Assembly (NCBI RefSeq): GCF_014334335.1
Contig: NZ_JACSEU010000001.1
Span: forward strand, 1,612,001 to 1,676,000
DNA length: 64,000 bases
Direction: 5' to 3'
Origin: Treponema sp. Marseille-Q3903
GTDB lineage: Bacteria; Spirochaetota; Spirochaetia; Treponematales; Treponemataceae
Shown one piece after another: positions 1 through 64,000 of this stretch (the stretch's first letter is position 1; the number at the start of each line of letters is the position of its first letter). The notes under the pieces are model-generated. The model saw nothing but the letters and a program-made list of their open reading frames with translations. It was not told the origin of the DNA and did not search any database. A program made the position numbers and the translations under genes.

Positions 1-870
1 ATGGCGGATGTAAGTATATTGTTTTTTTGCGTACTTGCAGCTGTGATGCTTTATGCTCTCTTTTATTTTTTCAATTGATTCAAAATCACATGCGGCAGGG
101 ATATCTCCATTTTCAAACCATTCGCTGTAACCAATTGCTTTCATTCCAGGAGAGTCTTTTTTATATCCTTTTGCAACAAGTGAACGAACTTCTTTTTCAA
201 GCCCCTGTTCAAACATAACATCTACTCGTTTTTTGATTCTTTGGTACAAAACATCACGGTTTGGCTCAATCACTAAAAATAAAAAATTGTATTTATCGCG
301 AAGTTTTTGTTCGCGTTTGTAACTTGTCCTGTTCTTTCCTGAAAGATAATATACTTCGAGCGCTCGACAAATTCTGTAAGCGTCTTTTACGTGAATCTGA
401 GCAGCACTTTCAGGGTCAATAGTTTTTAATTCGTCATAAAGCTTTTGATTTCCTTCTTTTTCAATTCTGTCTTTGAGCTTTTTACGAAGGATTTCATCGC
501 TTACTGGGGTTTGTGCAACGCCGTACAAAAAGTTACGAATATAAAATCCAGTTCCGCCGCAAACTACAGGAATTTTCCCACGTCTGTAGATATCTACGCA
601 AAGTTTATCCGCATCATCTACAAAAAGAGAAACATTGTATTGCATGTCTGGAGATAAAATATCTATAAGATGATGAGGAATTTCACGGCAAAAATCGGCA
701 TCAGGTTTTGCGGTTCCGATATTCATGTCTTTGTAAACAGCCTGAGAATCAGCACTGATGATTTCTGCATTTAAAATAAAATGACTGCCTGATTTAGAAA
801 ACAATTCTTTAGTCAAGGCAGTCTTTCCGGACGCAGTCGGCGCAAAAATCACAATAACCGGAATTTTCAC
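1..870 (-). CDS. miaA: tRNA dimethylallyltransferase MiaA (3' end cut by window edge)
   Basis: Transfers a dimethylallyl group to the N6 of A37 in tRNAs that read UNN codons. The reverse-strand reading begins at a GTG (870-868) and gives a P-loop APTASGKT near the N-terminus, then the family motif ADSQAVYKDMNIGTAKP, and ends at the window edge in YAKKQYTYIRH, the usual C-terminal MiaA motif, so only a few residues are missing. An upstream ATG overlaps this GTG out of frame and meets a stop at once, so GTG is the likely start. It lies 4 bases after rpoZ and is probably translationally coupled to it, sharing the promoter at 1100-1128. Confidence 0.93.
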   Translation of the reverse strand, partial: MKIPVIVIFAPTASGKTALTKELFSKSGSHFILNAEIISADSQAVYKDMNIGTAKPDADFCREIPHHLIDILSPDMQYNVSLFVDDADKLCVDIYRRGKIPVVCGGTGFYIRNFLYGVAQTPVSDEILRKKLKDRIEKEGNQKLYDELKTIDPESAAQIHVKDAYRICRALEVYYLSGKNRTSYKREQKLRDKYNFLFLVIEPNRDVLYQRIKKRVDVMFEQGLEKEVRSLVAKGYKKDSPGMKAIGYSEWFENGDIPAACDFESIEKIKESIKHHSCKYAKKQYTYIRH

Positions 871-874
871 ATCG

Positions 875-1072
875 TTAGTCTTTTTGTTCAATGCGATAAG
901 TTACTTTTTTTGTAAAAAGTTGTCTTGCAGCGATACAGACAACTTTATCGTGGTTTGCAGCAATTTCAGGATCTTGAACTTTAGCCATCTGATATGCGCG
1001 AATGCTTGCCGCAACTGTAATTTCATAAATATTATCGTTGAATTCAACTAATTGTTCCAAAGGAAATACCAT
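875..1072 (-). CDS. rpoZ: RNA polymerase omega subunit (spirochaetal form)
   Basis: A 65-residue protein with the layout of omega: a short N-terminal segment with PLEQLVEFNDNIYEIT, then a helix AASIRAYQMA, and the segment VVCIAARQLFTKKVTYRI that matches the conserved region of omega (alanine-rich helix, RA pair, later AARQ). Omega promotes assembly of the beta' subunit of RNA polymerase. It is shorter than the E. coli protein (91 residues) but near the size of other spirochaetal versions. It has an AGAGG ribosome site and sits first in an operon with miaA, a linkage I recall from other treponemes. The family is short and divergent, so this rests on pattern and context. Confidence 0.72.
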   Translation of the reverse strand: MVFPLEQLVEFNDNIYEITVAASIRAYQMAKVQDPEIAANHDKVVCIAARQLFTKKVTYRIEQKD

Positions 1073-1099
1073 ATAATATACCTCTACCTTAATTGCTTC

Positions 1100-1128
1100 A
1101 TCTTAACGACAAGGATAAATAGTGTCAA
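1100..1128 (-). promoter_or_regulatory. sigma-70-type promoter of rpoZ-miaA
   Basis: On the minus strand TTGACA (1128-1123) is followed by a 17-base spacer and TAAGAT (1105-1100). The predicted start of transcription lies about 20 bases upstream of the rpoZ ATG, leaving room for its ribosome site. Confidence 0.75.
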
Positions 1129-1196
1129 TTATCATGTTCTGTCCGGTACATTCTGCCATTCCACACTCAATCTGCAATCGTCGACTCGGCTTACAA

Positions 1197-2387
1197 TCAG
1201 AGTGAAGTGTAAACTATATCTTTTACCTTGCGTGCAGTTGCAGTAAGTCCGCTATCAGGTCTCTGCATTGTCAAAACAAGGCAAAGTTTATTTTTAAGGT
1301 CGATTGATACAAAAGCGCCAAGCCATCCGTCCCAACCGAATTCGCCGAATTCTGTGATTGTCTTACATTTTCCGGGTTCAAAGGCGATGCGCATAAAATT
1401 GCAGTAAGTGTATCCGCTCAAATGTTCCATCTTTTGATTAAATTTTTGCTGGATGTCATCTCTAAGCCTTGCAGACGCAATATACTCAACAGTCTGTTTT
1501 TTAAGAATCCTGCGTCCGTTAAATTCGCCGCCATCAGCGAGCATGCAGGCAAACTTCATATAGTCGTCGATTGTGGAACAGAGTCCGGCACCGCCGCTTT
1601 CAAATGAAGGTTTATGATCCATCCTATATTGAATGCCCAAATTGCATGAAGAAAAATGTTCAAGCGTCTTTGCCCAATATGCTTTTGCGAGACGATGTTG
1701 TTTTTCATTAGGAACGTAAAACGATGTATCATTCATTCCAAGCGGTTCAAAAATTCGCTTTTGCAGAAATTTGCTCAACTTCATTCCGCTGATTTTTTCT
1801 ATCACAGCTCCCATGATATCTGCAGAAAATCCATAATTAAAATTTGTACCTGGCTCAAAACTGACTGGAATCTTTGAGAGGCGACTGGCAACTTGCTGAG
1901 TTGTTATTTTGAATAAGCCTTCGCTATCTTTGTTTAATTCTGCAATCAAATCCGATGTGAGGTGTTCCCCGAGCGTGCAATCTTTATTCCAAGCCCCATA
2001 AGTATAACCGCTAGTCATATTCATCAAATCCTGAATCAAGATGTTGCGGCATGCCATGCGAGCTTTTCCGTCACGCCCTTTGTCTGTACAAACATGAAGA
2101 TTTTCAAATTCAGGAAGATAATATGAAAGTTCTTCTCCAAGGTCTAATTTACCTTCTTCAAGCAAGCTCAAAGCAGCGACGCTTACAATAGGTTTTGTCA
2201 TCGAATAAAGGCGGACAATTGTATCTCTTGCGTATTTTTTACCGTTTTCGATATCTGCCATACCTGATTCAAAGTACCCTTGCTCAAATCCATCTTTGTA
2301 GACAAGAGCGTTTACTCCTGCAAGGCGCTTTTCTCTTACAGAATTATCTAGAACATTCTGTATATTTTTCAAGTTGTTGTAATTCAT
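1197..2387 (-). CDS. Beta-lactamase-fold serine hydrolase (class C / EstB-like)
   Basis: A 396-residue member of the serine beta-lactamase-like family (Pfam Beta-lactamase, COG1680). The nucleophile motif SMTK is at residues 62-65, with the expected following alpha helix. The second motif appears in NFNYGFSADIMG: the tyrosine is kept but the Asn of Tyr-x-Asn is not, which is typical of EstB-type esterases rather than true AmpC enzymes. A glycine-rich GWDGWLGAF segment near the C-terminus fills the third-motif position. There is no signal peptide, so it should be cytoplasmic. Esterase or peptidase activity is more likely than antibiotic resistance; the substrate cannot be read. A TATAAT (2400-2395) lies 7 bases before the ATG. 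Confidence 0.85.
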   Translation of the reverse strand: MNYNNLKNIQNVLDNSVREKRLAGVNALVYKDGFEQGYFESGMADIENGKKYARDTIVRLYSMTKPIVSVAALSLLEEGKLDLGEELSYYLPEFENLHVCTDKGRDGKARMACRNILIQDLMNMTSGYTYGAWNKDCTLGEHLTSDLIAELNKDSEGLFKITTQQVASRLSKIPVSFEPGTNFNYGFSADIMGAVIEKISGMKLSKFLQKRIFEPLGMNDTSFYVPNEKQHRLAKAYWAKTLEHFSSCNLGIQYRMDHKPSFESGGAGLCSTIDDYMKFACMLADGGEFNGRRILKKQTVEYIASARLRDDIQQKFNQKMEHLSGYTYCNFMRIAFEPGKCKTITEFGEFGWDGWLGAFVSIDLKNKLCLVLTMQRPDSGLTATARKVKDIVYTSL

Positions 2388-2417
2388 ATAACTGATTATA
2401 AACTCTTATCTTCGATT

Positions 2418-2446
2418 TTGCCATTTGATGTTTTCTGATATATATT
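2418..2446 (+). promoter_or_regulatory. Promoter of addB, placed for a leaderless transcript
   Basis: TTGCCA (2418-2423), a 17-base spacer and TATATT (2441-2446). The ATG of the helicase-nuclease gene starts at 2453, exactly six bases after the -10, where transcription itself should begin. No Shine-Dalgarno precedes the ATG. Confidence 0.65.
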
Positions 2447-2452
2447 AATTGT

Positions 2453-5400
2453 ATGAAAAGTGTTTCTTTACCTTCGAATCAAATTGGACAAATCATCTCT
2501 AAAAATATATCTGATTTGGACACGGTTTTTGTTTTTCCAACCGACACTGTCCTAAACAGCTGGATTGACTGGGCACTCACAAACATAGAAAAAACAGGAG
2601 TTGAAGCGATTTCGCTGGAGCAGTTTATTGCATGGGATAATTTTAAGAGCATCTATTTGAAAGCAGAACGAAATAATTTTACGGCAATTCCGTCTATTTT
2701 GCGAAAGATGTTTGCGTATGACATTATCGCGCGCAATGCAGAAAAACCGCAAAACGAACGCCTTCGGTCAGTTATAAACAGTGAAGATAAATATGCTGAA
2801 AATGCGGACTCTTTTGCCGGTTGGCTCTGCAAAAATCTTCCGGCACTGGACTTTTGGAATAAAAGGCTTATATCAAATAAAATTGATTACGGTGAACTTG
2901 ATTTTGAAGATAAAGATTATCTGTATATCTACGAAGAGTATAAAAAGTTTTTACATGACAACAACATGTTCGAACCTTCTTGGATTGAAGATGTTAAGCT
3001 CTCAGACAAATCTAAAAAGTTTTTATTGTTTTACCCGGAACTTTTGGAAGATATTCAAGATTATAAAGATATTTTCAGCGACTGCGATAACATAACTTTG
3101 TACACTTTGCCGAAAGATATTCCTTCTCCGCTTTCTTACGAATATCCGGACTCAAGAAAAGAACTGCGCCACACAATTCTTCGTATAATAGACATAGCGC
3201 AGTCTGGAAAAGCCGACTGGTCTGAAATTGCGCTCAACATTCCTGATTTAGAAACTTACCGTCCATATATCGAGCGAGAATTTTCTATTTATGAAGTTCC
3301 TTATGTTATAAAAGCAGGTTCTCCGCTTACAAAAAACTGTGCCGGACGCATTTTCAGAGAAATATACAATTGCTTTTCGGAAAATTTCACATTCGACAGT
3401 GTGAGGACACTTTTGCTAGACCATTGCGTCCCGTGGAAAGAAGAATATCAGTCGCTTAGAGAAAACTTGATCCGTGAAGGAAAAAACATGCGGTGTATAT
3501 GTTCTCCTGAGGAAAAAGATATCTGGCATGTCGCTTTCGGTTCAAAGATAGCAAGGCTCGAAATCGCATTAAAAAATGAAAATGATAATCAACTAAAAAA
3601 TCAGTTACAGACCGAAATTGAATATTATAAAAACATGCAGAATTTTTACGGGCACATAAAAGCTTCCGTAGAGAGTTTTTTTGATTCAAAGGCAAACACA
3701 TTTGAAAATATTCTTCGCGCATGGATGAGTTTTAAAACTCAATTTCTAAAATCTGACGAGGAGTTTTCAGATGAATCAAACAACATATTGAGCCGGTGCA
3801 TAAAAGAACTTGAAGAAATCATTGAAATTGAAAAAAAATATAACGCCTGCAATCTAAAAATTTCTTCTCCGTTTAATTTTTATCTTGAGCTTCTTGATGA
3901 AAAAACTTATACACCTCAAACAAAAAAAACAGGTGTGAACATTTTTAAATATAAACTTACAGCCGCCGCTTATTTTAAGTATCAGTTTGTGATAGATGCT
4001 TCTCAAAAAAATCTTGAAGTTCCATACAAACGCCTTACATTTCTAAATTCTACAAAACGAAAAAAACTAAAGCTGACAGACGATGATAAAATTTTATCGG
4101 CAGACGAATCATTTATAAAACTATACGCAAAAGACACACAAACTTGTGACAGAAATTTTGTTCACTTTTCATCAGCGACTGAAACTTTTTCAGGATTCTC
4201 TATTCCACACAGCGCGCTCTCATCTGTAAATCTCAGCAAAACAGATATTTCAAAGATAAAAGATTTGGCAAACCTCGACGAAAACGATTATGTTTTAGAA
4301 GAATACGACATTATTTCATCTGATAAAGAACGAAAAATAAAACTTACAGAAGGTCAAAAAAGAAGTTTTCAAAGCTGGATAGATGCCCAAAAAGATTCAG
4401 ACACTGAGACGGAGACGGCACAAACTGCCAGTTATGCAGATATCGAAAAATGTTCTGAAAAACTCAAACAGCTTATAAAACTAAGACACGACAAAGACAC
4501 AGGACTTTTGAGGGTTTCTGCACGCGGCGACCTTGAGCAATTTTTCCCTTGTCCACGACATTGGCTTTTCAAGTCTGTTTTAAAATTGCGTGAAGATACT
4601 TTAGACACAAACCTTATGCAAAATTATGATATCGGAAATCTCAATCACACGATTATGGAAATGTTCATGAAAAAATATGAAAAAAAACAACTTCCTTTTT
4701 TTTGTGAAAGCGATTCAAAATTCTATGAAATTCCGACAGTTGAAGATTCCAACACCATAAACGCCCAGCCAGTTGACTGCACGACCGAAATCAAAAATCT
4801 TATTTATCACGAGATCACCCCGAAAGCTATAAAAGCAAAATCAGATTTTAGAGACAGCCCTCTCGCAATCATAACGCTTGAATCGCAAAAAGACAGCATA
4901 AGTTCTGTTATAGAAAATTTTCTTTGTAAACTTCTTTTGCCAACTCCAAAAGGCATTGGAAACTGCACCGTAAAAGCTGTCGAAGATTCCTTTTATGCAA
5001 ATAAAAATGATTTTATATATTACGGAAAAATCGACTGCGTTCTTCAGTCACCTGAAAAAAAGTTTGTGATAATTGACTACAAAAATACAGCTGCTTCAAT
5101 ACCTACAAAAAAAAGTCTTTTACCCGATGAAAATGGAATACTAAATGATTTTCAGATGCCGCTGTATTATCAATTGATAACCGATGATAACAAAAACGAA
5201 GTCGAAGCGTGTATTTTTTATGCAATAAAAACAGGAGATTCTCGTGCAATGGAATCATATCCGACAGAAACGCTAGACCAATACGCACAGACATTTGTCA
5301 AAAAAGTAAAAACCGAAGATTTAATTCCTCTTCATTCGGGTATTTTACAGGACAGGCTAAACGTAAAACCTTATGAAAACTGCATAAAATGTTCATACAA

Positions 5401-5485
5401 CACAATCTGCCGGACAACTTTTACAACCGGCAAAAAAGACATAAAGAAAAGCACCGGAAATATCGACTCGGGAGATGTAAAATGA
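2453..5485 (+). CDS. addB: AddB-like ATP-dependent nuclease subunit
   Basis: A 1010-residue AddB/RexB-type partner of the AddA helicase, forming the RecBCD-like complex that resects double-strand ends for recombination. The C-terminal third holds a PD-(D/E)XK nuclease domain with VIIDYKNT as the catalytic strand. An iron-sulfur site is visible: one Cys in FFPCPRHW before the nuclease, then CIKCSYNTIC near the C-terminus (Cys-x2-Cys-x5-Cys), the usual AddB arrangement. The N-terminal helicase-like part has no Walker A motif, so ATP-driven movement must come from AddA. It overlaps addA by four bases (ATGA). Overall similarity to AddB is low, so the label rests on the Cys/nuclease pattern and the neighbour. 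Confidence 0.85.
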   Translation: MKSVSLPSNQIGQIISKNISDLDTVFVFPTDTVLNSWIDWALTNIEKTGVEAISLEQFIAWDNFKSIYLKAERNNFTAIPSILRKMFAYDIIARNAEKPQNERLRSVINSEDKYAENADSFAGWLCKNLPALDFWNKRLISNKIDYGELDFEDKDYLYIYEEYKKFLHDNNMFEPSWIEDVKLSDKSKKFLLFYPELLEDIQDYKDIFSDCDNITLYTLPKDIPSPLSYEYPDSRKELRHTILRIIDIAQSGKADWSEIALNIPDLETYRPYIEREFSIYEVPYVIKAGSPLTKNCAGRIFREIYNCFSENFTFDSVRTLLLDHCVPWKEEYQSLRENLIREGKNMRCICSPEEKDIWHVAFGSKIARLEIALKNENDNQLKNQLQTEIEYYKNMQNFYGHIKASVESFFDSKANTFENILRAWMSFKTQFLKSDEEFSDESNNILSRCIKELEEIIEIEKKYNACNLKISSPFNFYLELLDEKTYTPQTKKTGVNIFKYKLTAAAYFKYQFVIDASQKNLEVPYKRLTFLNSTKRKKLKLTDDDKILSADESFIKLYAKDTQTCDRNFVHFSSATETFSGFSIPHSALSSVNLSKTDISKIKDLANLDENDYVLEEYDIISSDKERKIKLTEGQKRSFQSWIDAQKDSDTETETAQTASYADIEKCSEKLKQLIKLRHDKDTGLLRVSARGDLEQFFPCPRHWLFKSVLKLREDTLDTNLMQNYDIGNLNHTIMEMFMKKYEKKQLPFFCESDSKFYEIPTVEDSNTINAQPVDCTTEIKNLIYHEITPKAIKAKSDFRDSPLAIITLESQKDSISSVIENFLCKLLLPTPKGIGNCTVKAVEDSFYANKNDFIYYGKIDCVLQSPEKKFVIIDYKNTAASIPTKKSLLPDENGILNDFQMPLYYQLITDDNKNEVEACIFYAIKTGDSRAMESYPTETLDQYAQTFVKKVKTEDLIPLHSGILQDRLNVKPYENCIKCSYNTICRTTFTTGKKDIKKSTGNIDSGDVK

Positions 5486-8400
5486 ATGATGATTTTTTAA
5501 ACTTACTTGACCGAAAACTCGACGATAACCAGATTGCAGCGCTCCGCACAACTAAAAATGCTGTGATTGCAGCCGGAGCAGGTTCCGGAAAAACTCAAGT
5601 GCTTGCATCAAGGTTTGCGTGGCTTATAATCACAGGACAGGCAAAAGCAGACCAGATTTTGACTCTTACGTTTACAAATAAAGCCGCTGCCGAAATGTAC
5701 CAAAGGATTTATCACACTATTAAAAAATTTGCAGAACACGAAGTGTGTGAAATTCTTTCGGAACATCAAAAAAAACTCGCTCAGGACGCACTCAAAGATT
5801 TTTCATCAGCACATATTCAAACTCTTGACTCGTACTGCACATCAATAGTCCGTCAATGCGCAAATCGTTATGGAATAAAACCGGATTTTTCAATCGGAAC
5901 AGGAGATGGACAGCGAAGCGTAAAAAACAGCGCTTTTAAATTCATCCTTCAAAATCTCAGCAACAAAGCGGTGGTGACTTTTGCTTCACCCGGAAAAATT
6001 CAAGATTTTGCAGAAAACACTTTTGCATCTATCATACTTGATTTTACAAGCCTTGCGACAGAGCCGTGCTATTTTGTAAGAAAGTTTGAAGTTCAAAAAC
6101 AAGAGATTGTCGAAGCATGGAACAAAATCATAAAAGGAAAGGAAAACGGCTCAATTTATTCATTTATTGACACGATAAAAGAAAATCTTGCGGCTTCAGA
6201 TAAAAAAAATGATGAGGCAAAAGCCTTGTATGTAAAATCAATTGAAAAAATAATTGAAGAAGCAGAAGAGATTGTCTGCGATAAAGACATCACAAAAGAT
6301 GACATTGAATCTTCATCATTAGAAAAAAGATTAGATTTTCTCAAAACATTGTTTGACGATATTTTGTCAGCGACTAAGATGACTGGAAAAATAATCGATG
6401 TAAGCACAGTCGTCACAAAGCTAAAAAATGAGATTCCGACTTACAAATCAATAATCTCATTTGTAAATCAGTACGATGCGCTCTTGGCATTCAACAAACT
6501 TCTCGACGATTTTCTTGAGCAAACAAACAGAGCAAAAAGGATTTCGGGAAATCTTTCATTTAAAGACGTAACAGACCTCGCACTAAAAATTCTGCTTGAA
6601 AACGAAGATATACGCAATCAGGAAAAGTCTGCATACAAAAAAATAATGATAGATGAATTCCAAGACAACAACGGAAAAAACAGAGACCTCCTTTATGTTC
6701 TTGCATTAAAAAACGGCGAATTTGAGCAAAACGGAAAATGCATAATAGATGTTCCCGAAAATACGACTCTTCACGACTTATTAAAAGACAGCCGCGAAGA
6801 AGAAAAATTATTTTTCGTTGGTGATGAAAAGCAGTCGATATATAAATTCCGCGGAGCAGATGTCTCTGTATTCAACGAACTTACAAAAGACGATGAAAAT
6901 GAAATTGTTTCAATGACATACAATTACCGCTCCGACGCTGTGCTCGTAAAATCATTCAACACGATTTTTAAAAATGGAAATTTCATATTTGAAAACTATG
7001 CAGAGACACATTCTAAAATTGATTACGAAGCTTATTACGAAAAAAACGCCGCAAAAAATGGAAAATCTCTTCCTGAGATAACTGCCCAAAATGTCCCTGT
7101 TCACACATGTATTTTTGATTCTGATACGGAAACAGACGTCGCTTCAAAAGATCAAATCGCATATTTTATAGCAAAAAAAATCGCTGAAATTGCAGGAGAA
7201 AAGAAAAACTGGAGCGATTTTGCAATCCTCGATAAGTCTCGCACAGATCGTGCAATAATCACAAAATACCTCGACATGTTTAAAATTCCATACGAAGTCG
7301 ACATGTTCAAAAATATTTTTTCTGACGGAGTTGTAAATGATTTTTACAATTTTATGAGAATCTGCGTCTATCCGTCCGATATGAAATCGTTTGCATCATA
7401 TTTTTGTTCACCTTTTTGTGGACTTACAGAGAATTCTGCACAGACAATTCTTTCTTACATGAATGACCTTGATTTTGATATCACAGATTTTGAAAAACTT
7501 AAACTTCTTGAAAAAGAACTTTCCAAATCGGAATTTATAAAACTTGAGTCTGCCATAAACTTTTACAAAGAGAACAAACCGCTCGCCCTTCAGCAAAAAA
7601 TCACTACGACGGTTTCTTATCTCTGGAACGAAAAAGGTTATAAATATGAGACTATGCTAAGCGAAAAACATAGATTATGTGCGGGGCATTTTGATTTTCT
7701 TTTTGAGCTTTCACGACAGGCAGATGAAAACGGGAAAAACATTTCATGGTTTATTGACCAGCTTGACAACTTAAAAAACACTTTTGGTTCAGATGATTCG
7801 GATTTGGATGCAGGCGACATTTCTTACCCTTACGAACACGAGCAGGCAGTTCATCTGATGACGATTCACAAAAGCAAAGGGCTTGAATTTGATCACGTAT
7901 TCGTTTATGGATGCGTCAACGTTAAGCTGAAAAAAGAAAATTCCGATTGTTTTTTTGATGAAAAAGCCGGCGTTTCTATAAAACCTGAAAACGGAAATGG
8001 AAACTGGTTTTTTATCAGGCAAAAAGATTTAGCAGTAAAAAAAGAGATTGCGGAGTTTCGCAGATTGATTTACGTCGCAATCACACGTGCAAAAAAAGAT
8101 ATCTATATTGTCGGAAGCTCAAAACTAGATGTTAAATCAAAAGCAAAATGCAAGCTCATTGAAGATTTAATTCTTGGATATTATCAGCCTGATAAAGAAT
8201 ACGATTTTAATCATGAAGCCGGCTTTGACTTTTATAAAATCCCTCCTGTTGAATACAAAACCCTTGTGCACACAAGAGAAAAATCGACAGATGAACTGAG
8301 AAAATCGATAATCGCAACAAAAAAAGACAAATATGCGTCATCCGATACAATTAAATACGTCTCAAACAATATTGCACGAAAAACCCCGAGTTCACTTGAA

Positions 8401-8958
8401 CCGGAATTTGTAGAAAGCAAGATGGCAGACGCAGATTCAGGCGAAAAATACGATTCGGCTTCAGATGTGTTAAAAAAATCTGTCTTTACAGCAGCTGATT
8501 TTGGTACACTTGCCCACTCATATCTGGAGATGCAGGCAAAGGGAATAAAAGCAGAAGACTATGAACCCGACTCAAAACTTTTAAAAAATCTTTCAGAATC
8601 GCAAGTCGAAAAAGCAAAAGCTGACTGCATAAGATTTTGTCATGAATTTGAGCAATGCGAGCTCGGGCTTAAGGTTGAAAATGCAAAAAAGAAAAAATTG
8701 TTTATCCGTGCGGAATGGGCTTTTAGAATGTTTTACAAAGATGCAATTTTTACAGGCTCAATCGACTTGATTTTTGAAAACGACGACAATTCTTATACTA
8801 TTGTCGACTACAAATCAGACAATCAGATAGATGAATCAAAATATGAAGAACAACAAAAAGCATATCGCTACGCAGCATCAAAAATCTTAAAAACAGATGA
8901 GGCAAAAATAAGTAATTATCTGTATTTCCTCAAACATAAGAAAATTGTAAAATTATAA
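5482..8958 (+). CDS. addA: AddA-like helicase-nuclease (UvrD/RecB family)
   Basis: A 1158-residue superfamily 1A helicase with a C-terminal nuclease domain. The ATG at 5482 is chosen because GGGAG stands 7 bases before it and it overlaps the addB stop; a longer upstream reading would run deep into addB. Motifs in order: Walker A AGAGSGKT (residues 31-38), DEFQD (Walker B), VGDEKQSIYKFRGAD (motif III), YRS (motif IV), TIHKSKGLEFDHVF (motif V), RRLIYVAITRAKK (motif VI), then GSIDLIF...YTIVDYKSD as the nuclease core. With addB it gives the end-resection machine for double-strand break repair; recO and recJ lie about 5-7 kb downstream. Confidence 0.93.
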   Translation: MNDDFLNLLDRKLDDNQIAALRTTKNAVIAAGAGSGKTQVLASRFAWLIITGQAKADQILTLTFTNKAAAEMYQRIYHTIKKFAEHEVCEILSEHQKKLAQDALKDFSSAHIQTLDSYCTSIVRQCANRYGIKPDFSIGTGDGQRSVKNSAFKFILQNLSNKAVVTFASPGKIQDFAENTFASIILDFTSLATEPCYFVRKFEVQKQEIVEAWNKIIKGKENGSIYSFIDTIKENLAASDKKNDEAKALYVKSIEKIIEEAEEIVCDKDITKDDIESSSLEKRLDFLKTLFDDILSATKMTGKIIDVSTVVTKLKNEIPTYKSIISFVNQYDALLAFNKLLDDFLEQTNRAKRISGNLSFKDVTDLALKILLENEDIRNQEKSAYKKIMIDEFQDNNGKNRDLLYVLALKNGEFEQNGKCIIDVPENTTLHDLLKDSREEEKLFFVGDEKQSIYKFRGADVSVFNELTKDDENEIVSMTYNYRSDAVLVKSFNTIFKNGNFIFENYAETHSKIDYEAYYEKNAAKNGKSLPEITAQNVPVHTCIFDSDTETDVASKDQIAYFIAKKIAEIAGEKKNWSDFAILDKSRTDRAIITKYLDMFKIPYEVDMFKNIFSDGVVNDFYNFMRICVYPSDMKSFASYFCSPFCGLTENSAQTILSYMNDLDFDITDFEKLKLLEKELSKSEFIKLESAINFYKENKPLALQQKITTTVSYLWNEKGYKYETMLSEKHRLCAGHFDFLFELSRQADENGKNISWFIDQLDNLKNTFGSDDSDLDAGDISYPYEHEQAVHLMTIHKSKGLEFDHVFVYGCVNVKLKKENSDCFFDEKAGVSIKPENGNGNWFFIRQKDLAVKKEIAEFRRLIYVAITRAKKDIYIVGSSKLDVKSKAKCKLIEDLILGYYQPDKEYDFNHEAGFDFYKIPPVEYKTLVHTREKSTDELRKSIIATKKDKYASSDTIKYVSNNIARKTPSSLEPEFVESKMADADSGEKYDSASDVLKKSVFTAADFGTLAHSYLEMQAKGIKAEDYEPDSKLLKNLSESQVEKAKADCIRFCHEFEQCELGLKVENAKKKKLFIRAEWAFRMFYKDAIFTGSIDLIFENDDNSYTIVDYKSDNQIDESKYEEQQKAYRYAASKILKTDEAKISNYLYFLKHKKIVKL

Positions 8959-9022
8959 AAAGGCGACTATAATATTTTGAATATGTTTTAGTAAAATGAT
9001 TTGAAAATCTAAGGGAAATGCC

Positions 9023-10621
9023 ATGGAAAATAAGAGTTTAATTGAAAGTGGAAATGCTGTATTGGGAATTGAGTTCGGTTCAACACGTATCAAGGCTGTA
9101 CTTATCAATGAAAAATATGAACCGATTGCAAACGGCTCTTACACGTGGGAAAACACTCTCGAAAACGGAATCTGGACTTACCCGCTCTCTCAGATTGAAC
9201 AAGGTTTGCAGTCTTGTTACGCAGCTCTTAAAGCCGACGTTCAAAAAAAATTTGGCATAAAACTTACAAAATTCCGCTGCGGAGGAATAAGTGCCATGAT
9301 GCACGGGTATCTGGCATTTGATGAACATGAAAACCTTCTTGTTCCTTTCAGAACATGGCGAAACACAATCACAGGCGAAGCGTCAAAAAAGCTTTCAGAT
9401 TTATTTAATTTTCCTGTTCCCGAGCGATGGTCGATTTCACATTTTTATCAGGCAATTTTGAACAAAGAAAATCACGTTTCTAAAATCGCAAACATTTATA
9501 CGCTTTCTGCATATATTCATTATAAGTTGACCGGAGAAAAAGTCATAGGAGCGGGAGATGCAAGCGGTATGTTCCCAATTCTCTGCAAAGACGGAAAAGC
9601 CGTTTACAATCCCGAAATGACAGCAAAATACGAAATGATTCCTGAAGTAAAATCATTTGGTTTTAAAATTGAAAAAATATTTCCTAAAGTGCTGATATCA
9701 GGAGAAAAGGCAGGAACGCTTACAAAAAACGGTGCAAAATTTCTAGATCCGACTGGGGAGCTTACAGACGGAATTCCATTTTGTCCGCCAGAAGGAGATG
9801 CGGGGACAGGGATGGTCGCTACTAACAGCGTTGCAGATGGCACCGGAAATATTTCTGCCGGAACTTCAATATTCAGCATGATAGTTTTGGAAAAACCACT
9901 AAAAAATGTTTATCCCGGCATCATAGATATTGTTACAACGCCAGATGGAAAACACGTTGCAATGGTTCACGCAAACAACTGTACAGGCGAACACAACTAC
10001 TGGATAAATCTTTTTAAAGAAGCTGCAGATACGCTTGGAATCGGAGACGGAGTTGGAACAGGAGAATATTTTGATAAACTGATTATGAAATCTCTGGATG
10101 CTGACAAAGATTGCGGCGGACTGCTCGCATATAACTATTTGAGCGGAGAATCTATCACAAATTTTAATTCAGGGCGTCCGCTTTTTGTGCGTTCGGAAAA
10201 TGCTAAGTTTACAATTGCAAACTTTATGAGAGTTCAGATGTTTACATCTTTGGGGGCATTGAGGGTAGGTATGAACATCCTCTATGATACCGAAAAAGTG
10301 ACAGTAAAAAGCATGACAGGAACAGGCGGTTATTTTAAGACTGAAGCCGGACTCAAGTACATGGCTGCGGCAATGAAAACAAACGTCAGCGCTATGGAAA
10401 CTGCAGGCGAAGGAGGTCCGTGGGGAATTGCGCTTCTTGCATCATTTTGCCCGGGTTGCAATGGCAAAAACCTTACCGACTTCCTTGAAAAAGATGTATT
10501 TTCTTCATGCAAAAAAACTACATCAGTTCCCGAAAAAGATTTGGAAGAATCATTCAATATTTTCTTTGAGCGCTACATGAAAGGTCTTGAAATAGAAAGA
10601 GCAGCAATTGAAAATCTATAA
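9023..10621 (+). CDS. FGGY-family carbohydrate kinase, probably L-ribulokinase
   Basis: A 532-residue sugar kinase of the FGGY family. The N-terminal phosphate-binding strand GIEFGSTRIKAVLI and the second-domain segments GNISAGTSIFSMIV and KSMTGTGGYFKTEAG fit the two-domain actin-like fold. It belongs to the long subfamily often labelled xylulokinase or ATPase that stands beside arabinose genes in gut anaerobes. The next gene is araD, so phosphorylation of L-ribulose is the best guess; L-xylulose or D-xylulose kinase are alternatives. AAGGGAAA precedes the ATG by about 5 bases. No isomerase (araA) is seen in the window. Confidence 0.85.
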   Translation: MENKSLIESGNAVLGIEFGSTRIKAVLINEKYEPIANGSYTWENTLENGIWTYPLSQIEQGLQSCYAALKADVQKKFGIKLTKFRCGGISAMMHGYLAFDEHENLLVPFRTWRNTITGEASKKLSDLFNFPVPERWSISHFYQAILNKENHVSKIANIYTLSAYIHYKLTGEKVIGAGDASGMFPILCKDGKAVYNPEMTAKYEMIPEVKSFGFKIEKIFPKVLISGEKAGTLTKNGAKFLDPTGELTDGIPFCPPEGDAGTGMVATNSVADGTGNISAGTSIFSMIVLEKPLKNVYPGIIDIVTTPDGKHVAMVHANNCTGEHNYWINLFKEAADTLGIGDGVGTGEYFDKLIMKSLDADKDCGGLLAYNYLSGESITNFNSGRPLFVRSENAKFTIANFMRVQMFTSLGALRVGMNILYDTEKVTVKSMTGTGGYFKTEAGLKYMAAAMKTNVSAMETAGEGGPWGIALLASFCPGCNGKNLTDFLEKDVFSSCKKTTSVPEKDLEESFNIFFERYMKGLEIERAAIENL

Positions 10622-10641
10622 TTTAAATTTATAAGCGATGT

Positions 10642-10690
10642 GGAACGCTGTTAAAAACAATGCCATTTTGGTCGTTGAAACAGCGCTTCC
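10642..10690 (+). repeat. Inverted repeat in the kinase-araD gap
   Basis: GGAACGCTGTT (10642-10652) pairs with AACAGCGCTTCC (10679-10690) with one bulged base, giving a GC-rich stem in a 124-base gap between two genes that should be co-transcribed. There is no T-tract, so it is not a simple terminator. It could stabilise or process the message between kinase and epimerase. Function unknown. Confidence 0.45.
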
Positions 10691-10745
10691 GATACTGTGT
10701 CCGGCACTGCGGCTGAGAGATTTTTGTGAGAAAGGAGAAAAACAG

Positions 10746-11474
10746 ATGACATACGAAACATTGCGTTTAGAGGCTTACGAAGCAAATATGAAAATTCAAG
10801 AAAATCATCTTGCACTTTACACATGGGGAAACGTTTCTGCATTTGATAAGCAAAAAGGAGTTTTTGCAATCAAGCCATCCGGAGTGCCTTATCCGGAACT
10901 TACACCAGAATCAATTGTCATAATCGACTTAAACGGCAAAAAAGTCGACGGAAGCATGAACCCATCTTCAGATACTCCGACTCATGCGGTTTTGTACCGG
11001 GAATTTGCTGTAAAACAAGGTGCTGATATCGGAGGAATAATACACACTCACTCAACTTGTGCCGTAAGCTGGGCGCAGGCTGTAAAATCGGTTCCTCTTT
11101 TTGGAACAACACACGCTGACCATATTCAAAAAGCGATTCCATGCACACCATACCTTTCAAAAGAGGCTGTTGAACGCGATTATGAAAAGGAAACAGGACT
11201 TCTAATTGTAAAACACTTTGAGGAGCTTAAGTTGAATCCAAATGAAATCAACATGGTTTTGTGCGGCGGTCACGGACCTTTTGCATGGGGGAAAACTGCA
11301 GAAAAAGCTGTTTACAACGGAACAGTTCTCGAAGAAATCTGTAAGATGGCGATAAACACGCTTTCAATAAATCCAAACGCTACTCCACTCCCCGACTACA
11401 TCGTAAATAAACATTACATGCGTAAACACGGCCCGAACGCATATTACGGTCAGAAAAAATCAGGCTCACGCTGA
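10746..11474 (+). CDS. araD: L-ribulose-5-phosphate 4-epimerase
   Basis: Converts L-ribulose 5-phosphate to D-xylulose 5-phosphate, the last step joining L-arabinose to the pentose phosphate pathway. A 242-residue class II aldolase/epimerase fold. Metal ligands are visible in IIHTHST (two His) and further on in the VLCGGHGPFAWG segment. The start at 10746 is chosen because GAAAGGAG lies 7 bases before it; a longer in-frame reading from 10638 starts in the structured gap and adds 36 residues unlike the family. Related L-fuculose-phosphate aldolases share the fold, but the length and the SDTPTHAVLYREF and THADH segments favour AraD. Confidence 0.93.
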   Translation: MTYETLRLEAYEANMKIQENHLALYTWGNVSAFDKQKGVFAIKPSGVPYPELTPESIVIIDLNGKKVDGSMNPSSDTPTHAVLYREFAVKQGADIGGIIHTHSTCAVSWAQAVKSVPLFGTTHADHIQKAIPCTPYLSKEAVERDYEKETGLLIVKHFEELKLNPNEINMVLCGGHGPFAWGKTAEKAVYNGTVLEEICKMAINTLSINPNATPLPDYIVNKHYMRKHGPNAYYGQKKSGSR

Positions 11475-11501
11475 TTTCATAGATTACGCAGAGCTTACTT
11501 A

Positions 11502-11529
11502 TTGATATTGATAGACAATCGGTTATAAT
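11502..11529 (+). promoter_or_regulatory. Promoter of the restriction-modification genes
   Basis: TTGATA (11502-11507), 16-base spacer, TATAAT (11524-11529). The predicted leader is about 75 bases and reaches the GAGGGG ribosome site of the endonuclease gene. This gives the pair its own transcription independent of araD. Confidence 0.65.
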
Positions 11530-11609
11530 GAAAAATGTTCAGCAGAGAGAATTGCTTTTTTCAGAAAAATTATATTATAGATTATTAAAAAAGTAATTGA
11601 GGGGTTTGT

Positions 11610-12461
11610 ATGAATAATATTATTTCAGCAATTATAAATTTGGTAGAAAACCCTAAAATAGAATTAATTAGAAAAGGCAGCAGCCATAATCGTGCAAATA
11701 ATATGGGCGAAGCCTTGGAAGAGTACATTAAAGACTTATTTGCAAATACAGTAGATATAGAAGATGAACAGGTAAGAAATGCTGCAATTTCAACAACCTT
11801 CTCTTACTTGGGTAATCAAAATAATCCGCCCGACAGTATGCTTCATGGTGGAGATGCTATTGAGGTAAAGAAAATCGAAAGTAAAAACTCTGCCTTGGCT
11901 TTAAATAGTAGTTATCCAAAAGCAAAACTATTTGCCGTTAGTCCGATGATAAAAAAAGAGTGTCGAGAATGCGAAAATTGGACTGTAAAAGATATGATTT
12001 ATGCAGTTGGAGTAGTAAATGACAACAATCTTGAATCTTTGGCGTTTGTTTACGGGGAAGATTATTGCGCCAACAAAGAAACTTATGAAAATGTAAAAAA
12101 TACAATAAAAACAGGTGTGGAAGCTATTCCCAATGTAGAATTTGCTGAAAGTAAAGAATTAGGGCATGTAAATCGCGTAGACCCTCTTGGAATCACATAC
12201 TTAAGAATCCGTGGTATGTGGGGAATTGAAAATCCATTCACTGTATTTAAATATGTATATTCTAGGAATCCCCAAAATAAATTCAATTTCATGTGTATAA
12301 TAAACACAGATAAATTCAATTCTTTTGAGAACACTCCAGATTTATATGCTCTAATGAAGGAAAATAAAAAGTTTGAAATTCAAGATATTCATATAAAAAA
12401 TCCAAATAATCCTGCTCAACTTAAAGAAGCTAAACTCATCACTTTTGAAATCGAGGCATAG
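11610..12461 (+). CDS. Type II restriction endonuclease, NgoPII family (predicted site GGCC)
   Basis: A 283-residue protein that I recognise as the NgoPII restriction enzyme family from its N-terminal pattern ([29 protein letters not shown]) and its full length. NgoPII cuts GGCC. A PD-(D/E)XK-like core can be seen in [19 protein letters not shown], where the spaced D/E and the Glu-x-Lys would bind the metal. The methyltransferase gene starts one base after its stop. No controller (C) protein gene is present. Recognition of GGCC is taken from the family, not shown here. Confidence 0.87.
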
Positions 12462-12462
12462 T

Positions 12463-13506
12463 ATGAAAGTAATTAGTCTTTTTAGTGGTTGCGGTGGTCT
12501 TGATTTAGGTTTTGAAAAAGCTGGTTTTGAAATTCCGATTGCAAATGAATTTGATGAAACTATTTGGGAAACTTTTAGAGCAAACCATCCCAAAACAAAA
12601 CTGATAGAAGGCGACATAAGAAATATAAAAGAATCGGATTTTCCTGATGAAATTGATGGAATTATCGGAGGACCGCCTTGTCAGTCTTGGTCAGAAGCCG
12701 GTGCTTTGCGTGGAATAAATGATGCCCGTGGAAAATTATTTTATGAATACATACGAATTCTCAAAGATAAAAAGCCTAAATTTTTTCTAGCGGAAAATGT
12801 AAGTGGAATGCTTGCAAACAGGCACGCAGAAGCTGTACAGAATATTTTGAAAATGTTCAAAGAATGTGGTTACAATGTTTCGCTTACTTTGGTAAATGCA
12901 AAAGATTATGGCGTTGCTCAGGAAAGAAAAAGGGTTTTCTACATTGGTTTTCGGGACGATCTAAATATCAATTTTACTTTCCCGAGAGGCTCGACAGAAA
13001 AAGATGAAAATAAAATTACTCTAAAAGATATAATTTGGGATCTAAAAGATACAGCTGTGCCGACTTTAGCTCGCAATAAGCATAATCCCGAAGCAGTAAA
13101 TAATAATGAATATTTTACAGGTACCTACTCACCTATTTTTATGAGTCGTAACCGTGTAAAACAATGGAACGAACAAGCCTTTACTGTACAAGCTTCCGGT
13201 CGTCAATGCCAACTTCATCCACAAGCACCAAAAATGGAAAAAGTAGGCTTAAATAAATGTCAATTTGTTCTGGGAAAAGAAAACTTGTATCGGAGAATGA
13301 CTGTAAGAGAAGTCGCTAGAATTCAAGGTTTCCCGGATAGTTTTAAATTTGTTTACACGGATACAGATAATGCATATAAGATGATAGGGAATGCTGTTCC
13401 CGTAAATTTGGCTTATGAAATTGCTTGTGGGATAAAACTCGCTTTAGAGAATCAAATGCAAGATTTTTCGGTAACAGCAGATAAACAAAGTTTGTTTGCG
13501 GTATAA
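12463..13506 (+). CDS. DNA (cytosine-5) methyltransferase of the GGCC system
   Basis: Protects host GGCC sites by C5 methylation. The 347-residue protein carries the C5-methylase motifs in order: motif [18 protein letters not shown], motif [11 protein letters not shown] with the catalytic Cys, motif VI ENVSG, motif [15 protein letters not shown], a target-recognition stretch (roughly residues 200-270), motif [15 protein letters not shown] and motif [14 protein letters not shown]. The start at 12463 has GAGG (12453-12456) before it; an alternative TTG six codons earlier lies inside the endonuclease gene. Expression downstream of the nuclease gene is less common than methylase-first order. Confidence 0.95.
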
Positions 13507-13539
13507 GCCACTTTTCCCAATTATCCACGTGATTCGCTT

Positions 13540-14316
13540 ATGACTCGATCAAATCAAACGCCTGCATTGATACTTTCTCTAAGACCGCTTGGTGAAAACA
13601 ATACTTCGGTAACGTTTATTACTCCGAATGACGGGGTGCGCTATGCAACGCTTTACGGCGGTCCTAAAAGCAAATTGCGCTCTCTTGTAGCACAGTGGAA
13701 CAGCGGAATAATTTGGCTTTACAACACGCCTGAAAAAAATCAGACAAAGATAACAGACTTCGAGGTTCAAAACTATCACGACTCGTTTGGCAAAAATATT
13801 TTTAAAATGTATGCGGCATCTTTAGCTTCAGAGCTTGCGATAAAGACACGCTGCGCAGGCAGTAACGAACAGTGTTTTAAGATTTTAAACGGATTTTTAG
13901 ATGGAATGGAACTCTGCAACGAAGAGCAAAGCCGAATGGGGTTGCTCAGGTTTTTATGGAGATACCTTGAACTGCTTGGAATCCAGCCTCCAATTCACGC
14001 ATGCAGCGAGTGCGGCAAAACTTTTCTCGATTCTAAATTTGCACCATATTCGGTTTCATATTATAATAGTATGGAAAACAGTTTTATATGTCATGATTGC
14101 AGTTCAATTGCTGCTGAAAATCCGGCTGTAATTCCAATAAGCACCGAAGCTGTAAAATACCTCTCTGCGGTTACAGTACTTACTCCTTCAGAGTCTAGAC
14201 GGCTACCGCTTGATAAAACTTGTTATGAACAGATAAAACAAATCGTATTTTTTTTAATCGAGAACAGCATCGATCAAAAGCTGAATTCTATTGAAACCGG
14301 GATGGGAATACTATGA
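13540..14316 (+). CDS. recO: DNA repair protein RecO
   Basis: Recombination mediator that helps load RecA on SSB-coated DNA and anneals strands. The 258-residue protein has the N-terminal OB-fold pattern (TPALILSLRPLGENNTSVTFITPNDGV...YGGPKSK), a helical middle and a Cys4 zinc finger (CSECGKTF...FICHDCSS), as in most RecO proteins. No clear Shine-Dalgarno is seen before the ATG. It overlaps the next gene by four bases (ATGA). The restriction-modification pair lies immediately upstream. Confidence 0.88.
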   Translation: MTRSNQTPALILSLRPLGENNTSVTFITPNDGVRYATLYGGPKSKLRSLVAQWNSGIIWLYNTPEKNQTKITDFEVQNYHDSFGKNIFKMYAASLASELAIKTRCAGSNEQCFKILNGFLDGMELCNEEQSRMGLLRFLWRYLELLGIQPPIHACSECGKTFLDSKFAPYSVSYYNSMENSFICHDCSSIAAENPAVIPISTEAVKYLSAVTVLTPSESRRLPLDKTCYEQIKQIVFFLIENSIDQKLNSIETGMGIL

Positions 14317-15665
14317 GAGCCACAGATATAATCATCAAAAAACGAGGGACTTTTGTTACAGACAAAGATGGAAATCGTAAACTAGTCGGGGCACAGCCGA
14401 ATACAAAAGAAGAAATCAAATTTATGATAAAAGGCTGCACAGACGGCTCAATCCCAGATTATCAGATTTCGGCATGGCTCATGGCGATTTTCTTCAACGG
14501 AATGACTTTTGAAGAGACAGGATATTTAACAGACGAAATGCTTCATTCAGGCGACGTCCTGAACTTTCATGAAAACGGAGCTAACAAAGACATCATTTAT
14601 GTAGACAAACATTCAACTGGCGGTGTTGGAGATAAAATATCTCTTCCACTTGCTGCAATCGTCGCCGCGTGCAGACTTCACGATCCGATGATGAGCGGTC
14701 GGGCGCTCGGTCACACGGGAGGAACTTTAGATAAACTCGACTCAATCGAGGGTTTTAGAACGGCTTTGCCATCAGAAACATTTATCAAGATGGTAAACGA
14801 GATCGGTTACTCGATGATTGGACAGACCGAAAAAATTGCTCCGGCAGATAAAAAATTATATGCGCTTCGTGACGTCACCGGCACTGTTGAATCAGTTCCT
14901 CTGATCACTGCGAGCATCCTTTCAAAAAAAATTGCAGAAGGTTCAGACGGACTTGTCTTCGACGTAAAATATGGAAACGGTGCTTTTATGAAATCTACAT
15001 CGGACGCCGAAATTCTTGCATCATTTCTTGTCAACACTTCTAAAGCGATGGGCAAAAAAGCTTCAGCGTTGATAACAAACATGAACACACCTCTTGGAAA
15101 TAAAATCGGCAATTTTTTAGAGATTGAAGAAACAATAGAATGCCTAGAAGGAAAAGGCCCTGAAGATGTGATGACTTTGACTTATGCTCTTGGTGCTGAA
15201 ATGCTTGTCATGGCAGGACTTGCCCCAGATACAGACAAAGCGGTTGCGATGTGCAAAGATGCAGTGCAATCAGGAAATGCACTAAAAAAATTCCTTGAAA
15301 ACACAGCCGCTCAAGGTGGGGACACAAAAAAACTCTTAGATGAAGTTGGAAAACGCCGCTCACAATTTAAGACAGAACTCTACGCATCAAAAGATGGATA
15401 CATCTCAATTGAAGCGTTCAAATGCGGAATGGCTGGAGTAATACTTGGAGTTGGCAGAAGCAAAACAACAGATCCTGTTTGTGCCGATGCCGGAATTATT
15501 CTAAATGCCCGGACAGGTGACTTTGTTCACTCGGGTGACTTGATTATGGAAATATTTGGAAAAAATACAGAATGTCTTGAACCTGCAAAACAGCTGCTGG
15601 AATCAGCTGTAACATACACAGACTCAAAACCTGAAAGTAATCCACTGATTTTCAAAAAAATTTAA
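14313..15665 (+). CDS. Pyrimidine-nucleoside (thymidine) phosphorylase
   Basis: Cleaves thymidine, deoxyuridine or uridine with phosphate to free base and (deoxy)ribose 1-phosphate in nucleoside salvage. The 450-residue protein matches family signatures: DKHSTGGVGDKISLPLAAIVAA for phosphate binding, SGRALGHTGGTLDKLDSIEG, and DVKYGNGAFMKS. The C-terminal alpha/beta domain (YISIEAFKCGMAGVILG...DAGIILNARTGDFVHSGDLIM) is complete. The length suits the Firmicutes-type Pdp/DeoA group. It is coupled to recO by a four-base overlap. Confidence 0.95.
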   Translation: MRATDIIIKKRGTFVTDKDGNRKLVGAQPNTKEEIKFMIKGCTDGSIPDYQISAWLMAIFFNGMTFEETGYLTDEMLHSGDVLNFHENGANKDIIYVDKHSTGGVGDKISLPLAAIVAACRLHDPMMSGRALGHTGGTLDKLDSIEGFRTALPSETFIKMVNEIGYSMIGQTEKIAPADKKLYALRDVTGTVESVPLITASILSKKIAEGSDGLVFDVKYGNGAFMKSTSDAEILASFLVNTSKAMGKKASALITNMNTPLGNKIGNFLEIEETIECLEGKGPEDVMTLTYALGAEMLVMAGLAPDTDKAVAMCKDAVQSGNALKKFLENTAAQGGDTKKLLDEVGKRRSQFKTELYASKDGYISIEAFKCGMAGVILGVGRSKTTDPVCADAGIILNARTGDFVHSGDLIMEIFGKNTECLEPAKQLLESAVTYTDSKPESNPLIFKKI

Positions 15666-15711
15666 ATATCACAAGACAAAAACTTCATTGTGATGAAAAA
15701 CGGACAAACAC

Positions 15712-17868
15712 TTGAACGACAAAAAATGGATTAAAAAAGCTGTTTCAAAGCAACAAATTGATTTTCTTTGCAGCAGATTCAACATATCACAATTGCTGGC
15801 GTCTATCTTAGTTCGCCGCAACAAAACTGAAGGAAATCAGATTCTTTATTATCTGGAAAATGATTTAAGATTTCAGCACAGCCCATTCTGCTTCAGTTCT
15901 ATGGAAGATGCAGTTGAGCGTATTCTTCAGGCAAAAGAAGAAGGCGAAAAAGTTCTGATTTTTGGTGACAGCGACGTCGATGGAGTTACGAGCACAGCTA
16001 TACTCTACGATTATCTTTCAAAACTCGGAATTGACGTACAGTGGCGGCTTCCTTCTGCAGATGATGCGTACGGTCTTTCATTAGAAGCTGTAGACGATTT
16101 TGCAAAACAGGAAGGAACTCTCATAATCACTGTAGACTGCGGTATATCCAACTATATAGAGATAAACCATGCAAACGAACTCGGAATTGATGTGATTGTG
16201 ACAGATCATCACAATCCGCCGGAACAACTGCCGTCTGCGATAGTCATCGTAGATCCTAAAACACAAGATTCAGGCTACCCTTTCCACGATATATCAGGCG
16301 CTGCGGTCGCATACAAATTAGTTTCCGCACTCCGTTTTGCTCAAACAGATTTTTACAATGCCGAAATATGCCTTTTAGAAGTCTCCGCTAATGAAAAAGA
16401 AAAATGCTTTGATGTAGACTGCATAAAAATTCGCAATCTTGTAAAAATCAAAGAACTTCATGAAAAGATTTTTTTAGGACAGACTTCTATTTACGACTTA
16501 AAACTTCCATATTTTTTGCAAGGTCAGCTGATTTACGTCTGGGATTCAAAAAAAACAATTTCGCTCCTTAAAGATATTTTTGGAAATGGAATTGAGTTCA
16601 ATCTGTACGACCTTCGCGCAGAAGTTTCAAATGTGATTCCTTCACTTAAAAACAAGACAACAAAACAGCTTAAAAACCTTTCACAGATTGCAAAATACAT
16701 TGCTGAAAGCAATTCTATCATCGAAAGCCTGTATAATCTTTACGTCACTTACTGCAAAAAAATCGTTTCTTCAAAAAACACAGATCAGTTGTCAGATGAA
16801 AAAAAAGATCTACAGCTTGTCGCTCTTGCTGCCCTTGCAGACATTATGCCTATGCAAGATGAAAACAGAATATTTGTTAGAAACGGCATCGAATCTATAA
16901 AAAAAGACCGTCCACGTCCGGGTCTTGCGGAACTTTTTAATGCCTTAAACATAATGCCTCCTCACATCACTTCGACAGACCTTTCATGGTCGGTGATTCC
17001 CGCTTTAAATGCGGCTGGGCGTCTTGGGCAGTCTGATTTAGCTCTAAAACTTTTGATATCTAAAGATGCAAAAGAGCGCGAAAACCTTGCCGCTACAATA
17101 TGCAATCTAAATGAACAACGGAAAAATCTCGTAGCACAATCATTTTTCAAAATTCATGATTCGGCAAGAGAGAGCTTGAAATCTTACAGCAACAAATTGT
17201 GCGTTTCTGTAGACGATTCAATAAATAAAGGAGTGACCGGAATTGTAGCTGCACGGCTTATGGGTGAGTTTGGAGTTCCTTCCATCGTAATCACTTATTC
17301 GAATGACAACGACGTTTGCACGGGCTCAATGCGCAGTTGCCGCGGCCTTATTGCGACAAAATTTCTAGACAGCCTTGGTGATTTTTTTATAAATCACGGA
17401 GGTCACGATTTTGCGGCAGGGTTCAGCTTGCACAAAGACAAACTCGATTTATTCATGAAGAAATCGCAGGAACAGATACGCGCAATCATGCTTGAAGAAG
17501 AACAGGCAAACATCGAAGTCGATGCGGAAATCCCTCCGTCATTCCTTAACCCTGAAGTCTTTGACCTTATAGATATTTTTGAACCTTACGGTTCTGAAAA
17601 TCGTGAACTTCTCCTTATAACAAAAGGAATTTTAGTAAGCGACGCAATGACAGTAGGAAAAAGAGAACCGCAGCATCTCAAATTGATGTTCGATACCGGA
17701 AAGTTTAAAATTCCTGCAATGTATTGGGGACAGGGCGAAAGACTCAGAAAAGATATATCAGTTGAAAAAAAATATGATATCATTTACAACATAAGTCGAA
17801 ATTATTTTAACGGGATTGTGACAAATCAGATAATTATAAAAGACTTGACTGTATCGGAATCTAATTAA
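15712..17868 (+). CDS. recJ: Single-stranded-DNA exonuclease RecJ (TTG start)
   Basis: 5'-3' exonuclease of the DHH family acting in recombination and mismatch repair. At 718 residues it is longer than E. coli RecJ (577); about 150 extra residues, largely helical, lie inside the DHH domain (roughly residues 215-360). The metal sites are visible: FGDSDVDGVTS, TVDCGISNY, VTDHHNPPEQLP and later LAALADIMPM; the DHHA1 part has INKGVTGIVAARL, GSMRSCRG and NHGGHDFAAGFS. An in-frame stop at 15694 leaves TTG at 15712 as the only reasonable start. The stop of the previous gene is 46 bases upstream. Confidence 0.93.
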   Translation: MNDKKWIKKAVSKQQIDFLCSRFNISQLLASILVRRNKTEGNQILYYLENDLRFQHSPFCFSSMEDAVERILQAKEEGEKVLIFGDSDVDGVTSTAILYDYLSKLGIDVQWRLPSADDAYGLSLEAVDDFAKQEGTLIITVDCGISNYIEINHANELGIDVIVTDHHNPPEQLPSAIVIVDPKTQDSGYPFHDISGAAVAYKLVSALRFAQTDFYNAEICLLEVSANEKEKCFDVDCIKIRNLVKIKELHEKIFLGQTSIYDLKLPYFLQGQLIYVWDSKKTISLLKDIFGNGIEFNLYDLRAEVSNVIPSLKNKTTKQLKNLSQIAKYIAESNSIIESLYNLYVTYCKKIVSSKNTDQLSDEKKDLQLVALAALADIMPMQDENRIFVRNGIESIKKDRPRPGLAELFNALNIMPPHITSTDLSWSVIPALNAAGRLGQSDLALKLLISKDAKERENLAATICNLNEQRKNLVAQSFFKIHDSARESLKSYSNKLCVSVDDSINKGVTGIVAARLMGEFGVPSIVITYSNDNDVCTGSMRSCRGLIATKFLDSLGDFFINHGGHDFAAGFSLHKDKLDLFMKKSQEQIRAIMLEEEQANIEVDAEIPPSFLNPEVFDLIDIFEPYGSENRELLLITKGILVSDAMTVGKREPQHLKLMFDTGKFKIPAMYWGQGERLRKDISVEKKYDIIYNISRNYFNGIVTNQIIIKDLTVSESN

Positions 17869-17938
17869 CTTCCCTGTAAAAAAAATAAAAATTTAGCAGG
17901 GAATGTCGGGGAACGTACAAAAGTTTTTCGGAGTAAAA

Positions 17939-18922
17939 ATGAAAAAAATTATATTTGTAACATTATGTATTTTTAAGTTCTGCCTTTTGTTTGCAGCAAA
18001 TGCAAAATATCAATCGGAAGAATTCAACTTAAATGTCAATTATAACGACCAACTTGTTCCAGGTGACGCTGTTTTTGTCAGGATGGCGATTTCAACACCA
18101 AAATCACACAAAAGGTCAAAGTCAGATAACGAGCACAAGGCGAGCCTTCAACTTTTGAATGAAAAAAAAATCGTTGAACAGGCACCGTTTTATCAAATCG
18201 GAAAAACAAAAAAAGCTAATTATATAGAAATGTTGTGCGGAATCCCGCTTTCATGGTGGCTTAAAGATGACAACTACAGCTTAAAAATCACATTTCAGAC
18301 TGTAGGAAAAGAAATAAAAGAATTTACACTGCCGGTGACATTTACTTTAAGACAGTTTCCAGAAGAGGTCATCTATCTTGATGCAAAGAATTCTGCAATT
18401 AAGACAAACTCATCTCCCGAACGCGCTGCTCAAATTGAAAAGTTAAACGCAATTCTTTTTACTACGATGCCGCAAGATATTTATTCTCTAAAAGCGTTCA
18501 AGGAACCTGGAGAAAACTTAAGATACACCGCAAATGCGGGCGATAGGAGAACATATTCTTACTCAAACGGGAAATCGTCTACAAGCATTCACTACGGGAA
18601 TGACTACGGAATGCCTGTTGGAACTACAGTAAGGTCATGTGCCGAAGGGCGCATTGTTATGGCAGAAAACAGAATTTCAACAGGCTGGAGTATAGTCATC
18701 GAACATCTTCCAGGCCTTTACAGTCTTTACTACCATTTGAACGAAGTGAATGTAAAAGAAGGAGAAATGGTAAATCAGGGAGAAGCAATCGGAAAATCCG
18801 GGGCGACAGGGCTTGCCACAGGTCCTCATCTCCACTGGGAAGTTCGTTTGAATGGACAGGCAATAAGACCAGAATTTTTCTTAAATGATTTTACTTTCGA
18901 TTATTTAAGCGGAGCAAAATAA
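17939..18922 (+). CDS. Exported M23 (LytM-type) peptidase
   Basis: Probable cell-wall endopeptidase or division/envelope factor acting in the periplasm. The ATG at 17939 is chosen because GGAG lies 7 bases before it and it opens directly into a signal peptide (MKKIIFVTLCIFKFCLLFAANA); an in-frame ATG 36 bases earlier would mask it. The 327-residue protein has a beta-rich N-terminal domain and a C-terminal LytM domain: HYGNDYGMPVGT (first His and Asp ligands) and GPHLHWEVRLNG (His-x-His). All four zinc-site residues are present, so it should be active. Its 3' end overlaps the next, convergent gene by 22 bases. Confidence 0.9.
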   Translation: MKKIIFVTLCIFKFCLLFAANAKYQSEEFNLNVNYNDQLVPGDAVFVRMAISTPKSHKRSKSDNEHKASLQLLNEKKIVEQAPFYQIGKTKKANYIEMLCGIPLSWWLKDDNYSLKITFQTVGKEIKEFTLPVTFTLRQFPEEVIYLDAKNSAIKTNSSPERAAQIEKLNAILFTTMPQDIYSLKAFKEPGENLRYTANAGDRRTYSYSNGKSSTSIHYGNDYGMPVGTTVRSCAEGRIVMAENRISTGWSIVIEHLPGLYSLYYHLNEVNVKEGEMVNQGEAIGKSGATGLATGPHLHWEVRLNGQAIRPEFFLNDFTFDYLSGAK

Positions 18923-20979
18923 CCGGTTTCATCTCTACCGCTTCTGTTTAATAGATATACTTCAGACTCAAGCGGCAAATAATTTGTGCCAAAATTAGTC
19001 TGCAATGCTGATTTATAAGAAAGTTGATAGATTCCCTGAGGAAGTTCAATTATATCTTTTACTACATCTCCCAAACCTTGCGGTCTGAAAATGTAATATT
19101 CGTCTCCAAAAGTATTTTCAACAACATAAGAGAGTTCCTGATTAATTGCGCCTTGTGTCAATTTCACAACAGAAAATGCAATTGAATTGTTGCACATGTA
19201 TGCTGTCAGCTCTGAAAGATTATATTTATCAAAAGTCAACGTGTTGTCTCCGCCTGAAGTGATCATGACGATTGCACGCTTTTTTGACGCATTTATCAAA
19301 TCATTTGAGGCAAGACGGATCGCCAAGTCGGCAGAAACCTTTTTAGATTCAGGAGATTTTAGCGCTGAAATTTTAAAATCGCCGATATTATCGGGTTTAC
19401 CAGAATATTCTGTAACCGGAACAGAGCTAGCTGAAACAACACGCAATACACCGCGGTTTTTCATTGAAGACGCAATTTCTTTAACTGCCGATTGAATTTC
19501 TTCTGTAAACAACGAAGATTCTGAAGAACGGTCAATTACAATTGTTATATCGGCTTCCGTATTGTTAGAAGCAGCTCCAAGCATCTTCATGTTGTTTACA
19601 GGACGATGATTTTCAGTCAAGAAAAAGTTTTCTTCCTGAAGCCCTACGACCGGCTGACGATGTCTGTTTTCTACACGAAGTTCAACAGTGACCTCAGGAA
19701 ATTTAGAAGCATCTATCTGTTCAATCTGAACAAACAGACCGCCTACAAGTTCCTGCATTTTTGACATAACGTATACTTCATTAGAGGTAAAATCAGATAC
19801 AATTACATTTCCGTTTACATCTCCGCTTGCAGAAGTAACTCGTGAAGGAGCATTTCCTGTGCGAACATATTCAAATAAAGCACCTGTCTCTGTATCTACA
19901 GAAACAACCTTGTTTGAATCACAAATGATGAGGCTTCCGTTCCAAAATCTAATTGCCTCCGGTTTTTTGAAAGTCTTGGGTTCTACTAAAGAGCGTATAT
20001 AGTTTCCGGCTCTGTCAAACTGATATATTGAACCAGTATGATCGTCTGCCACAAAAACATCATCGTTGACTACTGCAATTCCTGTTGGTCCTTTTAAACC
20101 TTCAAAATCACCTTGCCGCCCACCAAAAAAGAAAATCGGTTCGCCATTTTTATCAAAAACGTCAACGCGGCGGTTTCCATAATCAGTTACATAAATTCTC
20201 TCGAGATAGTCTTGTGCAAGATATAGAGGTCCGACCATCTGACCGTTCCCCCTACCTTTTGAGCCAATATATTTTTCATATTGTCCTTTTTCATTTAGCA
20301 AAGAAAGTCTGTCACCTGCATTTTCGCTTACAAGGAGTTTCCCGTCGTGAAGTCTTATGATATCGCTTGGTCTATCAAAACCGTTTATCGGCCCCGTAAT
20401 CCTATCTATGACTTTTCCGTTCTGATTTATCAGCAACAGTTGATTCGTATTGTAAGATGCAATCCACATCGTGCCATCATAATTCGGTTGAACAGAAACA
20501 GGTCCACTGAAAATCAAATTGCCTTTAAATTCGCCGGAAAAAGAGCCTGCTTCAGACAGTCGCATCAGTTTATCTTTTGAATCACCAGTGACACGTCTTT
20601 CCCTTACAATTTCAATTTTGTTTTCAAGCAGGATTCCACCGTATCCGTTACTGCTGACAGTTTTCCAATAAGATAAAGCGGAACCTTCGAGACCGGCTCT
20701 ATAATATGATTTTCCTAGCCATTCTAAAATTAAATTATCATTCGGAAGATATGCAAGCGCTTTTTCAAACTGCATTATAGATTCGCTGAAAGCACCTTTG
20801 TAATAAGCCTGAACACCTCGTCTGAATTCTTCAGATGCTAAACCTTCGTTTCCATTGCGGATTCTGTCTTCCGGAACTCTCATTCCGGCATCGGCTGTCG
20901 TCTGCTGAGCAAAAGAAAAAATTACAGAAAAAACAACGGCAAGAACAGATGTTATGCATTTTTTTATATTTTTTTTCAT
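18901..20979 (-). CDS. Exported TPR-NHL-propeller-VWA protein
   Basis: A 692-residue protein of unknown role with a clear modular build. A signal peptide (residues 1-24, ending VIFSFAQQ) is followed by TPR-like helices (about 45-120, FRRGVQAYYKGAFSESIMQFEKALAYLP), then NHL-type beta-propeller repeats (about 160-420, such as FDRPSDIIRLHDGKLLVSEN and LKGPTGIAVVNDDVFVADD), then a von Willebrand A-like domain (about 470-660) beginning ADITIVIDRSSESSLF, in which DRSSES fills the metal-site DxSxS position. It should be periplasmic or surface-facing and suited to protein contacts. It overlaps the TPR gene upstream by one base. Similar proteins occur in other treponemes, but I know of no assigned function. 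Confidence 0.8.
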   Translation of the reverse strand: MKKNIKKCITSVLAVVFSVIFSFAQQTTADAGMRVPEDRIRNGNEGLASEEFRRGVQAYYKGAFSESIMQFEKALAYLPNDNLILEWLGKSYYRAGLEGSALSYWKTVSSNGYGGILLENKIEIVRERRVTGDSKDKLMRLSEAGSFSGEFKGNLIFSGPVSVQPNYDGTMWIASYNTNQLLLINQNGKVIDRITGPINGFDRPSDIIRLHDGKLLVSENAGDRLSLLNEKGQYEKYIGSKGRGNGQMVGPLYLAQDYLERIYVTDYGNRRVDVFDKNGEPIFFFGGRQGDFEGLKGPTGIAVVNDDVFVADDHTGSIYQFDRAGNYIRSLVEPKTFKKPEAIRFWNGSLIICDSNKVVSVDTETGALFEYVRTGNAPSRVTSASGDVNGNVIVSDFTSNEVYVMSKMQELVGGLFVQIEQIDASKFPEVTVELRVENRHRQPVVGLQEENFFLTENHRPVNNMKMLGAASNNTEADITIVIDRSSESSLFTEEIQSAVKEIASSMKNRGVLRVVSASSVPVTEYSGKPDNIGDFKISALKSPESKKVSADLAIRLASNDLINASKKRAIVMITSGGDNTLTFDKYNLSELTAYMCNNSIAFSVVKLTQGAINQELSYVVENTFGDEYYIFRPQGLGDVVKDIIELPQGIYQLSYKSALQTNFGTNYLPLESEVYLLNRSGRDETGYFAPLK

Positions 20980-21665
20980 CAGTGTTTTGCCTCAAGCATT
21001 ACGGTTTTTATATGGTTTGCGATTTCGATGCTGTCTGTATCAATTTGTTCAGCCTGCTGAAGATACTGCAACGCATCATTGTACAATCCGAGTTTGTAAT
21101 AAACCCAACCTAGAGAATCAAGGCATGCTGCCGATTTTGGTGCAACTTTTACAGCCTGTTTGCAAAGTGAAAGAGCTCGTGTCAAATCTTTTTCTTCACA
21201 AGCGAGGACATAACCAAGCCCATTCAAAGACGAAATATTGTCAGGATCTGTTTTAAGGGACTTTTCGTAATAGCTCAGGCACTTATCAGTGTCTTTTTGC
21301 TCCCATGCAACAAAAGCGATCGCAGCATAGACAGACGCAGTCATATAACCTGTTTCAAGAAGTTTATTCAACTCAAAGTCCGCAAGTCGTTTTCGCCCCG
21401 AAATTGCATAGATAACTGCCAACAGAAAACGGCACTGCAAAACTCTTTCAAGCTGCGCCCCAGATGTGACGACTTGTTCTAAAAACATAAGCGCATCATC
21501 ATATTTTTCAAGTTTTGCATAACAAAGTCCAAGATAATAAGCGATTTCAACTTTATCAGCTTCAGAGTCAGATGGGAGACTTAAAAAAAAAGCCAAGGAA
21601 TTTGCATAATCTTTCATTGAATACATTCTGATTCCCGGCTCTAAAATGTTGTTTTGCATTGTCAT
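20979..21665 (-). CDS. Tetratricopeptide-repeat protein
   Basis: 228 residues made almost wholly of TPR units, for instance AYYLGLCYAKLEKYDDALMFLEQVV, CLSYYEKSLKTDPDNISSLNGLGYVLA and CLDSLGWVYYKLGLYNDALQYLQQAEQID. There is no signal peptide, so it is likely cytoplasmic and a protein-protein adaptor. It stands between the galactokinase-like gene (18 bases upstream) and the TPR-NHL-VWA gene, whose ATG overlaps its stop. The start could be the first ATG or the one two codons later. Confidence 0.82.
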   Translation of the reverse strand: MTMQNNILEPGIRMYSMKDYANSLAFFLSLPSDSEADKVEIAYYLGLCYAKLEKYDDALMFLEQVVTSGAQLERVLQCRFLLAVIYAISGRKRLADFELNKLLETGYMTASVYAAIAFVAWEQKDTDKCLSYYEKSLKTDPDNISSLNGLGYVLACEEKDLTRALSLCKQAVKVAPKSAACLDSLGWVYYKLGLYNDALQYLQQAEQIDTDSIEIANHIKTVMLEAKH

Positions 21666-21683
21666 ATTATACTCTTTATTTTA

Positions 21684-22862
21684 TTAGCGGACAATACTAA
21701 CTCCATCTGATGATTCAACTTGATAAACAGCAGGATGAAAACCAAAGATTTTTTCAAATTCAGATATTTTAGAATTAAAATTGTCGACATCACTTTCGCG
21801 TACAATCGCATAGAGGCATCGTCCAAAACCTTTTCCTGTAATCCTTCCGCAAGTGACAGGATTTCGAATAAAGTCAAGGTTTGGTTCAAGCTCATTTACA
21901 CGCTTTAAAATCCAATCGATTTCAGGGCAGGAGATGTTGAACATATCCCGCATTGTTTCATGGCTGTGGTTTACAGAACGCGCAAACTTAAAAAAATCTC
22001 CTTTTTCTATGCCTTCTCTAGCTTCAAGGACATCGTGGTGCTCATATAAAACAGAAAGAAGTTTTCGGCGAACACCTTCGCTTACAACTGCGAGTTCTTC
22101 ATTTATGTCTGTAACATCATCGATGTACTGCCAGCCACCGTATATATTCGACTTATGTTCACGGAGGTCACCGAGCAAAAGCGCATATTGCGGTTCGTGT
22201 AAAGATTCTTCGTCCCAAATGTTGATTCTTGGAACTTTCGTATCTACAAGAAAAACTTTTTTGTCTTCAAAGTTAAAAGGAATGTAATCCCATTTATTTT
22301 TAGAAAAATCTGTTATGATTAAACTGCCTTTTCTGGAAAAAAGAGCAGCAAAGTTATCAGAAATAAAATTGTTGACTTTGAGAAAACGTCTGTTGCCGCG
22401 TTCAATGACTTGAAGAAGTTCCATATCGGAACAGTTAAGATTGTAAAGATTTTTTATTGCAACAGCTGAAGCGGCTTTTATAGCAGTTGTTATACCAAAG
22501 CCGGCAGAAGGCAGTATTTCGCTGTAAACAGTGATGTTCATTCCGCCAATCGTAAAACCGCCTGATGTAAAACCGTAAGCGACAGCTTTTAATGCATTAG
22601 CCCATTTATCTTCTTTTTTTAATTTTAAAGATGTCAAACTTGATTTTTTTCTTTCATTAACTTGCTGAAAATAAAACTTTAATGATGAATCGTCACGTTT
22701 AGTAATTGCTATATATACAGGAAGATTGATTGCCATTGACATTGTCTTGTCCTTAAAGAAACAAGAATGCTCCCCGATAAGATGGAACCTTCCAGGCGCT
22801 TTAACTACAATTTCAGGCTTTTCTCCATATTCCAATTCATGCATATCATTTACTGCTTTCAA
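21684..22862 (-). CDS. GHMP kinase related to galactokinase (TTG start)
   Basis: A 392-residue GHMP-fold protein nearest to galactokinase. The TTG at 22862 follows a strong GGGGGGAT ribosome site and gives a typical galactokinase length; ATG-like starts farther upstream would add basic residues unlike the family. Motif 1 reads APGRFHLIGEHSCFF (residues 22-36), motif 2 LPSAGFGITTAIKAASA replaces the usual GLSSSAA, and motif 3 is GRITGKGFGRCLYAIV. The Asp of the GEHTDY sugar-binding motif is replaced (Cys34), so galactose may not be the substrate. Its start region is divergent from lnt; the TPR genes follow as a likely operon. Confidence 0.75.
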   Translation of the reverse strand: MKAVNDMHELEYGEKPEIVVKAPGRFHLIGEHSCFFKDKTMSMAINLPVYIAITKRDDSSLKFYFQQVNERKKSSLTSLKLKKEDKWANALKAVAYGFTSGGFTIGGMNITVYSEILPSAGFGITTAIKAASAVAIKNLYNLNCSDMELLQVIERGNRRFLKVNNFISDNFAALFSRKGSLIITDFSKNKWDYIPFNFEDKKVFLVDTKVPRINIWDEESLHEPQYALLLGDLREHKSNIYGGWQYIDDVTDINEELAVVSEGVRRKLLSVLYEHHDVLEAREGIEKGDFFKFARSVNHSHETMRDMFNISCPEIDWILKRVNELEPNLDFIRNPVTCGRITGKGFGRCLYAIVRESDVDNFNSKISEFEKIFGFHPAVYQVESSDGVSIVR

Positions 22863-22893
22863 TTGGATCCCCCCATTTTTCCCTTTTTTTACC

Positions 22894-22921
22894 TTGAACT
22901 TTTTCAAAGATAGTATATATT
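22894..22921 (+). promoter_or_regulatory. Promoter of lnt
   Basis: TTGAAC (22894-22899), 16-base spacer, TATATT (22916-22921). Transcription should begin about 9 bases before the ATG at 22937, and no Shine-Dalgarno is seen in that short leader. The site overlaps the control region of the divergent galactokinase-like gene. Confidence 0.5.
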
Positions 22922-22936
22922 TTAAATAATAAACTA

Positions 22937-24748
22937 ATGAACACGATTTTACAAGTTTTTTTTTATTCCATTTTCTCGAGCATAATTCTCTCCGCTGCAA
23001 TTCCAAATGAAATCTCTTTATTTGGAAACCCGATATTGACGCTGATCGCCTTTGTTCCGCTGTATCTGGCATATACAAAAATTAAAACATATAGGCACGC
23101 ATTTTTTCTTTTTTTCGTGCAGACTTTAATAACCCATCTTATTTCAAGTTTCTGGCTCGGATATTTCAAGGACTTTGCGATTTTTACGTTGGGGGCATCA
23201 GCGATTGGAACAGCATGCATCGGAGGCTTTACAGGATTTTTTTTATATCTGCCTTATTCAACTTCAAAATCGCATGATAAACTAAACAACAATTCATTTT
23301 ATCAAAAAATCTTTGAAACTCCTGCTTTTAAGATAATTTATTTTAGTGCTGTCTATGTAGCATACGAATGGGTTAAATCTTCAGGATTTTTGGGATATCC
23401 ATGGGGAACAGTTTCATCGGCACTTTTCAGATGGCATGTGATAACACAGCTCGCATCGATAACAGGAACTTACGGCATCACTTTTATTGTCGTAATGTTT
23501 AATGCAATTGCAGCTGAATATTTTATTTCATATTTTGAAAACGCAACTGCCTGCTACAAAAAAGGTATTCATATTACAGCAAAGCTTTATCTTGTTTTAA
23601 TCGCATGCGTAATCGTTCACGGAGTATTTCAATATTATCTTCCGCGCCATCCTGTAAAAACGCTGAACACTGTTTTAGTACAGCAAAACAGCGACCCGTG
23701 GAAAACCCCGACAGACAACGAATCAATACGAGTTTCGGAAAAACTTTCAAATAACGGAATTGAAGAATTCGAACGGCAGAACAAAAAAGCAGAGCTTGTC
23801 GTGTGGAGCGAAGGCGTTTTAAAACATTCCTTTCCATCAGCATCATTTCATTACACAATAGCGCCGAGTGAAAGCCCTCTTAGAAATTTTATAGCCGATA
23901 AAGATGTCCCATTTTTGATTGGCGGTGTTTTCGCCCGCAAAAATGATCCCGAAAAAACAGGACTTCCTGAAACACAGTATTTTAATGCCGCAATCATGTT
24001 TGACAAAGACGGAGAATACCGCGGAACTTACAATAAAAATCACCTTGTACCGTTTGCAGAAGCACTGCCATTTATTGAGATTCCCGCAGTTCATGATTTT
24101 TTGAAAAAAACAATCGGCATTTCGGCAGGCTGGGCTCCTGGAGATCAGTACGTTTTCTTTGACGTTCCATGTTCGACAACAAAATATTACATGCTTCCTG
24201 CTGTAAAAAATATAGACTTAAACAAAAAAATCGAAGAACAGCAAATTGAAGAGATTGATAGACCGACTGTAAAAATCACTGCTCCTATTTGTTTTGACGA
24301 TGCATTTACTGACATAATGAGGCCGCTTTTTTTAAATGGGGCAGAACTTTTTGTAAATATCACAGACGATTCATGGTCACTGATGAAGTCAAGTGAAATA
24401 CAGCATTTTGTCGTTGCATCTTACCGCGCAATTGAATACCGCACAACTTTAGTCAGATGTGCAAATGCAGGCTATTCGGTTGTAGTCACTCCTGATGGAA
24501 AAGTTATAGACGATCTTCCTCTTTTTGAAGAAGTCTCAGGGACTTTTACAGTTCCTATTTATAAAAGGGTCATGACAACTTACGCAAGATTTGGAAACTG
24601 GTTTGCATATCTATGTGTCATTATTGTTCTTTTTCATGCCTTATACACATATCTTACATTTTCCGAATACGATTACATTAAATCGGAAAGAAAGTCAGGC
24701 AAAAAGTCAAAAAAACATCGTAAAAAAAATCAAAAAAAAGAGCACTAA
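22937..24748 (+). CDS. lnt: Apolipoprotein N-acyltransferase Lnt
   Basis: Adds the third acyl chain to the N-terminal Cys of lipoproteins in the inner membrane. The 603-residue protein has several N-terminal membrane segments (about residues 1-210) and a periplasmic nitrilase-like domain. The catalytic Glu-Lys-Cys triad is visible: VVWSEGVL (Glu), TYNKNHLVPFAEALPF (Lys) and ITAPICFDDAF (Cys). A last membrane segment (FAYLCVIIVLFHALY) is followed by a very basic tail of about 25 residues rich in Lys. Spirochaetes depend heavily on lipoproteins, and the lipoprotein at 30525 would be a client. Confidence 0.94.
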   Translation: MNTILQVFFYSIFSSIILSAAIPNEISLFGNPILTLIAFVPLYLAYTKIKTYRHAFFLFFVQTLITHLISSFWLGYFKDFAIFTLGASAIGTACIGGFTGFFLYLPYSTSKSHDKLNNNSFYQKIFETPAFKIIYFSAVYVAYEWVKSSGFLGYPWGTVSSALFRWHVITQLASITGTYGITFIVVMFNAIAAEYFISYFENATACYKKGIHITAKLYLVLIACVIVHGVFQYYLPRHPVKTLNTVLVQQNSDPWKTPTDNESIRVSEKLSNNGIEEFERQNKKAELVVWSEGVLKHSFPSASFHYTIAPSESPLRNFIADKDVPFLIGGVFARKNDPEKTGLPETQYFNAAIMFDKDGEYRGTYNKNHLVPFAEALPFIEIPAVHDFLKKTIGISAGWAPGDQYVFFDVPCSTTKYYMLPAVKNIDLNKKIEEQQIEEIDRPTVKITAPICFDDAFTDIMRPLFLNGAELFVNITDDSWSLMKSSEIQHFVVASYRAIEYRTTLVRCANAGYSVVVTPDGKVIDDLPLFEEVSGTFTVPIYKRVMTTYARFGNWFAYLCVIIVLFHALYTYLTFSEYDYIKSERKSGKKSKKHRKKNQKKEH

Positions 24749-24776
24749 AGATGTTTTAAAATAAATTCCGTTTTTT

Positions 24777-24810
24777 TTGAAAATTCCCTTGTTGAAACTA
24801 TATTTAGTGG
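24777..24810 (+). promoter_or_regulatory. nrdR-nrdD promoter with NrdR box
   Basis: TTGAAA (24777-24782), 16-base spacer, TATATT (24799-24804). A 16-base AAACTATATTTAGTGG (24795-24810) covers the -10 and resembles the NrdR box (consensus ACACWATATATWGTGT). Its 12-base core CTATATTTAGTG is repeated exactly at the promoter of the split radical-domain gene at 27552-27563. NrdR would repress by covering the -10 when dATP is plentiful. Confidence 0.72.
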
Positions 24811-24874
24811 TATAGTATTTATCATACGTTATTAAACGCTAGAAAAAAGATAAAAAAAGGCGGAAAGTAAAAAA

Positions 24875-25348
24875 ATGCGTTGTCCATATTGCGGCAAATT
24901 AGACGACAAAGTTCTGGAATCAAGGACGATGGTAAACGGAGAGAGTATCAGACGTCGTCGTGAATGCCTTTCGTGCGGTTATCGTTTTACAAGCTATGAA
25001 AGAATAGATGAGAAACCGTTCATGGTCATAAAACGCGACGGTCGCCGTCAGCCTTTTGACAGAATTAAACTCGAGAAGGGGATCGAACGTGCTCTCGAAA
25101 AACGCCCAGTCTCTACAAGTATGGTCGAACAGATTTCAAACGATATCGAAGACCTTGCAATAAAAAATGGTCGTGAAACTCGCGAAATTTCAACGACAGA
25201 ACTCGGTGAACTTGTACTCGAAAAACTTTACGCTATCGACAAAGTCGCTTACATCCGTTTTGCATCGGTTTATCGCCATTTTGAAAATCTTGATGAATTT
25301 ATTACAGAAGTAAAAAATATTGAACAGAGGGGAAAAAACAATGAGTGA
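24875..25348 (+). CDS. nrdR: Transcriptional repressor NrdR
   Basis: Nucleotide-sensing repressor of ribonucleotide reductase genes. The 157-residue protein has the N-terminal zinc ribbon (MRCPYCG... and CLSCGYRF, two Cys-x2-Cys pairs) joined to an ATP-cone (about residues 46-135, FMVIKRDGRRQPFDRIKLEKGIERAL). It is full length. Ribosome site GGCGGAAAG. Its last 8 bases overlap the start of nrdD, so the repressor and its target are translated from one message and autoregulation is likely through the box at 24795-24810. Confidence 0.96.
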   Translation: MRCPYCGKLDDKVLESRTMVNGESIRRRRECLSCGYRFTSYERIDEKPFMVIKRDGRRQPFDRIKLEKGIERALEKRPVSTSMVEQISNDIEDLAIKNGRETREISTTELGELVLEKLYAIDKVAYIRFASVYRHFENLDEFITEVKNIEQRGKNNE

Positions 25349-27458
25349 TCAGTCTATTTTTCCGGAATGGAGAAGTTTTCTGGGGAACAGTTCGGATTCG
25401 GAAACAAAAGGTTTTATAAAATCTGTTGTAAAAAGATCCGGAGAGATTGCAGACTATGACCGACTTAAAATTGAATCAGCAATTTGCAAAGCAATCGAGG
25501 CAGTAGAACATCAAAAAGATCCTGACAGAGCTAGCGCCTTAACAGATAAAGTTGAAGAAAAACTTCGCCTTCAGCTTGCCGGAAGCAGAGCGCATTCAAT
25601 TCCTGCAATCGAAGAGATTCAGGATATAGTTGAAACAGTTCTCATCGAAGAAAAACAAGTAGCTGTTGCAAAAGCATACATCCTTTACCGCGCACGACAC
25701 GAAGCTGTCCGAGATGCAAAAAATCTGATGATCGATATAAACAAAACTATGGACGGATATCTTGGTCAAAGCGACTGGCGTGTGAATGAAAATGCAAACG
25801 TAAATTTTTCACTCGGTGGGCTTATTCTTCATAACTCCGGCACTATCACTGCAAATTATTGGCTAAACAATATTTACTCAAAAGAAGTTGCTGAAGCACA
25901 CAAAACAGCTGCTTTCCACATTCATGACCTTTCTATGTTCAGCGGCTACTGTGCAGGCTGGTCTCTTCGTCAGCTTATTGTAGAAGGACTCGGCGGAGTC
26001 CCTGATAAGATAACTTCAACGCCGGCTGCGCATCTTTCTACGCTTGTAAACCAAATTGTAAACTTTTTAGGAATAATGCAAAACGAATGGGCCGGAGCAC
26101 AAGCATTCTCTTCATTTGATACATATTTGGCTCCTTTTATCCGTGCAGATAACCTGACAGAAAAACAAGTCAGACAGTGCATTCAAAGCTATATTTACGG
26201 TGTCAACACTCCAAGCAGATGGGGTTCTCAAGCACCATTTACAAATATCACTCTTGACTGGATTTGCCCCGACGATTTGAAAAATAAAAAAGCAATTGTA
26301 GGCGGCAAAGAACAGTCTTACACATACGGAGATTGTCAAAAAGAGATGGACATTTTAAACAAAGTGTTTATAGAGCTGATGATTGAAGGAGATGCAGAAG
26401 GGCGCGGATTTGCCTACCCTATTCCAACATACAACATCACGCGTGACTTTGACTGGACATCTGACAATGCAAAACTTCTTTTTACGATGACGGCTCAGTA
26501 CGGAACACCGAACTTCCAGAATTTTGTGAACTCCGATTTGAATCCGAACGATGTGCGTTCGATGTGCTGCCGCCTCCAGTTGGACAAACGTGAACTTCGC
26601 CGCAGAGGCGGCGGACTGTTCGGTGCAGACGAATTTACAGGCTCTCTAGGCGTAGTTACGATAAACATGCCCCAAATTGGATATCTCGCTAAAAACGAAA
26701 CGGAATTTTACCGCAGGCTAGATTATCTTATGGATTTGGCAAAAGAAAGCCTTTGTACAAAACGAAAAGTTATTCAAAAACTGTATGACGGTGGATTGTT
26801 CCCATATACGCGCAGATATCTAAAGACTCTTGTAAATCACTTCAACACGATAGGTCTGTGCGGCATGAACGAATGTTGTCTTAATTTTCTCGGTTCTGAA
26901 ATCTCAACGCCAAAAGGTAAAGCTTTTGCAGAAAAAGTCCTTCAGCACATGCGTGAAAGGATGCAGGACTATCAGGAGCAGACAGGAGACCTTTTCAATC
27001 TTGAAGCAACCCCTGCAGAATCTACATCATATCGTCTTGCACGCCACGACAAACAGCAGTTCCCTGATATAATCACAAGCGGAAAAGAAGAGCCGTTTTA
27101 CACAAACTCTTCTCAACTTCCTGTTGATTACACCGCAGATGTTTTTGAGGCGCTCGACCATCAGGAATCGCTACAGACTAAATACACAGGCGGAACGATG
27201 TTTCATGTATACATGGGTGAATCTCTCAAAGACTGGAAAAGCTGTGCAGAGCTTGTAAAAACTATTTCCGACAAGTACAGAATTCCTTTTTTCACAATTT
27301 CGCCGACATATTCAATTTGCCAGATTCACGGGTACATTGCGGGACAGCAGTTTGAATGTCCAAAATGTAAAATTGAAAAAGAAAAGGCGTTGAAAGAAAA
27401 ACTCAAAGTTCTTGAAGCCGAAAAAGAAAAAATTCTTGCGGAACAAGCAAAAATGTAA
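25341..27458 (+). CDS. nrdD: Anaerobic ribonucleoside-triphosphate reductase body lacking the glycyl-radical segment
   Basis: Class III ribonucleotide reductase catalytic chain, 705 residues. An ATP-cone (about residues 22-110) is followed by the ten-stranded barrel region. Candidate catalytic cysteines are Cys204 (GYCAGWSL) and the Cys409-Cys410 pair (MCCRLQLD). The C-terminal metal site is CQIH...CPKC (Cys660, His663, Cys673, Cys676). A complete NrdD continues here into a loop with RVxGY that carries the radical glycine. This protein instead ends with a charged helical tail of 29 residues (KALKEKLKVLEAEKEKILAEQ). The missing loop is the first part of the protein at 27595. The ATG at 25341 follows AGAGGGGAAA. 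An open, in-frame end with its own stop and a 136-base gap argue against a sequencing error. Confidence 0.93.
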   Translation: MSDQSIFPEWRSFLGNSSDSETKGFIKSVVKRSGEIADYDRLKIESAICKAIEAVEHQKDPDRASALTDKVEEKLRLQLAGSRAHSIPAIEEIQDIVETVLIEEKQVAVAKAYILYRARHEAVRDAKNLMIDINKTMDGYLGQSDWRVNENANVNFSLGGLILHNSGTITANYWLNNIYSKEVAEAHKTAAFHIHDLSMFSGYCAGWSLRQLIVEGLGGVPDKITSTPAAHLSTLVNQIVNFLGIMQNEWAGAQAFSSFDTYLAPFIRADNLTEKQVRQCIQSYIYGVNTPSRWGSQAPFTNITLDWICPDDLKNKKAIVGGKEQSYTYGDCQKEMDILNKVFIELMIEGDAEGRGFAYPIPTYNITRDFDWTSDNAKLLFTMTAQYGTPNFQNFVNSDLNPNDVRSMCCRLQLDKRELRRRGGGLFGADEFTGSLGVVTINMPQIGYLAKNETEFYRRLDYLMDLAKESLCTKRKVIQKLYDGGLFPYTRRYLKTLVNHFNTIGLCGMNECCLNFLGSEISTPKGKAFAEKVLQHMRERMQDYQEQTGDLFNLEATPAESTSYRLARHDKQQFPDIITSGKEEPFYTNSSQLPVDYTADVFEALDHQESLQTKYTGGTMFHVYMGESLKDWKSCAELVKTISDKYRIPFFTISPTYSICQIHGYIAGQQFECPKCKIEKEKALKEKLKVLEAEKEKILAEQAKM

Positions 27459-27459
27459 T

Positions 27460-27505
27460 CAACGGAAAAACATCTCAATGTCATTAAAGATTTTGATGTC
27501 CGTTG
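27460..27505 (+). repeat. Inverted repeat after nrdD
   Basis: CAACGGA (27460-27466) pairs with TCCGTTG (27499-27505), and CATC (27471-27474) with GATG (27495-27498), giving a stem with a small bulge directly after the nrdD stop. No T-tract follows, so it is unlikely to be an intrinsic terminator; it may protect the 3' end of the nrdR-nrdD message or mark a processing point. Confidence 0.5.
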
Positions 27506-27529
27506 CCGAAAATTCTAGTGTCATTCAGA

Positions 27530-27564
27530 TTGACAATACAGTGCGTCTACTCTATATTTAGTGT
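27530..27564 (+). promoter_or_regulatory. Promoter and NrdR box of the radical-domain gene and nrdG
   Basis: TTGACA (27530-27535), 17-base spacer, TATATT (27553-27558): a near-consensus promoter. The 16-base ACTCTATATTTAGTGT (27549-27564) matches the NrdR consensus at 14 of 16 positions and starts four bases before the -10, the same register as at the nrdR promoter. A weaker half-site ending TAGTGT lies at 27516-27521. The two parts of the reductase can therefore be transcribed separately but under one repressor. Confidence 0.8.
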
Positions 27565-27594
27565 AGGTATAAAAAAAAGGGAGGAAGTAAAAAT

Positions 27595-28131
27595 ATGGAA
27601 AAGAGAACTCTTGCGCAAGTTGAACAGGAAATCGCAGAGACAAAAGCTGCATTGAACGATGTGCACGGCACAGAGACAGAAGTTTACGCTCGCATCGTCG
27701 GATATTACCGTGCTGTAAAACATTGGAACAACGGTAAAAAAGATGAGTTTTACCAGAGAAAAATGTTTACGCTTGAAGATAGCAAAGCATATGATATCAC
27801 AGAAGCAGACAAAGAATGTGCATGCAGCGCGCCTAAAAAATTGTCTAAACCGGGAAAAATACTTTCCGATATGGAAAACGTATCATACGAAATGTACACT
27901 CGAAAAACATGCCCTAATTGCCCTCAAGTAAAAGATTTTATGTCCCACGTTGATTTAAAAGGTCGCGATATAGACGTAGATACAAAAGAAGGGCTTTCAG
28001 AAGCTGCAAAAAAAGGTATTTTTGCTTCTCCAACTGTAATTTTTTACAATAAAGACGGGGTTGAAACAGCTCGTTGTCACAATGTCGAAGAACTTGAATT
28101 AGTATTCAACAAAGTAGCTGCAATCGCATAA
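27595..28131 (+). CDS. Detached NrdD glycyl-radical domain fused to a glutaredoxin-like domain
   Basis: 178 residues in three parts. Residues 1-25 form a charged helix (LAQVEQEIAETKAAL). Residues 26-62 (TEVYARIVGYYRAVKHWN) match the C-terminal segment of NrdD, with Gly36 in RIVGY as the predicted radical site; this is exactly the part missing from the nrdD product. A linker with Cys75 and Cys77 leads to a glutaredoxin/thioredoxin-like domain (about 95-178) with CPNC at 106-109 and SPTVIFY, which carries the cis-proline. I infer that it docks onto the NrdD body, receives the radical from NrdG and also delivers electrons. Strong ribosome site GGGAGG. nrdG starts one base after its stop. Confidence 0.88.
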   Translation: MEKRTLAQVEQEIAETKAALNDVHGTETEVYARIVGYYRAVKHWNNGKKDEFYQRKMFTLEDSKAYDITEADKECACSAPKKLSKPGKILSDMENVSYEMYTRKTCPNCPQVKDFMSHVDLKGRDIDVDTKEGLSEAAKKGIFASPTVIFYNKDGVETARCHNVEELELVFNKVAAIA

Positions 28132-28132
28132 G

Positions 28133-28882
28133 ATGGCACAACTTTCATTAAACGAACCTGCTGGAGTTCTGGTAAAAACAACTTGCGTTGATTATCCGGG
28201 ACGAGTAGCAGGTTCTTTTTTTCTACGTGGATGTAACCTTCTCTGTCCTTACTGCTATAACAGAGGCTTAGTTTTAAACGAAGAACCTCCGGAACAATTA
28301 AATACTGTTCAAGAGCTGTTTGATCACCTAAAAAAAAGACAAGGAATTCTTTCAGGGGTCGTAATAAGCGGCGGAGAACCACTAATAAATCATTACACAC
28401 CGCTGATAATAAAAGAAGCAAAGCTGCTCGGCTATAAAGTAAAACTCGACACAAACGGAACTTTTCCCGATAAACTGCGCACATTTCTTGACGACAAAGA
28501 ACTCCGTCCTGACTTTATAGCGCTCGACATAAAGACAAGCCCAAAAAGATACGCAACCACAATGTGCCCAAAATTTTCAAGTTATTATGGAAATGAAAAT
28601 TATTTTGAAAAAGTATTGGAACAGTCTGCCGCTTTAGTTGCAAAACTTCCATCAGACTGTAGAGAATGGCGTACTGTTTTAGTCCCTTTTCTTGTCACTA
28701 AAGAAGATATAAAAAATATGGCAGAACTGCTTCCAAAAGATGCGAGCTGGCAGTTCACACAGTTCCAAAACGGCAACTGCATAGACTCGTCATACAATAA
28801 CATATCGCCATACACAGATAGAGAGCTAAAAGAATTGGTAGATTACGCAAAAACGTTTATTCCAAACTCGGAATTACGGTGA
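28133..28882 (+). CDS. nrdG: Anaerobic ribonucleotide reductase activating protein NrdG
   Basis: Radical SAM enzyme that forms the glycyl radical on NrdD. The 249-residue protein has the cluster motif CNLLCPYC (Cys-x3-Cys-x2-Cys), the GGEP motif (VISGGEPL) and DTNGT. It belongs to the longer NrdG type found with Thermotoga-like NrdD rather than the 154-residue E. coli form. It starts one base after the radical-domain gene and should be translated with it, which fits that small protein being its true substrate. Confidence 0.93.
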   Translation: MAQLSLNEPAGVLVKTTCVDYPGRVAGSFFLRGCNLLCPYCYNRGLVLNEEPPEQLNTVQELFDHLKKRQGILSGVVISGGEPLINHYTPLIIKEAKLLGYKVKLDTNGTFPDKLRTFLDDKELRPDFIALDIKTSPKRYATTMCPKFSSYYGNENYFEKVLEQSAALVAKLPSDCREWRTVLVPFLVTKEDIKNMAELLPKDASWQFTQFQNGNCIDSSYNNISPYTDRELKELVDYAKTFIPNSELR

Positions 28883-28900
28883 TATTCGACTATCAATAAC

Positions 28901-29887
28901 TTACATAATCCTTGCAAACTCTTTGACAACCTGAGGTATAAGAGTTTCAATACGACCGTCACACGTCATGCCGCTGGCATTTTTATGCCCTCCACCTCCA
29001 AATTTTGCAGCGACTACAGAGACATCGATTTTATCTTGAGAACGAAATCCTCCTGTACAAGTTGTAGCAGTATCTTGCCTAAGAAAAACGACAGCTTCGA
29101 CACCTTCAACAGAAAGCAAAAGCTGATAAAGCGAATCGGAATCCCGCCCGTTAAGACCGTATTTTTTTGTATCTTCCATCGTTTCATAAGTTAGGACAAG
29201 GCGACCATCTAAATATCGTTCCGCTTTGCTGAGCAATGTCCCGAGCAGCTTTCGCGTTGAATACGGCTTTCCTGAATTTATTTCGCGGTAAACGACTTTG
29301 GGATTTGCACCGTCGGCAATAAGGCGTGACGCTGCCATAAAAACAGAAGCGGAGTCCGATTCCAAAAATCTGAAAAATCCGGTATCTGTGCAGAGCCCGA
29401 AAAATAAAATCTTTGCAAGTTCGGCAGGGACATCTCCTACAAGCTTTTCATAAAACTGCTGGATTAAATAAGCACATGCAGGGGCTTGCGGTAAAATACA
29501 TCCTTGTGAATTTTCAGGCAATTCTCCAGTTTTGTGATGGTCAATTATAAATGTGTCAAAACCGTTCAAATCGCCATCAATTTCACCGAGCCTTGAGACT
29601 TCACTACAGTCAACAATAATAAAACCTGTTGCAGCGCGTTCGGAAACATCTTGAAAAACAATCTCCGAAGAAAATTTTTCCTGCCATGGAGCAACTTCAT
29701 TTCGCTTAAAAGGACCTGCTGATAAAAGTTGATATTTTTTCCCAAAATTGTCGAGAATCGCAGCAACACCAAGAGATGAAGCAATGCAGTCTCCATCAGG
29801 TTCCTTATGTCCTGCAATAAAAAAAAATTCATATTTATTGATGAATGACTTAAAGCTGTCTATATGTTCTTGAGTAATTTCCATCAT
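28901..29887 (-). CDS. DHH/DHHA1 phosphoesterase (NrnA-like)
   Basis: Probable nanoRNase / pAp phosphatase that degrades 2-5-mer RNAs or 3'-phosphoadenosine 5'-phosphate. The 328-residue protein shows GHKEPDGDCIASSLG (DxD metal motif), FIIVDCSEVSRLG, FIIDHHKTGE (DHH) and the DHHA1 motif FGGGGHKNASGM. The first of two tandem ATGs (29887) lies 7 bases after AGGA. It is a separate branch from RecJ in this window. Its 3' end is 18 bases from the end of nrdG in convergent orientation, with no terminator visible between them. Confidence 0.87.
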   Translation of the reverse strand: MMEITQEHIDSFKSFINKYEFFFIAGHKEPDGDCIASSLGVAAILDNFGKKYQLLSAGPFKRNEVAPWQEKFSSEIVFQDVSERAATGFIIVDCSEVSRLGEIDGDLNGFDTFIIDHHKTGELPENSQGCILPQAPACAYLIQQFYEKLVGDVPAELAKILFFGLCTDTGFFRFLESDSASVFMAASRLIADGANPKVVYREINSGKPYSTRKLLGTLLSKAERYLDGRLVLTYETMEDTKKYGLNGRDSDSLYQLLLSVEGVEAVVFLRQDTATTCTGGFRSQDKIDVSVVAAKFGGGGHKNASGMTCDGRIETLIPQVVKEFARIM

Positions 29888-29900
29888 ATAAAATTCCTTT

Positions 29901-29940
29901 AAAATAAAAAAAAGAGGATTGCTAAAACACAATCCTCTTT
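29901..29940 (-). terminator. Intrinsic terminator after the small exported protein gene
   Basis: Perfect 11-base stem (29911-29921 with 29930-29940; AAAGAGGATTG and its complement) followed on the minus strand by a run of T. It separates the small exported protein gene (29959-30390) from the DHH gene, which must then have its own promoter or depend on read-through. Confidence 0.85.
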
Positions 29941-29958
29941 AATTATATCAGTTTGCTT

Positions 29959-30390
29959 CTACAATTCCAACTCTTCAAGAGCATCTTTATCTGTTCCCTC
30001 AAGCTGCTTTCCGCTATCTACAACACCCCAAATGCGTTTCGATTTATCCATCGGAATCGAAAGGACAACTCTTTTAAATTTGTTGTCATCTTTTATAACA
30101 GTCATATAGGCGCCGTTTACACCTTGAATATTTCTTAATTTTAGCTTTCTCGGTTCTTTTTCGCTGCCTTTTATCCATTTTTTCGGAATCACAACATTGC
30201 CAACTCCGGTTTTATTCTTCTGGTAAATAACTACGTAACCGTCTTTGGCTTCAAGAATTTTTACAATCGGAACATTTACGTATGACATCGATGTCCATTT
30301 TTTTTCATTTTTTGTTCTAGTCTGTGCTTCAGCAAAAGCAAAACTTACAAACACAGAGGCAATCGCCAGACTCATCAAAAACTTCTTCAT
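29959..30390 (-). CDS. Small exported protein, unknown function
   Basis: 143 residues with a clear signal peptide (MKKFLMSLAIASVFVSFAFA, cleaved near AEA) and a basic, probably all-beta mature part (YVNVPIVKILEAKDGYVVIYQKN). The ATG at 30390 is chosen because GAGGAG stands 7 bases before it; longer upstream readings would bury the signal peptide. No known domain is recognised. It is likely periplasmic. Confidence 0.75.
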   Translation of the reverse strand: MKKFLMSLAIASVFVSFAFAEAQTRTKNEKKWTSMSYVNVPIVKILEAKDGYVVIYQKNKTGVGNVVIPKKWIKGSEKEPRKLKLRNIQGVNGAYMTVIKDDNKFKRVVLSIPMDKSKRIWGVVDSGKQLEGTDKDALEELEL

Positions 30391-30524
30391 AAAAGAACTC
30401 CTCATACGAAAGATTATAAACCGATTATTTTTTTTTAACAACAGTTTTATTTCAATTTATATGTAACTAAATCAATATTTCTGATATTATATTTAATAAT
30501 GATAAAATAAAAGGAAAAATCAAA

Positions 30525-31367
30525 ATGAATAAAATCTTTTTTAAAACGATGATTGCTACGGCGGTCTTTACATTTTCATTATTATCTTGTGCAACAAAAA
30601 ATCAAACAAAAGTTTCTTCCGATGTTTATAACGATTCGAGAGATGATTCTAAAACACAGACCGAGATTTCGGATAAAACACCTGTAACAAAGACTGATAA
30701 AAAGCAGACAAATTTAAATAAAAAAAACAATGAAAAATCATTTATCGAAGATTTGTTTACTTTTGGAAACAAAGGAAACTATATTTATGGTCCTGAATCA
30801 TCGATAAATGCACTTGGAGCACTTGGCGGAATCGTTCAAAAAAAATCAATTTTTACGATAAGTGCAAAAAACAATGATGCCGGTTTTGGAAGTCAATACA
30901 TGGCTGCCTACTATATTATTCTGATGAATTATGATGCTCGAAAAAAATTTATCAACGCATACGACAATTATCTAAAAGACTTTGAAAATAAAAAACTCAA
31001 CAGAAAAGACAGCAAAACATTCAAAGCATACGGAAACATAAACTTTCATGCTGACTGGGGAACAATAAGTTCTTCTACGCCTAACCATGGAGACACAAAA
31101 GGTTATTTAGGCTATGAATTTGTAAAAGGCTCTCCTTACTTTCTTCTCTCAAGTTACCCTTTCCACAATGACCACTATGACCTTATAGGCGAAGCAACTT
31201 CAAAAGAATCGTTGAGGCTTAAATATTATTTTACAAAGGCTCAGGCAAAAGCTTTAGTCGATTTTCTTGCGGAAGACAATATCAAACAGTATATCGATCA
31301 AGAAAATTCATATTTGTTAAACGCCGAATCTGATGATTATTATTCAGAATCAAGTACGCAAGAATAA
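30525..31367 (+). CDS. Lipoprotein, unknown function
   Basis: 280 residues beginning with a lipoprotein signal peptide; lipobox LLSC puts the acylated Cys at residue 22. A linker rich in Lys, Thr, Asp and Asn (about 23-75) leads to a compact domain (about 85-260) with many aromatic residues (MAAYYIILMNYDARKKFINAYDNYLKDFE, ending KAQAKALVDFLAEDNIKQYI). I do not recognise the domain. Transcribed away from the small exported protein at 29959-30390, with a strong terminator downstream. Confidence 0.78.
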   Translation: MNKIFFKTMIATAVFTFSLLSCATKNQTKVSSDVYNDSRDDSKTQTEISDKTPVTKTDKKQTNLNKKNNEKSFIEDLFTFGNKGNYIYGPESSINALGALGGIVQKKSIFTISAKNNDAGFGSQYMAAYYIILMNYDARKKFINAYDNYLKDFENKKLNRKDSKTFKAYGNINFHADWGTISSSTPNHGDTKGYLGYEFVKGSPYFLLSSYPFHNDHYDLIGEATSKESLRLKYYFTKAQAKALVDFLAEDNIKQYIDQENSYLLNAESDDYYSESSTQE

Positions 31368-31391
31368 AAAATAATACAAAAAAAAGACACC

Positions 31392-31417
31392 GAATAATTA
31401 TTTAGAATAATTATTTA
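31392..31417. repeat. Tandem 13-base repeat
   Basis: GAATAATTATTTA occurs twice head to tail, just before the terminator of the lipoprotein gene. It is probably a slipped-strand duplication. Confidence 0.7.
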
Positions 31418-31435
31418 GGTTAAAAAAAACATTAA

Positions 31436-31480
31436 CAAAAAGCGCCGATTTGTTACAAATATTAACAGATCGGCGTTTTT
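31436..31480 (+). terminator. Terminator of the lipoprotein gene
   Basis: CGCCGAT and ATCGGCG close a long stem that extends through AAAAG and TTTTT on its outer side and TGTT/AACA inward; a T-run follows on the plus strand. The A-run on the other side means it could also work in reverse. Confidence 0.82.
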
Positions 31481-31556
31481 GTAACATGTCTGTTAACAAA
31501 TTCTAATATACTAATATTTTTGGAAAAAATTACAATTATTTTAATTCTTTCAAAAT

Positions 31557-31602
31557 CTTATAAAAAGCAAACAAACTTTTCCTTCCACTTATAAAAAGCA
31601 AA
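31557..31602. repeat. 15-base direct repeats spaced 31 bases apart
   Basis: CTTATAAAAAGCAAA occurs at 31557-31571 and again at 31588-31602. The start-to-start distance of 31 bases is close to three helical turns. They lie in a 520-base AT-rich gap between the lipoprotein gene and the tRNA-Met gene that otherwise holds two terminators and no reading frame I can support. Confidence 0.6.
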
Positions 31603-31671
31603 TCAGTTTTTTTCCCTCAAAAAAAACTTGATGGCGATTATTTCAGAAAAAAAAGAGTAAACAATATAAAA

Positions 31672-31706
31672 AAAAAGCGGAATTTCGTATAAAAATTCCG
31701 CTTTTT
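31672..31706 (-). terminator. Terminator of tRNA-Met
   Basis: AAAGCGGAATTT pairs with AAATTCCGCTTT; on the minus strand a T-run follows. It starts a few bases past the 3' end of the tRNA. Confidence 0.85.
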
Positions 31707-31709
31707 AAG

Positions 31710-31782
31710 TAGCGACTAATAGGATTGAACTATTGACATCACGGATATGAGCCGTGTGCTCTACCAACTGAGCTAAGTCGCC
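31710..31782 (-). tRNA. tRNA-Met (anticodon CAT)
   Basis: 73 bases fold as a cloverleaf: acceptor GGCGACT with AGTCGCT (first pair G-U), D-arm TAGCTCAGTTGGTAGAGCA, anticodon loop CTCATAT, T-arm with GTTCAATCC. The 3' CCA is not encoded. The elongator Met form is preferred because an initiator would have an unpaired first base; a tRNA-Ile with modified CAU anticodon cannot be excluded. Confidence 0.85.
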
Positions 31783-31796
31783 TTAAGATGTTTTTC

Positions 31797-31825
31797 AAAA
31801 TATCATTTTCAGTAATTTATGTCAA
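31797..31825 (-). promoter_or_regulatory. Promoter of tRNA-Met
   Basis: On the minus strand TTGACA (31825-31820), 17-base spacer, TATTTT (31802-31797), about 15 bases before the mature tRNA 5' end. Confidence 0.75.
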
Positions 31826-31848
31826 GCGAATAATATTTTTTTTCACGC

Positions 31849-31877
31849 TTGGCATAAAATTTGCTGGATATTATACC
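31849..31877 (+). promoter_or_regulatory. Candidate promoter of the sigma-like gene
   Basis: TTGGCA (31849-31854), 17-base spacer, TATACC (31872-31877). If used, transcription would start inside the GGAGG at 31880-31884 and leave only about five bases before the ATG, so an upstream start may be the real one. Confidence 0.4.
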
Positions 31878-31888
31878 ATGGAGGAAAT

Positions 31889-32803
31889 ATGAAAAATTTC
31901 GATTTAAATTGTATTCCTTTACAGATTAAAAAAGGAATTATCACTAGAAAACAAGCGGTTCATAGTATTGCGACTTTTTTGTTAGACAACTACAGAATTT
32001 TCGGGCTTCAAAAATACGATGAAGATTTCAGAGGAGATTTGATTCTTTCTTTTTTAGAAAAAGGAGAGCACTTATTTGAACTGTTTAATCCAGAGTATGG
32101 GGAGTTTTTTACTTTTCTGTATTGTTTTATCATCAGCCTTTCTCAGACAAAAATGAAAACTTTGGCACGTAAGACAATAAATGAAAAATGTATCTTAGCC
32201 GAAGCTATAAAAGATCTTAAAGAAAAAGAAAACCTCTACAACTCGATTTGTTATCAGACATTTGAAACAGGAAAGACACCGTTTAGAGCTTGTTCTATGA
32301 ATGCAAAAGAATTGAGAGATGCTTTTGCTGCAAATACAAGAAGTAAACAAGATAAAAAGATTCTTGTGCTTGCTTTGAAATCTTCGTTTTATATAACAGA
32401 TGAACAGATAAAAAAAATATGCTCGCTTTATAAAATGAACAGAGAACTTTTATACCAGATGATTCAATATTGCAAGGCTTCGATAGACGACAAAAAGGTA
32501 AAGCATGAAAAAGCACTTCAAAGACGTAATTCGGAATATTTCCTAAAAAACAAATGTTACTGCGATCTTGAACGTCTAAAATCTAAAGAAGACGAATCGG
32601 TTTATTATATTCAGGAAGAAAAAATAAAGCGGAAACAAAATAAACACAACAAAAATTTAGATTTACTGAATGAAAATTTTAAAAACGGTTATTTAAGTTT
32701 GCGTCCGACGACAAAAACCGTTGCAGACATACTCGGTATTTGTGAACGGCAGGTAAATTACTACATAAGTTGTGCAAGGAGAAATTTAGAAACAAACAAA
32801 TAA
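31889..32803 (+). CDS. Sigma-factor-like / HTH protein, unrecognised
   Basis: 304 residues with no confident family. The N-terminal part (about residues 20-90) recalls sigma region 2: an amphipathic helix with FLLDNYRIFGLQKYDEDFRGDLILSFLEKG and then LFNPEYGEFFTFLYCFIISL. The extreme C-terminus (about 275-300, TKTVADILGICERQVNYYISCARRNL) reads as a helix-turn-helix like sigma region 4. The middle is helical and very basic. It may be a divergent sigma factor or a DNA-binding regulator limited to treponemes. It follows a divergent tRNA-Met and precedes rdgB and the flagellin genes, which it could regulate; that is inference. Ribosome site GGAGG. Confidence 0.55.
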   Translation: MKNFDLNCIPLQIKKGIITRKQAVHSIATFLLDNYRIFGLQKYDEDFRGDLILSFLEKGEHLFELFNPEYGEFFTFLYCFIISLSQTKMKTLARKTINEKCILAEAIKDLKEKENLYNSICYQTFETGKTPFRACSMNAKELRDAFAANTRSKQDKKILVLALKSSFYITDEQIKKICSLYKMNRELLYQMIQYCKASIDDKKVKHEKALQRRNSEYFLKNKCYCDLERLKSKEDESVYYIQEEKIKRKQNKHNKNLDLLNENFKNGYLSLRPTTKTVADILGICERQVNYYISCARRNLETNK

Positions 32804-32832
32804 TTGTTGTAAATCGCTATTTACTGTATATT
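32804..32832 (+). promoter_or_regulatory. Promoter of rdgB, placed for a leaderless transcript
   Basis: TTGTTG (32804-32809), 17-base spacer, TATATT (32827-32832). The ATG begins at 32839, exactly where transcription should start, and there is no Shine-Dalgarno. Confidence 0.62.
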
Positions 32833-32838
32833 GTTTTC

Positions 32839-33492
32839 ATGAAGATTTATTTAGCTACAGGAAACAAAAATAAAAAACGTGAGATGTGTGAACTTTTACC
32901 GGAACACACAATTTTGATCCCATCTGATGAAGGTATAGATTTTGCACCTGAAGAAACAGGAACAACTTTTTACGAAAACAGTCTTATCAAAGCGCAGAAT
33001 TTATATGAAATTGTTCACTGCCCCGTTATTGCAGACGATTCGGGTATATGTGTAGACGCTTTGGGTGGAGCGCCTGGCATATATTCTTCACGTTACGCAG
33101 GTCCGGACTTTATGCACGGAAAACCGGACGGACAAAAGATTTCGCAGGAAGAACAAAATATTTTCTTAATCAAACAAGTAAACGACGCAATTAAAAGTGG
33201 AAACATTCCAAAAGGTGAGTATCTAAACGGAAAATACTCATGTCACTACACTTGTGCAATGGTCATGTATTGCGGAGCGGACAGACTTTACGTTGCTCAA
33301 GAAACATTTGAAGGCACCATAATAGACGATATAAAAAAACAGGCAGGAAGCGGCGGATTTGGCTACGATCCTATAGTTTTTTTGCCGGAACTCGGAAAAA
33401 CAGTCGCTGAAATTTCAGCAGAAGAAAAAAACAGAATCTCGCACCGTGGAAAAGCCGTCAGAGCGCTAAAACGAATTATAAACATCGTCTAA
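32839..33492 (+). CDS. rdgB: dITP/XTP pyrophosphatase (RdgB/HAM1)
   Basis: Removes inosine and xanthosine triphosphates from the nucleotide pool. 217 residues with the family motifs: LATGNKNKKREMCELL at the N-terminus, FYENSLIKAQ, VIADDSGICVDALGGAPGIYSSRYAG, GSGGFGYDPIVFLPELGKT and NRISHRGKAVRAL. The ATG at 32839 is the family start; a longer in-frame reading would begin inside the preceding gene. An insertion around residues 95-130 is typical of treponemal copies as far as I recall. Confidence 0.94.
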   Translation: MKIYLATGNKNKKREMCELLPEHTILIPSDEGIDFAPEETGTTFYENSLIKAQNLYEIVHCPVIADDSGICVDALGGAPGIYSSRYAGPDFMHGKPDGQKISQEEQNIFLIKQVNDAIKSGNIPKGEYLNGKYSCHYTCAMVMYCGADRLYVAQETFEGTIIDDIKKQAGSGGFGYDPIVFLPELGKTVAEISAEEKNRISHRGKAVRALKRIINIV

Positions 33493-33519
33493 TTTTTTAC
33501 AAAATAATAAAAAAAATAT

Positions 33520-33547
33520 TAAAGTTATTTACTGACATTGCCGATAA
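33520..33547 (+). promoter_or_regulatory. Sigma-28 (FliA) promoter of the first flaB
   Basis: TAAA (33520-33523), 16-base spacer, and a perfect GCCGATAA (33540-33547). This is the flagellar sigma-28 consensus apart from one extra spacer base. The resulting leader is about 150 bases. Confidence 0.85.
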
Positions 33548-33606
33548 TTCAACTAGAAATGTTATGACTGTTTCGACTTCGTAGAAGCAACAATCAAGCA
33601 GTTCTT

Positions 33607-33654
33607 GCAAAAATGTGTAGATGTAGCCTTGTAACAACATTTACGCATTTTTGC
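33607..33654 (+). promoter_or_regulatory. Hairpin in the flaB leader
   Basis: GCAAAAATG (33607-33615) pairs perfectly with CATTTTTGC (33646-33654), with further pairing inside. It lies upstream of the two GGA hairpins and could stabilise the flagellin message. A U-run is lacking, so it is not a terminator for the forward transcript. Confidence 0.6.
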
Positions 33655-33660
33655 TTATTT

Positions 33661-33700
33661 CAGAAGAAAGGATTCTTCTGTTTACATTCCAAGGAGGAAT
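33661..33700 (+). promoter_or_regulatory. Predicted dual CsrA-binding hairpins before flaB
   Basis: First hairpin: CAGAAGA (33661-33667) with TCTTCTG (33674-33680), loop AAGGAT. Second: ATTCC (33686-33690) with GGAAT (33696-33700), loop AAGGA, which overlaps the Shine-Dalgarno AAGGAGG. The two loop GGA triplets are 23 bases apart, within the range a CsrA dimer can bridge. csrA and its antagonist fliW are in this window at 41465-42153. Confidence 0.68.
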
Positions 33701-33703
33701 ACA

Positions 33704-34564
33704 ATGGTTATCAACCACAACATGTCGGCAATGTTTGCTAATCGTCAACTCGGCGTGACAGGAACATCTTTATCAAAAGATATGGAAAAACTGTCATCTG
33801 GTATGAGAATCAATCGCGCAGGCGATGATGCATCCGGACTTGCAGTATCTGAAAAGATGCGTTCACAAATTCGAGGTTTGAACAAAGCTTCAGAAAACGC
33901 ACAGAACGGTATCAGTTTCATTCAGACAACTGAAGGTTATCTCCAGGAAACTACAGACATCATGCAGCGTATCCGCGAGCTTGCAGTACAGGCTTCAAAC
34001 GGAATCTACAGCGATGAAGATCGTATGCAGATTCAGGTAGAAATCTCTGCCCTTGTATCAGAAGTAGACCGTGTTGCAAGTTCTGCTCAATTCAACGGTA
34101 TGAACATGCTCACAGGTCGTTTCGCACAGCCAACAGGAGAAAATGTTGTAACTGCTTCTATGTGGTTCCATATCGGAGCAAACATGGATCAGCGTATGCA
34201 GATCTACATTGGAACAATGTCTGCAGCAGCACTCGGTGTTCGCGAAATCGGAACTGAAGATAAAATAACACTTGCTACACCGGAAGATGCCAACCGTGCT
34301 ATCGGAATAGTAGATGAAGCTTTGAAAAAGATCAACAAACAGAGAGCAGACCTCGGTGCTTATCAGAACCGAATGGAACTCACTGTAAAAGGTCTTGATG
34401 TTGGAGCTGAAAATCTCCAAGCTTCTGAATCTCGCATCCGTGATGCTGATATGGCTTCACAGATGGTAGAATTCACAAAGAATTCTGTATTGTTACAAGC
34501 AGGAACAGCAATGCTGGCTCAGGCTAACTCACAATCTCAGAATGTACTTTCTTTACTCAGATAG
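33704..34564 (+). CDS. flaB: Flagellar filament core protein FlaB (first copy)
   Basis: Class B periplasmic flagellin, 286 residues. The N-terminal coiled region ([17 protein letters not shown]...[36 protein letters not shown]) and C-terminal region ([45 protein letters not shown]) are typical, with a short central part because treponemal flagellins lack the exposed variable domain. No signal peptide, as expected for export by the flagellar system. Ribosome site AAGGAGG. Sigma-28 promoter and structured leader upstream. Confidence 0.96.
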
Positions 34565-34572
34565 TAAATTAT

Positions 34573-34650
34573 GATTAGAATTTGTGGTCAGGGAAATTCA
34601 AAAACTTCCCCACCACAAATCTAATTATAATCACGGTGTTTTTTTTTCTT
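34573..34650 (+). terminator. Hairpin and T-run after the first flaB
   Basis: A long interrupted stem (TTTGTGGT...ACCACAAA, with GGGAA/TTCCC inside and ATTAGA/TCTAAT outside; 34574-34627) is followed after about 12 bases by a run of nine T (34640-34648). It probably ends or trims the first flagellin message. Confidence 0.65.
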
Positions 34651-34758
34651 TTTCTACGCAAAATTTATTCCCTAAAACATCGTAAACATGCTATATTATT
34701 AGTGTAATTACGCTTTTTCAGAAGCGCATAGTTCTTTGACATGATGTTTCCATGATGG

Positions 34759-34890
34759 CTGTAGGTGACAGCAAGAACAGTCGGTTTTTATAAGACTGAC
34801 TATTCCTGCTGTAATAGGTCTGAAACTAAATTAGAGGCGCAATACTAATTTAGCCTTCACCTGCAGGACAAGAAGCATGAGGCTTTTTGT
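34759..34890 (+). promoter_or_regulatory. Structured leader of the second flaB (three-way junction)
   Basis: A closing stem pairs CTGTAGGTGA (34759-34768) with TCACCTGCAG (34857-34866), one G-U. Inside are two hairpins: CAGCA/TGCTG (34769-34773 with 34807-34811) capped by CAGTC/GACTG (34778-34782 with 34794-34798), and a perfect 9-base stem CTAAATTAG/CTAATTTAG (34826-34834 with 34845-34853). A further stem ACAAGAAGC/GCTTTTTGT (34868-34890) follows just before the ribosome site. The fold is unlike the first flaB leader and matches no riboswitch class I can name. Promoter unclear: TATATT at 34692-34697 is the best -10. Confidence 0.6.
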
Positions 34891-34914
34891 TTAAGTAAAC
34901 ATGGAGGCATAACT

Positions 34915-35763
34915 ATGATTATTAATCACAATATGAGCTCGCTCTATGCTGATCGTGTATTGAACATCTCTAATGATTCAATCATGAAGAACATGGAAAA
35001 GCTCTCTTCTGGTGAACGCATCAACCGCGCCGGAGACGATGCATCAGGACTTGCTGTATCTGAAAAGATGCGCAGCCAAATCCGAGGATTGAACCAGGCA
35101 GCTAAGAACATTCAGAATGGTGTTTCTTTCATTCAGACAACAGAAGGTTATTTGACTGAAACAACAGACATTCTTCAGCGTGTTCGAGAACTCGCTGTTC
35201 AGTCTGCAAACGGAATCTACAGCGATGAAGATCGTATGCAGATCCAGGTTGAAGTTTCTCAACTCGTTTCTGAAGTTGACCGAATTGCATCACAGGCACA
35301 ATTCAATGGTATGAATATGCTTACAGGACGCTTTGCTCAGGCAGGCGATGCAGTAATGCAGTTCCACATTGGTGCAAATGTTGACCAGAACGCACGTGTA
35401 TTCATCGGTACTATGACTGCAACAGCTCTCGGACTCAAGGGAGCACAAGGTGGCGATGAACAGATTTCTATTTCATCTCCTGATGAAGCAAACATGACTC
35501 TTGCCGCTGTAGATGCTGCATTGAAAAATGTAACAAAACAGAGAGCAGATCTTGGTGCTTATCAGAATAGATTTGAATTGGCTGCAAAAGGCGTAAACAT
35601 TGCTGCTGAAAATACTCAGGCTGCAGAATCACGTATCAGAGATACTGATATGGCTGCAGAAATGGTACAGTTCACAAAGAACAGCATTCTCACACAAGCT
35701 GGAACTGCAATGCTCGCTCAGGCTAACTCACAGTCTCAGACAGTATTGTCTTTGTTGAAATAG
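34915..35763 (+). CDS. flaB: Flagellar filament core protein FlaB (second copy)
   Basis: 282 residues, closely related to the first copy in the conserved ends ([17 protein letters not shown]...; [45 protein letters not shown]) and differing mainly around residues 140-190. Treponemal filaments contain several FlaB proteins in different proportions, which fits separate leaders for the two genes. Ribosome site GGAGG (34903-34907), 7 bases before the ATG. No sigma-28 site as clear as that of the first copy was found. Confidence 0.96.
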
Positions 35764-35784
35764 ATCATAAATTAAAAATAAATT

Positions 35785-35862
35785 AAAGAGATTTCTGGAT
35801 GTCATCTTTTTAATTAGATGGAATGGAAGGGGTATGCGCCTCCCTTCCCTTTCATTCTCTTT
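35785..35862 (+). terminator. Two hairpins between the second flaB and flaG
   Basis: First: AAAGAGAT (35785-35792) with ATCTTTTT (35804-35811), a stem merging into a T-run. Second: GGAAGGG (35825-35831) with CCCTTCC (35842-35848), followed by a pyrimidine/T-rich stretch to 35864. They would let far more flagellin than flaG/fliD message accumulate. Confidence 0.65.
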
Positions 35863-35877
35863 TTAAGGAGGAGAACT

Positions 35878-36267
35878 ATGAATACAATTAATTCAACGGT
35901 TCATGTGGCAATGGATGGCCAGTCTCTTTACAATAAAATTAACAGCAATAATGCAGGTGTTTCTACATCCGCATCACAACAGATAACTGCAAAATCCATA
36001 ACACCCACAGGAGCCCAAGTAGCACAAAATATTGAGCAGAATATAGCCGAAATAAAGGCAGATGCCCAGGCATTGCAAAGAATGTCAGAAATTGTGCCTA
36101 GCAACAAACTTCAGTTCAGTATAAATAAAGAACTCGGAAGCGTAATAGTTTCAATAATAGATGCATCAACTAACCAAGTTGTAAAACAAATTCCATCAGA
36201 GGATATGCAAAAATTAAAGTTACGAATTCGTAAAGTGATCGGCAACTTATTTGATGAGCTAAGATAA
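35878..36267 (+). CDS. flaG: Flagellar protein FlaG
   Basis: 129 residues. The C-terminal half has the FlaG pattern (LQFSINKELGSVIVSIIDASTNQVVKQIPSEDMQKLKLRIRK). FlaG proteins influence filament length; the exact role in spirochaetes is not settled. The start at 35878 has AAGGAGGAG just before it, while a longer in-frame reading begins in the hairpin region. fliD follows after 8 bases. Confidence 0.88.
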   Translation: MNTINSTVHVAMDGQSLYNKINSNNAGVSTSASQQITAKSITPTGAQVAQNIEQNIAEIKADAQALQRMSEIVPSNKLQFSINKELGSVIVSIIDASTNQVVKQIPSEDMQKLKLRIRKVIGNLFDELR

Positions 36268-36275
36268 GACAAAAA

Positions 36276-38375
36276 ATGGCTGGAATAAATATACCGGGTG
36301 TAACAAATCAGTATAATACGAACGAAACTGTCGAAAAACTGATGAAAATCGAACGTATCCCGCTCACAAGGGAGCAGAATGCGCTTGAATCATTAAAAAC
36401 TGAAAAGGACGCCTGGCGAGACCTCAACTCGAAACTTTCCTCATTAAGAGACAACTCAAAAACTCTCTACTCTTTTGAAAATCCATTTAACAACAAAATA
36501 ACTTCCTCAACAGAAGAATATGCTATAACAGCAGATGCAAATCGCTCTGCATCTATTCAATCTTTCAAAATTGATGTTATTCAGCCTGCAACTCCAGACA
36601 GATTCTTAAGCAGTGAATTGGACTCTGATTACAAAGTACAAGAAGGAACTTTTACTTTTAAAGCCGGAGAAAAGCAGCTTAGTTTCAAATGGAAAGGCGG
36701 TTCCTTAAAAGATTTTGCAAACGCAATCAACAAACGTGGAAACAACATAATAAAAGCATCTATCATAGGTGCGAGCGAAGGAAAAAAAACGCTTTTGATT
36801 GAAGCAGTCAAGACAGGAAAAGAAAACAGGCTCATCTTTGAAGACGATGCATATAAAATGGCATTCGATATAAAGATGATAGATAAAATAAAATCGAAGG
36901 CTGTTGAATTTGCAGACGAACAAAAACAGATACTTCCTGTCAACAAAATCGAATACGAAGAGCCTTCTTACATGCCAAAGCTGTCGCTCACAAATATAAA
37001 GTTTAACGAAGAAGATAAGACAGTAAGAGTTGAGCCTCGCGGAGCATATCAGGTAAAAATCCCTGAAAAAATCCTCTCCGATTCAAACATTCATATTCAG
37101 TTTTCAATCACGCCCGAAAATACGGAAGATATAACTTCCGGTATAAATGAAAAACTTATGCAGCCGGAGCTGCCCTCTGCCGGAAATGCGGAATTTGAAG
37201 GGATTATCGTAAACAACAGCCTATCTGACGTAAACATGAATCTTCCGCCTGTTCCGCCTGAACCGCTTTCTCCTGTCACAGAAAACCAAATTGTTTTTGC
37301 GGTGATGGAAGACGGTACAGAAAAACCTGTCGAAGTTAAAGATTTATTTTCGATAAAAGAAAATGATTCAGAAACCTCAAATTTAAATAATTCAAAATAT
37401 GTTGATATAAATCTTTCCGAATATAAAGGCATAAAATCAATTGCAATCAGAAATACAAACACGGGAACAGCTTTTACGATTTCAGATTTCTCTGCATTAA
37501 ACCCTGTTCAAGATTTAGGATATGGACCTGTCAATCCTGTTTCTGTAGCAGATGACGCAATAATAAAATACGAAGGAATTACAATCAGCCGCTCTTCAAA
37601 CAAGATTGATGATGTAGTTCCCGAAATAACTTTGAATCTTCACGACAAGACAGAAAAAACCGCAACTATTTCTGTAAAGCCGGATAAGGAGTCTTCAAAA
37701 AATACAATAATCGAGTTTGTCGGGAAATACAATCAGGCAATTGCAGAATTAAATATACTGTCACAAAAGAAACCGGAAATCATTCAGGAATTAAATTACC
37801 TTACAAAAGAAGAACAGGAACAAGAAGAAAAAAAGCTAGGAATTTTTCAGTCTGATTTTTCGCTCACAAATATAAAATCGAACATGGCGTCTATTATTTC
37901 GCAAAATTATGTTTTTTCAGATACTGCAAAAATCACGATGCTCTCTCAGATTGGGATTGCGACTAATGCCGGCGGATTTAGCGGAGGATATTCCCAGAGC
38001 AAACTGCGCGGTTACCTTGAAATAGATGAAAAAAAACTCGATGCAGCGCTCGATTCAAATATGGACGACATTCGCCAGTTATTCGGATACGATACTGACG
38101 GAGATCTAATCATCGATTCCGGAATTGCATACAGACTGGACAAACAGATTTCTGCATACACTCAGACAGGCGGAATCCTTTCATTGAAAACGTCTACTCT
38201 CGATTCTAAAATTAAAAGTTCGGAACAAAAAATCTCAAAACTTGAAACACAGATGAACAACAAGGAAGCGCAGCTGCGGAGCAAATATAGCCAGATGGAA
38301 GGCTCGTTGAACAGCCTTGAAGCACAGCAAAATACAATCAGCAATTTTACAAAACAACAAAACAATAAACAATAA
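36276..38375 (+). CDS. fliD: Flagellar filament cap protein FliD (HAP2)
   Basis: 699 residues, at the long end for FliD. The N-terminal part (MAGINIPGVTNQYNTNETVEKLMKIERIPLTREQNALESLKTEKDAWRDLNSKLSSL) and the C-terminal coiled coil (KTSTLDSKIKSSEQKISKLETQMNNKEAQLRSKYSQMEGSLNSLEAQQ) are typical. The middle is enlarged by beta-rich inserts (about residues 250-420, including a Pro-rich PPVPPEPLSPVTEN). It caps the growing filament and promotes flagellin polymerisation. Confidence 0.93.
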   Translation: MAGINIPGVTNQYNTNETVEKLMKIERIPLTREQNALESLKTEKDAWRDLNSKLSSLRDNSKTLYSFENPFNNKITSSTEEYAITADANRSASIQSFKIDVIQPATPDRFLSSELDSDYKVQEGTFTFKAGEKQLSFKWKGGSLKDFANAINKRGNNIIKASIIGASEGKKTLLIEAVKTGKENRLIFEDDAYKMAFDIKMIDKIKSKAVEFADEQKQILPVNKIEYEEPSYMPKLSLTNIKFNEEDKTVRVEPRGAYQVKIPEKILSDSNIHIQFSITPENTEDITSGINEKLMQPELPSAGNAEFEGIIVNNSLSDVNMNLPPVPPEPLSPVTENQIVFAVMEDGTEKPVEVKDLFSIKENDSETSNLNNSKYVDINLSEYKGIKSIAIRNTNTGTAFTISDFSALNPVQDLGYGPVNPVSVADDAIIKYEGITISRSSNKIDDVVPEITLNLHDKTEKTATISVKPDKESSKNTIIEFVGKYNQAIAELNILSQKKPEIIQELNYLTKEEQEQEEKKLGIFQSDFSLTNIKSNMASIISQNYVFSDTAKITMLSQIGIATNAGGFSGGYSQSKLRGYLEIDEKKLDAALDSNMDDIRQLFGYDTDGDLIIDSGIAYRLDKQISAYTQTGGILSLKTSTLDSKIKSSEQKISKLETQMNNKEAQLRSKYSQMEGSLNSLEAQQNTISNFTKQQNNKQ

Positions 38376-38411
38376 AAAAAGGCTCAGAAAACCTGACACA
38401 GGAGCATGATT

Positions 38412-39005
38412 ATGATAGATTTTTTTATAAACGGACAGAAAATAGATGTTCAAATTGAAGATGAGCAGACAATTGGTGATGTTTTGAGCTCTTTTGAAAA
38501 AACTTGCGAAGAAAATCAAGCGGCTGTTATCGGCATCGCAGTAGATGGCAAAACAATTACTGCGGAAACTTTTGATGACGAAGCTCTCAAACCTCTCTCA
38601 AAAAACATGAAATTCGAATTTTCAGTTGTGACAAAATCAGATATTCAAATGTCACTTACAAAACTTTCAGAACTTTTTGCTAATTTGGCAGGGCAAATGG
38701 AGAGCGTTCCATCTGCTCTGCAATCAGGGAAAAATAAAGAAGTCAGCGAATCTATCAAAAATGTCGCAGACAGCATCGATCAATTTTGCCATGTAGCGGC
38801 TCTCGCTTCCCTCTTTCCGGAAACTTTTAAAATCATCAATATAGACGGTGTTTCTTTTAAAGACTTTTTTGCAGATTTTTCTCCAATTCTAAAAGATTTT
38901 GAAGACGCTCTGAAAAATAATGACACAGTTATGATTGGAGACCTTTCAGAATACGAAATATGCCCTCGTCTTCAGGCAATTTCAAAAGCACTTGAAAAGA
39001 GGTAG
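38412..39005 (+). CDS. Unknown protein downstream of fliD
   Basis: 197 residues. Residues 1-75 look like a small beta-rich, possibly beta-grasp domain (MIDFFINGQKIDVQIEDEQTIGDVLSSF); the rest is helical and acidic, ending DTVMIGDLSEYEICPRLQAISKALEKR. I do not recognise the family. Its position right after fliD, where many bacteria place the flagellin chaperone FliS, and its helical C-terminal half suggest an export or assembly role; this is inference. The second of two nearby ATGs (38412) is chosen since AGGAG lies 7 bases before it. Confidence 0.68.
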   Translation: MIDFFINGQKIDVQIEDEQTIGDVLSSFEKTCEENQAAVIGIAVDGKTITAETFDDEALKPLSKNMKFEFSVVTKSDIQMSLTKLSELFANLAGQMESVPSALQSGKNKEVSESIKNVADSIDQFCHVAALASLFPETFKIINIDGVSFKDFFADFSPILKDFEDALKNNDTVMIGDLSEYEICPRLQAISKALEKR

Positions 39006-39008
39006 CTT

Positions 39009-40112
39009 ATGTTCTTATTGTACGTAGATGTGAGCGGTTCTCCAATTACCGCTCGTCAAAATGCTCCAATTTTTACAATCATCTTTTTTGTGATTATTGT
39101 CTCTCTTATTTTAGGTTTGATATACTTTATAAACCTGCGTTTGAGAGCGTATCACCATTCTGAAAAATATCTTGAAAAAGAAAGAAAGCGCAAGACAAAA
39201 CTAAAAGATATAATTAATTTTGCAAAAATTAACAACCTAAAACAAACCGACATAGATATTCTTTGGGATATATGCAAAATAACCGACTGTTCGAATATAT
39301 TATACTATTTTCACAGCAATGCCGAAGTCAGAAAACTTTTTAAAGATACATATATAAAGGCAAAGGAAAAAAATATCTTTTCCGACCAAAAAGTGAGCGA
39401 TTTTTTTAAATGTCTTTTTAAGATTGAACGGATTGTTGCACAGATAAAAAAAATATCGACTACGCGCCAGATACCGGAGCAATCAGTTGTGTTTATTATT
39501 TCACCAGAAGGAGAGCTTTATCCGCTCACTGTAATAAAAAATGTAAAAGATGGGATAACAGTAGAATTTCCGGCTTTTATGTACAATTCCCCTGATAAAC
39601 CTAAAATCTTGCAACAGACAAAATTCAATTTTAAGACATACGACAAACTTTCATACAATTTTGTTTCAAGAATTATAAGATACGAAGTAAATCCTGAGAA
39701 AAATACATTTTACATGATTTTTGGTCATACGGATCAGCTTACTTGCCTTACACAACGCAATTATAAGCGAAGTTTTACTGATCAGGAATGCATTTTTATG
39801 CCTGCAAAACAAAATCCAAATCACGGAAAAAAAGGACAGCCTGATTATATTTTTTCCGACAAAAAAGTCAAAGGCAAACTGACAAATTTTTCTGCCGGAG
39901 GTTGCTGCATTCAGACAAATCTCCCATTAAAAGAAAACCAGCAGATTGGAGTAGAACTTCCGCAGTCGGGGGTTACTGAAACAATCGTATGCAATGTAAT
40001 AAAGACTCGCAAGCTTACAAACGGAATGTTCGCTATCCATATTCAATTTATACATATATCTATTCAGACTAAAAATAAGATTTTTACTCTTGTTTACAAA
40101 TTTGAATTGTAG
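39009..40112 (+). CDS. Membrane-anchored PilZ-domain protein
   Basis: 367 residues. One membrane segment near the N-terminus (FTIIFFVIIVSLILGLIYFI), a basic helical stretch, then a YcgR-like beta domain and a C-terminal PilZ domain (about residues 250-365). The cyclic-di-GMP motifs are visible: RNYKR (Arg-x3-Arg) and NFSAGG (Asn/Asp-x-Ser-x2-Gly). It is a probable c-di-GMP receptor linking second-messenger level to motility; a PilZ protein of this kind is known to affect motility in Treponema denticola. It starts 4 bases after the preceding gene. Confidence 0.85.
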   Translation: MFLLYVDVSGSPITARQNAPIFTIIFFVIIVSLILGLIYFINLRLRAYHHSEKYLEKERKRKTKLKDIINFAKINNLKQTDIDILWDICKITDCSNILYYFHSNAEVRKLFKDTYIKAKEKNIFSDQKVSDFFKCLFKIERIVAQIKKISTTRQIPEQSVVFIISPEGELYPLTVIKNVKDGITVEFPAFMYNSPDKPKILQQTKFNFKTYDKLSYNFVSRIIRYEVNPEKNTFYMIFGHTDQLTCLTQRNYKRSFTDQECIFMPAKQNPNHGKKGQPDYIFSDKKVKGKLTNFSAGGCCIQTNLPLKENQQIGVELPQSGVTETIVCNVIKTRKLTNGMFAIHIQFIHISIQTKNKIFTLVYKFEL

Positions 40113-40127
40113 TATCATTCTTAGACT

Positions 40128-40391
40128 ATGAAAGTAGTAGAACTACAGAATATAATGCGAGAAGAAGGACATATTTTTTACTTACGCAAATATACTTGTG
40201 ATGCAGTTTTAGAATTGCCGACAAGCGAATGCACTGTAAAAATTTCATTTAGTATTGAAACAAGTCCTTTTGGTCAAAAGAAAATAGAAGTTATTTTTCC
40301 GCAACAAATCAATTACCCTCTTTTGCCGGTAAAAAAAGCGCTGATAGAATTTATTTTAAAAGAAGAAGAAGAAGGCAGGTTACCTTGCTGA
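40128..40391 (+). CDS. Small conserved-looking protein, unknown
   Basis: 87 residues, no signal peptide or membrane segment. The pattern alternates beta strands (DAVLELPTSECTVKISFSIETSPFGQKKIEVIFP) and ends with an acidic helix (KKALIEFILKEEEEGRL). No family recognised. It overlaps the tsaE start by 7 bases and so is probably translated with it. Confidence 0.7.
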   Translation: MKVVELQNIMREEGHIFYLRKYTCDAVLELPTSECTVKISFSIETSPFGQKKIEVIFPQQINYPLLPVKKALIEFILKEEEEGRLPC

Positions 40392-40816
40392 CGTTTACAA
40401 CTAAAACTCCCGAAGAGACAATCGCACTTGGGGAACGAATCGGTGCAAAATTAAAAAAAGGCGACGTCATCGCTATGCAGGGAACGCTTGCTGCAGGAAA
40501 AACTACAATCACAAAAGGAATAGCAAAAGCGCTCGGAATCAAAGATATTATAACGAGCCCAACATTCTGCTTGATAAGTGAATATTATGGAAAAATGTCT
40601 CTTTACCACATGGACGTTTATCGCCTTGAAGGTGGTGATGATTTTGTAAATCTCGGCACAGATGACATGATTTACAGCGATGGAGTTAGCATAATAGAAT
40701 GGTCAGAAAAAATCATCGACGAGCTTCCGGAAAAAACAATCATCTTAAAAATTACACCTAATGAAGATGGAACCCGAACTGTTGAAATCGATAATTGGAA
40801 TAATGGGGAAATATGA
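40385..40816 (+). CDS. tsaE: tRNA threonylcarbamoyladenosine protein TsaE (TTG start)
   Basis: ATPase partner of TsaB-TsaD in making N6-threonylcarbamoyladenosine at tRNA position 37. 143 residues with Walker A QGTLAAGKTTITKG, then SPTFCLISEYYG, the HMDVYRLEGGDD segment and IIEWSEK, all diagnostic. The TTG at 40385 has GCAGG 6 bases before it and the upstream gene ends just past it. It overlaps tsaB by four bases. Confidence 0.92.
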   Translation: MLTFTTKTPEETIALGERIGAKLKKGDVIAMQGTLAAGKTTITKGIAKALGIKDIITSPTFCLISEYYGKMSLYHMDVYRLEGGDDFVNLGTDDMIYSDGVSIIEWSEKIIDELPEKTIILKITPNEDGTRTVEIDNWNNGEI

Positions 40817-41475
40817 ATATTTTAGCTTTGGATTGTGCAGTGAGTCGTTTTGGACTTGCAGTAAAGGCAGGAGATAAAGAAATCGCAGGAGTTTACGATA
40901 TAGGTATGAGACAATCAGAACTTCTCGTTCCGGCAATTGATGAATTGCTTTCAAAAGCCGGGATAAAGGCTTCTGAGCTCGACTGCACTACGATGACAAT
41001 CGGACCTGGAAGTTTTACAGGGCTTCGCCTTGTGATATCAGCCTTAAAAGCGATAGAATTGGCTTATGACGTGCCTGTATACGGCGTATCTTCGCTTGAA
41101 GCATATTCTTATGAATACAAAAACTTTGGATTGCCGGTGCTCTCTTGCATCGACGCAAACAAAGGTAGATTTTATGCAAGCATTAAAAATGGTTCAAAAA
41201 TAATTTTGGAAGACGGCGACTGGGAAACCGATAGGATATGTGAAAGTATTAAAGATTTTTTAAAAGTGATTTTGTGCGGACCTGATGCAAAAAAACTTGC
41301 AGGAATCATAAGACAAACGAACAAAGATATTGAAATTGCAGTTCCTGAAGTTCACTCGTTGTATACTGACGCATTGATTAAGATAATAGAAAATAAAGAA
41401 GCTCGCCAACTAAAAGATTATGACGGACCTGTTTATCTAAGAGCAAGCGAAGCTGAAATAAAACTCAACGCTTAA
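40813..41475 (+). CDS. tsaB: tRNA threonylcarbamoyladenosine protein TsaB
   Basis: 220-residue ASKHA-fold scaffold of the t6A complex. Diagnostic segments: [49 protein letters not shown] and VYGVSSLEA. It lacks the metal site of TsaD, as expected. The last 11 bases overlap the end of csrA in convergent orientation. tsaD is not in the window. Confidence 0.93.
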
Positions 41476-41710
41476 ACAGATTGCTCAAAGCGCTGACAGC
41501 ACTGATTGCATTTTGGTTATCATTTTCTTCAACGACGGCAGCCTTGTTTTCTGACTGAATCGCATCAAAAACTTCCTGACGAAAAACTTTTAGGCTTTTT
41601 GGTGCTTCAACGCCGATTTTTACTTGGTCGCCATGCACATCAATCAATGTAATAGTTATATTATCACCGATTTTTATTTTTTCATCGATTTTCCTAGAAA
41701 GGATAAGCAT
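41465..41710 (-). CDS. csrA: Carbon storage / translational regulator CsrA
   Basis: RNA-binding dimer that blocks translation at GGA-hairpin sites; in spirochaetes and Bacillus it restrains flagellin synthesis. 81 residues: [37 protein letters not shown] is the conserved core, with a longer acidic then neutral tail (about residues 55-81) than in E. coli. The ATG at 41710 shares its first base with the fliW stop (TGATG), so the two are coupled. Likely targets in the window are the flaB leader hairpins at 33661-33700. Confidence 0.94.
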
Positions 41711-42153
41711 CAACGGTCTCCTTTCTTGCTGAGAGCTTTTACGATATCAACTTTTGTTGACCAGCGGTTATCATTTATGATTGCCTGCATGCATTTTCTG
41801 TTTTTTTTGTTTATCACAAGAGGTCCTTGAAAATTTGCCGTGATTGGAGAACCGTCGTGCGGAATTGTCACAATTGTCATTATGATGATGTCTTCAGGTT
41901 TTGTAATGCCAATTTTAACGAGCAGCTCATCATCAATATCTGTTTCATAATAAGAACAGATAAGGAACGGATCTACAATCAAAAATGCAAGGTCAGGTTC
42001 TTCACATGACTGAAGCCAAAGAAATGGTTCATAATCGGAATCTACGATTGCGTATTTTGTATATTTTTCAAATCCAAAAAGACCTTCGGGTATATCGATA
42101 AGCTGTTCAGAAGTTACAGTGATTTTACCACGGGCTTTTGTAACAAGTTCCAT
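41710..42153 (-). CDS. fliW: Flagellar assembly factor FliW
   Basis: 147 residues; binds CsrA and flagellin so that free flagellin releases CsrA repression when FliW is titrated. Family pattern seen in [39 protein letters not shown] and [22 protein letters not shown]. It directly precedes csrA, the common arrangement. Confidence 0.94.
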
Positions 42154-42174
42154 ATAATTCCTCTGTGATTATTT

Positions 42175-43419
42175 TTATTTCATGAAGTTCAGCAAAGTTG
42201 AAGAATACATTTTGGCAGCCTGACTCAATGTTGCCTGATTTGTATAATCGAGCATCTTCAAATCGGTGATAGCTTTAGTAAAGTCAAGGTCTCCTTCGCG
42301 GCTTGCTTGTTGAGTTACGTCAATGGCGAGTTTGCTGTTGCGTGTCGCATTGAGCTGAGCTCTTTCGTATTCTGCACCGCTTTTTGCAAGCCTGGAAACA
42401 AGGCTGTCTATTCCTAAATCAAGAGCCCCTAGAACTCGTCCTCCAATGCTGTCTTGGTCACCGGCAAGCAAAGCGTTGCGGAATGCTATGACAGTGTCGA
42501 ACATACTTCCACCGCTTACACGAGTTCCTGTTCCAAGATTATATGGCGGCAACTGAGATGAATCTTTTACTATTCCCAGTTCCTGCAATGCGCTTCCCTC
42601 TATGTCCTGAAGCCACAGCTGACGAGCATCTGTAGTAGTAAAGTTCAATGCGTTTCTGACAGGGTCTATGGACGCTTTTACAGCAGCCCCACTGTCGTTG
42701 ATTTTTGCGGCAACTGCATAAACATTGTCACCTTGCTTGATTTGAATTTTTACGTTATCTACAGAAATCACTTGATCGCGACTCGCCTGCCAAGAAGAAG
42801 CATCGCGTGCACCAAAAACAGACTGATTTTCTGCCCAGAAAGCCTTTACGCCCGCATTGTCGTTTTCAAGATATTTTCCCTCATCAACTTCAACCAGATT
42901 TATATCGATATTGCCGTTATACTTTACATTTTGAATCAATGGAATACCGCTGCCTTCTACATTTCCCATCTCAACATCAAACGCAGTTGCTTTTGTGTTT
43001 GTTCCAGCAAAAATTGAATTTCCGTCTGCGCTGACTGCGTTTGCATTCTGAACTAAAGCTTTCAAAAGCTCGTCAACTTCTGAAGCCATGTTTTTCAAAT
43101 CTTCTTTTGTATAGACGCCGTTTGCACCTGTAACTGCCATCTCTCTGACTCTCTGCATAATCTGAAGAGAATCGTTCATGTATCCTTCACGAACTGTGAA
43201 CTGGTCGCTCAAAGTCAGCGCATTTTTTTCAAACTGATTTACACGCCCAAGATAAGACTGATATCGAACAAGGTGACCGGCTGCGATTGGATCATCGCGG
43301 AGACGTTGAATTTTGTGCTGAGAACCGATCTGATTGTTTGCACGGTTTAAACGCTCTTCCTGCAAACGAAGATTGCTCTGTGTATTGTTATTGTTCATCT
43401 GACTAGAAATTCTCTGCAT
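42175..43419 (-). CDS. flgL: Flagellar hook-filament junction protein FlgL (HAP3)
   Basis: 414 residues. Flagellin-like ends: RISSQMNNNNTQSNLRLQEERLNRANNQIGSQHKIQRLRDDPIAAGHLVRYQSYLG at the N-terminus and DLDFTKAITDLKMLDYTNQATLSQAAKMYSSTLLNFMK at the C-terminus, with a beta-rich middle. It joins hook to filament together with FlgK. It follows flgK after 10 bases. Confidence 0.94.
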   Translation of the reverse strand: MQRISSQMNNNNTQSNLRLQEERLNRANNQIGSQHKIQRLRDDPIAAGHLVRYQSYLGRVNQFEKNALTLSDQFTVREGYMNDSLQIMQRVREMAVTGANGVYTKEDLKNMASEVDELLKALVQNANAVSADGNSIFAGTNTKATAFDVEMGNVEGSGIPLIQNVKYNGNIDINLVEVDEGKYLENDNAGVKAFWAENQSVFGARDASSWQASRDQVISVDNVKIQIKQGDNVYAVAAKINDSGAAVKASIDPVRNALNFTTTDARQLWLQDIEGSALQELGIVKDSSQLPPYNLGTGTRVSGGSMFDTVIAFRNALLAGDQDSIGGRVLGALDLGIDSLVSRLAKSGAEYERAQLNATRNSKLAIDVTQQASREGDLDFTKAITDLKMLDYTNQATLSQAAKMYSSTLLNFMK

Positions 43420-43429
43420 AAGTCACTCC

Positions 43430-45304
43430 TTAGACGCCTAATCTGTTAATTATAGTATCGACAAGACTGTCCCAGACTGTTATGAATTTAGCGGCAGCAT
43501 TGTAACCGTGTTGAAATTTCATGATTTCCGCAAGTTCTTCATCGATATTTACTCCGCTGATTGAATCTCGCAAGTTTCTAAGGTCATCCATAATTGCATT
43601 TTGACTTAAGAGATTTGTTTCAGCTTGCTCACCTTTTAATCCGACATTTGTAACCGAGTCGGCAAAATAATCATCAAAAGTCTTCATGCCGCCAACCATA
43701 ACGCTCGAATTGCGAATTGCAGCGATTTCAACTGCGGCACGTCCATCACCTGTCGGAGCCCTACCAGCGGCATCCATATATCCGGCAGCTACGCTCATCA
43801 CATCGTTGCGTATTACCTGGTTTACTTCGATATAAGCAGAAGGATTAAAAACCGGAGCTACAGCAAACTGAGCTCCGCCCACAAGAGCGTTGACAGCATC
43901 AGCCTGATTAAAATCATACGCCCCTTCTTCCCCTCTTGCAGCGAGAACTCCTGAATATCCTGCAAGGAAATATCCAGAATCTTCAATGTGACGGATGACA
44001 AAGTCGGGATTTTCCGTACTCTGCGCCGTTGTAGATTTTAATACAAGGTGATTGTTTTTATCGAGATACGCTTTTACTTCGCTTGTAGAATTGTTGATGC
44101 GTGCGATGACAGTTTCCACAGTGTCTGTATGAAAATAAGGAACTTGAACATTGCCATCAGTTCCATTAAATGTCATGACGCCTTCTATTCCGACTTGCTG
44201 CTGAAGTTCAAGTTCATTCGTGCCGCTGATACGGAACACAAAAGAAGTGTCGAGCTCTCCATCTCCATTGCGATCAAAATTACCGTTAGTATTTTCAACA
44301 AATGGATGTTGCGTAAAAAAGTTTAACCCGGTGACTTTGTTAGCGCCGACAGCATTGCGGTGAACATCGTTTACAAGGTCGGCAAAATTCATTGTCATAG
44401 TGTTCAATGATTGAATCTCGTTTCTGATATCGACATCGCGAAGCTCTACAAGAGCTCCAAGTGTTCCGCCGGAAAAAACAGCGTCGTTTCCTGTATCTGC
44501 CCAGATAAGTTTTTCATATCCGGAATTGTCGTTGCGCAACTTAAATCCTATTTCCCGAGAAATGCTGCCTTGCACAAGTATTTTTCCATCTACATGGACC
44601 ATAAATTCATCGTTATCTCGTTGGTCAGTTGTGACATTTATGAGTTTTGACAACTTATCTACAAGCAGGTCACGGCGGTCAAGCAAATCATTCGGATTGT
44701 CTCCCATTGCACGCGTGCGAACAATCTCCGAATTGATTGCCGCAATTTGTTTTGTATAACTATTGACCTGTTTTACAGTTGAATATATGTCGCCGTTTAT
44801 GAGATCGCCAACGCCTTGAAGGCTTTCCCATCGCTGTTTGATTGATTCTGTAAGGGTATCTGCTCTAGTTACAACAGCCTGACGAGCAGCTTTACTTTCA
44901 GGATTGATTGAAAGTTCCTGCCAGCTTTCCCAAAATTTGTCCATATTTGTGCGAACAGAAATATCATCAGGTTCATTGTAAATCTGTTCGATCATCGTGT
45001 AATATTTTGAACGTGTATCCCAGTAAGATTCCTGATTCGCCTGAGCGATTATGCGTTTGTCAAGGAGTTCATCACGGATGCGCTCTATTGATTTTACATC
45101 AACACCCTGCCCAATCAAGCCCGGTCGTTCAAGACGTTCAAGGTCTGGTTTGTAAAGAGGGTCAAACTCTTTTATTTGTACACGCTGACGGCTGTAGCCC
45201 TCTGTGTTTGCATTTGAAATGTTATGTCCCGCAGTTGTAATCGCATCTGTATTAGCCATGATGCTGCGTTTGCCAAGTTCAATACCGGAAAAAGTCGATC
45301 CCAT
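43430..45304 (-). CDS. flgK: Flagellar hook-associated protein FlgK (HAP1)
   Basis: 624 residues, normal to slightly long. The N-terminus (MGSTFSGIELGKRSIMANTDAITTAGHNISNANTEGYSRQRVQI) has the rod/hook ANTEGYSRQ signature, and the C-terminus (INIDEELAEIMKFQHGYNAAAKFITVWDSLVDTIINRLGV) pairs with it. FlgK forms the first hook-filament junction. It is in one minus-strand operon with flgN (2 bases upstream), flgL, fliW and csrA. Confidence 0.95.
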   Translation of the reverse strand: MGSTFSGIELGKRSIMANTDAITTAGHNISNANTEGYSRQRVQIKEFDPLYKPDLERLERPGLIGQGVDVKSIERIRDELLDKRIIAQANQESYWDTRSKYYTMIEQIYNEPDDISVRTNMDKFWESWQELSINPESKAARQAVVTRADTLTESIKQRWESLQGVGDLINGDIYSTVKQVNSYTKQIAAINSEIVRTRAMGDNPNDLLDRRDLLVDKLSKLINVTTDQRDNDEFMVHVDGKILVQGSISREIGFKLRNDNSGYEKLIWADTGNDAVFSGGTLGALVELRDVDIRNEIQSLNTMTMNFADLVNDVHRNAVGANKVTGLNFFTQHPFVENTNGNFDRNGDGELDTSFVFRISGTNELELQQQVGIEGVMTFNGTDGNVQVPYFHTDTVETVIARINNSTSEVKAYLDKNNHLVLKSTTAQSTENPDFVIRHIEDSGYFLAGYSGVLAARGEEGAYDFNQADAVNALVGGAQFAVAPVFNPSAYIEVNQVIRNDVMSVAAGYMDAAGRAPTGDGRAAVEIAAIRNSSVMVGGMKTFDDYFADSVTNVGLKGEQAETNLLSQNAIMDDLRNLRDSISGVNIDEELAEIMKFQHGYNAAAKFITVWDSLVDTIINRLGV

Positions 45305-45306
45305 AA

Positions 45307-45777
45307 TTAACCTCTCACATCTACCAAAACACTCGCTGTCTGTCGCTGAGTGATTGTGCCATTTTTTGTATAATTTTTATTGCGAGTCTGAGGAAGAGCT
45401 TCTTCGATAACTGTTGAAATAAACTCGCGTGTTACATTTACATAGTTTGAAATAACCTGATTTTCAACTTTGCATTTTAAGAGTTTTGAGCGAAGGCGAT
45501 TGAGGCGCTCAAAATACGGTTTTATCTGCTCCATTTTTAGTTTTTCTTGAATCTGATCGCGGCGGACATCAAAACGTTTAAAAGAGTCGGAAATCTGATT
45601 TACTTCAGAAATCAAATCGAAGAGAGACTGCCAGTTTTTTTCAGTTATAGTTTTGCGCAAGACAGTCTGCCTTTCTGTAAGCCTGTCCAAAAGGTTTTCC
45701 TCGTGTGCAAGCACATCAGCATATTCTTTAATTATTTCGTCCATATATTGCCTCTGGTTTTTACTTGATTTCGCCAT
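45307..45777 (-). CDS. flgN: FlgN-like flagellar export chaperone
   Basis: 156 residues, wholly helical (YADVLAHEENLLDRLTERQTVLRKTITEKNWQSLFDLISEVNQIS, DVRRDQIQEKLKMEQIKPYFERLNRLRSKLLK). The FlgN family has little sequence identity; the call rests on size, coiled-coil pattern and position just before flgK and flgL, its usual clients. The gene heads the minus-strand flagellar operon. Confidence 0.75.
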   Translation of the reverse strand: MAKSSKNQRQYMDEIIKEYADVLAHEENLLDRLTERQTVLRKTITEKNWQSLFDLISEVNQISDSFKRFDVRRDQIQEKLKMEQIKPYFERLNRLRSKLLKCKVENQVISNYVNVTREFISTVIEEALPQTRNKNYTKNGTITQRQTASVLVDVRG

Positions 45778-45850
45778 CTCTCTACTTTATCAATTATATT
45801 TTCGGACGATTAAAAATTTAGTTTAGAAAAAACATAAAATGTTTTAAATA

Positions 45851-45891
45851 AAAAAAGGCTGCCTCAAAAGCTTGTACCTTTGAGACAGCCT
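45851..45891 (-). terminator. Terminator after tRNA-Arg
   Basis: AGGCTGcCTCAAA pairs with TTTGAGacAGCCT (45857-45869 with 45879-45891); on the minus strand seven T follow. A-runs on both sides mean it could also stop transcripts entering from the left. Confidence 0.85.
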
Positions 45892-45900
45892 AAAAAAAAT

Positions 45901-45974
45901 TGCGTCTGACACGATTCGAACGTGCTACCCTCAGATTCGAAGTCTGATGCTCTATCCAGATGAGCTACAGGCGC
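45901..45974 (-). tRNA. tRNA-Arg (anticodon TCG)
   Basis: 74 bases: acceptor GCGCCTG with CAGACGC, D-arm TAGCTCATCTGGATAGAGCA, anticodon loop CTTCGAA, T-arm with CGTTCGAATCG. CCA not encoded. The acceptor stem has one C-A mismatch (positions 4 and 69). Confidence 0.93.
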
Positions 45975-45987
45975 AAATGCATAATGC

Positions 45988-46022
45988 AAAAAAAATGGTG
46001 CAAAGAATTTTCTCTACACCAT
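45988..46022 (-). terminator. Terminator after tRNA-His
   Basis: ATGGTG (45995-46000) pairs with CACCAT (46017-46022), with partial AT pairing inside; on the minus strand a T-run follows. Confidence 0.8.
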
Positions 46023-46024
46023 CG

Positions 46025-46097
46025 GGTGCCTAGTCGGGATTGAACCGACGACAACCAGATCCACAATCTGGCGCTCTACCACTGAACTATAGGCACC
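46025..46097 (-). tRNA. tRNA-His (anticodon GTG)
   Basis: 73 bases counted with the extra 5' G (position -1) facing C73, the tRNA-His identity feature: GGTGCCTA...TAGGCACC. D-arm TAGTTCAGTGGTAGAGC, anticodon loop TTGTGGA, T-arm GGTTCAATCC. CCA not encoded. Confidence 0.94.
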
Positions 46098-46103
46098 GTA
46101 ATT

Positions 46104-46136
46104 AAAAAAAAGCTCCTTGTAAAATTTGCAAGAAGC
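46104..46136 (-). terminator. Terminator after tRNA-Lys
   Basis: GCTcCTTG (46112-46119) pairs with CAAGaAGC (46129-46136); on the minus strand eight T follow. Confidence 0.8.
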
Positions 46137-46141
46137 ATTCC

Positions 46142-46214
46142 TGAGCCATGCAAGGATCGAACTTGCGACCCACAGATTAAGAGTCTGTTGCTCTACCAGC
46201 TGAGCTAATGGCCC
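46142..46214 (-). tRNA. tRNA-Lys (anticodon CTT)
   Basis: 73 bases: acceptor GGGCCAT with ATGGCTC (one G-U), D-arm TAGCTCAGCTGGTAGAGCA, anticodon loop CTCTTAA, T-arm AGTTCGATCCT. CCA not encoded. Confidence 0.94.
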
Positions 46215-46240
46215 TAAGTCTTAGCAACTTTGCGTTATTC

Positions 46241-46269
46241 AATATATATTAAATAAAAAAATTGTTCAA
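46241..46269 (-). promoter_or_regulatory. Promoter of the tRNA cluster
   Basis: On the minus strand TTGAAC (46269-46264), 17-base spacer, TATATT (46246-46241), about 27 bases before tRNA-Lys. The remaining gap to 46435 holds only the control region of the ABC ATPase gene. Confidence 0.7.
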
Positions 46270-46423
46270 GGACTTTTTTCACTTTATCGTGTTTTAACAT
46301 GTTTAAGAAAGAGCAGTGAATTTGCGAACTCCAGAACATTCTCAGCTGTTTATACATACTCACCTGTTTGAGCATCTTTAAAAAAAAATAGACGAGGGGC
46401 TATAATGGTTTTATGATTTTTTA

Positions 46424-46429
46424 TATAAT
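46424..46429 (+). promoter_or_regulatory. -10 element of the ABC ATPase gene (leaderless spacing)
   Basis: Consensus TATAAT ends at 46429 and the ATG begins at 46436 after six bases, so transcription should begin at the start codon. No Shine-Dalgarno and no good -35 are visible. Confidence 0.5.
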
Positions 46430-46435
46430 AGAGTT

Positions 46436-47158
46436 ATGGCTATAGTTGAGCTCAACAATGTAAGTAAAATTTATCAGATGGGAAAAATCGCTGTAAAAGC
46501 AGTCGATAACGCATCATTTAAAATTGAAAAAGGTGATTTTTGCGCAATATCAGGACCTTCAGGCTCTGGAAAATCGACGCTTTTAAATATTATAGGACTG
46601 ACAGACCTACCTTCTTCCGGGCAGGTGATTTTAAACGGAATCGATATATACAAAGGAATCTCTCTTTCTAAAACAAAACGGATTCCTCTTTCAATTGATT
46701 CAAAACTCACCGATTACAGGAGAGCGCTTTTAGGATTTATATTCCAGACTTTCAACTTGATTCCCGTCTTAAATGTGTACGAAAATATCGAGATACCGCT
46801 TCACCTTGGGTCATCTCCTGTGACAGCTTCTATGAATAAAAAAGAGCAGACTGAATGGATTGACTTTTTAATTGAAACAACAGGGCTTACAAACTGGAAA
46901 AAACATAAGCCAAGTGAACTGAGCGGTGGTCAGCGTCAACGTGTTGCGATTGCAAGAGCTCTGGTGACAAAATGCCCTATCATTCTCGCCGATGAACCTA
47001 CTGCTAACTTAGATTCAAAAAACGGAGATCAGATTCTTGAACTTATGCATAAATTAAACATGGAATTGAAGACAACTTTTATTTTTTCAACGCACGATCA
47101 AAAAATAGTCAGCATGGCTAACCACGTAATAAAAATCAGCGATGGGAAAATTATTTAG
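46436..47158 (+). CDS. ABC transporter ATPase, LolD/MacB type
   Basis: 240 residues. Walker A GPSGSGKST, Q-loop FIFQTFNLIPVLNVYENIEIPL, signature LSGGQRQRVAIARAL, Walker B IILADEPTANLDS and the H-loop STHD are all present. The Q-loop text and TANLDS are typical of ATPases that drive FtsX-type permeases (LolD, MacB, FtsE relatives). An insertion of about 15 residues lies before the Q-loop. The likely partner permeases are on the opposite strand at 49249-51956. The last four bases overlap the end of the convergent outer-membrane protein gene. Confidence 0.9.
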   Translation: MAIVELNNVSKIYQMGKIAVKAVDNASFKIEKGDFCAISGPSGSGKSTLLNIIGLTDLPSSGQVILNGIDIYKGISLSKTKRIPLSIDSKLTDYRRALLGFIFQTFNLIPVLNVYENIEIPLHLGSSPVTASMNKKEQTEWIDFLIETTGLTNWKKHKPSELSGGQRQRVAIARALVTKCPIILADEPTANLDSKNGDQILELMHKLNMELKTTFIFSTHDQKIVSMANHVIKISDGKII

Positions 47159-48417
47159 AATATTGAATATCCAAGCGAAATTGAAATCGATGTCGACAAA
47201 ATAAAAACAGGCATCGTGTAAGCGCTTCCGTAACCGATTGCAACTTTGTTTGACAATTCCGCATAAGGCAATATTCCTGCTATTATAAAGTTTACTCCGC
47301 CATATCCGTGTTTTTCTGTAACACTATGATGCCATATCGCCCCAACTTTCATATTTTTATCTCTGCCGAGCCTCTTCAATCCGCCTTCAAACGCCAGCCT
47401 GTGCTGATATATGTTTGCAGTGCTTTTTGGATTATACTCGCACTGATATTCAATATTAAAACCGATATTCGGATCAAAGCTGTCCCATAATCTGTACAAT
47501 CCGCATGTAGCAACAATGTCGTTATAACCTTTTCGATTTCTGAGGTTTGAAAAATCTGCAAAATCGGCGATTGCCTGCCCATAAAAATCAAACCCGAGAA
47601 TTGTTTTCTTAACCTGCCCTCCTACGATTGGAGAAGAGTTCACAGGATAAGATTTGGGTTTTTCAGGCGAAAAGAGAGTTCCAGGAATTTTTGCAAACAA
47701 CTGAAAACTCGTGTGAAGCATTGTCCATTCAACAGAAGCATACATCCTTATATTTTGTAAGTTATACGAAGTCAAAGAATCTAACGAAGTGACAAACGTC
47801 AAATTTGCATAAGTCCATGGAATCATAATTTTCAGCTTAATCGCGCTATCAGAAGCGACTATATCTGAAAGCATCTGCCCCGTTGGAAAAAAAACTCCGT
47901 AAACCTTGCCTGTAGTATAATAACTCGAATTATTGAAAATTCTGGTGTAAGACCATGAAAGCCCTACAGTTCCGACTGTCAAATAAACTTTATTCAGCAA
48001 AAGATAATCAAAATACAAAGATGAAGGACGGAACATATTTCCGCCGAGCGTCTGGTCAAAATTTGCGTGGAATGCAAAAATAGGGCTCGGCTGTACTGTG
48101 AAATTTATAGCATTTTTCAGACTTGCACCAAGTCCAAATTTATTGCTTTCAACTTTCGGATCAGAAGAATGTTGATACCTATCTAAAAAACTTATAGAAG
48201 CATCGATATTCCCGTTTAGATGAACCCATTCGTTTATTCTGCAAAACAAAGATTTTGAATTTTCAGATTCATGTTCTTCAACAACAGCATGCTCTATATC
48301 TTTTGACTGTTCAAAAAGAGAATCGATATCATCATCTGCATTTTCTTGCGAAAAACATAGACTGAAAACAGACGAAAACGCTGCAACGATAAAAAAAAGT
48401 TTTTTAATATCTTTCAT
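47155..48417 (-). CDS. Predicted outer-membrane beta-barrel protein
   Basis: 420 residues with a signal peptide (ending SVFSLCFSQ), an acidic stretch, then repeated amphipathic strands (LNGNIDASISFLDRY, FGLGASLKNAINFTV, IFAFHANFDQTLGG, GFDFYGQAIADFADF) and a last strand ending in Phe (STSISISLGYSIF), the usual barrel-insertion signal. It follows the LolA-like gene by 3 bases and ends an operon with two FtsX-type permeases. I infer an outer-membrane partner of that exporter; no family was recognised. Confidence 0.75.
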   Translation of the reverse strand: MKDIKKLFFIVAAFSSVFSLCFSQENADDDIDSLFEQSKDIEHAVVEEHESENSKSLFCRINEWVHLNGNIDASISFLDRYQHSSDPKVESNKFGLGASLKNAINFTVQPSPIFAFHANFDQTLGGNMFRPSSLYFDYLLLNKVYLTVGTVGLSWSYTRIFNNSSYYTTGKVYGVFFPTGQMLSDIVASDSAIKLKIMIPWTYANLTFVTSLDSLTSYNLQNIRMYASVEWTMLHTSFQLFAKIPGTLFSPEKPKSYPVNSSPIVGGQVKKTILGFDFYGQAIADFADFSNLRNRKGYNDIVATCGLYRLWDSFDPNIGFNIEYQCEYNPKSTANIYQHRLAFEGGLKRLGRDKNMKVGAIWHHSVTEKHGYGGVNFIIAGILPYAELSNKVAIGYGSAYTMPVFILSTSISISLGYSIF

Positions 48418-48420
48418 AAT

Positions 48421-49209
48421 TTATTTCCGGCTCATCATTTCTAGGTATGGTTTTGTGTAAACAGTATCTTCAACTTTTTCAAAAGCCGCATTCTTGATTG
48501 TGATTTGCGTTTTTTCATACTGAACCTTTCCACTGATTTTTTTACCTTTAAGGTTGTCTTGAATCAACATTGATACGGGAATTGAATATTTTCCTGTAGA
48601 TGAATTGACAGTTTGATAAGACGGAATTGCAGTTGTCCGAAGTTTTTGACCGCTCAACGAGTAATCTTCTTTTTTTCGTGCAAGCCCGTCATCTTTTGTA
48701 ACCCAGAGTTTTAGCATTGGGTAATCGACTGAATTATCTTTTGCTTTTAGCGTAAACAAAACGCAGTCGAGTTTTCCGAGAGCAACCTCCTCAAAACTTT
48801 CAATATCATAGCTTGAGTAATATTTTTGAGGTGCAAAATCAGAATTATTTGCATTTGTGTTTTGAAATTTGTCTTTAGCGCTTGTAAAAGTAAAACGCCT
48901 GTCGGCAGGGTCAAAGAACCAGATGTTGTCGTCAAACTGAAGATATCCTTTGCCTTTTTCTCTTTGCGGACCTGTGATTAAAATTGTCCACGCTTTTTTT
49001 GAATCGCGGCGGTACATTATTGCTTCAGTTACGTTCTGCCCTTCTCCGGGTTTTGTCTGGACGACTGTATAATTGCCTTTAAAATCAGTATCGTAAAACG
49101 AAGAACTCTCTTCAGCCGATTTTAAGAGTTTGCCAGCTTCCGCTTCTGAAATTGCAAAAAGAAACGAAGAAAAAAGCAATGCAACTGCGCTGATAATTAT
49201 TTTTTTCAT
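48421..49209 (-). CDS. LolA-like outer-membrane lipoprotein-sorting protein
   Basis: 262 residues. Signal peptide (MKKIIISAVALLFSSFLFAISEAEA) then the pattern of the COG2834 / LolA-like family: FKGNYTVVQTKPGEGQNVTEAIMYRRDSKKAWTILITGPQREKGKGYLQFDDNIWFFDPADRRF, an extended curved beta sheet that binds acyl chains in its relatives. It should be a periplasmic lipid or lipoprotein carrier. It lies between the permeases and the outer-membrane protein. Ribosome site AGGAG. Confidence 0.85.
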   Translation of the reverse strand: MKKIIISAVALLFSSFLFAISEAEAGKLLKSAEESSSFYDTDFKGNYTVVQTKPGEGQNVTEAIMYRRDSKKAWTILITGPQREKGKGYLQFDDNIWFFDPADRRFTFTSAKDKFQNTNANNSDFAPQKYYSSYDIESFEEVALGKLDCVLFTLKAKDNSVDYPMLKLWVTKDDGLARKKEDYSLSGQKLRTTAIPSYQTVNSSTGKYSIPVSMLIQDNLKGKKISGKVQYEKTQITIKNAAFEKVEDTVYTKPYLEMMSRK

Positions 49210-49248
49210 TCTATTAATCTCCTAATCTCCTGAATATTTATTACGATT

Positions 49249-50523
49249 TTATTCTGTCACGGCTAGGGCTTCGCAAGGTGTTACTCTTACAGTATTCCGA
49301 ACTGCAAACAAAACTGCGGCAAGCGTAGTTACAACAATAAATGAGGAAACAGCTAAAAATGATTTTATGTTAATGATTCCGTGCAGGTGGCCGTTTACAA
49401 GGAAGATGTCAAATGCGGGAATAAACGAAAAGCTGAACAAGCTTATTGCAAAACTTATTAGAATCGAAAAAATAAAACCTGCGATACATCCTGCTATCAC
49501 TAAAATCATTGTTTCTGTAAGAAGCATTGAATAAATTTTAAACCGTCTCATTCCGATCGCTTTATAGATTCCGATTTCGTTTATGCGTTTCATTGCAATT
49601 ACGCGGAATGTGCTGCTTATTCCTGCCACGATGATGATGACAAGCATAACAATCACAAAAGCAACTATGATTTTCATCGCATCTATGACAACTTTTAAAT
49701 CTTGAAGGTTAGCGCTCAGTTTAACAAGTGCGTACGGCTGATTTTGTGAATATAAAATTCCTGAATTAAAATATTCTTTTTTGTCTTCGACAGTTTTGTA
49801 CATGTTGAACTGCGCAGAAAGTGCGTTCCGATATTTTTCGATATATTTATCGTCAAACCCGTCTTTAAAAGAAATGCAGATTCTGTTGCAGAAGTTTGAT
49901 GGATATCCCCAAGCATTTTTTAATACGTCGATATCCATATACGATGTATACATTCCAAACAAACTCGAATCACGAAAAATTCCTTTTACAATTAGAGGAA
50001 CAGTGTTTATCTGGTACGAAGCTGTGCGCAGCATAAATGTTATTTCATCGCCGGCATGACATCCGAGCATCTGGGCAATCGGTTCGGAAAGAATTACCCC
50101 GTTAGTCCCCTTTATTTCTTTTGCGCTGCCTTCCGTATAGTTAAAACGGGCAAACAAATCTTTTTCCGTGTCAAAATCAACACCTTTGATTATGCGCTGA
50201 CGAACGCCGGAACCTTCATAATAAAGCGCAGCGTATTCCGCATTTAAATCATAGCGAGGGCTTATGACAGTTTGGCTTGGGAAATATTTTTTTAATTCCT
50301 CTACGTTTGAAACAGGCTGGTCAACACCCCAACCGCCTAAAAACTGCAAATCCCCGCCATAATAGAGTTTTGCTTTATCCTCAAGCGCCCTCAGCATTCC
50401 ATCGACTGTGTAAATGCAAAAAAGAGAAATTCCTGTTCCAAAAAGGCAGACCAGAAAAAGTGAAAGATATTGTTTTTTCCGATATACGATGGAACGAAAT
50501 CCCATCTTAAAAGAATCTTTCAT
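49249..50523 (-). CDS. FtsX/MacB-type ABC permease (second)
   Basis: 424 residues: one N-terminal membrane segment (YLSLFLVCLFGTGISLFCIYTV), a periplasmic MacB-PCD-like domain (about residues 45-270) and three C-terminal segments (IIVAFVIVMLVIIIVAGISSTF, MILVIAGCIAGFIFSILISFAI, FLAVSSFIVVTTLAAVLFAV). RINEIGIYKAIGMRRFKIYSMLL is the typical cytoplasmic coupling loop. It overlaps the first permease by four bases, so the two probably form a heterodimer. ATP would come from the protein at 46436. Confidence 0.88.
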   Translation of the reverse strand: MKDSFKMGFRSIVYRKKQYLSLFLVCLFGTGISLFCIYTVDGMLRALEDKAKLYYGGDLQFLGGWGVDQPVSNVEELKKYFPSQTVISPRYDLNAEYAALYYEGSGVRQRIIKGVDFDTEKDLFARFNYTEGSAKEIKGTNGVILSEPIAQMLGCHAGDEITFMLRTASYQINTVPLIVKGIFRDSSLFGMYTSYMDIDVLKNAWGYPSNFCNRICISFKDGFDDKYIEKYRNALSAQFNMYKTVEDKKEYFNSGILYSQNQPYALVKLSANLQDLKVVIDAMKIIVAFVIVMLVIIIVAGISSTFRVIAMKRINEIGIYKAIGMRRFKIYSMLLTETMILVIAGCIAGFIFSILISFAISLFSFSFIPAFDIFLVNGHLHGIINIKSFLAVSSFIVVTTLAAVLFAVRNTVRVTPCEALAVTE

Positions 50524-51956
50524 TTTGCCCCCTGAATTGCAGTTACAGGACTGACTTTCAACGCTTCTATTACAGGATAAATCCAGCCGAGAATTCCGAG
50601 AAACAAAATCAAAATGACGAGTTTTATAAAATTTTCACCTGTTATTTCAACAAAAAGCGCATCGGAGCCAAAGAGCTGAATTAAAAATGAATTACTGAAC
50701 ACAATGTGCGCTTTATTTATATAATGAATCACAATCTTACCTGCAAATATGCCGGCAACGCCACCGCTCGCAGAAAGAATAAAAGTTTCAATCATGCATA
50801 AAGCCGATATAAAACGCTTTTTTGCACCTACCGCACGTAAAGTCCCGATTTCGCGTGTTCTGTCGAGGATGTTTACAACAAGAGTGTTGTTGACAATTAT
50901 AAAACCAGCTGCCAAAACTATGACAATTCCTGCATTGAATATTATCCTCATCCAGTAAAGATATAGTGCAGTGCTTCCTGCGGCGTGACGCCAGTCACTT
51001 GCAGATACAGCCCAACCTTTTTGTTTGAAAATCTTGTTTAATTTTCGAATAAAACGCTTTGTGTGTGTTTCAGGATTCAACCTAATTATTATGTTATTCC
51101 AAGTTGTAGATTCTTGTGACGCATTAACTTCATAATTTTTTTCCGCATTTGAGACTTGAGGAGTATCTTCTGAAAAAACACCTTCAACATCTTGTGAATC
51201 GGAAAATAAATCGTCAATATCGCCGTCTTCTGTTATGAGATTTTTGTCTTCTTCGGAAATGTCAATCTGTTCTGCGTCGTACACTTCATTCATATCTAAA
51301 AGTGAACGGACTGTAAAAGGATCTGCAATGACAATTCTTCCAAACAACTGATTGTAATTTTGATATTTAAAAATGACAACGACTTTTGCTGCACGAATTC
51401 TATAATTTGGACCATCAGCCGCGATAAACTGAATTGTGTCTCCAACTCCAACCCCGAGTTTTGAAGCAACTTCGGAGCATACCATAGCACCGCGTTCTCC
51501 GTCTTTGTAAGGCTCTCCGCTGACAATAGAAATTGATTTCATCAAGTCAATGTATTCGGTACCTTTTACGCCAAAGACGTAAAAGCCATTTCTGTTTGCG
51601 CCGTCTGCACGTTCGACCATGCAAGCACCGGCTACCTGAGCTGTAAAACCAGAAACTTCTTTAAGAGAAGATAATGTGTCTATGATTTTGGTGTATGGGA
51701 CTAAAGACGGAATTTCAGTCAACTCTCCGGTGACCGGTGTTTCGTCTCCAAAAAGGCTCTGCTGGATATCAGATTTTGGGCGGATATAACAGTCACCTGT
51801 AAAACTTGCAACATAATTAGTCTGAACGCCGTTTTCTGTACTGTCAAAAACAGCATTAGCAATACAAAAAAGAGCGATTGCAAATGCTACAAAAAGAATT
51901 ATGACATACGAACTTTTTCGAGAAAAAACACTGCGAAATGCAAGCTTAAAAAGCAA
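50520..51956 (-). CDS. FtsX/MacB-type ABC permease (first; TTG start)
   Basis: 478 residues from a TTG at 51956 that follows AAAGG by 7 bases; a longer reading would overlap the previous gene by 86 bases. Topology as in the partner: SYVIILFVAFAIALFCIANAVF, a large periplasmic domain with an acidic insert (about residues 215-290, EQIDISEEDKNLITEDGDIDD), then IIFNAGIVIVLAAGFIIVNNTLVV and two more membrane segments. The coupling loop ILDRTREIGTLRAVGAKKRFISAL is typical. The acidic insert is unusual and may bind a partner or cation. Confidence 0.85.
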   Translation of the reverse strand: MLFKLAFRSVFSRKSSYVIILFVAFAIALFCIANAVFDSTENGVQTNYVASFTGDCYIRPKSDIQQSLFGDETPVTGELTEIPSLVPYTKIIDTLSSLKEVSGFTAQVAGACMVERADGANRNGFYVFGVKGTEYIDLMKSISIVSGEPYKDGERGAMVCSEVASKLGVGVGDTIQFIAADGPNYRIRAAKVVVIFKYQNYNQLFGRIVIADPFTVRSLLDMNEVYDAEQIDISEEDKNLITEDGDIDDLFSDSQDVEGVFSEDTPQVSNAEKNYEVNASQESTTWNNIIIRLNPETHTKRFIRKLNKIFKQKGWAVSASDWRHAAGSTALYLYWMRIIFNAGIVIVLAAGFIIVNNTLVVNILDRTREIGTLRAVGAKKRFISALCMIETFILSASGGVAGIFAGKIVIHYINKAHIVFSNSFLIQLFGSDALFVEITGENFIKLVILILFLGILGWIYPVIEALKVSPVTAIQGAK

Positions 51957-51966
51957 AATAAAACCT

Positions 51967-52860
51967 TTATTTTTTAGAAAGTTTGCCAGAATTCCATGCG
52001 TCAGCAATCTTTGAACTTGCCTCTGAATCAGCCTTAATATTTTTGATTGCATTCAACACAAATGCTATGAATATAAAAATAAGCAACGCTGCAAAGAATA
52101 CGATAGCTAGAGTTTTTAATCGTCCAAGAGGTTCTAAAACAATAAATGGAATTGGCATTAGATAAATAAATGAAGTAAAACTTACCAAAAACTGCTCTAT
52201 TTTTGTATCTAACTCCTGCATTCTTTGAATAGATGAGCGGTCTGTATTGTCATTGAGAAAACTTTCAGTTTTTCTAAGAGAATCGAGGTTGGTCTTTTTA
52301 AACTCTTTAACCAAAGGAAGCAAGGAGTCTTCAAGCTGTTTTTCTGTTTTTGAGACCATGTCGGTTATCAATTGGTCGCAAATATCTTTATTTTCCTGTG
52401 GAACTTTTACATAAATTTCAATTGCATTCCCAAGTGGTGAAATATTTATAGTAATGTTTTTATTTTGAAGTCTCAGAATAAAAGAATTATATTGATAATC
52501 TGTCAATTTATAAGCGTCTCTATCAAATGCGGGAAAAACTTTGTGTTCTTCCGCCAAAAACTGAGGACGATTTAAATAATAGCCTGCAAGTTTAGAGACC
52601 TCTTGAGGAAACAAACTTGACACAGTTTTATCTATTGAATTAATTGACAATGTATATGTTATGTTTAATTCATGAACATTGCTCGGTTTTTGTACGATTG
52701 GTAAAACAAATAATTTAACAACTGCAAGCAAAGTCACCGCAGCAGTTCCAATACAAATCAATTTTCTGTATCTGATAAGTACAGCAAAAAGGTCAATCAA
52801 ACTGATTTCATCATCATTTTTTTCTGTAATAGTTTTATCTTTGTCTTCCATAAGAGGCAT
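51967..52860 (-). CDS. Wzz-like chain-length / polysaccharide co-polymerase protein
   Basis: 297 residues with the Wzz layout: a short cytoplasmic N-terminus (EISLIDLFAVLIRYRKL), a first membrane segment (ICIGTAAVTLLAVVKLFVLPIV), a periplasmic helical domain, and a second segment (LAIVFFAALLIFIFIAFVL) near the C-terminus. No tyrosine kinase domain. It probably sets the length of a surface or periplasmic glycan with the WecA and ManC genes upstream. The ATG nine bases inside (52851) is an equally good start. Confidence 0.78.
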   Translation of the reverse strand: MPLMEDKDKTITEKNDDEISLIDLFAVLIRYRKLICIGTAAVTLLAVVKLFVLPIVQKPSNVHELNITYTLSINSIDKTVSSLFPQEVSKLAGYYLNRPQFLAEEHKVFPAFDRDAYKLTDYQYNSFILRLQNKNITINISPLGNAIEIYVKVPQENKDICDQLITDMVSKTEKQLEDSLLPLVKEFKKTNLDSLRKTESFLNDNTDRSSIQRMQELDTKIEQFLVSFTSFIYLMPIPFIVLEPLGRLKTLAIVFFAALLIFIFIAFVLNAIKNIKADSEASSKIADAWNSGKLSKK

Positions 52861-52913
52861 ATTATCACACGCACAAAAAAAAATCTATCAGTTATTGCAA
52901 GCTCAATTAAGTT

Positions 52914-53570
52914 TTAATTTTCTAAATGTTTTCCGGTAGTATACATTCTTATAAACCAGTTGTTTATGCCGTGAAGCCTTGCCCAGAATGCATTTATTAT
53001 ATACCGCCTAAAAAAAACAGGCAATTTAAATGAAGTTTGCACAGCCAAATACATAACAACAGAAGAACCTTTATCTACTGTCATGATGAAAATTGTAAAT
53101 TCGCCGGGTTTTATTGCACGAAATAAAAAATTTTCGAGTTTTTTGTTTAGCACGGCAGTACATGTGCAGATATTGTCATGCTGATAAAATTCCGTATCAA
53201 AATAAAGCTTCCCGAATGTTTTATCTTTTACATAAAGCATATTTTTATTTTTGTTATATTTTGATTCTGTAAATATAGGTTTTCTTACTTTGTGAACTAT
53301 ATTGTAATAATCAACGCCGCCGCCCATTGTATCTATTTTATTCTGAAGAATTTCATCACACGAAAAATAATTTGATTTTGGAAGCTCAACGACAGATTGA
53401 TAGCAGTAATTTATTTTATGTAGCTTTTCTAGATTGTATTTGTAAAAGTCTGATAAACATGTTTGGGGTATCAAAGAATAATCAGCTTCCATTGAATCAA
53501 AATAAACTTGCGCGTAGAGCGAATTGAGCAACAAAAAGGCGACTATCAAAGAGAGAAATATTTTTTTCAT
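52914..53570 (-). CDS. Exported protein, unknown function
   Basis: 218 residues beginning with a signal peptide (MKKIFLSLIVAFLLLNSLYAQ). The start at 53570 is chosen since it opens into that signal and lies 4 bases after the wecA stop. The mature part has several Cys and many Tyr, Asn and Lys residues, and no domain I can name. It sits between WecA and the Wzz-like protein, so a role in glycan assembly or in the envelope is plausible only by position. Confidence 0.72.
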   Translation of the reverse strand: MKKIFLSLIVAFLLLNSLYAQVYFDSMEADYSLIPQTCLSDFYKYNLEKLHKINYCYQSVVELPKSNYFSCDEILQNKIDTMGGGVDYYNIVHKVRKPIFTESKYNKNKNMLYVKDKTFGKLYFDTEFYQHDNICTCTAVLNKKLENFLFRAIKPGEFTIFIMTVDKGSSVVMYLAVQTSFKLPVFFRRYIINAFWARLHGINNWFIRMYTTGKHLEN

Positions 53571-53574
53571 CGGA

Positions 53575-54639
53575 CTATTTTGTAAGATCAGGAACAGGAA
53601 CTCCAAGCTGATTGTGTTTCTTTAGCACATTCCAATGGATAAAATGGAGCATACTGAATGCAAGTGTTACAAACATCAATGCGAGAATCAAAATCACAGT
53701 GCCGAATTTTTCAGGCATAAACATTGAGAGTGCTGCCGAAATACATATTCCACATTGAATTAAAGCAATGACAACTAACGTGCCTTTTATTGAAAGCCCC
53801 AGATTCAAAAGTTTGTGATGAAGATGGAGCCTGTCTGGAGCCATTACTGAACGATGGTCTCGAATGCGGCGCCATATTGTCGCAATTGTATCAAACACTG
53901 GAATCGATGACAAAAGAAAAACTAGCAAAAATTTATTGAATTCTATTTTTTCTATGTTTATGCTCAAAGGAGTAACCGCAATCATAAAGCCAAGAAACTG
54001 GCTTCCACAGTCGCCCATAAATATTTTTGCAGGCGGCATATTGAAAACTAAAAATCCTAAAATCGCTGTGGCAAGAAAAATACAGATAAAACCGTTCATA
54101 TCGCTCATCACTACACATGTTATTCCAATTGTCATAAAAACAGACAACGATAAAAAGCCGCAAAGAGAATCTAGCCCGTCTATTAAATTATATGCATTTA
54201 TTAAGCCGAGACACCATCCGAACGTAAGAAGATAGCTGAACCACAACGGCAACTTCCATCCGCAAATCGATTCAAATCTAAAGCCATTTAACACGACAAT
54301 TGTCACTGCGATTATCTGTACACAAAGTTTTATAACTGCACGAATATCTAAAAAATCGTCTAAAATGCAAAAAAAGAAAATTATAGAGCCTGAGACGATG
54401 AGAGGAACGCTGTGTTTTACAGGAATTCCTTTGAAAACTAAACTGTAAACGACAAGCGCTGCAAAAAAAGACAATACAAACGCAACTCCGCCGAGTCTTG
54501 GAATGTTTCCTGTGTGAATTTTTCTAGCATTTGTAGAATCATAAAAACTGTATTTTTTACAGAAGATAATCACAACTTTTGTCAAAAAAAGAGATATCAA
54601 AAATGCCACTGCGGCGATGATAATTGGAATAATATACAT
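53575..54639 (-). CDS. Undecaprenyl-phosphate sugar-1-phosphate transferase (WecA/TagO type)
   Basis: 354-residue multi-pass enzyme of the MraY/WecA family that starts a lipid-linked glycan, most often by moving GlcNAc-1-phosphate to undecaprenyl phosphate. Motifs: PRLGGVAFVLSF, DDFLDIR, NAYNLIDGLDSLCG, FMGDCGSQFLGF and the HLHHKLLNLG loop of the WecA group. About ten membrane segments. The next step and polymerase are not in the window; ManC and the Wzz-like protein are. Confidence 0.92.
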   Translation of the reverse strand: MYIIPIIIAAVAFLISLFLTKVVIIFCKKYSFYDSTNARKIHTGNIPRLGGVAFVLSFFAALVVYSLVFKGIPVKHSVPLIVSGSIIFFFCILDDFLDIRAVIKLCVQIIAVTIVVLNGFRFESICGWKLPLWFSYLLTFGWCLGLINAYNLIDGLDSLCGFLSLSVFMTIGITCVVMSDMNGFICIFLATAILGFLVFNMPPAKIFMGDCGSQFLGFMIAVTPLSINIEKIEFNKFLLVFLLSSIPVFDTIATIWRRIRDHRSVMAPDRLHLHHKLLNLGLSIKGTLVVIALIQCGICISAALSMFMPEKFGTVILILALMFVTLAFSMLHFIHWNVLKKHNQLGVPVPDLTK

Positions 54640-54648
54640 ATAAAACCT

Positions 54649-55677
54649 CTAGAGATTTTTAATCTCTTCTGCTGCTTTTTTTACATCTTGAACTTTGTCT
54701 TTTGCAGCGACTAAAATCGTATTTTCCGATTCAACAATGACAATGTCTCTAAGCCCAATCACCGCGATTGGCTTTTTTACCGAGTGAACGTATGAGTTTT
54801 TAGTATCAAGCATCAGTGCCTTCCCTTTTAATACGTTTCCATGTTCATCTTTTTTGTTTATATCCCACAACGCTGCCCACGAGCCGACATCGCTCCAGCC
54901 GGCATCGAGTTTTACAACTTTGCCTTTTTTTGTGTGCTCCATCACAGCGTAGTCAATTGAATTTCCTTTAATTTTTTCAAAACTTTTTTTATCAAGCCGT
55001 ATAAAATCATTTTCAACTACAGCGTTTTCATAAGACTGTTTAGAAAGCATCTCCATCTCCGGTTCAAATTTTTCAAGCTCTGAAAGGAACGTTGAAGCTT
55101 TAAAAACAAACATCCCACTGTTCCAAGAATATTGACCGCTTGCGATGTATTCTTCGGCTTTTTCAAGGCAAGGTTTTTCTACAAACTTTTCAAGGTTGTC
55201 GTTCCCTTTTATATATCCGTACCCTGTAGAAGGAAAAGTTGGGACAATTCCAAACGTTACGAGGTAGCCTTCTAAAGCTTTTTCTGCAGCGATTTTTATA
55301 GCTGCCTGAAATTTCTCTTCATCAGCTATCACGTGGTCGCTTGGAAAAACTGCAACGATTGCGTTTTTATCTTCATTGAGAGCAGCACAACATGCGGCAG
55401 CAATTGCAGGTGCTGTATTTTTTGCGACAGGTTCAAGCAAAATCTTAGGCTTTTTATCGCTGACTTCCGAGAGTTGCTCAGCGACTAAAAACCTGTGGTT
55501 TTCATTGCAGGAGATTATAGGAGCAGAGCACTCTACCCCTTTTAATCGGAGTAAAGTGTTCTGAATCATTGTGAAATTGTTTGTAAGTTTTAAAAACTGT
55601 TTTGGAATTTCTGATGTTGAAAGCGGCCACAGGCGAGAGCCGCTGCCACCACTTAAAATTACAGGTGTTATACGCAT
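54649..55677 (-). CDS. manC: Mannose-1-phosphate guanylyltransferase
   Basis: Makes GDP-mannose. 342 residues: LSGGSGSRLWPLSTSEIPKQFLKL is the nucleotide-binding signature, followed by EPVAKNTAPAIAAA, VFPSDHVIADEE and FVEKPCLEKAEEYIASGQYSWNSGMFVFKAS. There is no C-terminal phosphomannose isomerase domain, so it is the single-function form. It supplies activated mannose for glycan synthesis with WecA 9 bases downstream. Confidence 0.93.
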   Translation of the reverse strand: MRITPVILSGGSGSRLWPLSTSEIPKQFLKLTNNFTMIQNTLLRLKGVECSAPIISCNENHRFLVAEQLSEVSDKKPKILLEPVAKNTAPAIAAACCAALNEDKNAIVAVFPSDHVIADEEKFQAAIKIAAEKALEGYLVTFGIVPTFPSTGYGYIKGNDNLEKFVEKPCLEKAEEYIASGQYSWNSGMFVFKASTFLSELEKFEPEMEMLSKQSYENAVVENDFIRLDKKSFEKIKGNSIDYAVMEHTKKGKVVKLDAGWSDVGSWAALWDINKKDEHGNVLKGKALMLDTKNSYVHSVKKPIAVIGLRDIVIVESENTILVAAKDKVQDVKKAAEEIKNL

Positions 55678-55746
55678 ATATTTTGTATTTTAATAATTTT
55701 CACTGCGTTAGTCATCATAATTTACATCAGATATTTATCAGTTGTT

Positions 55747-57255
55747 TTACTGACAGATTTTTTCATTTTTGCGTCCATAAATCTTTGTATATTTTCCCAA
55801 AAACTCAACGATGTCATCACTGAACTGATCTGATGTTGCGCGCCATTTCCAGTTTTCGCCGACTGTTGAAGGAGTGTTCATTCTTCCTTCCTTTCCGCAA
55901 CCGATTAAATCCTGCATTGTCAAGATGCATGTGTTTGCAACGCTAGAAATCCCTGAGAGCATCATTTCTTCTCTGACTTTTGACTTATCTGTAATTCTGT
56001 AATAATCCATTGCAGCCTGAACAAATTGTTCTTTTTCCTGTTCAACCCACTGATTGATTGTGCAGTTATCGTGAGTTCCTGTATAAACTACGCAGTTTTT
56101 CGGAAATTCATAAGGGATATATCCGTTTTTGTCATTTGCATCAAAAGCAAATTGAAGGACTTTCATTCCCGGGAAACCTGTATCTTTTAAAAGCTGACGC
56201 ACGGTGTCTGTCACATAGCCAAGATCTTCTGCAATGATAGGAAGTTCACCAAAACTGTCTTTAAGCTCTTTGAACAAATCCATTCCCGGACCTTTTTTCC
56301 ATTCCCCGATTTTGGCATCTATTGAACCGTATTTTACAGAGTAGAAAGTGTCGAATCCGCGGAAATGATCGATTCTTAAAATATCGTAAATTTTCAGACT
56401 AGATGTAATTCTCTGCTTCCACCATTTAAAACCTGTTTTTTTACAGTAATCCCAGCGGTAGACAGGATTTCCCCAAAGCTGACCTCCCAAAGCGTAAGCG
56501 TCAGGTGGACAACCGGCAACTTCAATAGGAATGTGATTTTCATCAAGCATAAAAATCTCAGGATTAGTCCAAACATCAGCGCTGTCGGCAGCAACATAAA
56601 TCGGAATATCACCGATTATGCTGATTCCTTTTTTATTTGCATAATCTTTTAGAGAAAACCACTGTTTGAAAAACAGATATTGAAGAATTTTATAATATTC
56701 TATTCTGTCTGAACATTTTTTTGTCCACTTTTCTACGGCAGAACTTTCATGCAAAAGAATATCTTTTTCCCAATTGATAAAAGATGACCCGTTGTGTTCG
56801 TCTTTTATTGCCATAAATAGCGCATAATCTTGAAGCCAGAAATCATTTTTTTTACAAAATTCGTGATAGTCGGCTGGAATATTTTTTTCAAAATTCTTCT
56901 GAATCAATTTAAAAATCTTGTGGCGCTCAACGTAAAGAATTCCGTAATCAACTTTTTTTTCGGATTCACACCATTTTACATTTTTGTAATCTTGAGCGGA
57001 AATTAAACCGTCTTTTTCAAGAAGCTCAAAATCTATAAAATACGGATTTCCTGCAAAAGTCGAAAAACTCTGATATGGAGAGTCTCCATAACTCGTAGGA
57101 CAGATTGGAAGAATTTGCCAATATGTTTGTCCGCTTTTTACAAGAAAGTCTACAAATGCAAAAGCATGCTTTCCCATTGTTCCAATACCGGTTTCACCCG
57201 GCAAAGACGAAATGTGCATTAAAACACCGTTAGAGCGTTTATCTAATAAAGACAT
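55747..57255 (-). CDS. malQ: 4-alpha-glucanotransferase (amylomaltase, GH77)
   Basis: Disproportionates malto-oligosaccharides, releasing glucose. 502 residues; GH77 markers: NGVLMHISSLPGETGIGTMGKHAFAFVDFL, WQILPICPTSYGDSPYQSFSTFAGNPYFID, LRIDHFRGFDTFYSV (nucleophile Asp), IIAEDLGYVT (acid Glu) and YTGTHDNCTINQW. It follows the LacI gene by 12 bases and belongs with the ABC importer upstream on the same strand. Confidence 0.96.
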   Translation of the reverse strand: MSLLDKRSNGVLMHISSLPGETGIGTMGKHAFAFVDFLVKSGQTYWQILPICPTSYGDSPYQSFSTFAGNPYFIDFELLEKDGLISAQDYKNVKWCESEKKVDYGILYVERHKIFKLIQKNFEKNIPADYHEFCKKNDFWLQDYALFMAIKDEHNGSSFINWEKDILLHESSAVEKWTKKCSDRIEYYKILQYLFFKQWFSLKDYANKKGISIIGDIPIYVAADSADVWTNPEIFMLDENHIPIEVAGCPPDAYALGGQLWGNPVYRWDYCKKTGFKWWKQRITSSLKIYDILRIDHFRGFDTFYSVKYGSIDAKIGEWKKGPGMDLFKELKDSFGELPIIAEDLGYVTDTVRQLLKDTGFPGMKVLQFAFDANDKNGYIPYEFPKNCVVYTGTHDNCTINQWVEQEKEQFVQAAMDYYRITDKSKVREEMMLSGISSVANTCILTMQDLIGCGKEGRMNTPSTVGENWKWRATSDQFSDDIVEFLGKYTKIYGRKNEKICQ

Positions 57256-57267
57256 AAAAACACCTTA

Positions 57268-58272
57268 TCAATTTATTTTTTTTACGCTTTCACCTTTTAT
57301 AAACTCAAATGGAATGATTTTATGACAAGGATTAGCGTTTTTTTCTATACAATCGAGCAAAACAGAAAGCCCTTCTCTTGCAAGTTCATCAGCGTTTTGC
57401 CGAATTGTCGTAATTCTTGGACAAAAATAATTGGCCAGCGAGATTCCGTCAAATCCTATGATAGAAAATCTTTCTGGCACAGAATAATTCATGTCTCTAA
57501 GTTGCCTGCAGGCGCCAATAGCCATCGCATCTGACATTGTAAATATTGCAGTAATATCAGGATTCCTTTTTATAAGATTTTTTACAGCCGCTTCACCACC
57601 TTCAAAGGAATATTTGGAAGGCTCATACGACTTTTCAAAATCAAAACTGAGATTAGCTTCATCCATCGCTTTGAGGAATCCTTCATAACGGATAGTAGAA
57701 AGGCCTGTATCAAGTGCACCGCCAATCACTCCAATATTTTTATGTCCGTTTTCAATCAAATGCTTTGCAGAAAAATAAGAAGCCTCAAAGTTGTCGATGC
57801 TTACGCTTGAAACATATTTACTGTCTAAAGTGTGAGCTTGATTTGAAATAAGGACACTAGGTTCGTGAACCCTTTCAAAATCATCGGCAAGTTTGTCCGG
57901 GCTTCCACCTAAAAAAATTATGCCAAGAGGTTTCTGCTCACAAGCAATGCGAGTGGCATTTAATCCTTCATCATCGTTTTCATCAAGGACTACGACGCTT
58001 GCAGTATATGGAAGCGGTTCTAGCATTTTTTGAATTCTTTCCAAAAGGCTAGTCAAAAGAATACTTGAGGTTCCTTTTACAATAATCACAAGATTGTTTC
58101 GTTCCTGAGATTTCAGCAGTTTAGCATTTGTGTTCAAAAAAAATCCATACTTTTCAACAACAGCCATAACCTTTTGACGCGTTTTATCACTGACATCAGG
58201 ATGATTATTAAGAACTCTCGAAACTGTACCAATGGCACAATCACATTCTTTTGCAATATCTTTTATTGTCAT
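57268..58272 (-). CDS. LacI-family transcriptional regulator
   Basis: 334 residues. HTH and hinge at the N-terminus (MTIKDIAKECDCAIGTVSRVLNNHPDVSDKTRQKVMAVVEKYGF) then the periplasmic-binding-like sensor domain (VIGGALDTGLSTIRYEGFLKAM, AIFTMSDAMAIGACRQLRD, IIGFDGISLANYFCPRITTIRQ). By position it controls maltodextrin uptake and malQ; its probable operator is at 61521-61544 before the binding-protein gene. Confidence 0.93.
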   Translation of the reverse strand: MTIKDIAKECDCAIGTVSRVLNNHPDVSDKTRQKVMAVVEKYGFFLNTNAKLLKSQERNNLVIIVKGTSSILLTSLLERIQKMLEPLPYTASVVVLDENDDEGLNATRIACEQKPLGIIFLGGSPDKLADDFERVHEPSVLISNQAHTLDSKYVSSVSIDNFEASYFSAKHLIENGHKNIGVIGGALDTGLSTIRYEGFLKAMDEANLSFDFEKSYEPSKYSFEGGEAAVKNLIKRNPDITAIFTMSDAMAIGACRQLRDMNYSVPERFSIIGFDGISLANYFCPRITTIRQNADELAREGLSVLLDCIEKNANPCHKIIPFEFIKGESVKKIN

Positions 58273-58342
58273 ACCACTTTCCTAAATAAAATCAATGAAC
58301 CGTCCAAAAATTAAATTTTTAGACAGAACATTGTTGCAAACA

Positions 58343-59188
58343 TTATCCTTTTACAGCTCCGGCAATTACACCTTTTATAATGTACTTTTGTGAACCCATG
58401 TAAAATGCAATGATAGGAATAACTGACAAAACCAGCATTGCCATGAATCCGCCGTAATCTGTAGAACCGTAAGCACCCTGCATTGCAATTTGAATTGCAA
58501 CAGGAACTGTCTTGTGGTCAGAACCAAGTACAAGATAAGGAAGAAGGAAGTCGTTCCAAACCCACATTGCATTCAAAACCGCAACAGTAATTGAAGTAGG
58601 CTTTAACATCGGAAAAACAATCAGGAAAAATCTCTGAATAGGATTACATCCATCAATTTTTGCAGCTTCCTCTATTTCTAGCGGGAGTCCTTTGACAAAA
58701 CCTGAAAACATAAATACTGAGAGCCCAGCTCCAAAACCAAGGTATACAAGAACTACTCCAAAAATATTTGAAAAATAAATTGAAGTTACAACAAAAGTCA
58801 TCGTGTACATCACCATCTGGAATGGTACAATCATACTGAATACAAATATGTAATACAATAGTTTTGTAACTTTGTCTTTTACGCGCACAATGTACCATGC
58901 AGTCATCGATGAGCATAAGACAATCAAAACAACTGAAAATATACTTACAAAGACAGAGCGAAAGAACGCTAATAAAAATCCTGAAGTAGTAAGCCCATTT
59001 AGATAGTTTTCAAAACCGACGAACATGTCGCCGCTAGGCCATGCAAATGGTTGAATAGACACGTAAAATCTTGCCTTAAATGAATTCATAAAAACAAGAA
59101 TGACTGGAAAAACGAAAACACAAGTTAAAATAATCAAAATTCCGAGTGTAATAAAATTATTTACAGCTCTTTTTTCTCTCATCAGCAT
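58343..59188 (-). CDS. Sugar ABC transporter permease (MalG type)
   Basis: 281 residues, six membrane segments. The EAA coupling loop reads EIEEAAKIDGCNPIQRFFLIVFPMLKPT. C-terminal segments match MalG-like carbohydrate permeases (CUT1 family). Its ATG shares a base with the stop of the preceding permease (TAATG). No ATPase gene is in the cluster, so a shared MsiK/MalK-like ATPase elsewhere must energise it. Confidence 0.93.
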   Translation of the reverse strand: MLMREKRAVNNFITLGILIILTCVFVFPVILVFMNSFKARFYVSIQPFAWPSGDMFVGFENYLNGLTTSGFLLAFFRSVFVSIFSVVLIVLCSSMTAWYIVRVKDKVTKLLYYIFVFSMIVPFQMVMYTMTFVVTSIYFSNIFGVVLVYLGFGAGLSVFMFSGFVKGLPLEIEEAAKIDGCNPIQRFFLIVFPMLKPTSITVAVLNAMWVWNDFLLPYLVLGSDHKTVPVAIQIAMQGAYGSTDYGGFMAMLVLSVIPIIAFYMGSQKYIIKGVIAGAVKG

Positions 59189-60054
59189 TATTGTTCAATC
59201 TCCTTTCTACCTGTAGCACGCAACTGAATAAACGCAATTAAAGCTACGATGATAAAGAAAATTACGGCTTTAGCCTGAGCTACACCGTGCCAATTTGCAT
59301 TTCTATTGTAAAATGTCTGATAAATATTCAAAGCCAACATCTCAGTTGTTTTTTCCGGAGCTCCTGCTGTAAGAGCAAGGTTCTGGTCAAACATCTTAAA
59401 TGAGTTAGACAATGTCAAAAATGTACAGATTGTGATAGCTGGCATTACCATTGGAATCTTTACATGAAATAAAATTCTGAAACCGGATGCGCCATCAATC
59501 TGTGCAGCCTCAAGCAAATCTTCCGGAACATTCTGAAGACCGGCGATGTATATAACCATCATATAACCTATATGCTGCCAGTTTGTAAGGATGACAAGTC
59601 CCCAAAAACCGTATTCTGTTTTAAAAGAAATATCTGCACCAAAATAACGAAGTAAAACACCGTTCAAAAGAAGATTCCAGATATATCCTAATACGATACC
59701 TCCGATAAGGTTTGGCATAAAAAATATTGATCTGAAAAAATTTGTTCCTTTTATTCCTTTTGTGAGCATCAATGCCAGAGCAAAAGCAAATACATTTACG
59801 GTAATAATTGAAACAACTGTGAATATCGAAGTAAATTCAAGAGCATGTAAGAACTCGTTATCAACAGTAAACGCCTTAATATAATTCTTAAAGCCTACAA
59901 ATGATGTAATATCCGTAACTGTAGTAAATTTAGTAAAAGACAATCCAATACCCATAAAAAAAGGAACTACAAAAAACAGAGTAAAGCAAATCAATGTAGG
60001 TAAAACAAATATTGGAAAATATCTTCGTATAGAATTTCTACCCTTATTTTTCAT
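59188..60054 (-). CDS. Sugar ABC transporter permease (MalF type)
   Basis: 288 residues, six membrane segments; EAA loop EDLLEAAQIDGASGFRILFHVKIPMVMPAI. The ATG at 60054 is chosen because GGAGGAAAAG stands directly before it; a TTG reading five codons longer would include the ribosome site. It lacks the long periplasmic loop of E. coli MalF, as usual for CUT1 permeases of this size. A hairpin separates it from the binding-protein gene. Confidence 0.93.
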   Translation of the reverse strand: MKNKGRNSIRRYFPIFVLPTLICFTLFFVVPFFMGIGLSFTKFTTVTDITSFVGFKNYIKAFTVDNEFLHALEFTSIFTVVSIITVNVFAFALALMLTKGIKGTNFFRSIFFMPNLIGGIVLGYIWNLLLNGVLLRYFGADISFKTEYGFWGLVILTNWQHIGYMMVIYIAGLQNVPEDLLEAAQIDGASGFRILFHVKIPMVMPAITICTFLTLSNSFKMFDQNLALTAGAPEKTTEMLALNIYQTFYNRNANWHGVAQAKAVIFFIIVALIAFIQLRATGRKEIEQ

Positions 60055-60089
60055 CTTTTCCTCCAACAAGATTTTTTTTGATTATAAAA

Positions 60090-60121
60090 AGAGCGGATTT
60101 AAGATTTTATAAATCCGCTCT
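60090..60121 (-). terminator. Attenuating hairpin between binding-protein and permease genes
   Basis: AGAGCGGATTT and its exact complement (60090-60100 with 60111-60121) form an 11-base stem followed on the minus strand by TTTTTATAAT. In many sugar transporter operons such a site lowers permease expression relative to the binding protein. Confidence 0.82.
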
Positions 60122-60147
60122 GTGATAAACATCTCTAATAGCTAAAA

Positions 60148-61473
60148 TTAGTCAGCCATTGCACTTTCTGTAGCCCAGTCAGAAACTACCTGTGCTTTTA
60201 CTTCGTCCCAAGATTTAGAACCCTGAGCGTAGCGGAGCAATGAAGCACCAAAGTTGTCTTTGAATCTTCTGCTAGGGAACAATGTGAAGTTCCATGCAAC
60301 AGATGTTATGCCAGGCATATCCATCCATCGGAGGATTTCTTTTGCCAATGGATCTGTAGGTTTTTCATTGTCAGCAAATGTATCAAATGGAGCGATGAAT
60401 CTGAGTTTGTTCAATACATAGTCTTTACCCGTCTTTGAAGAGTACAACCAATAGATAAAGTCAGCAGTTGCTTTCTGGTCTTCTTTAGAAGCTTTTGAGT
60501 TGATACTGAAGAAGTTTTCTGTTCCAATACAAAGTCCCTGATTTTCTTCACCTGCAACACCTGTGTAGATTGGGAGATATTTTACGTTTTCAGCTTTTAC
60601 TTTGTTTCCTGAAACACCTGCAATCTGTCCCCAAGCCCAGTTTCCGTTCTGTACCATAGCACATTCTTCAAGAGCAAATTCAGCCATAGAGTTTTCAACA
60701 GTTTTTACACCTGTGTTTTTAGCAGGAATAACTGAATCGTTCAAATAAAGGTCAAAAATGTTCTGATATTCCTTTGCGTACTGGAATGTGATTTTCTTTG
60801 TTGCGTCGGAAGAAAGATCAATTTTGTTGTTTTTGAATTCATAGTAGATAGGAAGGTTTGCAAGGTGAGTCTGCCATCGCCAGTTATCTCCTGCTTTCAG
60901 TGATGTAGAAGCGAAGACACCTTTGATTTTAAGAGCTGAAGCGTTTCTCTGCATATCATCAGCAACTTCTTTGAGTGCGGCAAAGTTCTTTACTTCGTCC
61001 ATAGATTTATATTTTGTTGCTTTGTTTGGAAGAGCAAAATATCTGTCTGTAATTGCTTTGTTGTAAATGATACCATATCCTTCAACTACATAAGGAATAC
61101 CATAAACTTTTCCCTTGTTAGTTATAGCAAGAGATTTATCTGTAAGGTGTTTGTAGAGTTCTGTCTTTGAAAGATCTGCACAGTAGTTCTTCCAGTTAGC
61201 ATATCCACGTGGTCCATTGATCTGGAACAATGTTGGAGCCTGCGATTTGATAGACATTTTCGCAGAGAGTGTAGATTCGTACTGGTTATTTGCTGCGGTT
61301 TCAATAATAATTTTTACGCCAGTTTCTTTTTCATAATCAGCTGCCAATTCCTGGTATACATCTGCAACTTCCGGCTTTCCGTTCAAAAAGCGAACCTGCC
61401 CCTTTTTTGCTGCCCCGAACATTGATGCAGCAGCAGCCAACAACATTGTTGTTGCCAAAATAATTTTTTTCAT
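60148..61473 (-). CDS. Sugar ABC transporter substrate-binding protein
   Basis: 441 residues, CUT1-type solute-binding protein with a standard signal peptide (MKKIILATTMLLAAAASMFGAA); there is no lipobox Cys, so it is free in the periplasm or held by an uncleaved signal. Recognisable segments: YEKETGVKIIIETAANNQYESTLSAKM, GYGIIYNKAI and the C-terminal ATADFIYWLYSSKTGKDYVL. With malQ and the LacI gene, malto-oligosaccharides are the likely substrate. Ribosome site AGGAGGAAAA. Confidence 0.92.
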   Translation of the reverse strand: MKKIILATTMLLAAAASMFGAAKKGQVRFLNGKPEVADVYQELAADYEKETGVKIIIETAANNQYESTLSAKMSIKSQAPTLFQINGPRGYANWKNYCADLSKTELYKHLTDKSLAITNKGKVYGIPYVVEGYGIIYNKAITDRYFALPNKATKYKSMDEVKNFAALKEVADDMQRNASALKIKGVFASTSLKAGDNWRWQTHLANLPIYYEFKNNKIDLSSDATKKITFQYAKEYQNIFDLYLNDSVIPAKNTGVKTVENSMAEFALEECAMVQNGNWAWGQIAGVSGNKVKAENVKYLPIYTGVAGEENQGLCIGTENFFSINSKASKEDQKATADFIYWLYSSKTGKDYVLNKLRFIAPFDTFADNEKPTDPLAKEILRWMDMPGITSVAWNFTLFPSRRFKDNFGASLLRYAQGSKSWDEVKAQVVSDWATESAMAD

Positions 61474-61520
61474 TTTTTCCTCCTGTGAAAAAAAATTTTT
61501 AAATATTTTTGTAATAGATT

Positions 61521-61544
61521 TGAAACGTTACCGAAAACGTTTCA
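61521..61544 (-). promoter_or_regulatory. LacI-type operator
   Basis: A perfect inverted repeat, TGAAACGTT (61521-61529) and AACGTTTCA (61536-61544), six bases between the arms. The right half also gives the typical LacI-family palindrome around a central CG (GAAAACGTTTC). It lies downstream of the promoter elements and about 50 bases before the binding-protein ATG, where a bound repressor would block elongation. Confidence 0.82.
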
Positions 61545-61556
61545 AACCATTTATAG

Positions 61557-61583
61557 GTTATCACCGGATATTCGAGCTGTCAA
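61557..61583 (-). promoter_or_regulatory. Promoter of the sugar importer operon
   Basis: On the minus strand a consensus TTGACA (61583-61578) is followed by a less certain -10: GATAAC (61562-61557) after 15 bases, or TAACCT after 17. The operator begins about a dozen bases farther downstream. Confidence 0.55.
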
Positions 61584-61631
61584 TTTTTTTTTAGATATTT
61601 TCGTTTTTTTTATGCAGAAAAAAAATTCTGT

Positions 61632-61670
61632 AAAAAAAAAGACCTGGCATAAAAAATGTACGGGTCTTTT
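61632..61670 (-). terminator. Terminator of the ABC-F gene
   Basis: AAAAGACC and GGTCTTTT (61637-61644 with 61663-61670) form a stem followed on the minus strand by a T-run, 40 bases after the ABC-F stop. Confidence 0.82.
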
Positions 61671-61709
61671 ACATTGGGTAAGAAAAAAAAATCAAAAGTA
61701 AGATAATTT

Positions 61710-63362
61710 TTACACTCTATATTTGATTCGTTTTCCGGTTCCTTCATAGAGTTTCTGGCGCTGTTCCGTAATTGTATTATCGCTGATATAGTCGTCGAAC
61801 GACATCATACGGTCAATAACACCGTTCGGGGTGATCTCAACAATACGGTTTGCAATAGACTGAATAAACTCGTGGTCGTGAGAAGAGAACAAAAGAACTC
61901 CAGTGAACGCTATCAAGCCTTCGTTCAAAGACTGAATCGCTTCAAGGTCGAGATGGTTTGTAGGGTCGTCCATTGTGATGCAGTTTGCCCCGCTGAGCAT
62001 CAATTTAGAGAGCATACATCTGACTTTTTCGCCACCGGAGAGAACTTTTACTTTTTTCAAAGATTCATCGCCGCTAAAAAGCATTCTTCCGAGAAACCCG
62101 CGAACATAAGAATCATCCTGTTCTTTTGAATATTGTTTGAGCCATTCAGTGATATTCAAATCATTGTTGAAATTTTCGTTGTTATCGCGAGGAAGATAAG
62201 ATTGACTTGTCGTTGTTCCCCAGAAAAACTCACCGCTTGCCGGTTTTATTTTTCCATTTATGATGTCGAACAAGGCTGTGATTGAATTGTGTTCAATACC
62301 AACAAAAGCAACTTTATCTGTTCTGTTGATTTTTAGATTGAAATCTTTTAGCAAAACATTGCCGTCCTGATCAGTATAATTCAAATTTTTAATTTCCAAG
62401 ACGTTGTTTCCGATTTCCCGATCAGTCTTAAATGCCACATAAGGAAATTTTCGTGTTGAAACAGGAATATCTTCAAGAGAATCTGCCAATTTATCGTAGA
62501 TTTTTTTACGAGAAGTAGCCTGCTTTGCTTTAGAAGCATTTGATGAGAATCTCAAGATGAATTCGCGAAGATCTTTCATTTTATCTTCTGTTTTCTTCTG
62601 CTGGTCATGAGCTTGGCGCTGCATAACCTGGGTCATCTGATACCAGAAATCGTAGTTACCGCTGAACTGAGTGATTTTACCAAAATCGATATCACATATA
62701 TATGTACAAACTGTGTTCAAGAAGTGGCGGTCGTGGGAAACAACTATCACAGTGTTTTCAAAATCCAAAAGGAAGTTTTCGAGCCATGTGATTGATTCAA
62801 TATCAAGACCGTTTGTAGGTTCGTCTAAAAGCAATGCATCAGGATTGCCGTAAATCGCCTGAGCAAGCAAAACACGAACCTTCTGACTTTCATCTAGTTC
62901 TCCCATCATCTTATCGTGAAACTGCTCTTCAAGACCCAATCCTGAGAGCATCTGCTCAATCTGATTTTCTGCTTCGTACCCGCCAAGCTCTCCGAATTCA
63001 GCTTCAAGTTCCGCAGATTTGATTCCGTCTTCTTCAGTAAAATCAGCCTTAGCGTAGATTTCGTCGCGAGCTTTAGAAACTTCATAAAGTTTTGGAAACC
63101 CCATCATGACAGTATCTTTTACAGAATACTGGTCAAAAGCAAAGTGGTCTTGTTTTAAAACAGCCATGCGTTCGCCGGGAGTCATAAATATTTCACCGGA
63201 ATCTTTTTCAAGTTCCCCTGAAAGCAGTTTTAAAAACGTAGACTTTCCTGCCCCGTTTGCACCTGTGATGCCGTAACAGTTGCCTTTATTGAATTTTAGA
63301 TTTACATCTTTAAAAAGCGGTTTCTCACCAAAAGAAACGCTGACATTGCTTACTGTAATCAA
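61710..63362 (-). CDS. ABC-F ATPase, YbiT-like, with a degenerate second site
   Basis: 550-residue cytoplasmic, ribosome-associated ABC-F protein; order and spacing match E. coli YbiT throughout (NASKAKQATSRKK linker, HLDLEAIQSLN near the end). The first cassette has Walker A GANGAGKST and Walker B LLLDEPTNGLD but a non-standard signature (GELDESQKVRV). The second has the signature LSGGEKVRC but its Walker A reads GIEHNSIT, lacking the Gly-Lys, and its Walker B Glu is Asp (TMDDPTNHLD). One composite ATP site should therefore be intact and the other dead. Its role is probably in translation rather than transport. Confidence 0.9.
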   Translation of the reverse strand: MITVSNVSVSFGEKPLFKDVNLKFNKGNCYGITGANGAGKSTFLKLLSGELEKDSGEIFMTPGERMAVLKQDHFAFDQYSVKDTVMMGFPKLYEVSKARDEIYAKADFTEEDGIKSAELEAEFGELGGYEAENQIEQMLSGLGLEEQFHDKMMGELDESQKVRVLLAQAIYGNPDALLLDEPTNGLDIESITWLENFLLDFENTVIVVSHDRHFLNTVCTYICDIDFGKITQFSGNYDFWYQMTQVMQRQAHDQQKKTEDKMKDLREFILRFSSNASKAKQATSRKKIYDKLADSLEDIPVSTRKFPYVAFKTDREIGNNVLEIKNLNYTDQDGNVLLKDFNLKINRTDKVAFVGIEHNSITALFDIINGKIKPASGEFFWGTTTSQSYLPRDNNENFNNDLNITEWLKQYSKEQDDSYVRGFLGRMLFSGDESLKKVKVLSGGEKVRCMLSKLMLSGANCITMDDPTNHLDLEAIQSLNEGLIAFTGVLLFSSHDHEFIQSIANRIVEITPNGVIDRMMSFDDYISDNTITEQRQKLYEGTGKRIKYRV

Positions 63363-63383
63363 TTATATTTCCTCAATTATTTT

Positions 63384-64000
63384 TTATTTTCCAAAAATAG
63401 ATTTTATCTTTTGGAATAATGACATCTTCTTTTCAGGAGATTTTTTGTTATCATTATAAGATTTTTTATAGTTTTTCTTATAATCGGCTTTTTTGTATGT
63501 TGATTTTTTATAATCACCTTTTTTGTAAACACTTTTTTTATATTCACCGTTGATGTTTTTCTTGTTTTTGTCGAAAGACTTTTTGTTACCGTTTTTGTTG
63601 CCGGCGCTTTTATCAGCAGGAGCAGAATATACTTCTTTGTAAAGCTTCATGCGCTCTTCATAAGAAAGTCCTTCGAGTTTTGCAGGATCGATGTATGGCT
63701 TGCGTTCTCTTTTACGCTCATCTTTGCTCTGATTTTTTTTGAAATCTTTGCGGTCGCCTTTTTTGAAATCTTTTTTCCCGTCTTTGCTATATGATTTACG
63801 TTCGCCCACTCGCCCACGCTCACTTCGCCTGTTGTGAAAGTCACCGTTTTTACCTTTTTTGTATCCGTCTCGGTTGTCATTTTCATCATCGTCGTGCCAG
63901 TTTTCTGTTTTGATATAGACACCGGCAGATTTATCTTCTTCCATCTGGTCTGAATAAGCTACAGTTGCAGGAATTTGCATTTCTATATAGCGCTCGATAG
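63384..64000 (-). CDS. C-terminal part of a probable DEAD-box RNA helicase (5' end beyond window)
   Basis: The reading frame is open to the right edge; the first visible residues IERYIEMQIPATVAYSDQ look like the end of the RecA2 domain of a DEAD-box helicase, whose last helix commonly ends IE...IP. The following 180 residues are a low-complexity basic tail: a Asp/Asn/Lys-rich part, one conserved-looking helix (PAKLEGLSYEERMKLYKEVYSA), then repeated YKK units (YKKSVYKKGDYKKSTYKKADYKK). Such tails bind RNA in cold-shock helicases. The helicase identity is inferred from the few residues at the edge. A shorter start at the ATG at 63980 would give a stand-alone basic protein, which I find less likely. 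Confidence 0.6.
   Translation of the reverse strand, partial: IERYIEMQIPATVAYSDQMEEDKSAGVYIKTENWHDDDENDNRDGYKKGKNGDFHNRRSERGRVGERKSYSKDGKKDFKKGDRKDFKKNQSKDERKRERKPYIDPAKLEGLSYEERMKLYKEVYSAPADKSAGNKNGNKKSFDKNKKNINGEYKKSVYKKGDYKKSTYKKADYKKNYKKSYNDNKKSPEKKMSLFQKIKSIFGK

Follow-up and report, generated by a model that had tools for sequence, protein, structure and literature searches.

The nrdD gene in the 64,000-nucleotide stretch of Treponema sp. Marseille-Q3903 DNA analysed here (the window) raises the question of how an anaerobic ribonucleotide reductase (RNR) could operate when its chain ends before the radical glycine. The class III RNRs known to us keep catalysis and radical storage on a single chain, so that one oxygen hit destroys an 80-kDa enzyme. 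The original prediction, made from the letters of the window, was that the next gene supplies the missing segment and that the two products form a two-part NrdD. This idea is strongly supported by the conservation of the pair, selection on both genes, the unlinked halves in some relatives, eleven genomes in which the pair is the only RNR detected, and the modelled position of the glycine. We put the probability at roughly 87% that the pair constitutes an obligate two-subunit class III RNR with a separate, replaceable radical subunit that is usually tethered to its reductant.

The genes are ordered nrdR-nrdD-small gene-nrdG (Table 1), with nrdR overlapping the start of nrdD by 8 nt and nrdD running from an ATG at 25341 to a stop ending at 27458. 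The ORFs of nrdD, the small gene and nrdG were recovered at the coordinates originally proposed, including the single base before nrdG. The nrdG product matches PF04055 and scores 129.9 bits against TIGR02495 (NrdG2), just below the cut-off of 131.15.

Table 1. Features of the split nrdD locus (positions within the window)
Feature	Position	Strand	Remarks
NrdR-box-like site AAACTATATTTAGTGG	24795..24810	+	5' of nrdR; 3 mismatches to the presumed consensus
nrdR, RNR transcriptional repressor	24875..25348	+	ORF; named from its own sequence (zinc ribbon and ATP cone)
nrdD large chain, 705 aa	25341..27458	+	ATP cone, barrel, MCCR finger loop, metal site; without radical glycine
Finger loop Met408-Cys409-Cys410-Arg411	26562..26573	+	Invariant in 16/16 aligned NrdD
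Metal site Cys660-X2-His663-X9-Cys673-X2-Cys676	27318..27368	+	Cys660, His663 and Cys673 invariant in 16/16
Added C-terminal helix of the large chain	27369..27455	+	Predicted docking helix
NrdR-box-like site ACTCTATATTTAGTGT	27549..27564	+	In the gap between nrdD and the small gene; 2 mismatches
Shine-Dalgarno site of the small gene, gggagga	27579..27585	+	Similar GGAG-type sites 5' of most relatives' small genes
Radical subunit gene, 178 aa	27595..28131	+	ORF call and profile matches
Gly36 codon, predicted radical glycine (T4 Gly580)	27700..27702	+	In 66/66 de-duplicated rows
CPNC redox motif, Cys106 and Cys109	27910..27921	+	Both Cys in 46/46 glutaredoxin-bearing rows
nrdG activase (radical SAM)	28133..28882	+	PF04055 match; starts 1 base after the small gene

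The large chain scores above all family cut-offs, with 1075.7 bits against PRK08270 (cut-off 548), 465.6 against TIGR02487 (326) and 573 against PF13597, and it also matches PF03477. The PF13597 profile (NRDD, 562 positions) is divided exactly between the two products. Positions 1-531 belong to the large protein, which ends past Cys660-His663-Cys673-Cys676 as had been noted, and positions 532-562 to the small one (30.7 bits, cut-off 26.2); thus, the radical glycine is absent from the large chain, which, judged by its sequence, is a split variant and not a complete NrdD chain. Both marks of the NrdD2-like subgroup, a third cysteine (MCCR) and an active-site glutamate, are present. Cys409, Cys410 and Glu555 are invariant in 16 of 16 aligned NrdD, Cys676 of the metal site is not, and Glu555 aligns with Glu495 of Thermotoga maritima by a hand count along a printed alignment.

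The small protein comprises an N-terminal helix (residues 1-25), the glycyl-radical segment (26-60), a linker and a glutaredoxin domain (about 95-178). Gly36, the residue originally singled out as the radical site, is present in every one of the 66 de-duplicated rows, which had been collected by similarity to the small protein itself, and its register with T4 Gly580 was taken from the ends of a structure alignment. The small protein is no chance reading frame, given that it is matched at E<=0.001 in 181 of the 344 genomes of Spirochaetota, the phylum to which the genome searches were confined, a count that takes in fused chains and radical-domain-only proteins. The glutaredoxin-like domain expected behind this segment is likewise borne out by PF00462 (residues 99-141, 25.3 bits, cut-off 22.9), by a match to PDB 7c10 (E 6.7e-5) and by a CxxC motif conserved throughout the glutaredoxin-bearing rows. 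The Pfam and NCBIfam scans listed no PFL-type glycyl radical family for the small protein at E<=1, and homology to YfiD was rejected because the same scans gave no such match.

The arrangement is also seen in other spirochaetes and in viral contigs. Among 65 spirochaete stretches (L034-L098), we read 47 linked split pairs, 7 fused genes (L044-L048, L050, L053), 6 unlinked cases (L039-L042, L080, L082), 4 with the radical ORF alone (L049, L052, L054, L058) and one, L094 (genome G203), with a radical-glutaredoxin ORF and NrdD absent from the 3.4 kb upstream; in each of eight sampled genomes, a distance of 97 to over 500 kb separates the halves. A base error in the gap, raised with the original prediction, is rejected by this record: the 45 tabulated linked pairs (all but L036 and L089) show the small ORF in all three frames relative to the large one (13/18/14), so that no restoration of a single frame fits the relatives, and the unlinked pairs lie beyond any such repair. 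It is scarcely credible, for the same reasons, that frameshifting or stop read-through joins the two ORFs into one polypeptide. Although 13 of the 45 pairs do share a frame, all three frames occur, the gap between linked ORFs ranges from -4 to 249 nt (starts and gaps were picked by script, with a few doubtful, such as L056 and L061), an SD-like site precedes the start codon in most small ORFs of linked relatives, and in the eight genomes above the halves are far from each other. Gene decay, whereby a once-fused nrdD broke in this lineage and an intact formate-type nrdD does the work, is very improbable. The first part of that scenario stands, since the window genome indeed encodes a second full-length NrdD (L002; 746 aa, formate-type, with an MGCR finger loop and its own nrdG adjacent), and full-length NrdDs are present in many relatives. 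The decay itself does not: several families share the pair, with starts and active-site residues kept, both genes are under strong purifying selection, and the pair is the only RNR detected by profile searches in eleven genomes that are 93-99% complete. PF17975 was absent from 13 of 13 genomes, which contributes little because the control was positive in just 1 of 14 named genomes.

How the two chains might fit together was modelled on a close orthologue, L034, the only pair modelled. It was folded as a single chain, not as two, with the gap between the genes translated into a nonsense linker; the alignment included fused homologues for one of the two models and excluded them for the other. 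In both, the glycyl loop is predicted inside the barrel, with the glycine in register with T4 NrdD Gly580 (rmsd 2.3-2.4 A, from the alignment end points), although AlphaFold may be recalling known NrdD structures. The concern that the RIVGY loop might be unable to reach the active site is thus not borne out by the models. Compared with NrdD chains, the model reaches modest Foldseek TM-scores (0.43-0.53 by query length), which is due in part to the linker, cone and glutaredoxin being left unaligned. Confidence varies along the chain: the block containing the MCCR motif has a mean pLDDT of 59, the following stretch 411-428 is under 50, and the glutaredoxin of the control model is poorly predicted (block means 28-51), while the C-terminal helix of the large chain (673-704) reaches about 95. 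This helix, for which fused relatives leave no room, is an addition to the large part at the cut, matched by the added N-terminal helix of the small part; the helix pair is likely a docking device between the chains. Other spirochaetes have a second split type, a radical domain alone without such an N-terminal helix. The two types are separated by the small-chain extension before EVY (25-31 versus 8-14 residues, ranges that omit L056 with its copies (43) and L061 (228), whose script-chosen starts are doubtful) and not by the large-chain tail after HGY (29-52 versus 29-43 residues).

The split or fused state needs at least four changes on the tree (a single quick run, LG+G4 with SH-aLRT only, on 70 of 83 rows after 13 duplicate or partial rows were dropped). 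Two fused rows, L044 and L046, are nested among the helix-type split sequences (support 80-81), so that the number of splits is not fixed by the tree. Viral contigs show NrdD splits as well as NrdD-glycyl-glutaredoxin fusions: among the 80 loci read out of 189, several of them near-copies, 58 are fused and 16 are split, each with a radical ORF, which in L160 lies 1,968 nt downstream, whereas L156, L158 and L195 carry a truncated NrdD with no radical ORF within the flank, and L134, L184 and L199 read as neither clearly fused nor split. Peptide patterns confirmed no small-protein counterparts in viral contigs, but NrdD alignment did find them. One unannotated phage record holds a counterpart at 32% identity, the radical protein of viral contig L193 had no match among annotated phages, and plasmids yielded no counterpart of the small protein.

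Regulation was approached through NrdR boxes, with all mismatches counted against what we take to be the consensus. The window holds two sites with at most 3 mismatches (Table 1), a number not above chance for its whole length (shuffle mean 1.0; two or more in 32 of 100 shuffles), so that the weight rests on their placement; none of 200 shuffles of the gap gave a site as good as the one at 27549..27564. A similar site lies 5' of the small gene in the window genome and many relatives, with at most 3 mismatches in 9 of the 25 linked gaps of >=40 nt, only at 4 mismatches in L084 and L089, and absent from 14. Six unlinked hits were obtained, that of L082 being weak (9 of 200 shuffles equally good). 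A site within 300 nt upstream was seen for only one of eight unlinked NrdD genes; six more have one at <=1 mismatch further upstream, L115 has none, and these farther sites probably stand before an nrdR gene.

Taken together, we propose the following division of labour. The large chain would provide the ATP cone, active-site barrel, Cys-Cys finger loop and metal site, and the small chain the glycyl-radical loop and glutaredoxin. NrdG, from the adjoining gene, would set the radical on Gly36 with the small chain free or docked; the loop, as modelled for the close orthologue, would be threaded into the barrel at the place of T4 Gly580, with the two helices at the cut proposed to keep the chains joined. 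By family chemistry, Gly36 would generate a thiyl radical on Cys409 or Cys410 of the finger loop, which would start nucleotide reduction with Cys204 and Glu555, and the tethered CPNC glutaredoxin would then re-reduce the oxidised active site. The oxygen-fragile radical part would become a 20-kDa replaceable subunit, possibly with its own NrdR-controlled promoter. We infer the seat of the radical on the small protein, the docking contacts and the role of the glutaredoxin as reductant.

The last of these has a contender. Formate could be the reductant of the two-subunit enzyme, with the glutaredoxin serving another purpose, such as repair of the finger-loop cysteines; being a variant of the two-subunit reading, this has odds that overlap with those of the latter, and we consider it unlikely, if deserving of attention. 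The large chain keeps the finger-loop Met408, and absence of this methionine marks thioredoxin-only enzymes (PMC9669993). Moreover, the split can do without glutaredoxin, which is absent in g2 spirochaetes and in the second split type. However, the Cys-Cys finger loop and the Glu495 equivalent are both kept, the glutaredoxin has been fused to the radical domain repeatedly, in spirochaetes and viral contigs, and a glutaredoxin fused to a class I radical subunit was shown to be a reductant, according to the cited part of PMC6187632. Considerably less probable is that the main role of the small protein is to rescue NrdD cleaved by oxygen, in the manner of YfiD/GrcA, and that it is not a constitutive subunit. 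There is the PFL precedent, and spare parts have been suggested for other glycyl radical enzymes (PMC8683613, in the part cited); radical-domain genes outnumber NrdD genes in several distant spirochaetes (four in G195 and three in G189, one of each below the family cut-off), and one stands in a prophage-like stretch of G023, alone without nrdD. Yet the partner chain has no glycine of its own to be rescued, its profile match ending before the radical segment, and given that no other RNR was detected in the eleven genomes, the small protein must be a subunit there. A repair role in addition to the subunit role could exist.

Radical domains occur with glutaredoxin, without it, and as several per genome. 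On a broader and tentative view, which we hold to be rather less than an even bet, class III RNRs became, on more than one occasion and in the manner of class I, an alpha chain plus exchangeable radical cartridges. These differ, can be NrdR-controlled and would dock by a pair of helices that arose in evolution at the cut; phages would carry them as spares for the host's NrdD or as parts to take it over.

If the two-subunit reading is correct, the fragile part of the enzyme is a separate protein of 6-20 kDa, often joined to its likely reductant. Such a protein would give EPR and structural studies a glycyl radical that can be separated from the enzyme, and would allow a direct test of whether the radical domains on which NrdG acts are free or docked. 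It would also be a natural setting for testing class III reduction driven by a redoxin, and a route to asking how evolution splits a radical enzyme and docks the parts again. A further consequence would be that, under the one-chain expectation, split NrdD chains are taken for truncated ones and their radical subunits for unrelated proteins.

In the literature searched in full text, we found no description of a split NrdD with a separate radical subunit, in agreement with the original prediction, which was aware of none; one grx::nrdD fusion is listed, in Lachnospiraceae bacterium TWA4, and is not a split (PMC6187632, in the part cited). Phage nrdD genes are likewise found as two or more ORFs, but the cited part of PMC3653736 puts these down to introns, inteins, homing endonucleases or unexplained breaks and describes no separate radical subunit. 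In the class II NrdJa/NrdJb of Pseudomonas aeruginosa, the core and the C-terminal reductive part are two essential polypeptides, although the radical is B12-based and NrdJb performs dithiol exchange and carries no radical (PMC4520616, in the part cited). Grx::NrdB of Facklamia ignava similarly joins a glutaredoxin to a separately encoded radical subunit, but of a class I enzyme with a Mn cofactor (cited part of PMC6187632). Also close is the NrdD2-like subgroup of class III RNRs (Thermotoga maritima, Neisseria bacilliformis), with which the split enzyme shares the barrel, Cys-Cys finger loop, Glu495 equivalent, C-terminal metal site, radical motif and nrdG. By contrast, the split enzyme has its radical glycine on a second protein, extra helices at the cut, a Cys3His metal site and a finger-loop Met (SCCR in T. 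maritima). The small protein matches the NRDD profile and its partner is incomplete, lacking a glycine of its own, unlike the situation of YfiD/GrcA, which is not known to carry a glutaredoxin. As far as the cited part of PMC8683613 goes, YfiD/GrcA is likewise a small stand-alone glycyl-radical protein that completes the active site of another chain, but it belongs to the PFL family and replaces the damaged domain of full-length PFL.

The NRDD family profile (562 positions) is divided between two neighboring products of the window, the large nrdD-encoded protein covering it up to position 531 and the small protein taking over from position 532. The large chain contains the MCCR finger loop (residues 408–411), Cys204, Glu555, which pairs with Glu495 of Thermotoga NrdD when counted by hand along the alignment, and the metal site Cys660-His663-Cys673-Cys676, and lacks the radical motif. 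The small protein begins with a short N-terminal helix, continues with TEVYARIVGYYRAVKHWN, including Gly36, and ends with a glutaredoxin domain carrying CPNC. The original prediction, a two-part NrdD with the radical glycine on a separate protein fused to a glutaredoxin, was correct in its coordinates and residues for nrdD, the small gene and nrdG, as judged from the open reading frames, the profile split and the individual residues. The window genome (98.66% complete) additionally encodes a single full-length NrdD, which has an MGCR loop and whose gene adjoins an nrdG, and profile searches with PF02867 and PF17975 detected no class I or class II ribonucleotide reductase (RNR) in it.

Genes of the split-reductase operon in the window, and additional orphan radical ORFs in other fetched stretches
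Feature	Location	Remark
nrdR	24875-25348	first gene of operon
nrdD	25341-27458	second gene of operon
small gene, 178 aa	27595-28131	third gene of operon
nrdG	28133-28882	fourth gene of operon
orphan radical ORF	L209:2009-2239	
orphan radical ORF	L210:1665-1904	
orphan radical ORF	L211:2047-2211	
orphan radical ORF	L212:2031-2267	
orphan radical ORF	L213:1943-2182	
orphan radical ORF	L052:3540-3704	
orphan radical ORF	L214:2051 onward	

Sequence comparison indicates that this split arrangement is real and conserved. Matches to the small protein, fused chains and radical-only proteins among them, were found in 181 of 344 Spirochaetota genomes and, as counted from the listing with the same classes taken in, in 26/36 genomes of the genus (own genome excluded), 21/23 of the rest of the family and 17/22 of the rest of the order. 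In 32 of 59 relatives (own genome included), the NrdD match ends at profile positions 531–539 and a separate match covers the last ~30 positions, a count taken from the profile listing, which alone cannot reveal an intervening stop in same-frame pairs, e.g., in G355; G363 adds a 33rd case, a fragmentary one. The same pair was present in other spirochaete genomes, with linked split pairs making up 47 of the 65 fetched stretches. The 45 tabulated linked pairs have gaps of -4 to 249 nt and relative frames distributed 13/18/14, the script-chosen start of the small gene being ATG in 44 and GTG in 1. Gly36 is kept in all 66 de-duplicated radical proteins, a set gathered by similarity, and both CxxC cysteines in all 46 that bear a glutaredoxin. 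Non-synonymous divergence from four close relatives is 0.07–0.09 for nrdD and 0.13–0.21 for the small gene, with synonymous values of 0.68–0.81 for the two genes, close to saturation.

Judging from gene content, NrdD and the radical subunit must function as two chains, because the halves are unlinked in eight genomes and no other RNR was detected in eleven. The eight sampled family members (six from genus g2 and two from g3) carry nrdD and the radical gene on one contig, widely separated: at 1446491 and 919350, respectively, in G019, 2279061 and 1971021 in G275, 2282204 and 47023 in G287, and 2151261 and 1861119 in G338, the closest pair (G031) being ~97 kb apart. In the six of these cases that were fetched, the radical gene adjoins nrdG, and the stretch contains no nrdD. 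Searches with PF13597 and PF02867 found no RNR beyond the split pair in G231, G330, G194, G272, G281, G212, G261, G149, G182, G294 and G010, and the six of them tested for PF17975, a profile with a weak control, gave no match to it. An RNR missed through genome incompleteness is unlikely to recur in near-closed genomes; completeness is 99% in G231 (2 contigs), 97% in G330 (1 contig) and 93% in G294. In G010, the sole NrdD and the only matched radical ORF (L049:3452-3622) lie on two different contigs, and the latter adjoins a radical SAM protein (PHROG match; not identified as NrdG). Perhaps a further unlinked case is L094 (G203, C25:1-4000), a radical-glutaredoxin ORF whose 3.4 kb of upstream sequence contains no NrdD.

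Of seven distinct fused loci, six have exactly 18 residues between HGY of the metal site and EVY of the radical motif, and the remaining one (L050) has 65. Large chains of the helix-type split extend 29–52 residues past HGY, and their small chains have 25–31 residues ahead of EVY, both added segments being predicted as helical in the model of a close orthologous pair, L034 (673–704 and 772–787, pLDDT ~95). We propose that the C-terminal helix of the large chain and the N-terminal helix of the small chain could serve as a docking device. Both additions are also present in large viral contigs (L169, L171, L176, L181), the NrdDs of which are just 50–52% identical to that of the window. A second split type, from other spirochaete families, has no N-terminal extension of this kind and comprises a radical-only protein of roughly 55–87 aa and an NrdD that mostly ends in a CPYxH-type metal site; viral contigs, e.g., L191-L194, L197, L198, L200-L202 and L205, likewise encode a radical-only ORF of 77–85 aa with its own start beside a truncated NrdD. 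In the tree of spirochaete NrdD loci, the two split types fall into separate clades, each with fused members inside or nearby; the tree requires at least 4 split/fused changes, with neither direction nor number settled. Traces of split or fusion events may survive in G349, where a second NrdD is interrupted by a stop (G349:C43:50803-52633), and in G353, where a 36-aa frame close to a full-length NrdD gives a radical-like match (G353:C5:15277-15375).

Scanning the window with the NrdR-box consensus (≤3 mismatches) yielded two sites, at 24795, upstream of nrdR, and at 27549, between nrdD and the small gene. This number is not above chance (shuffle mean, 1.0; two or more in 32/100), so that the sites are notable because both fall in the operon's two upstream gaps. 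At the same threshold, a site is present in 9 of 25 linked gaps of at least 40 nt; unlinked radical genes have one within 250 nt in 6/6 cases (four exact, one weak), and 7/8 unlinked nrdD loci have one in the fetched upstream stretch. Thus, the radical subunit itself appears to belong to the NrdR regulon in many, although not all, treponemes. At 136 nt, the gap 27459-27594 is wide for neighboring genes of one operon, and it contains its own NrdR-box-like site, so that the radical subunit probably has its own promoter. Near the start of the full-length formate-type nrdD of the same genome, two such sites with 3 mismatches each lie 43 nt apart (L002:3699 and 3742). The radical genes of four g2 stretches (L039-L042) are unlinked from nrdD and preceded by an exact NrdR-box-like palindrome; their products lack the glutaredoxin, and three (L039, L040, L042) have a C-terminal Cys-Pro-Pro tail.

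A stand-alone NrdD-type radical ORF (L054:3435-3638, in G023) lies in prophage-like surroundings, with SSB, a DnaC-like loader, HNH and a large terminase, and the sole NrdD match of this genome is on another contig. By analogy with T4 Y06I for PFL, it is possibly a phage-borne radical subunit for the host NrdD. The genomes of the additional orphan ORFs (see table), some of which end in a Cys-rich tail, have a single NrdD match each. Radical matches number four in G195, three in G189 and two each in G042 and G020, the weakest being below the cut-off.

The analysis shows the two genes, their conserved parts, the unlinked cases, genomes with no other RNR detected and, as a model, the geometry. 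Mechanistically, NrdG would act on the small chain, the radical loop would start thiyl chemistry at Cys409/410, and the glutaredoxin would re-reduce the active site. Against this last step, and in favor of a split enzyme in which the glutaredoxin is not the reductant, Met408 is retained and some split lineages are devoid of any glutaredoxin. Among the NrdD loci of viral contigs (L129-L208), 18 of 58 fused NrdDs, counted by eye, continue at their C-terminus into a glutaredoxin-like CxxC domain; PMC6187632 mentions only one grx::nrdD fusion.

Class III RNR itself is known. The open-access full texts searched gave no account of an NrdD radical subunit encoded by a gene of its own, and relative to this literature the enzyme described here would be a new form of class III RNR. 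For the proposed re-reduction by the glutaredoxin, class I RNR offers a good analogue: as described in PMC6187632, a glutaredoxin on the same chain as the class I radical subunit has been demonstrated to be a reductant.
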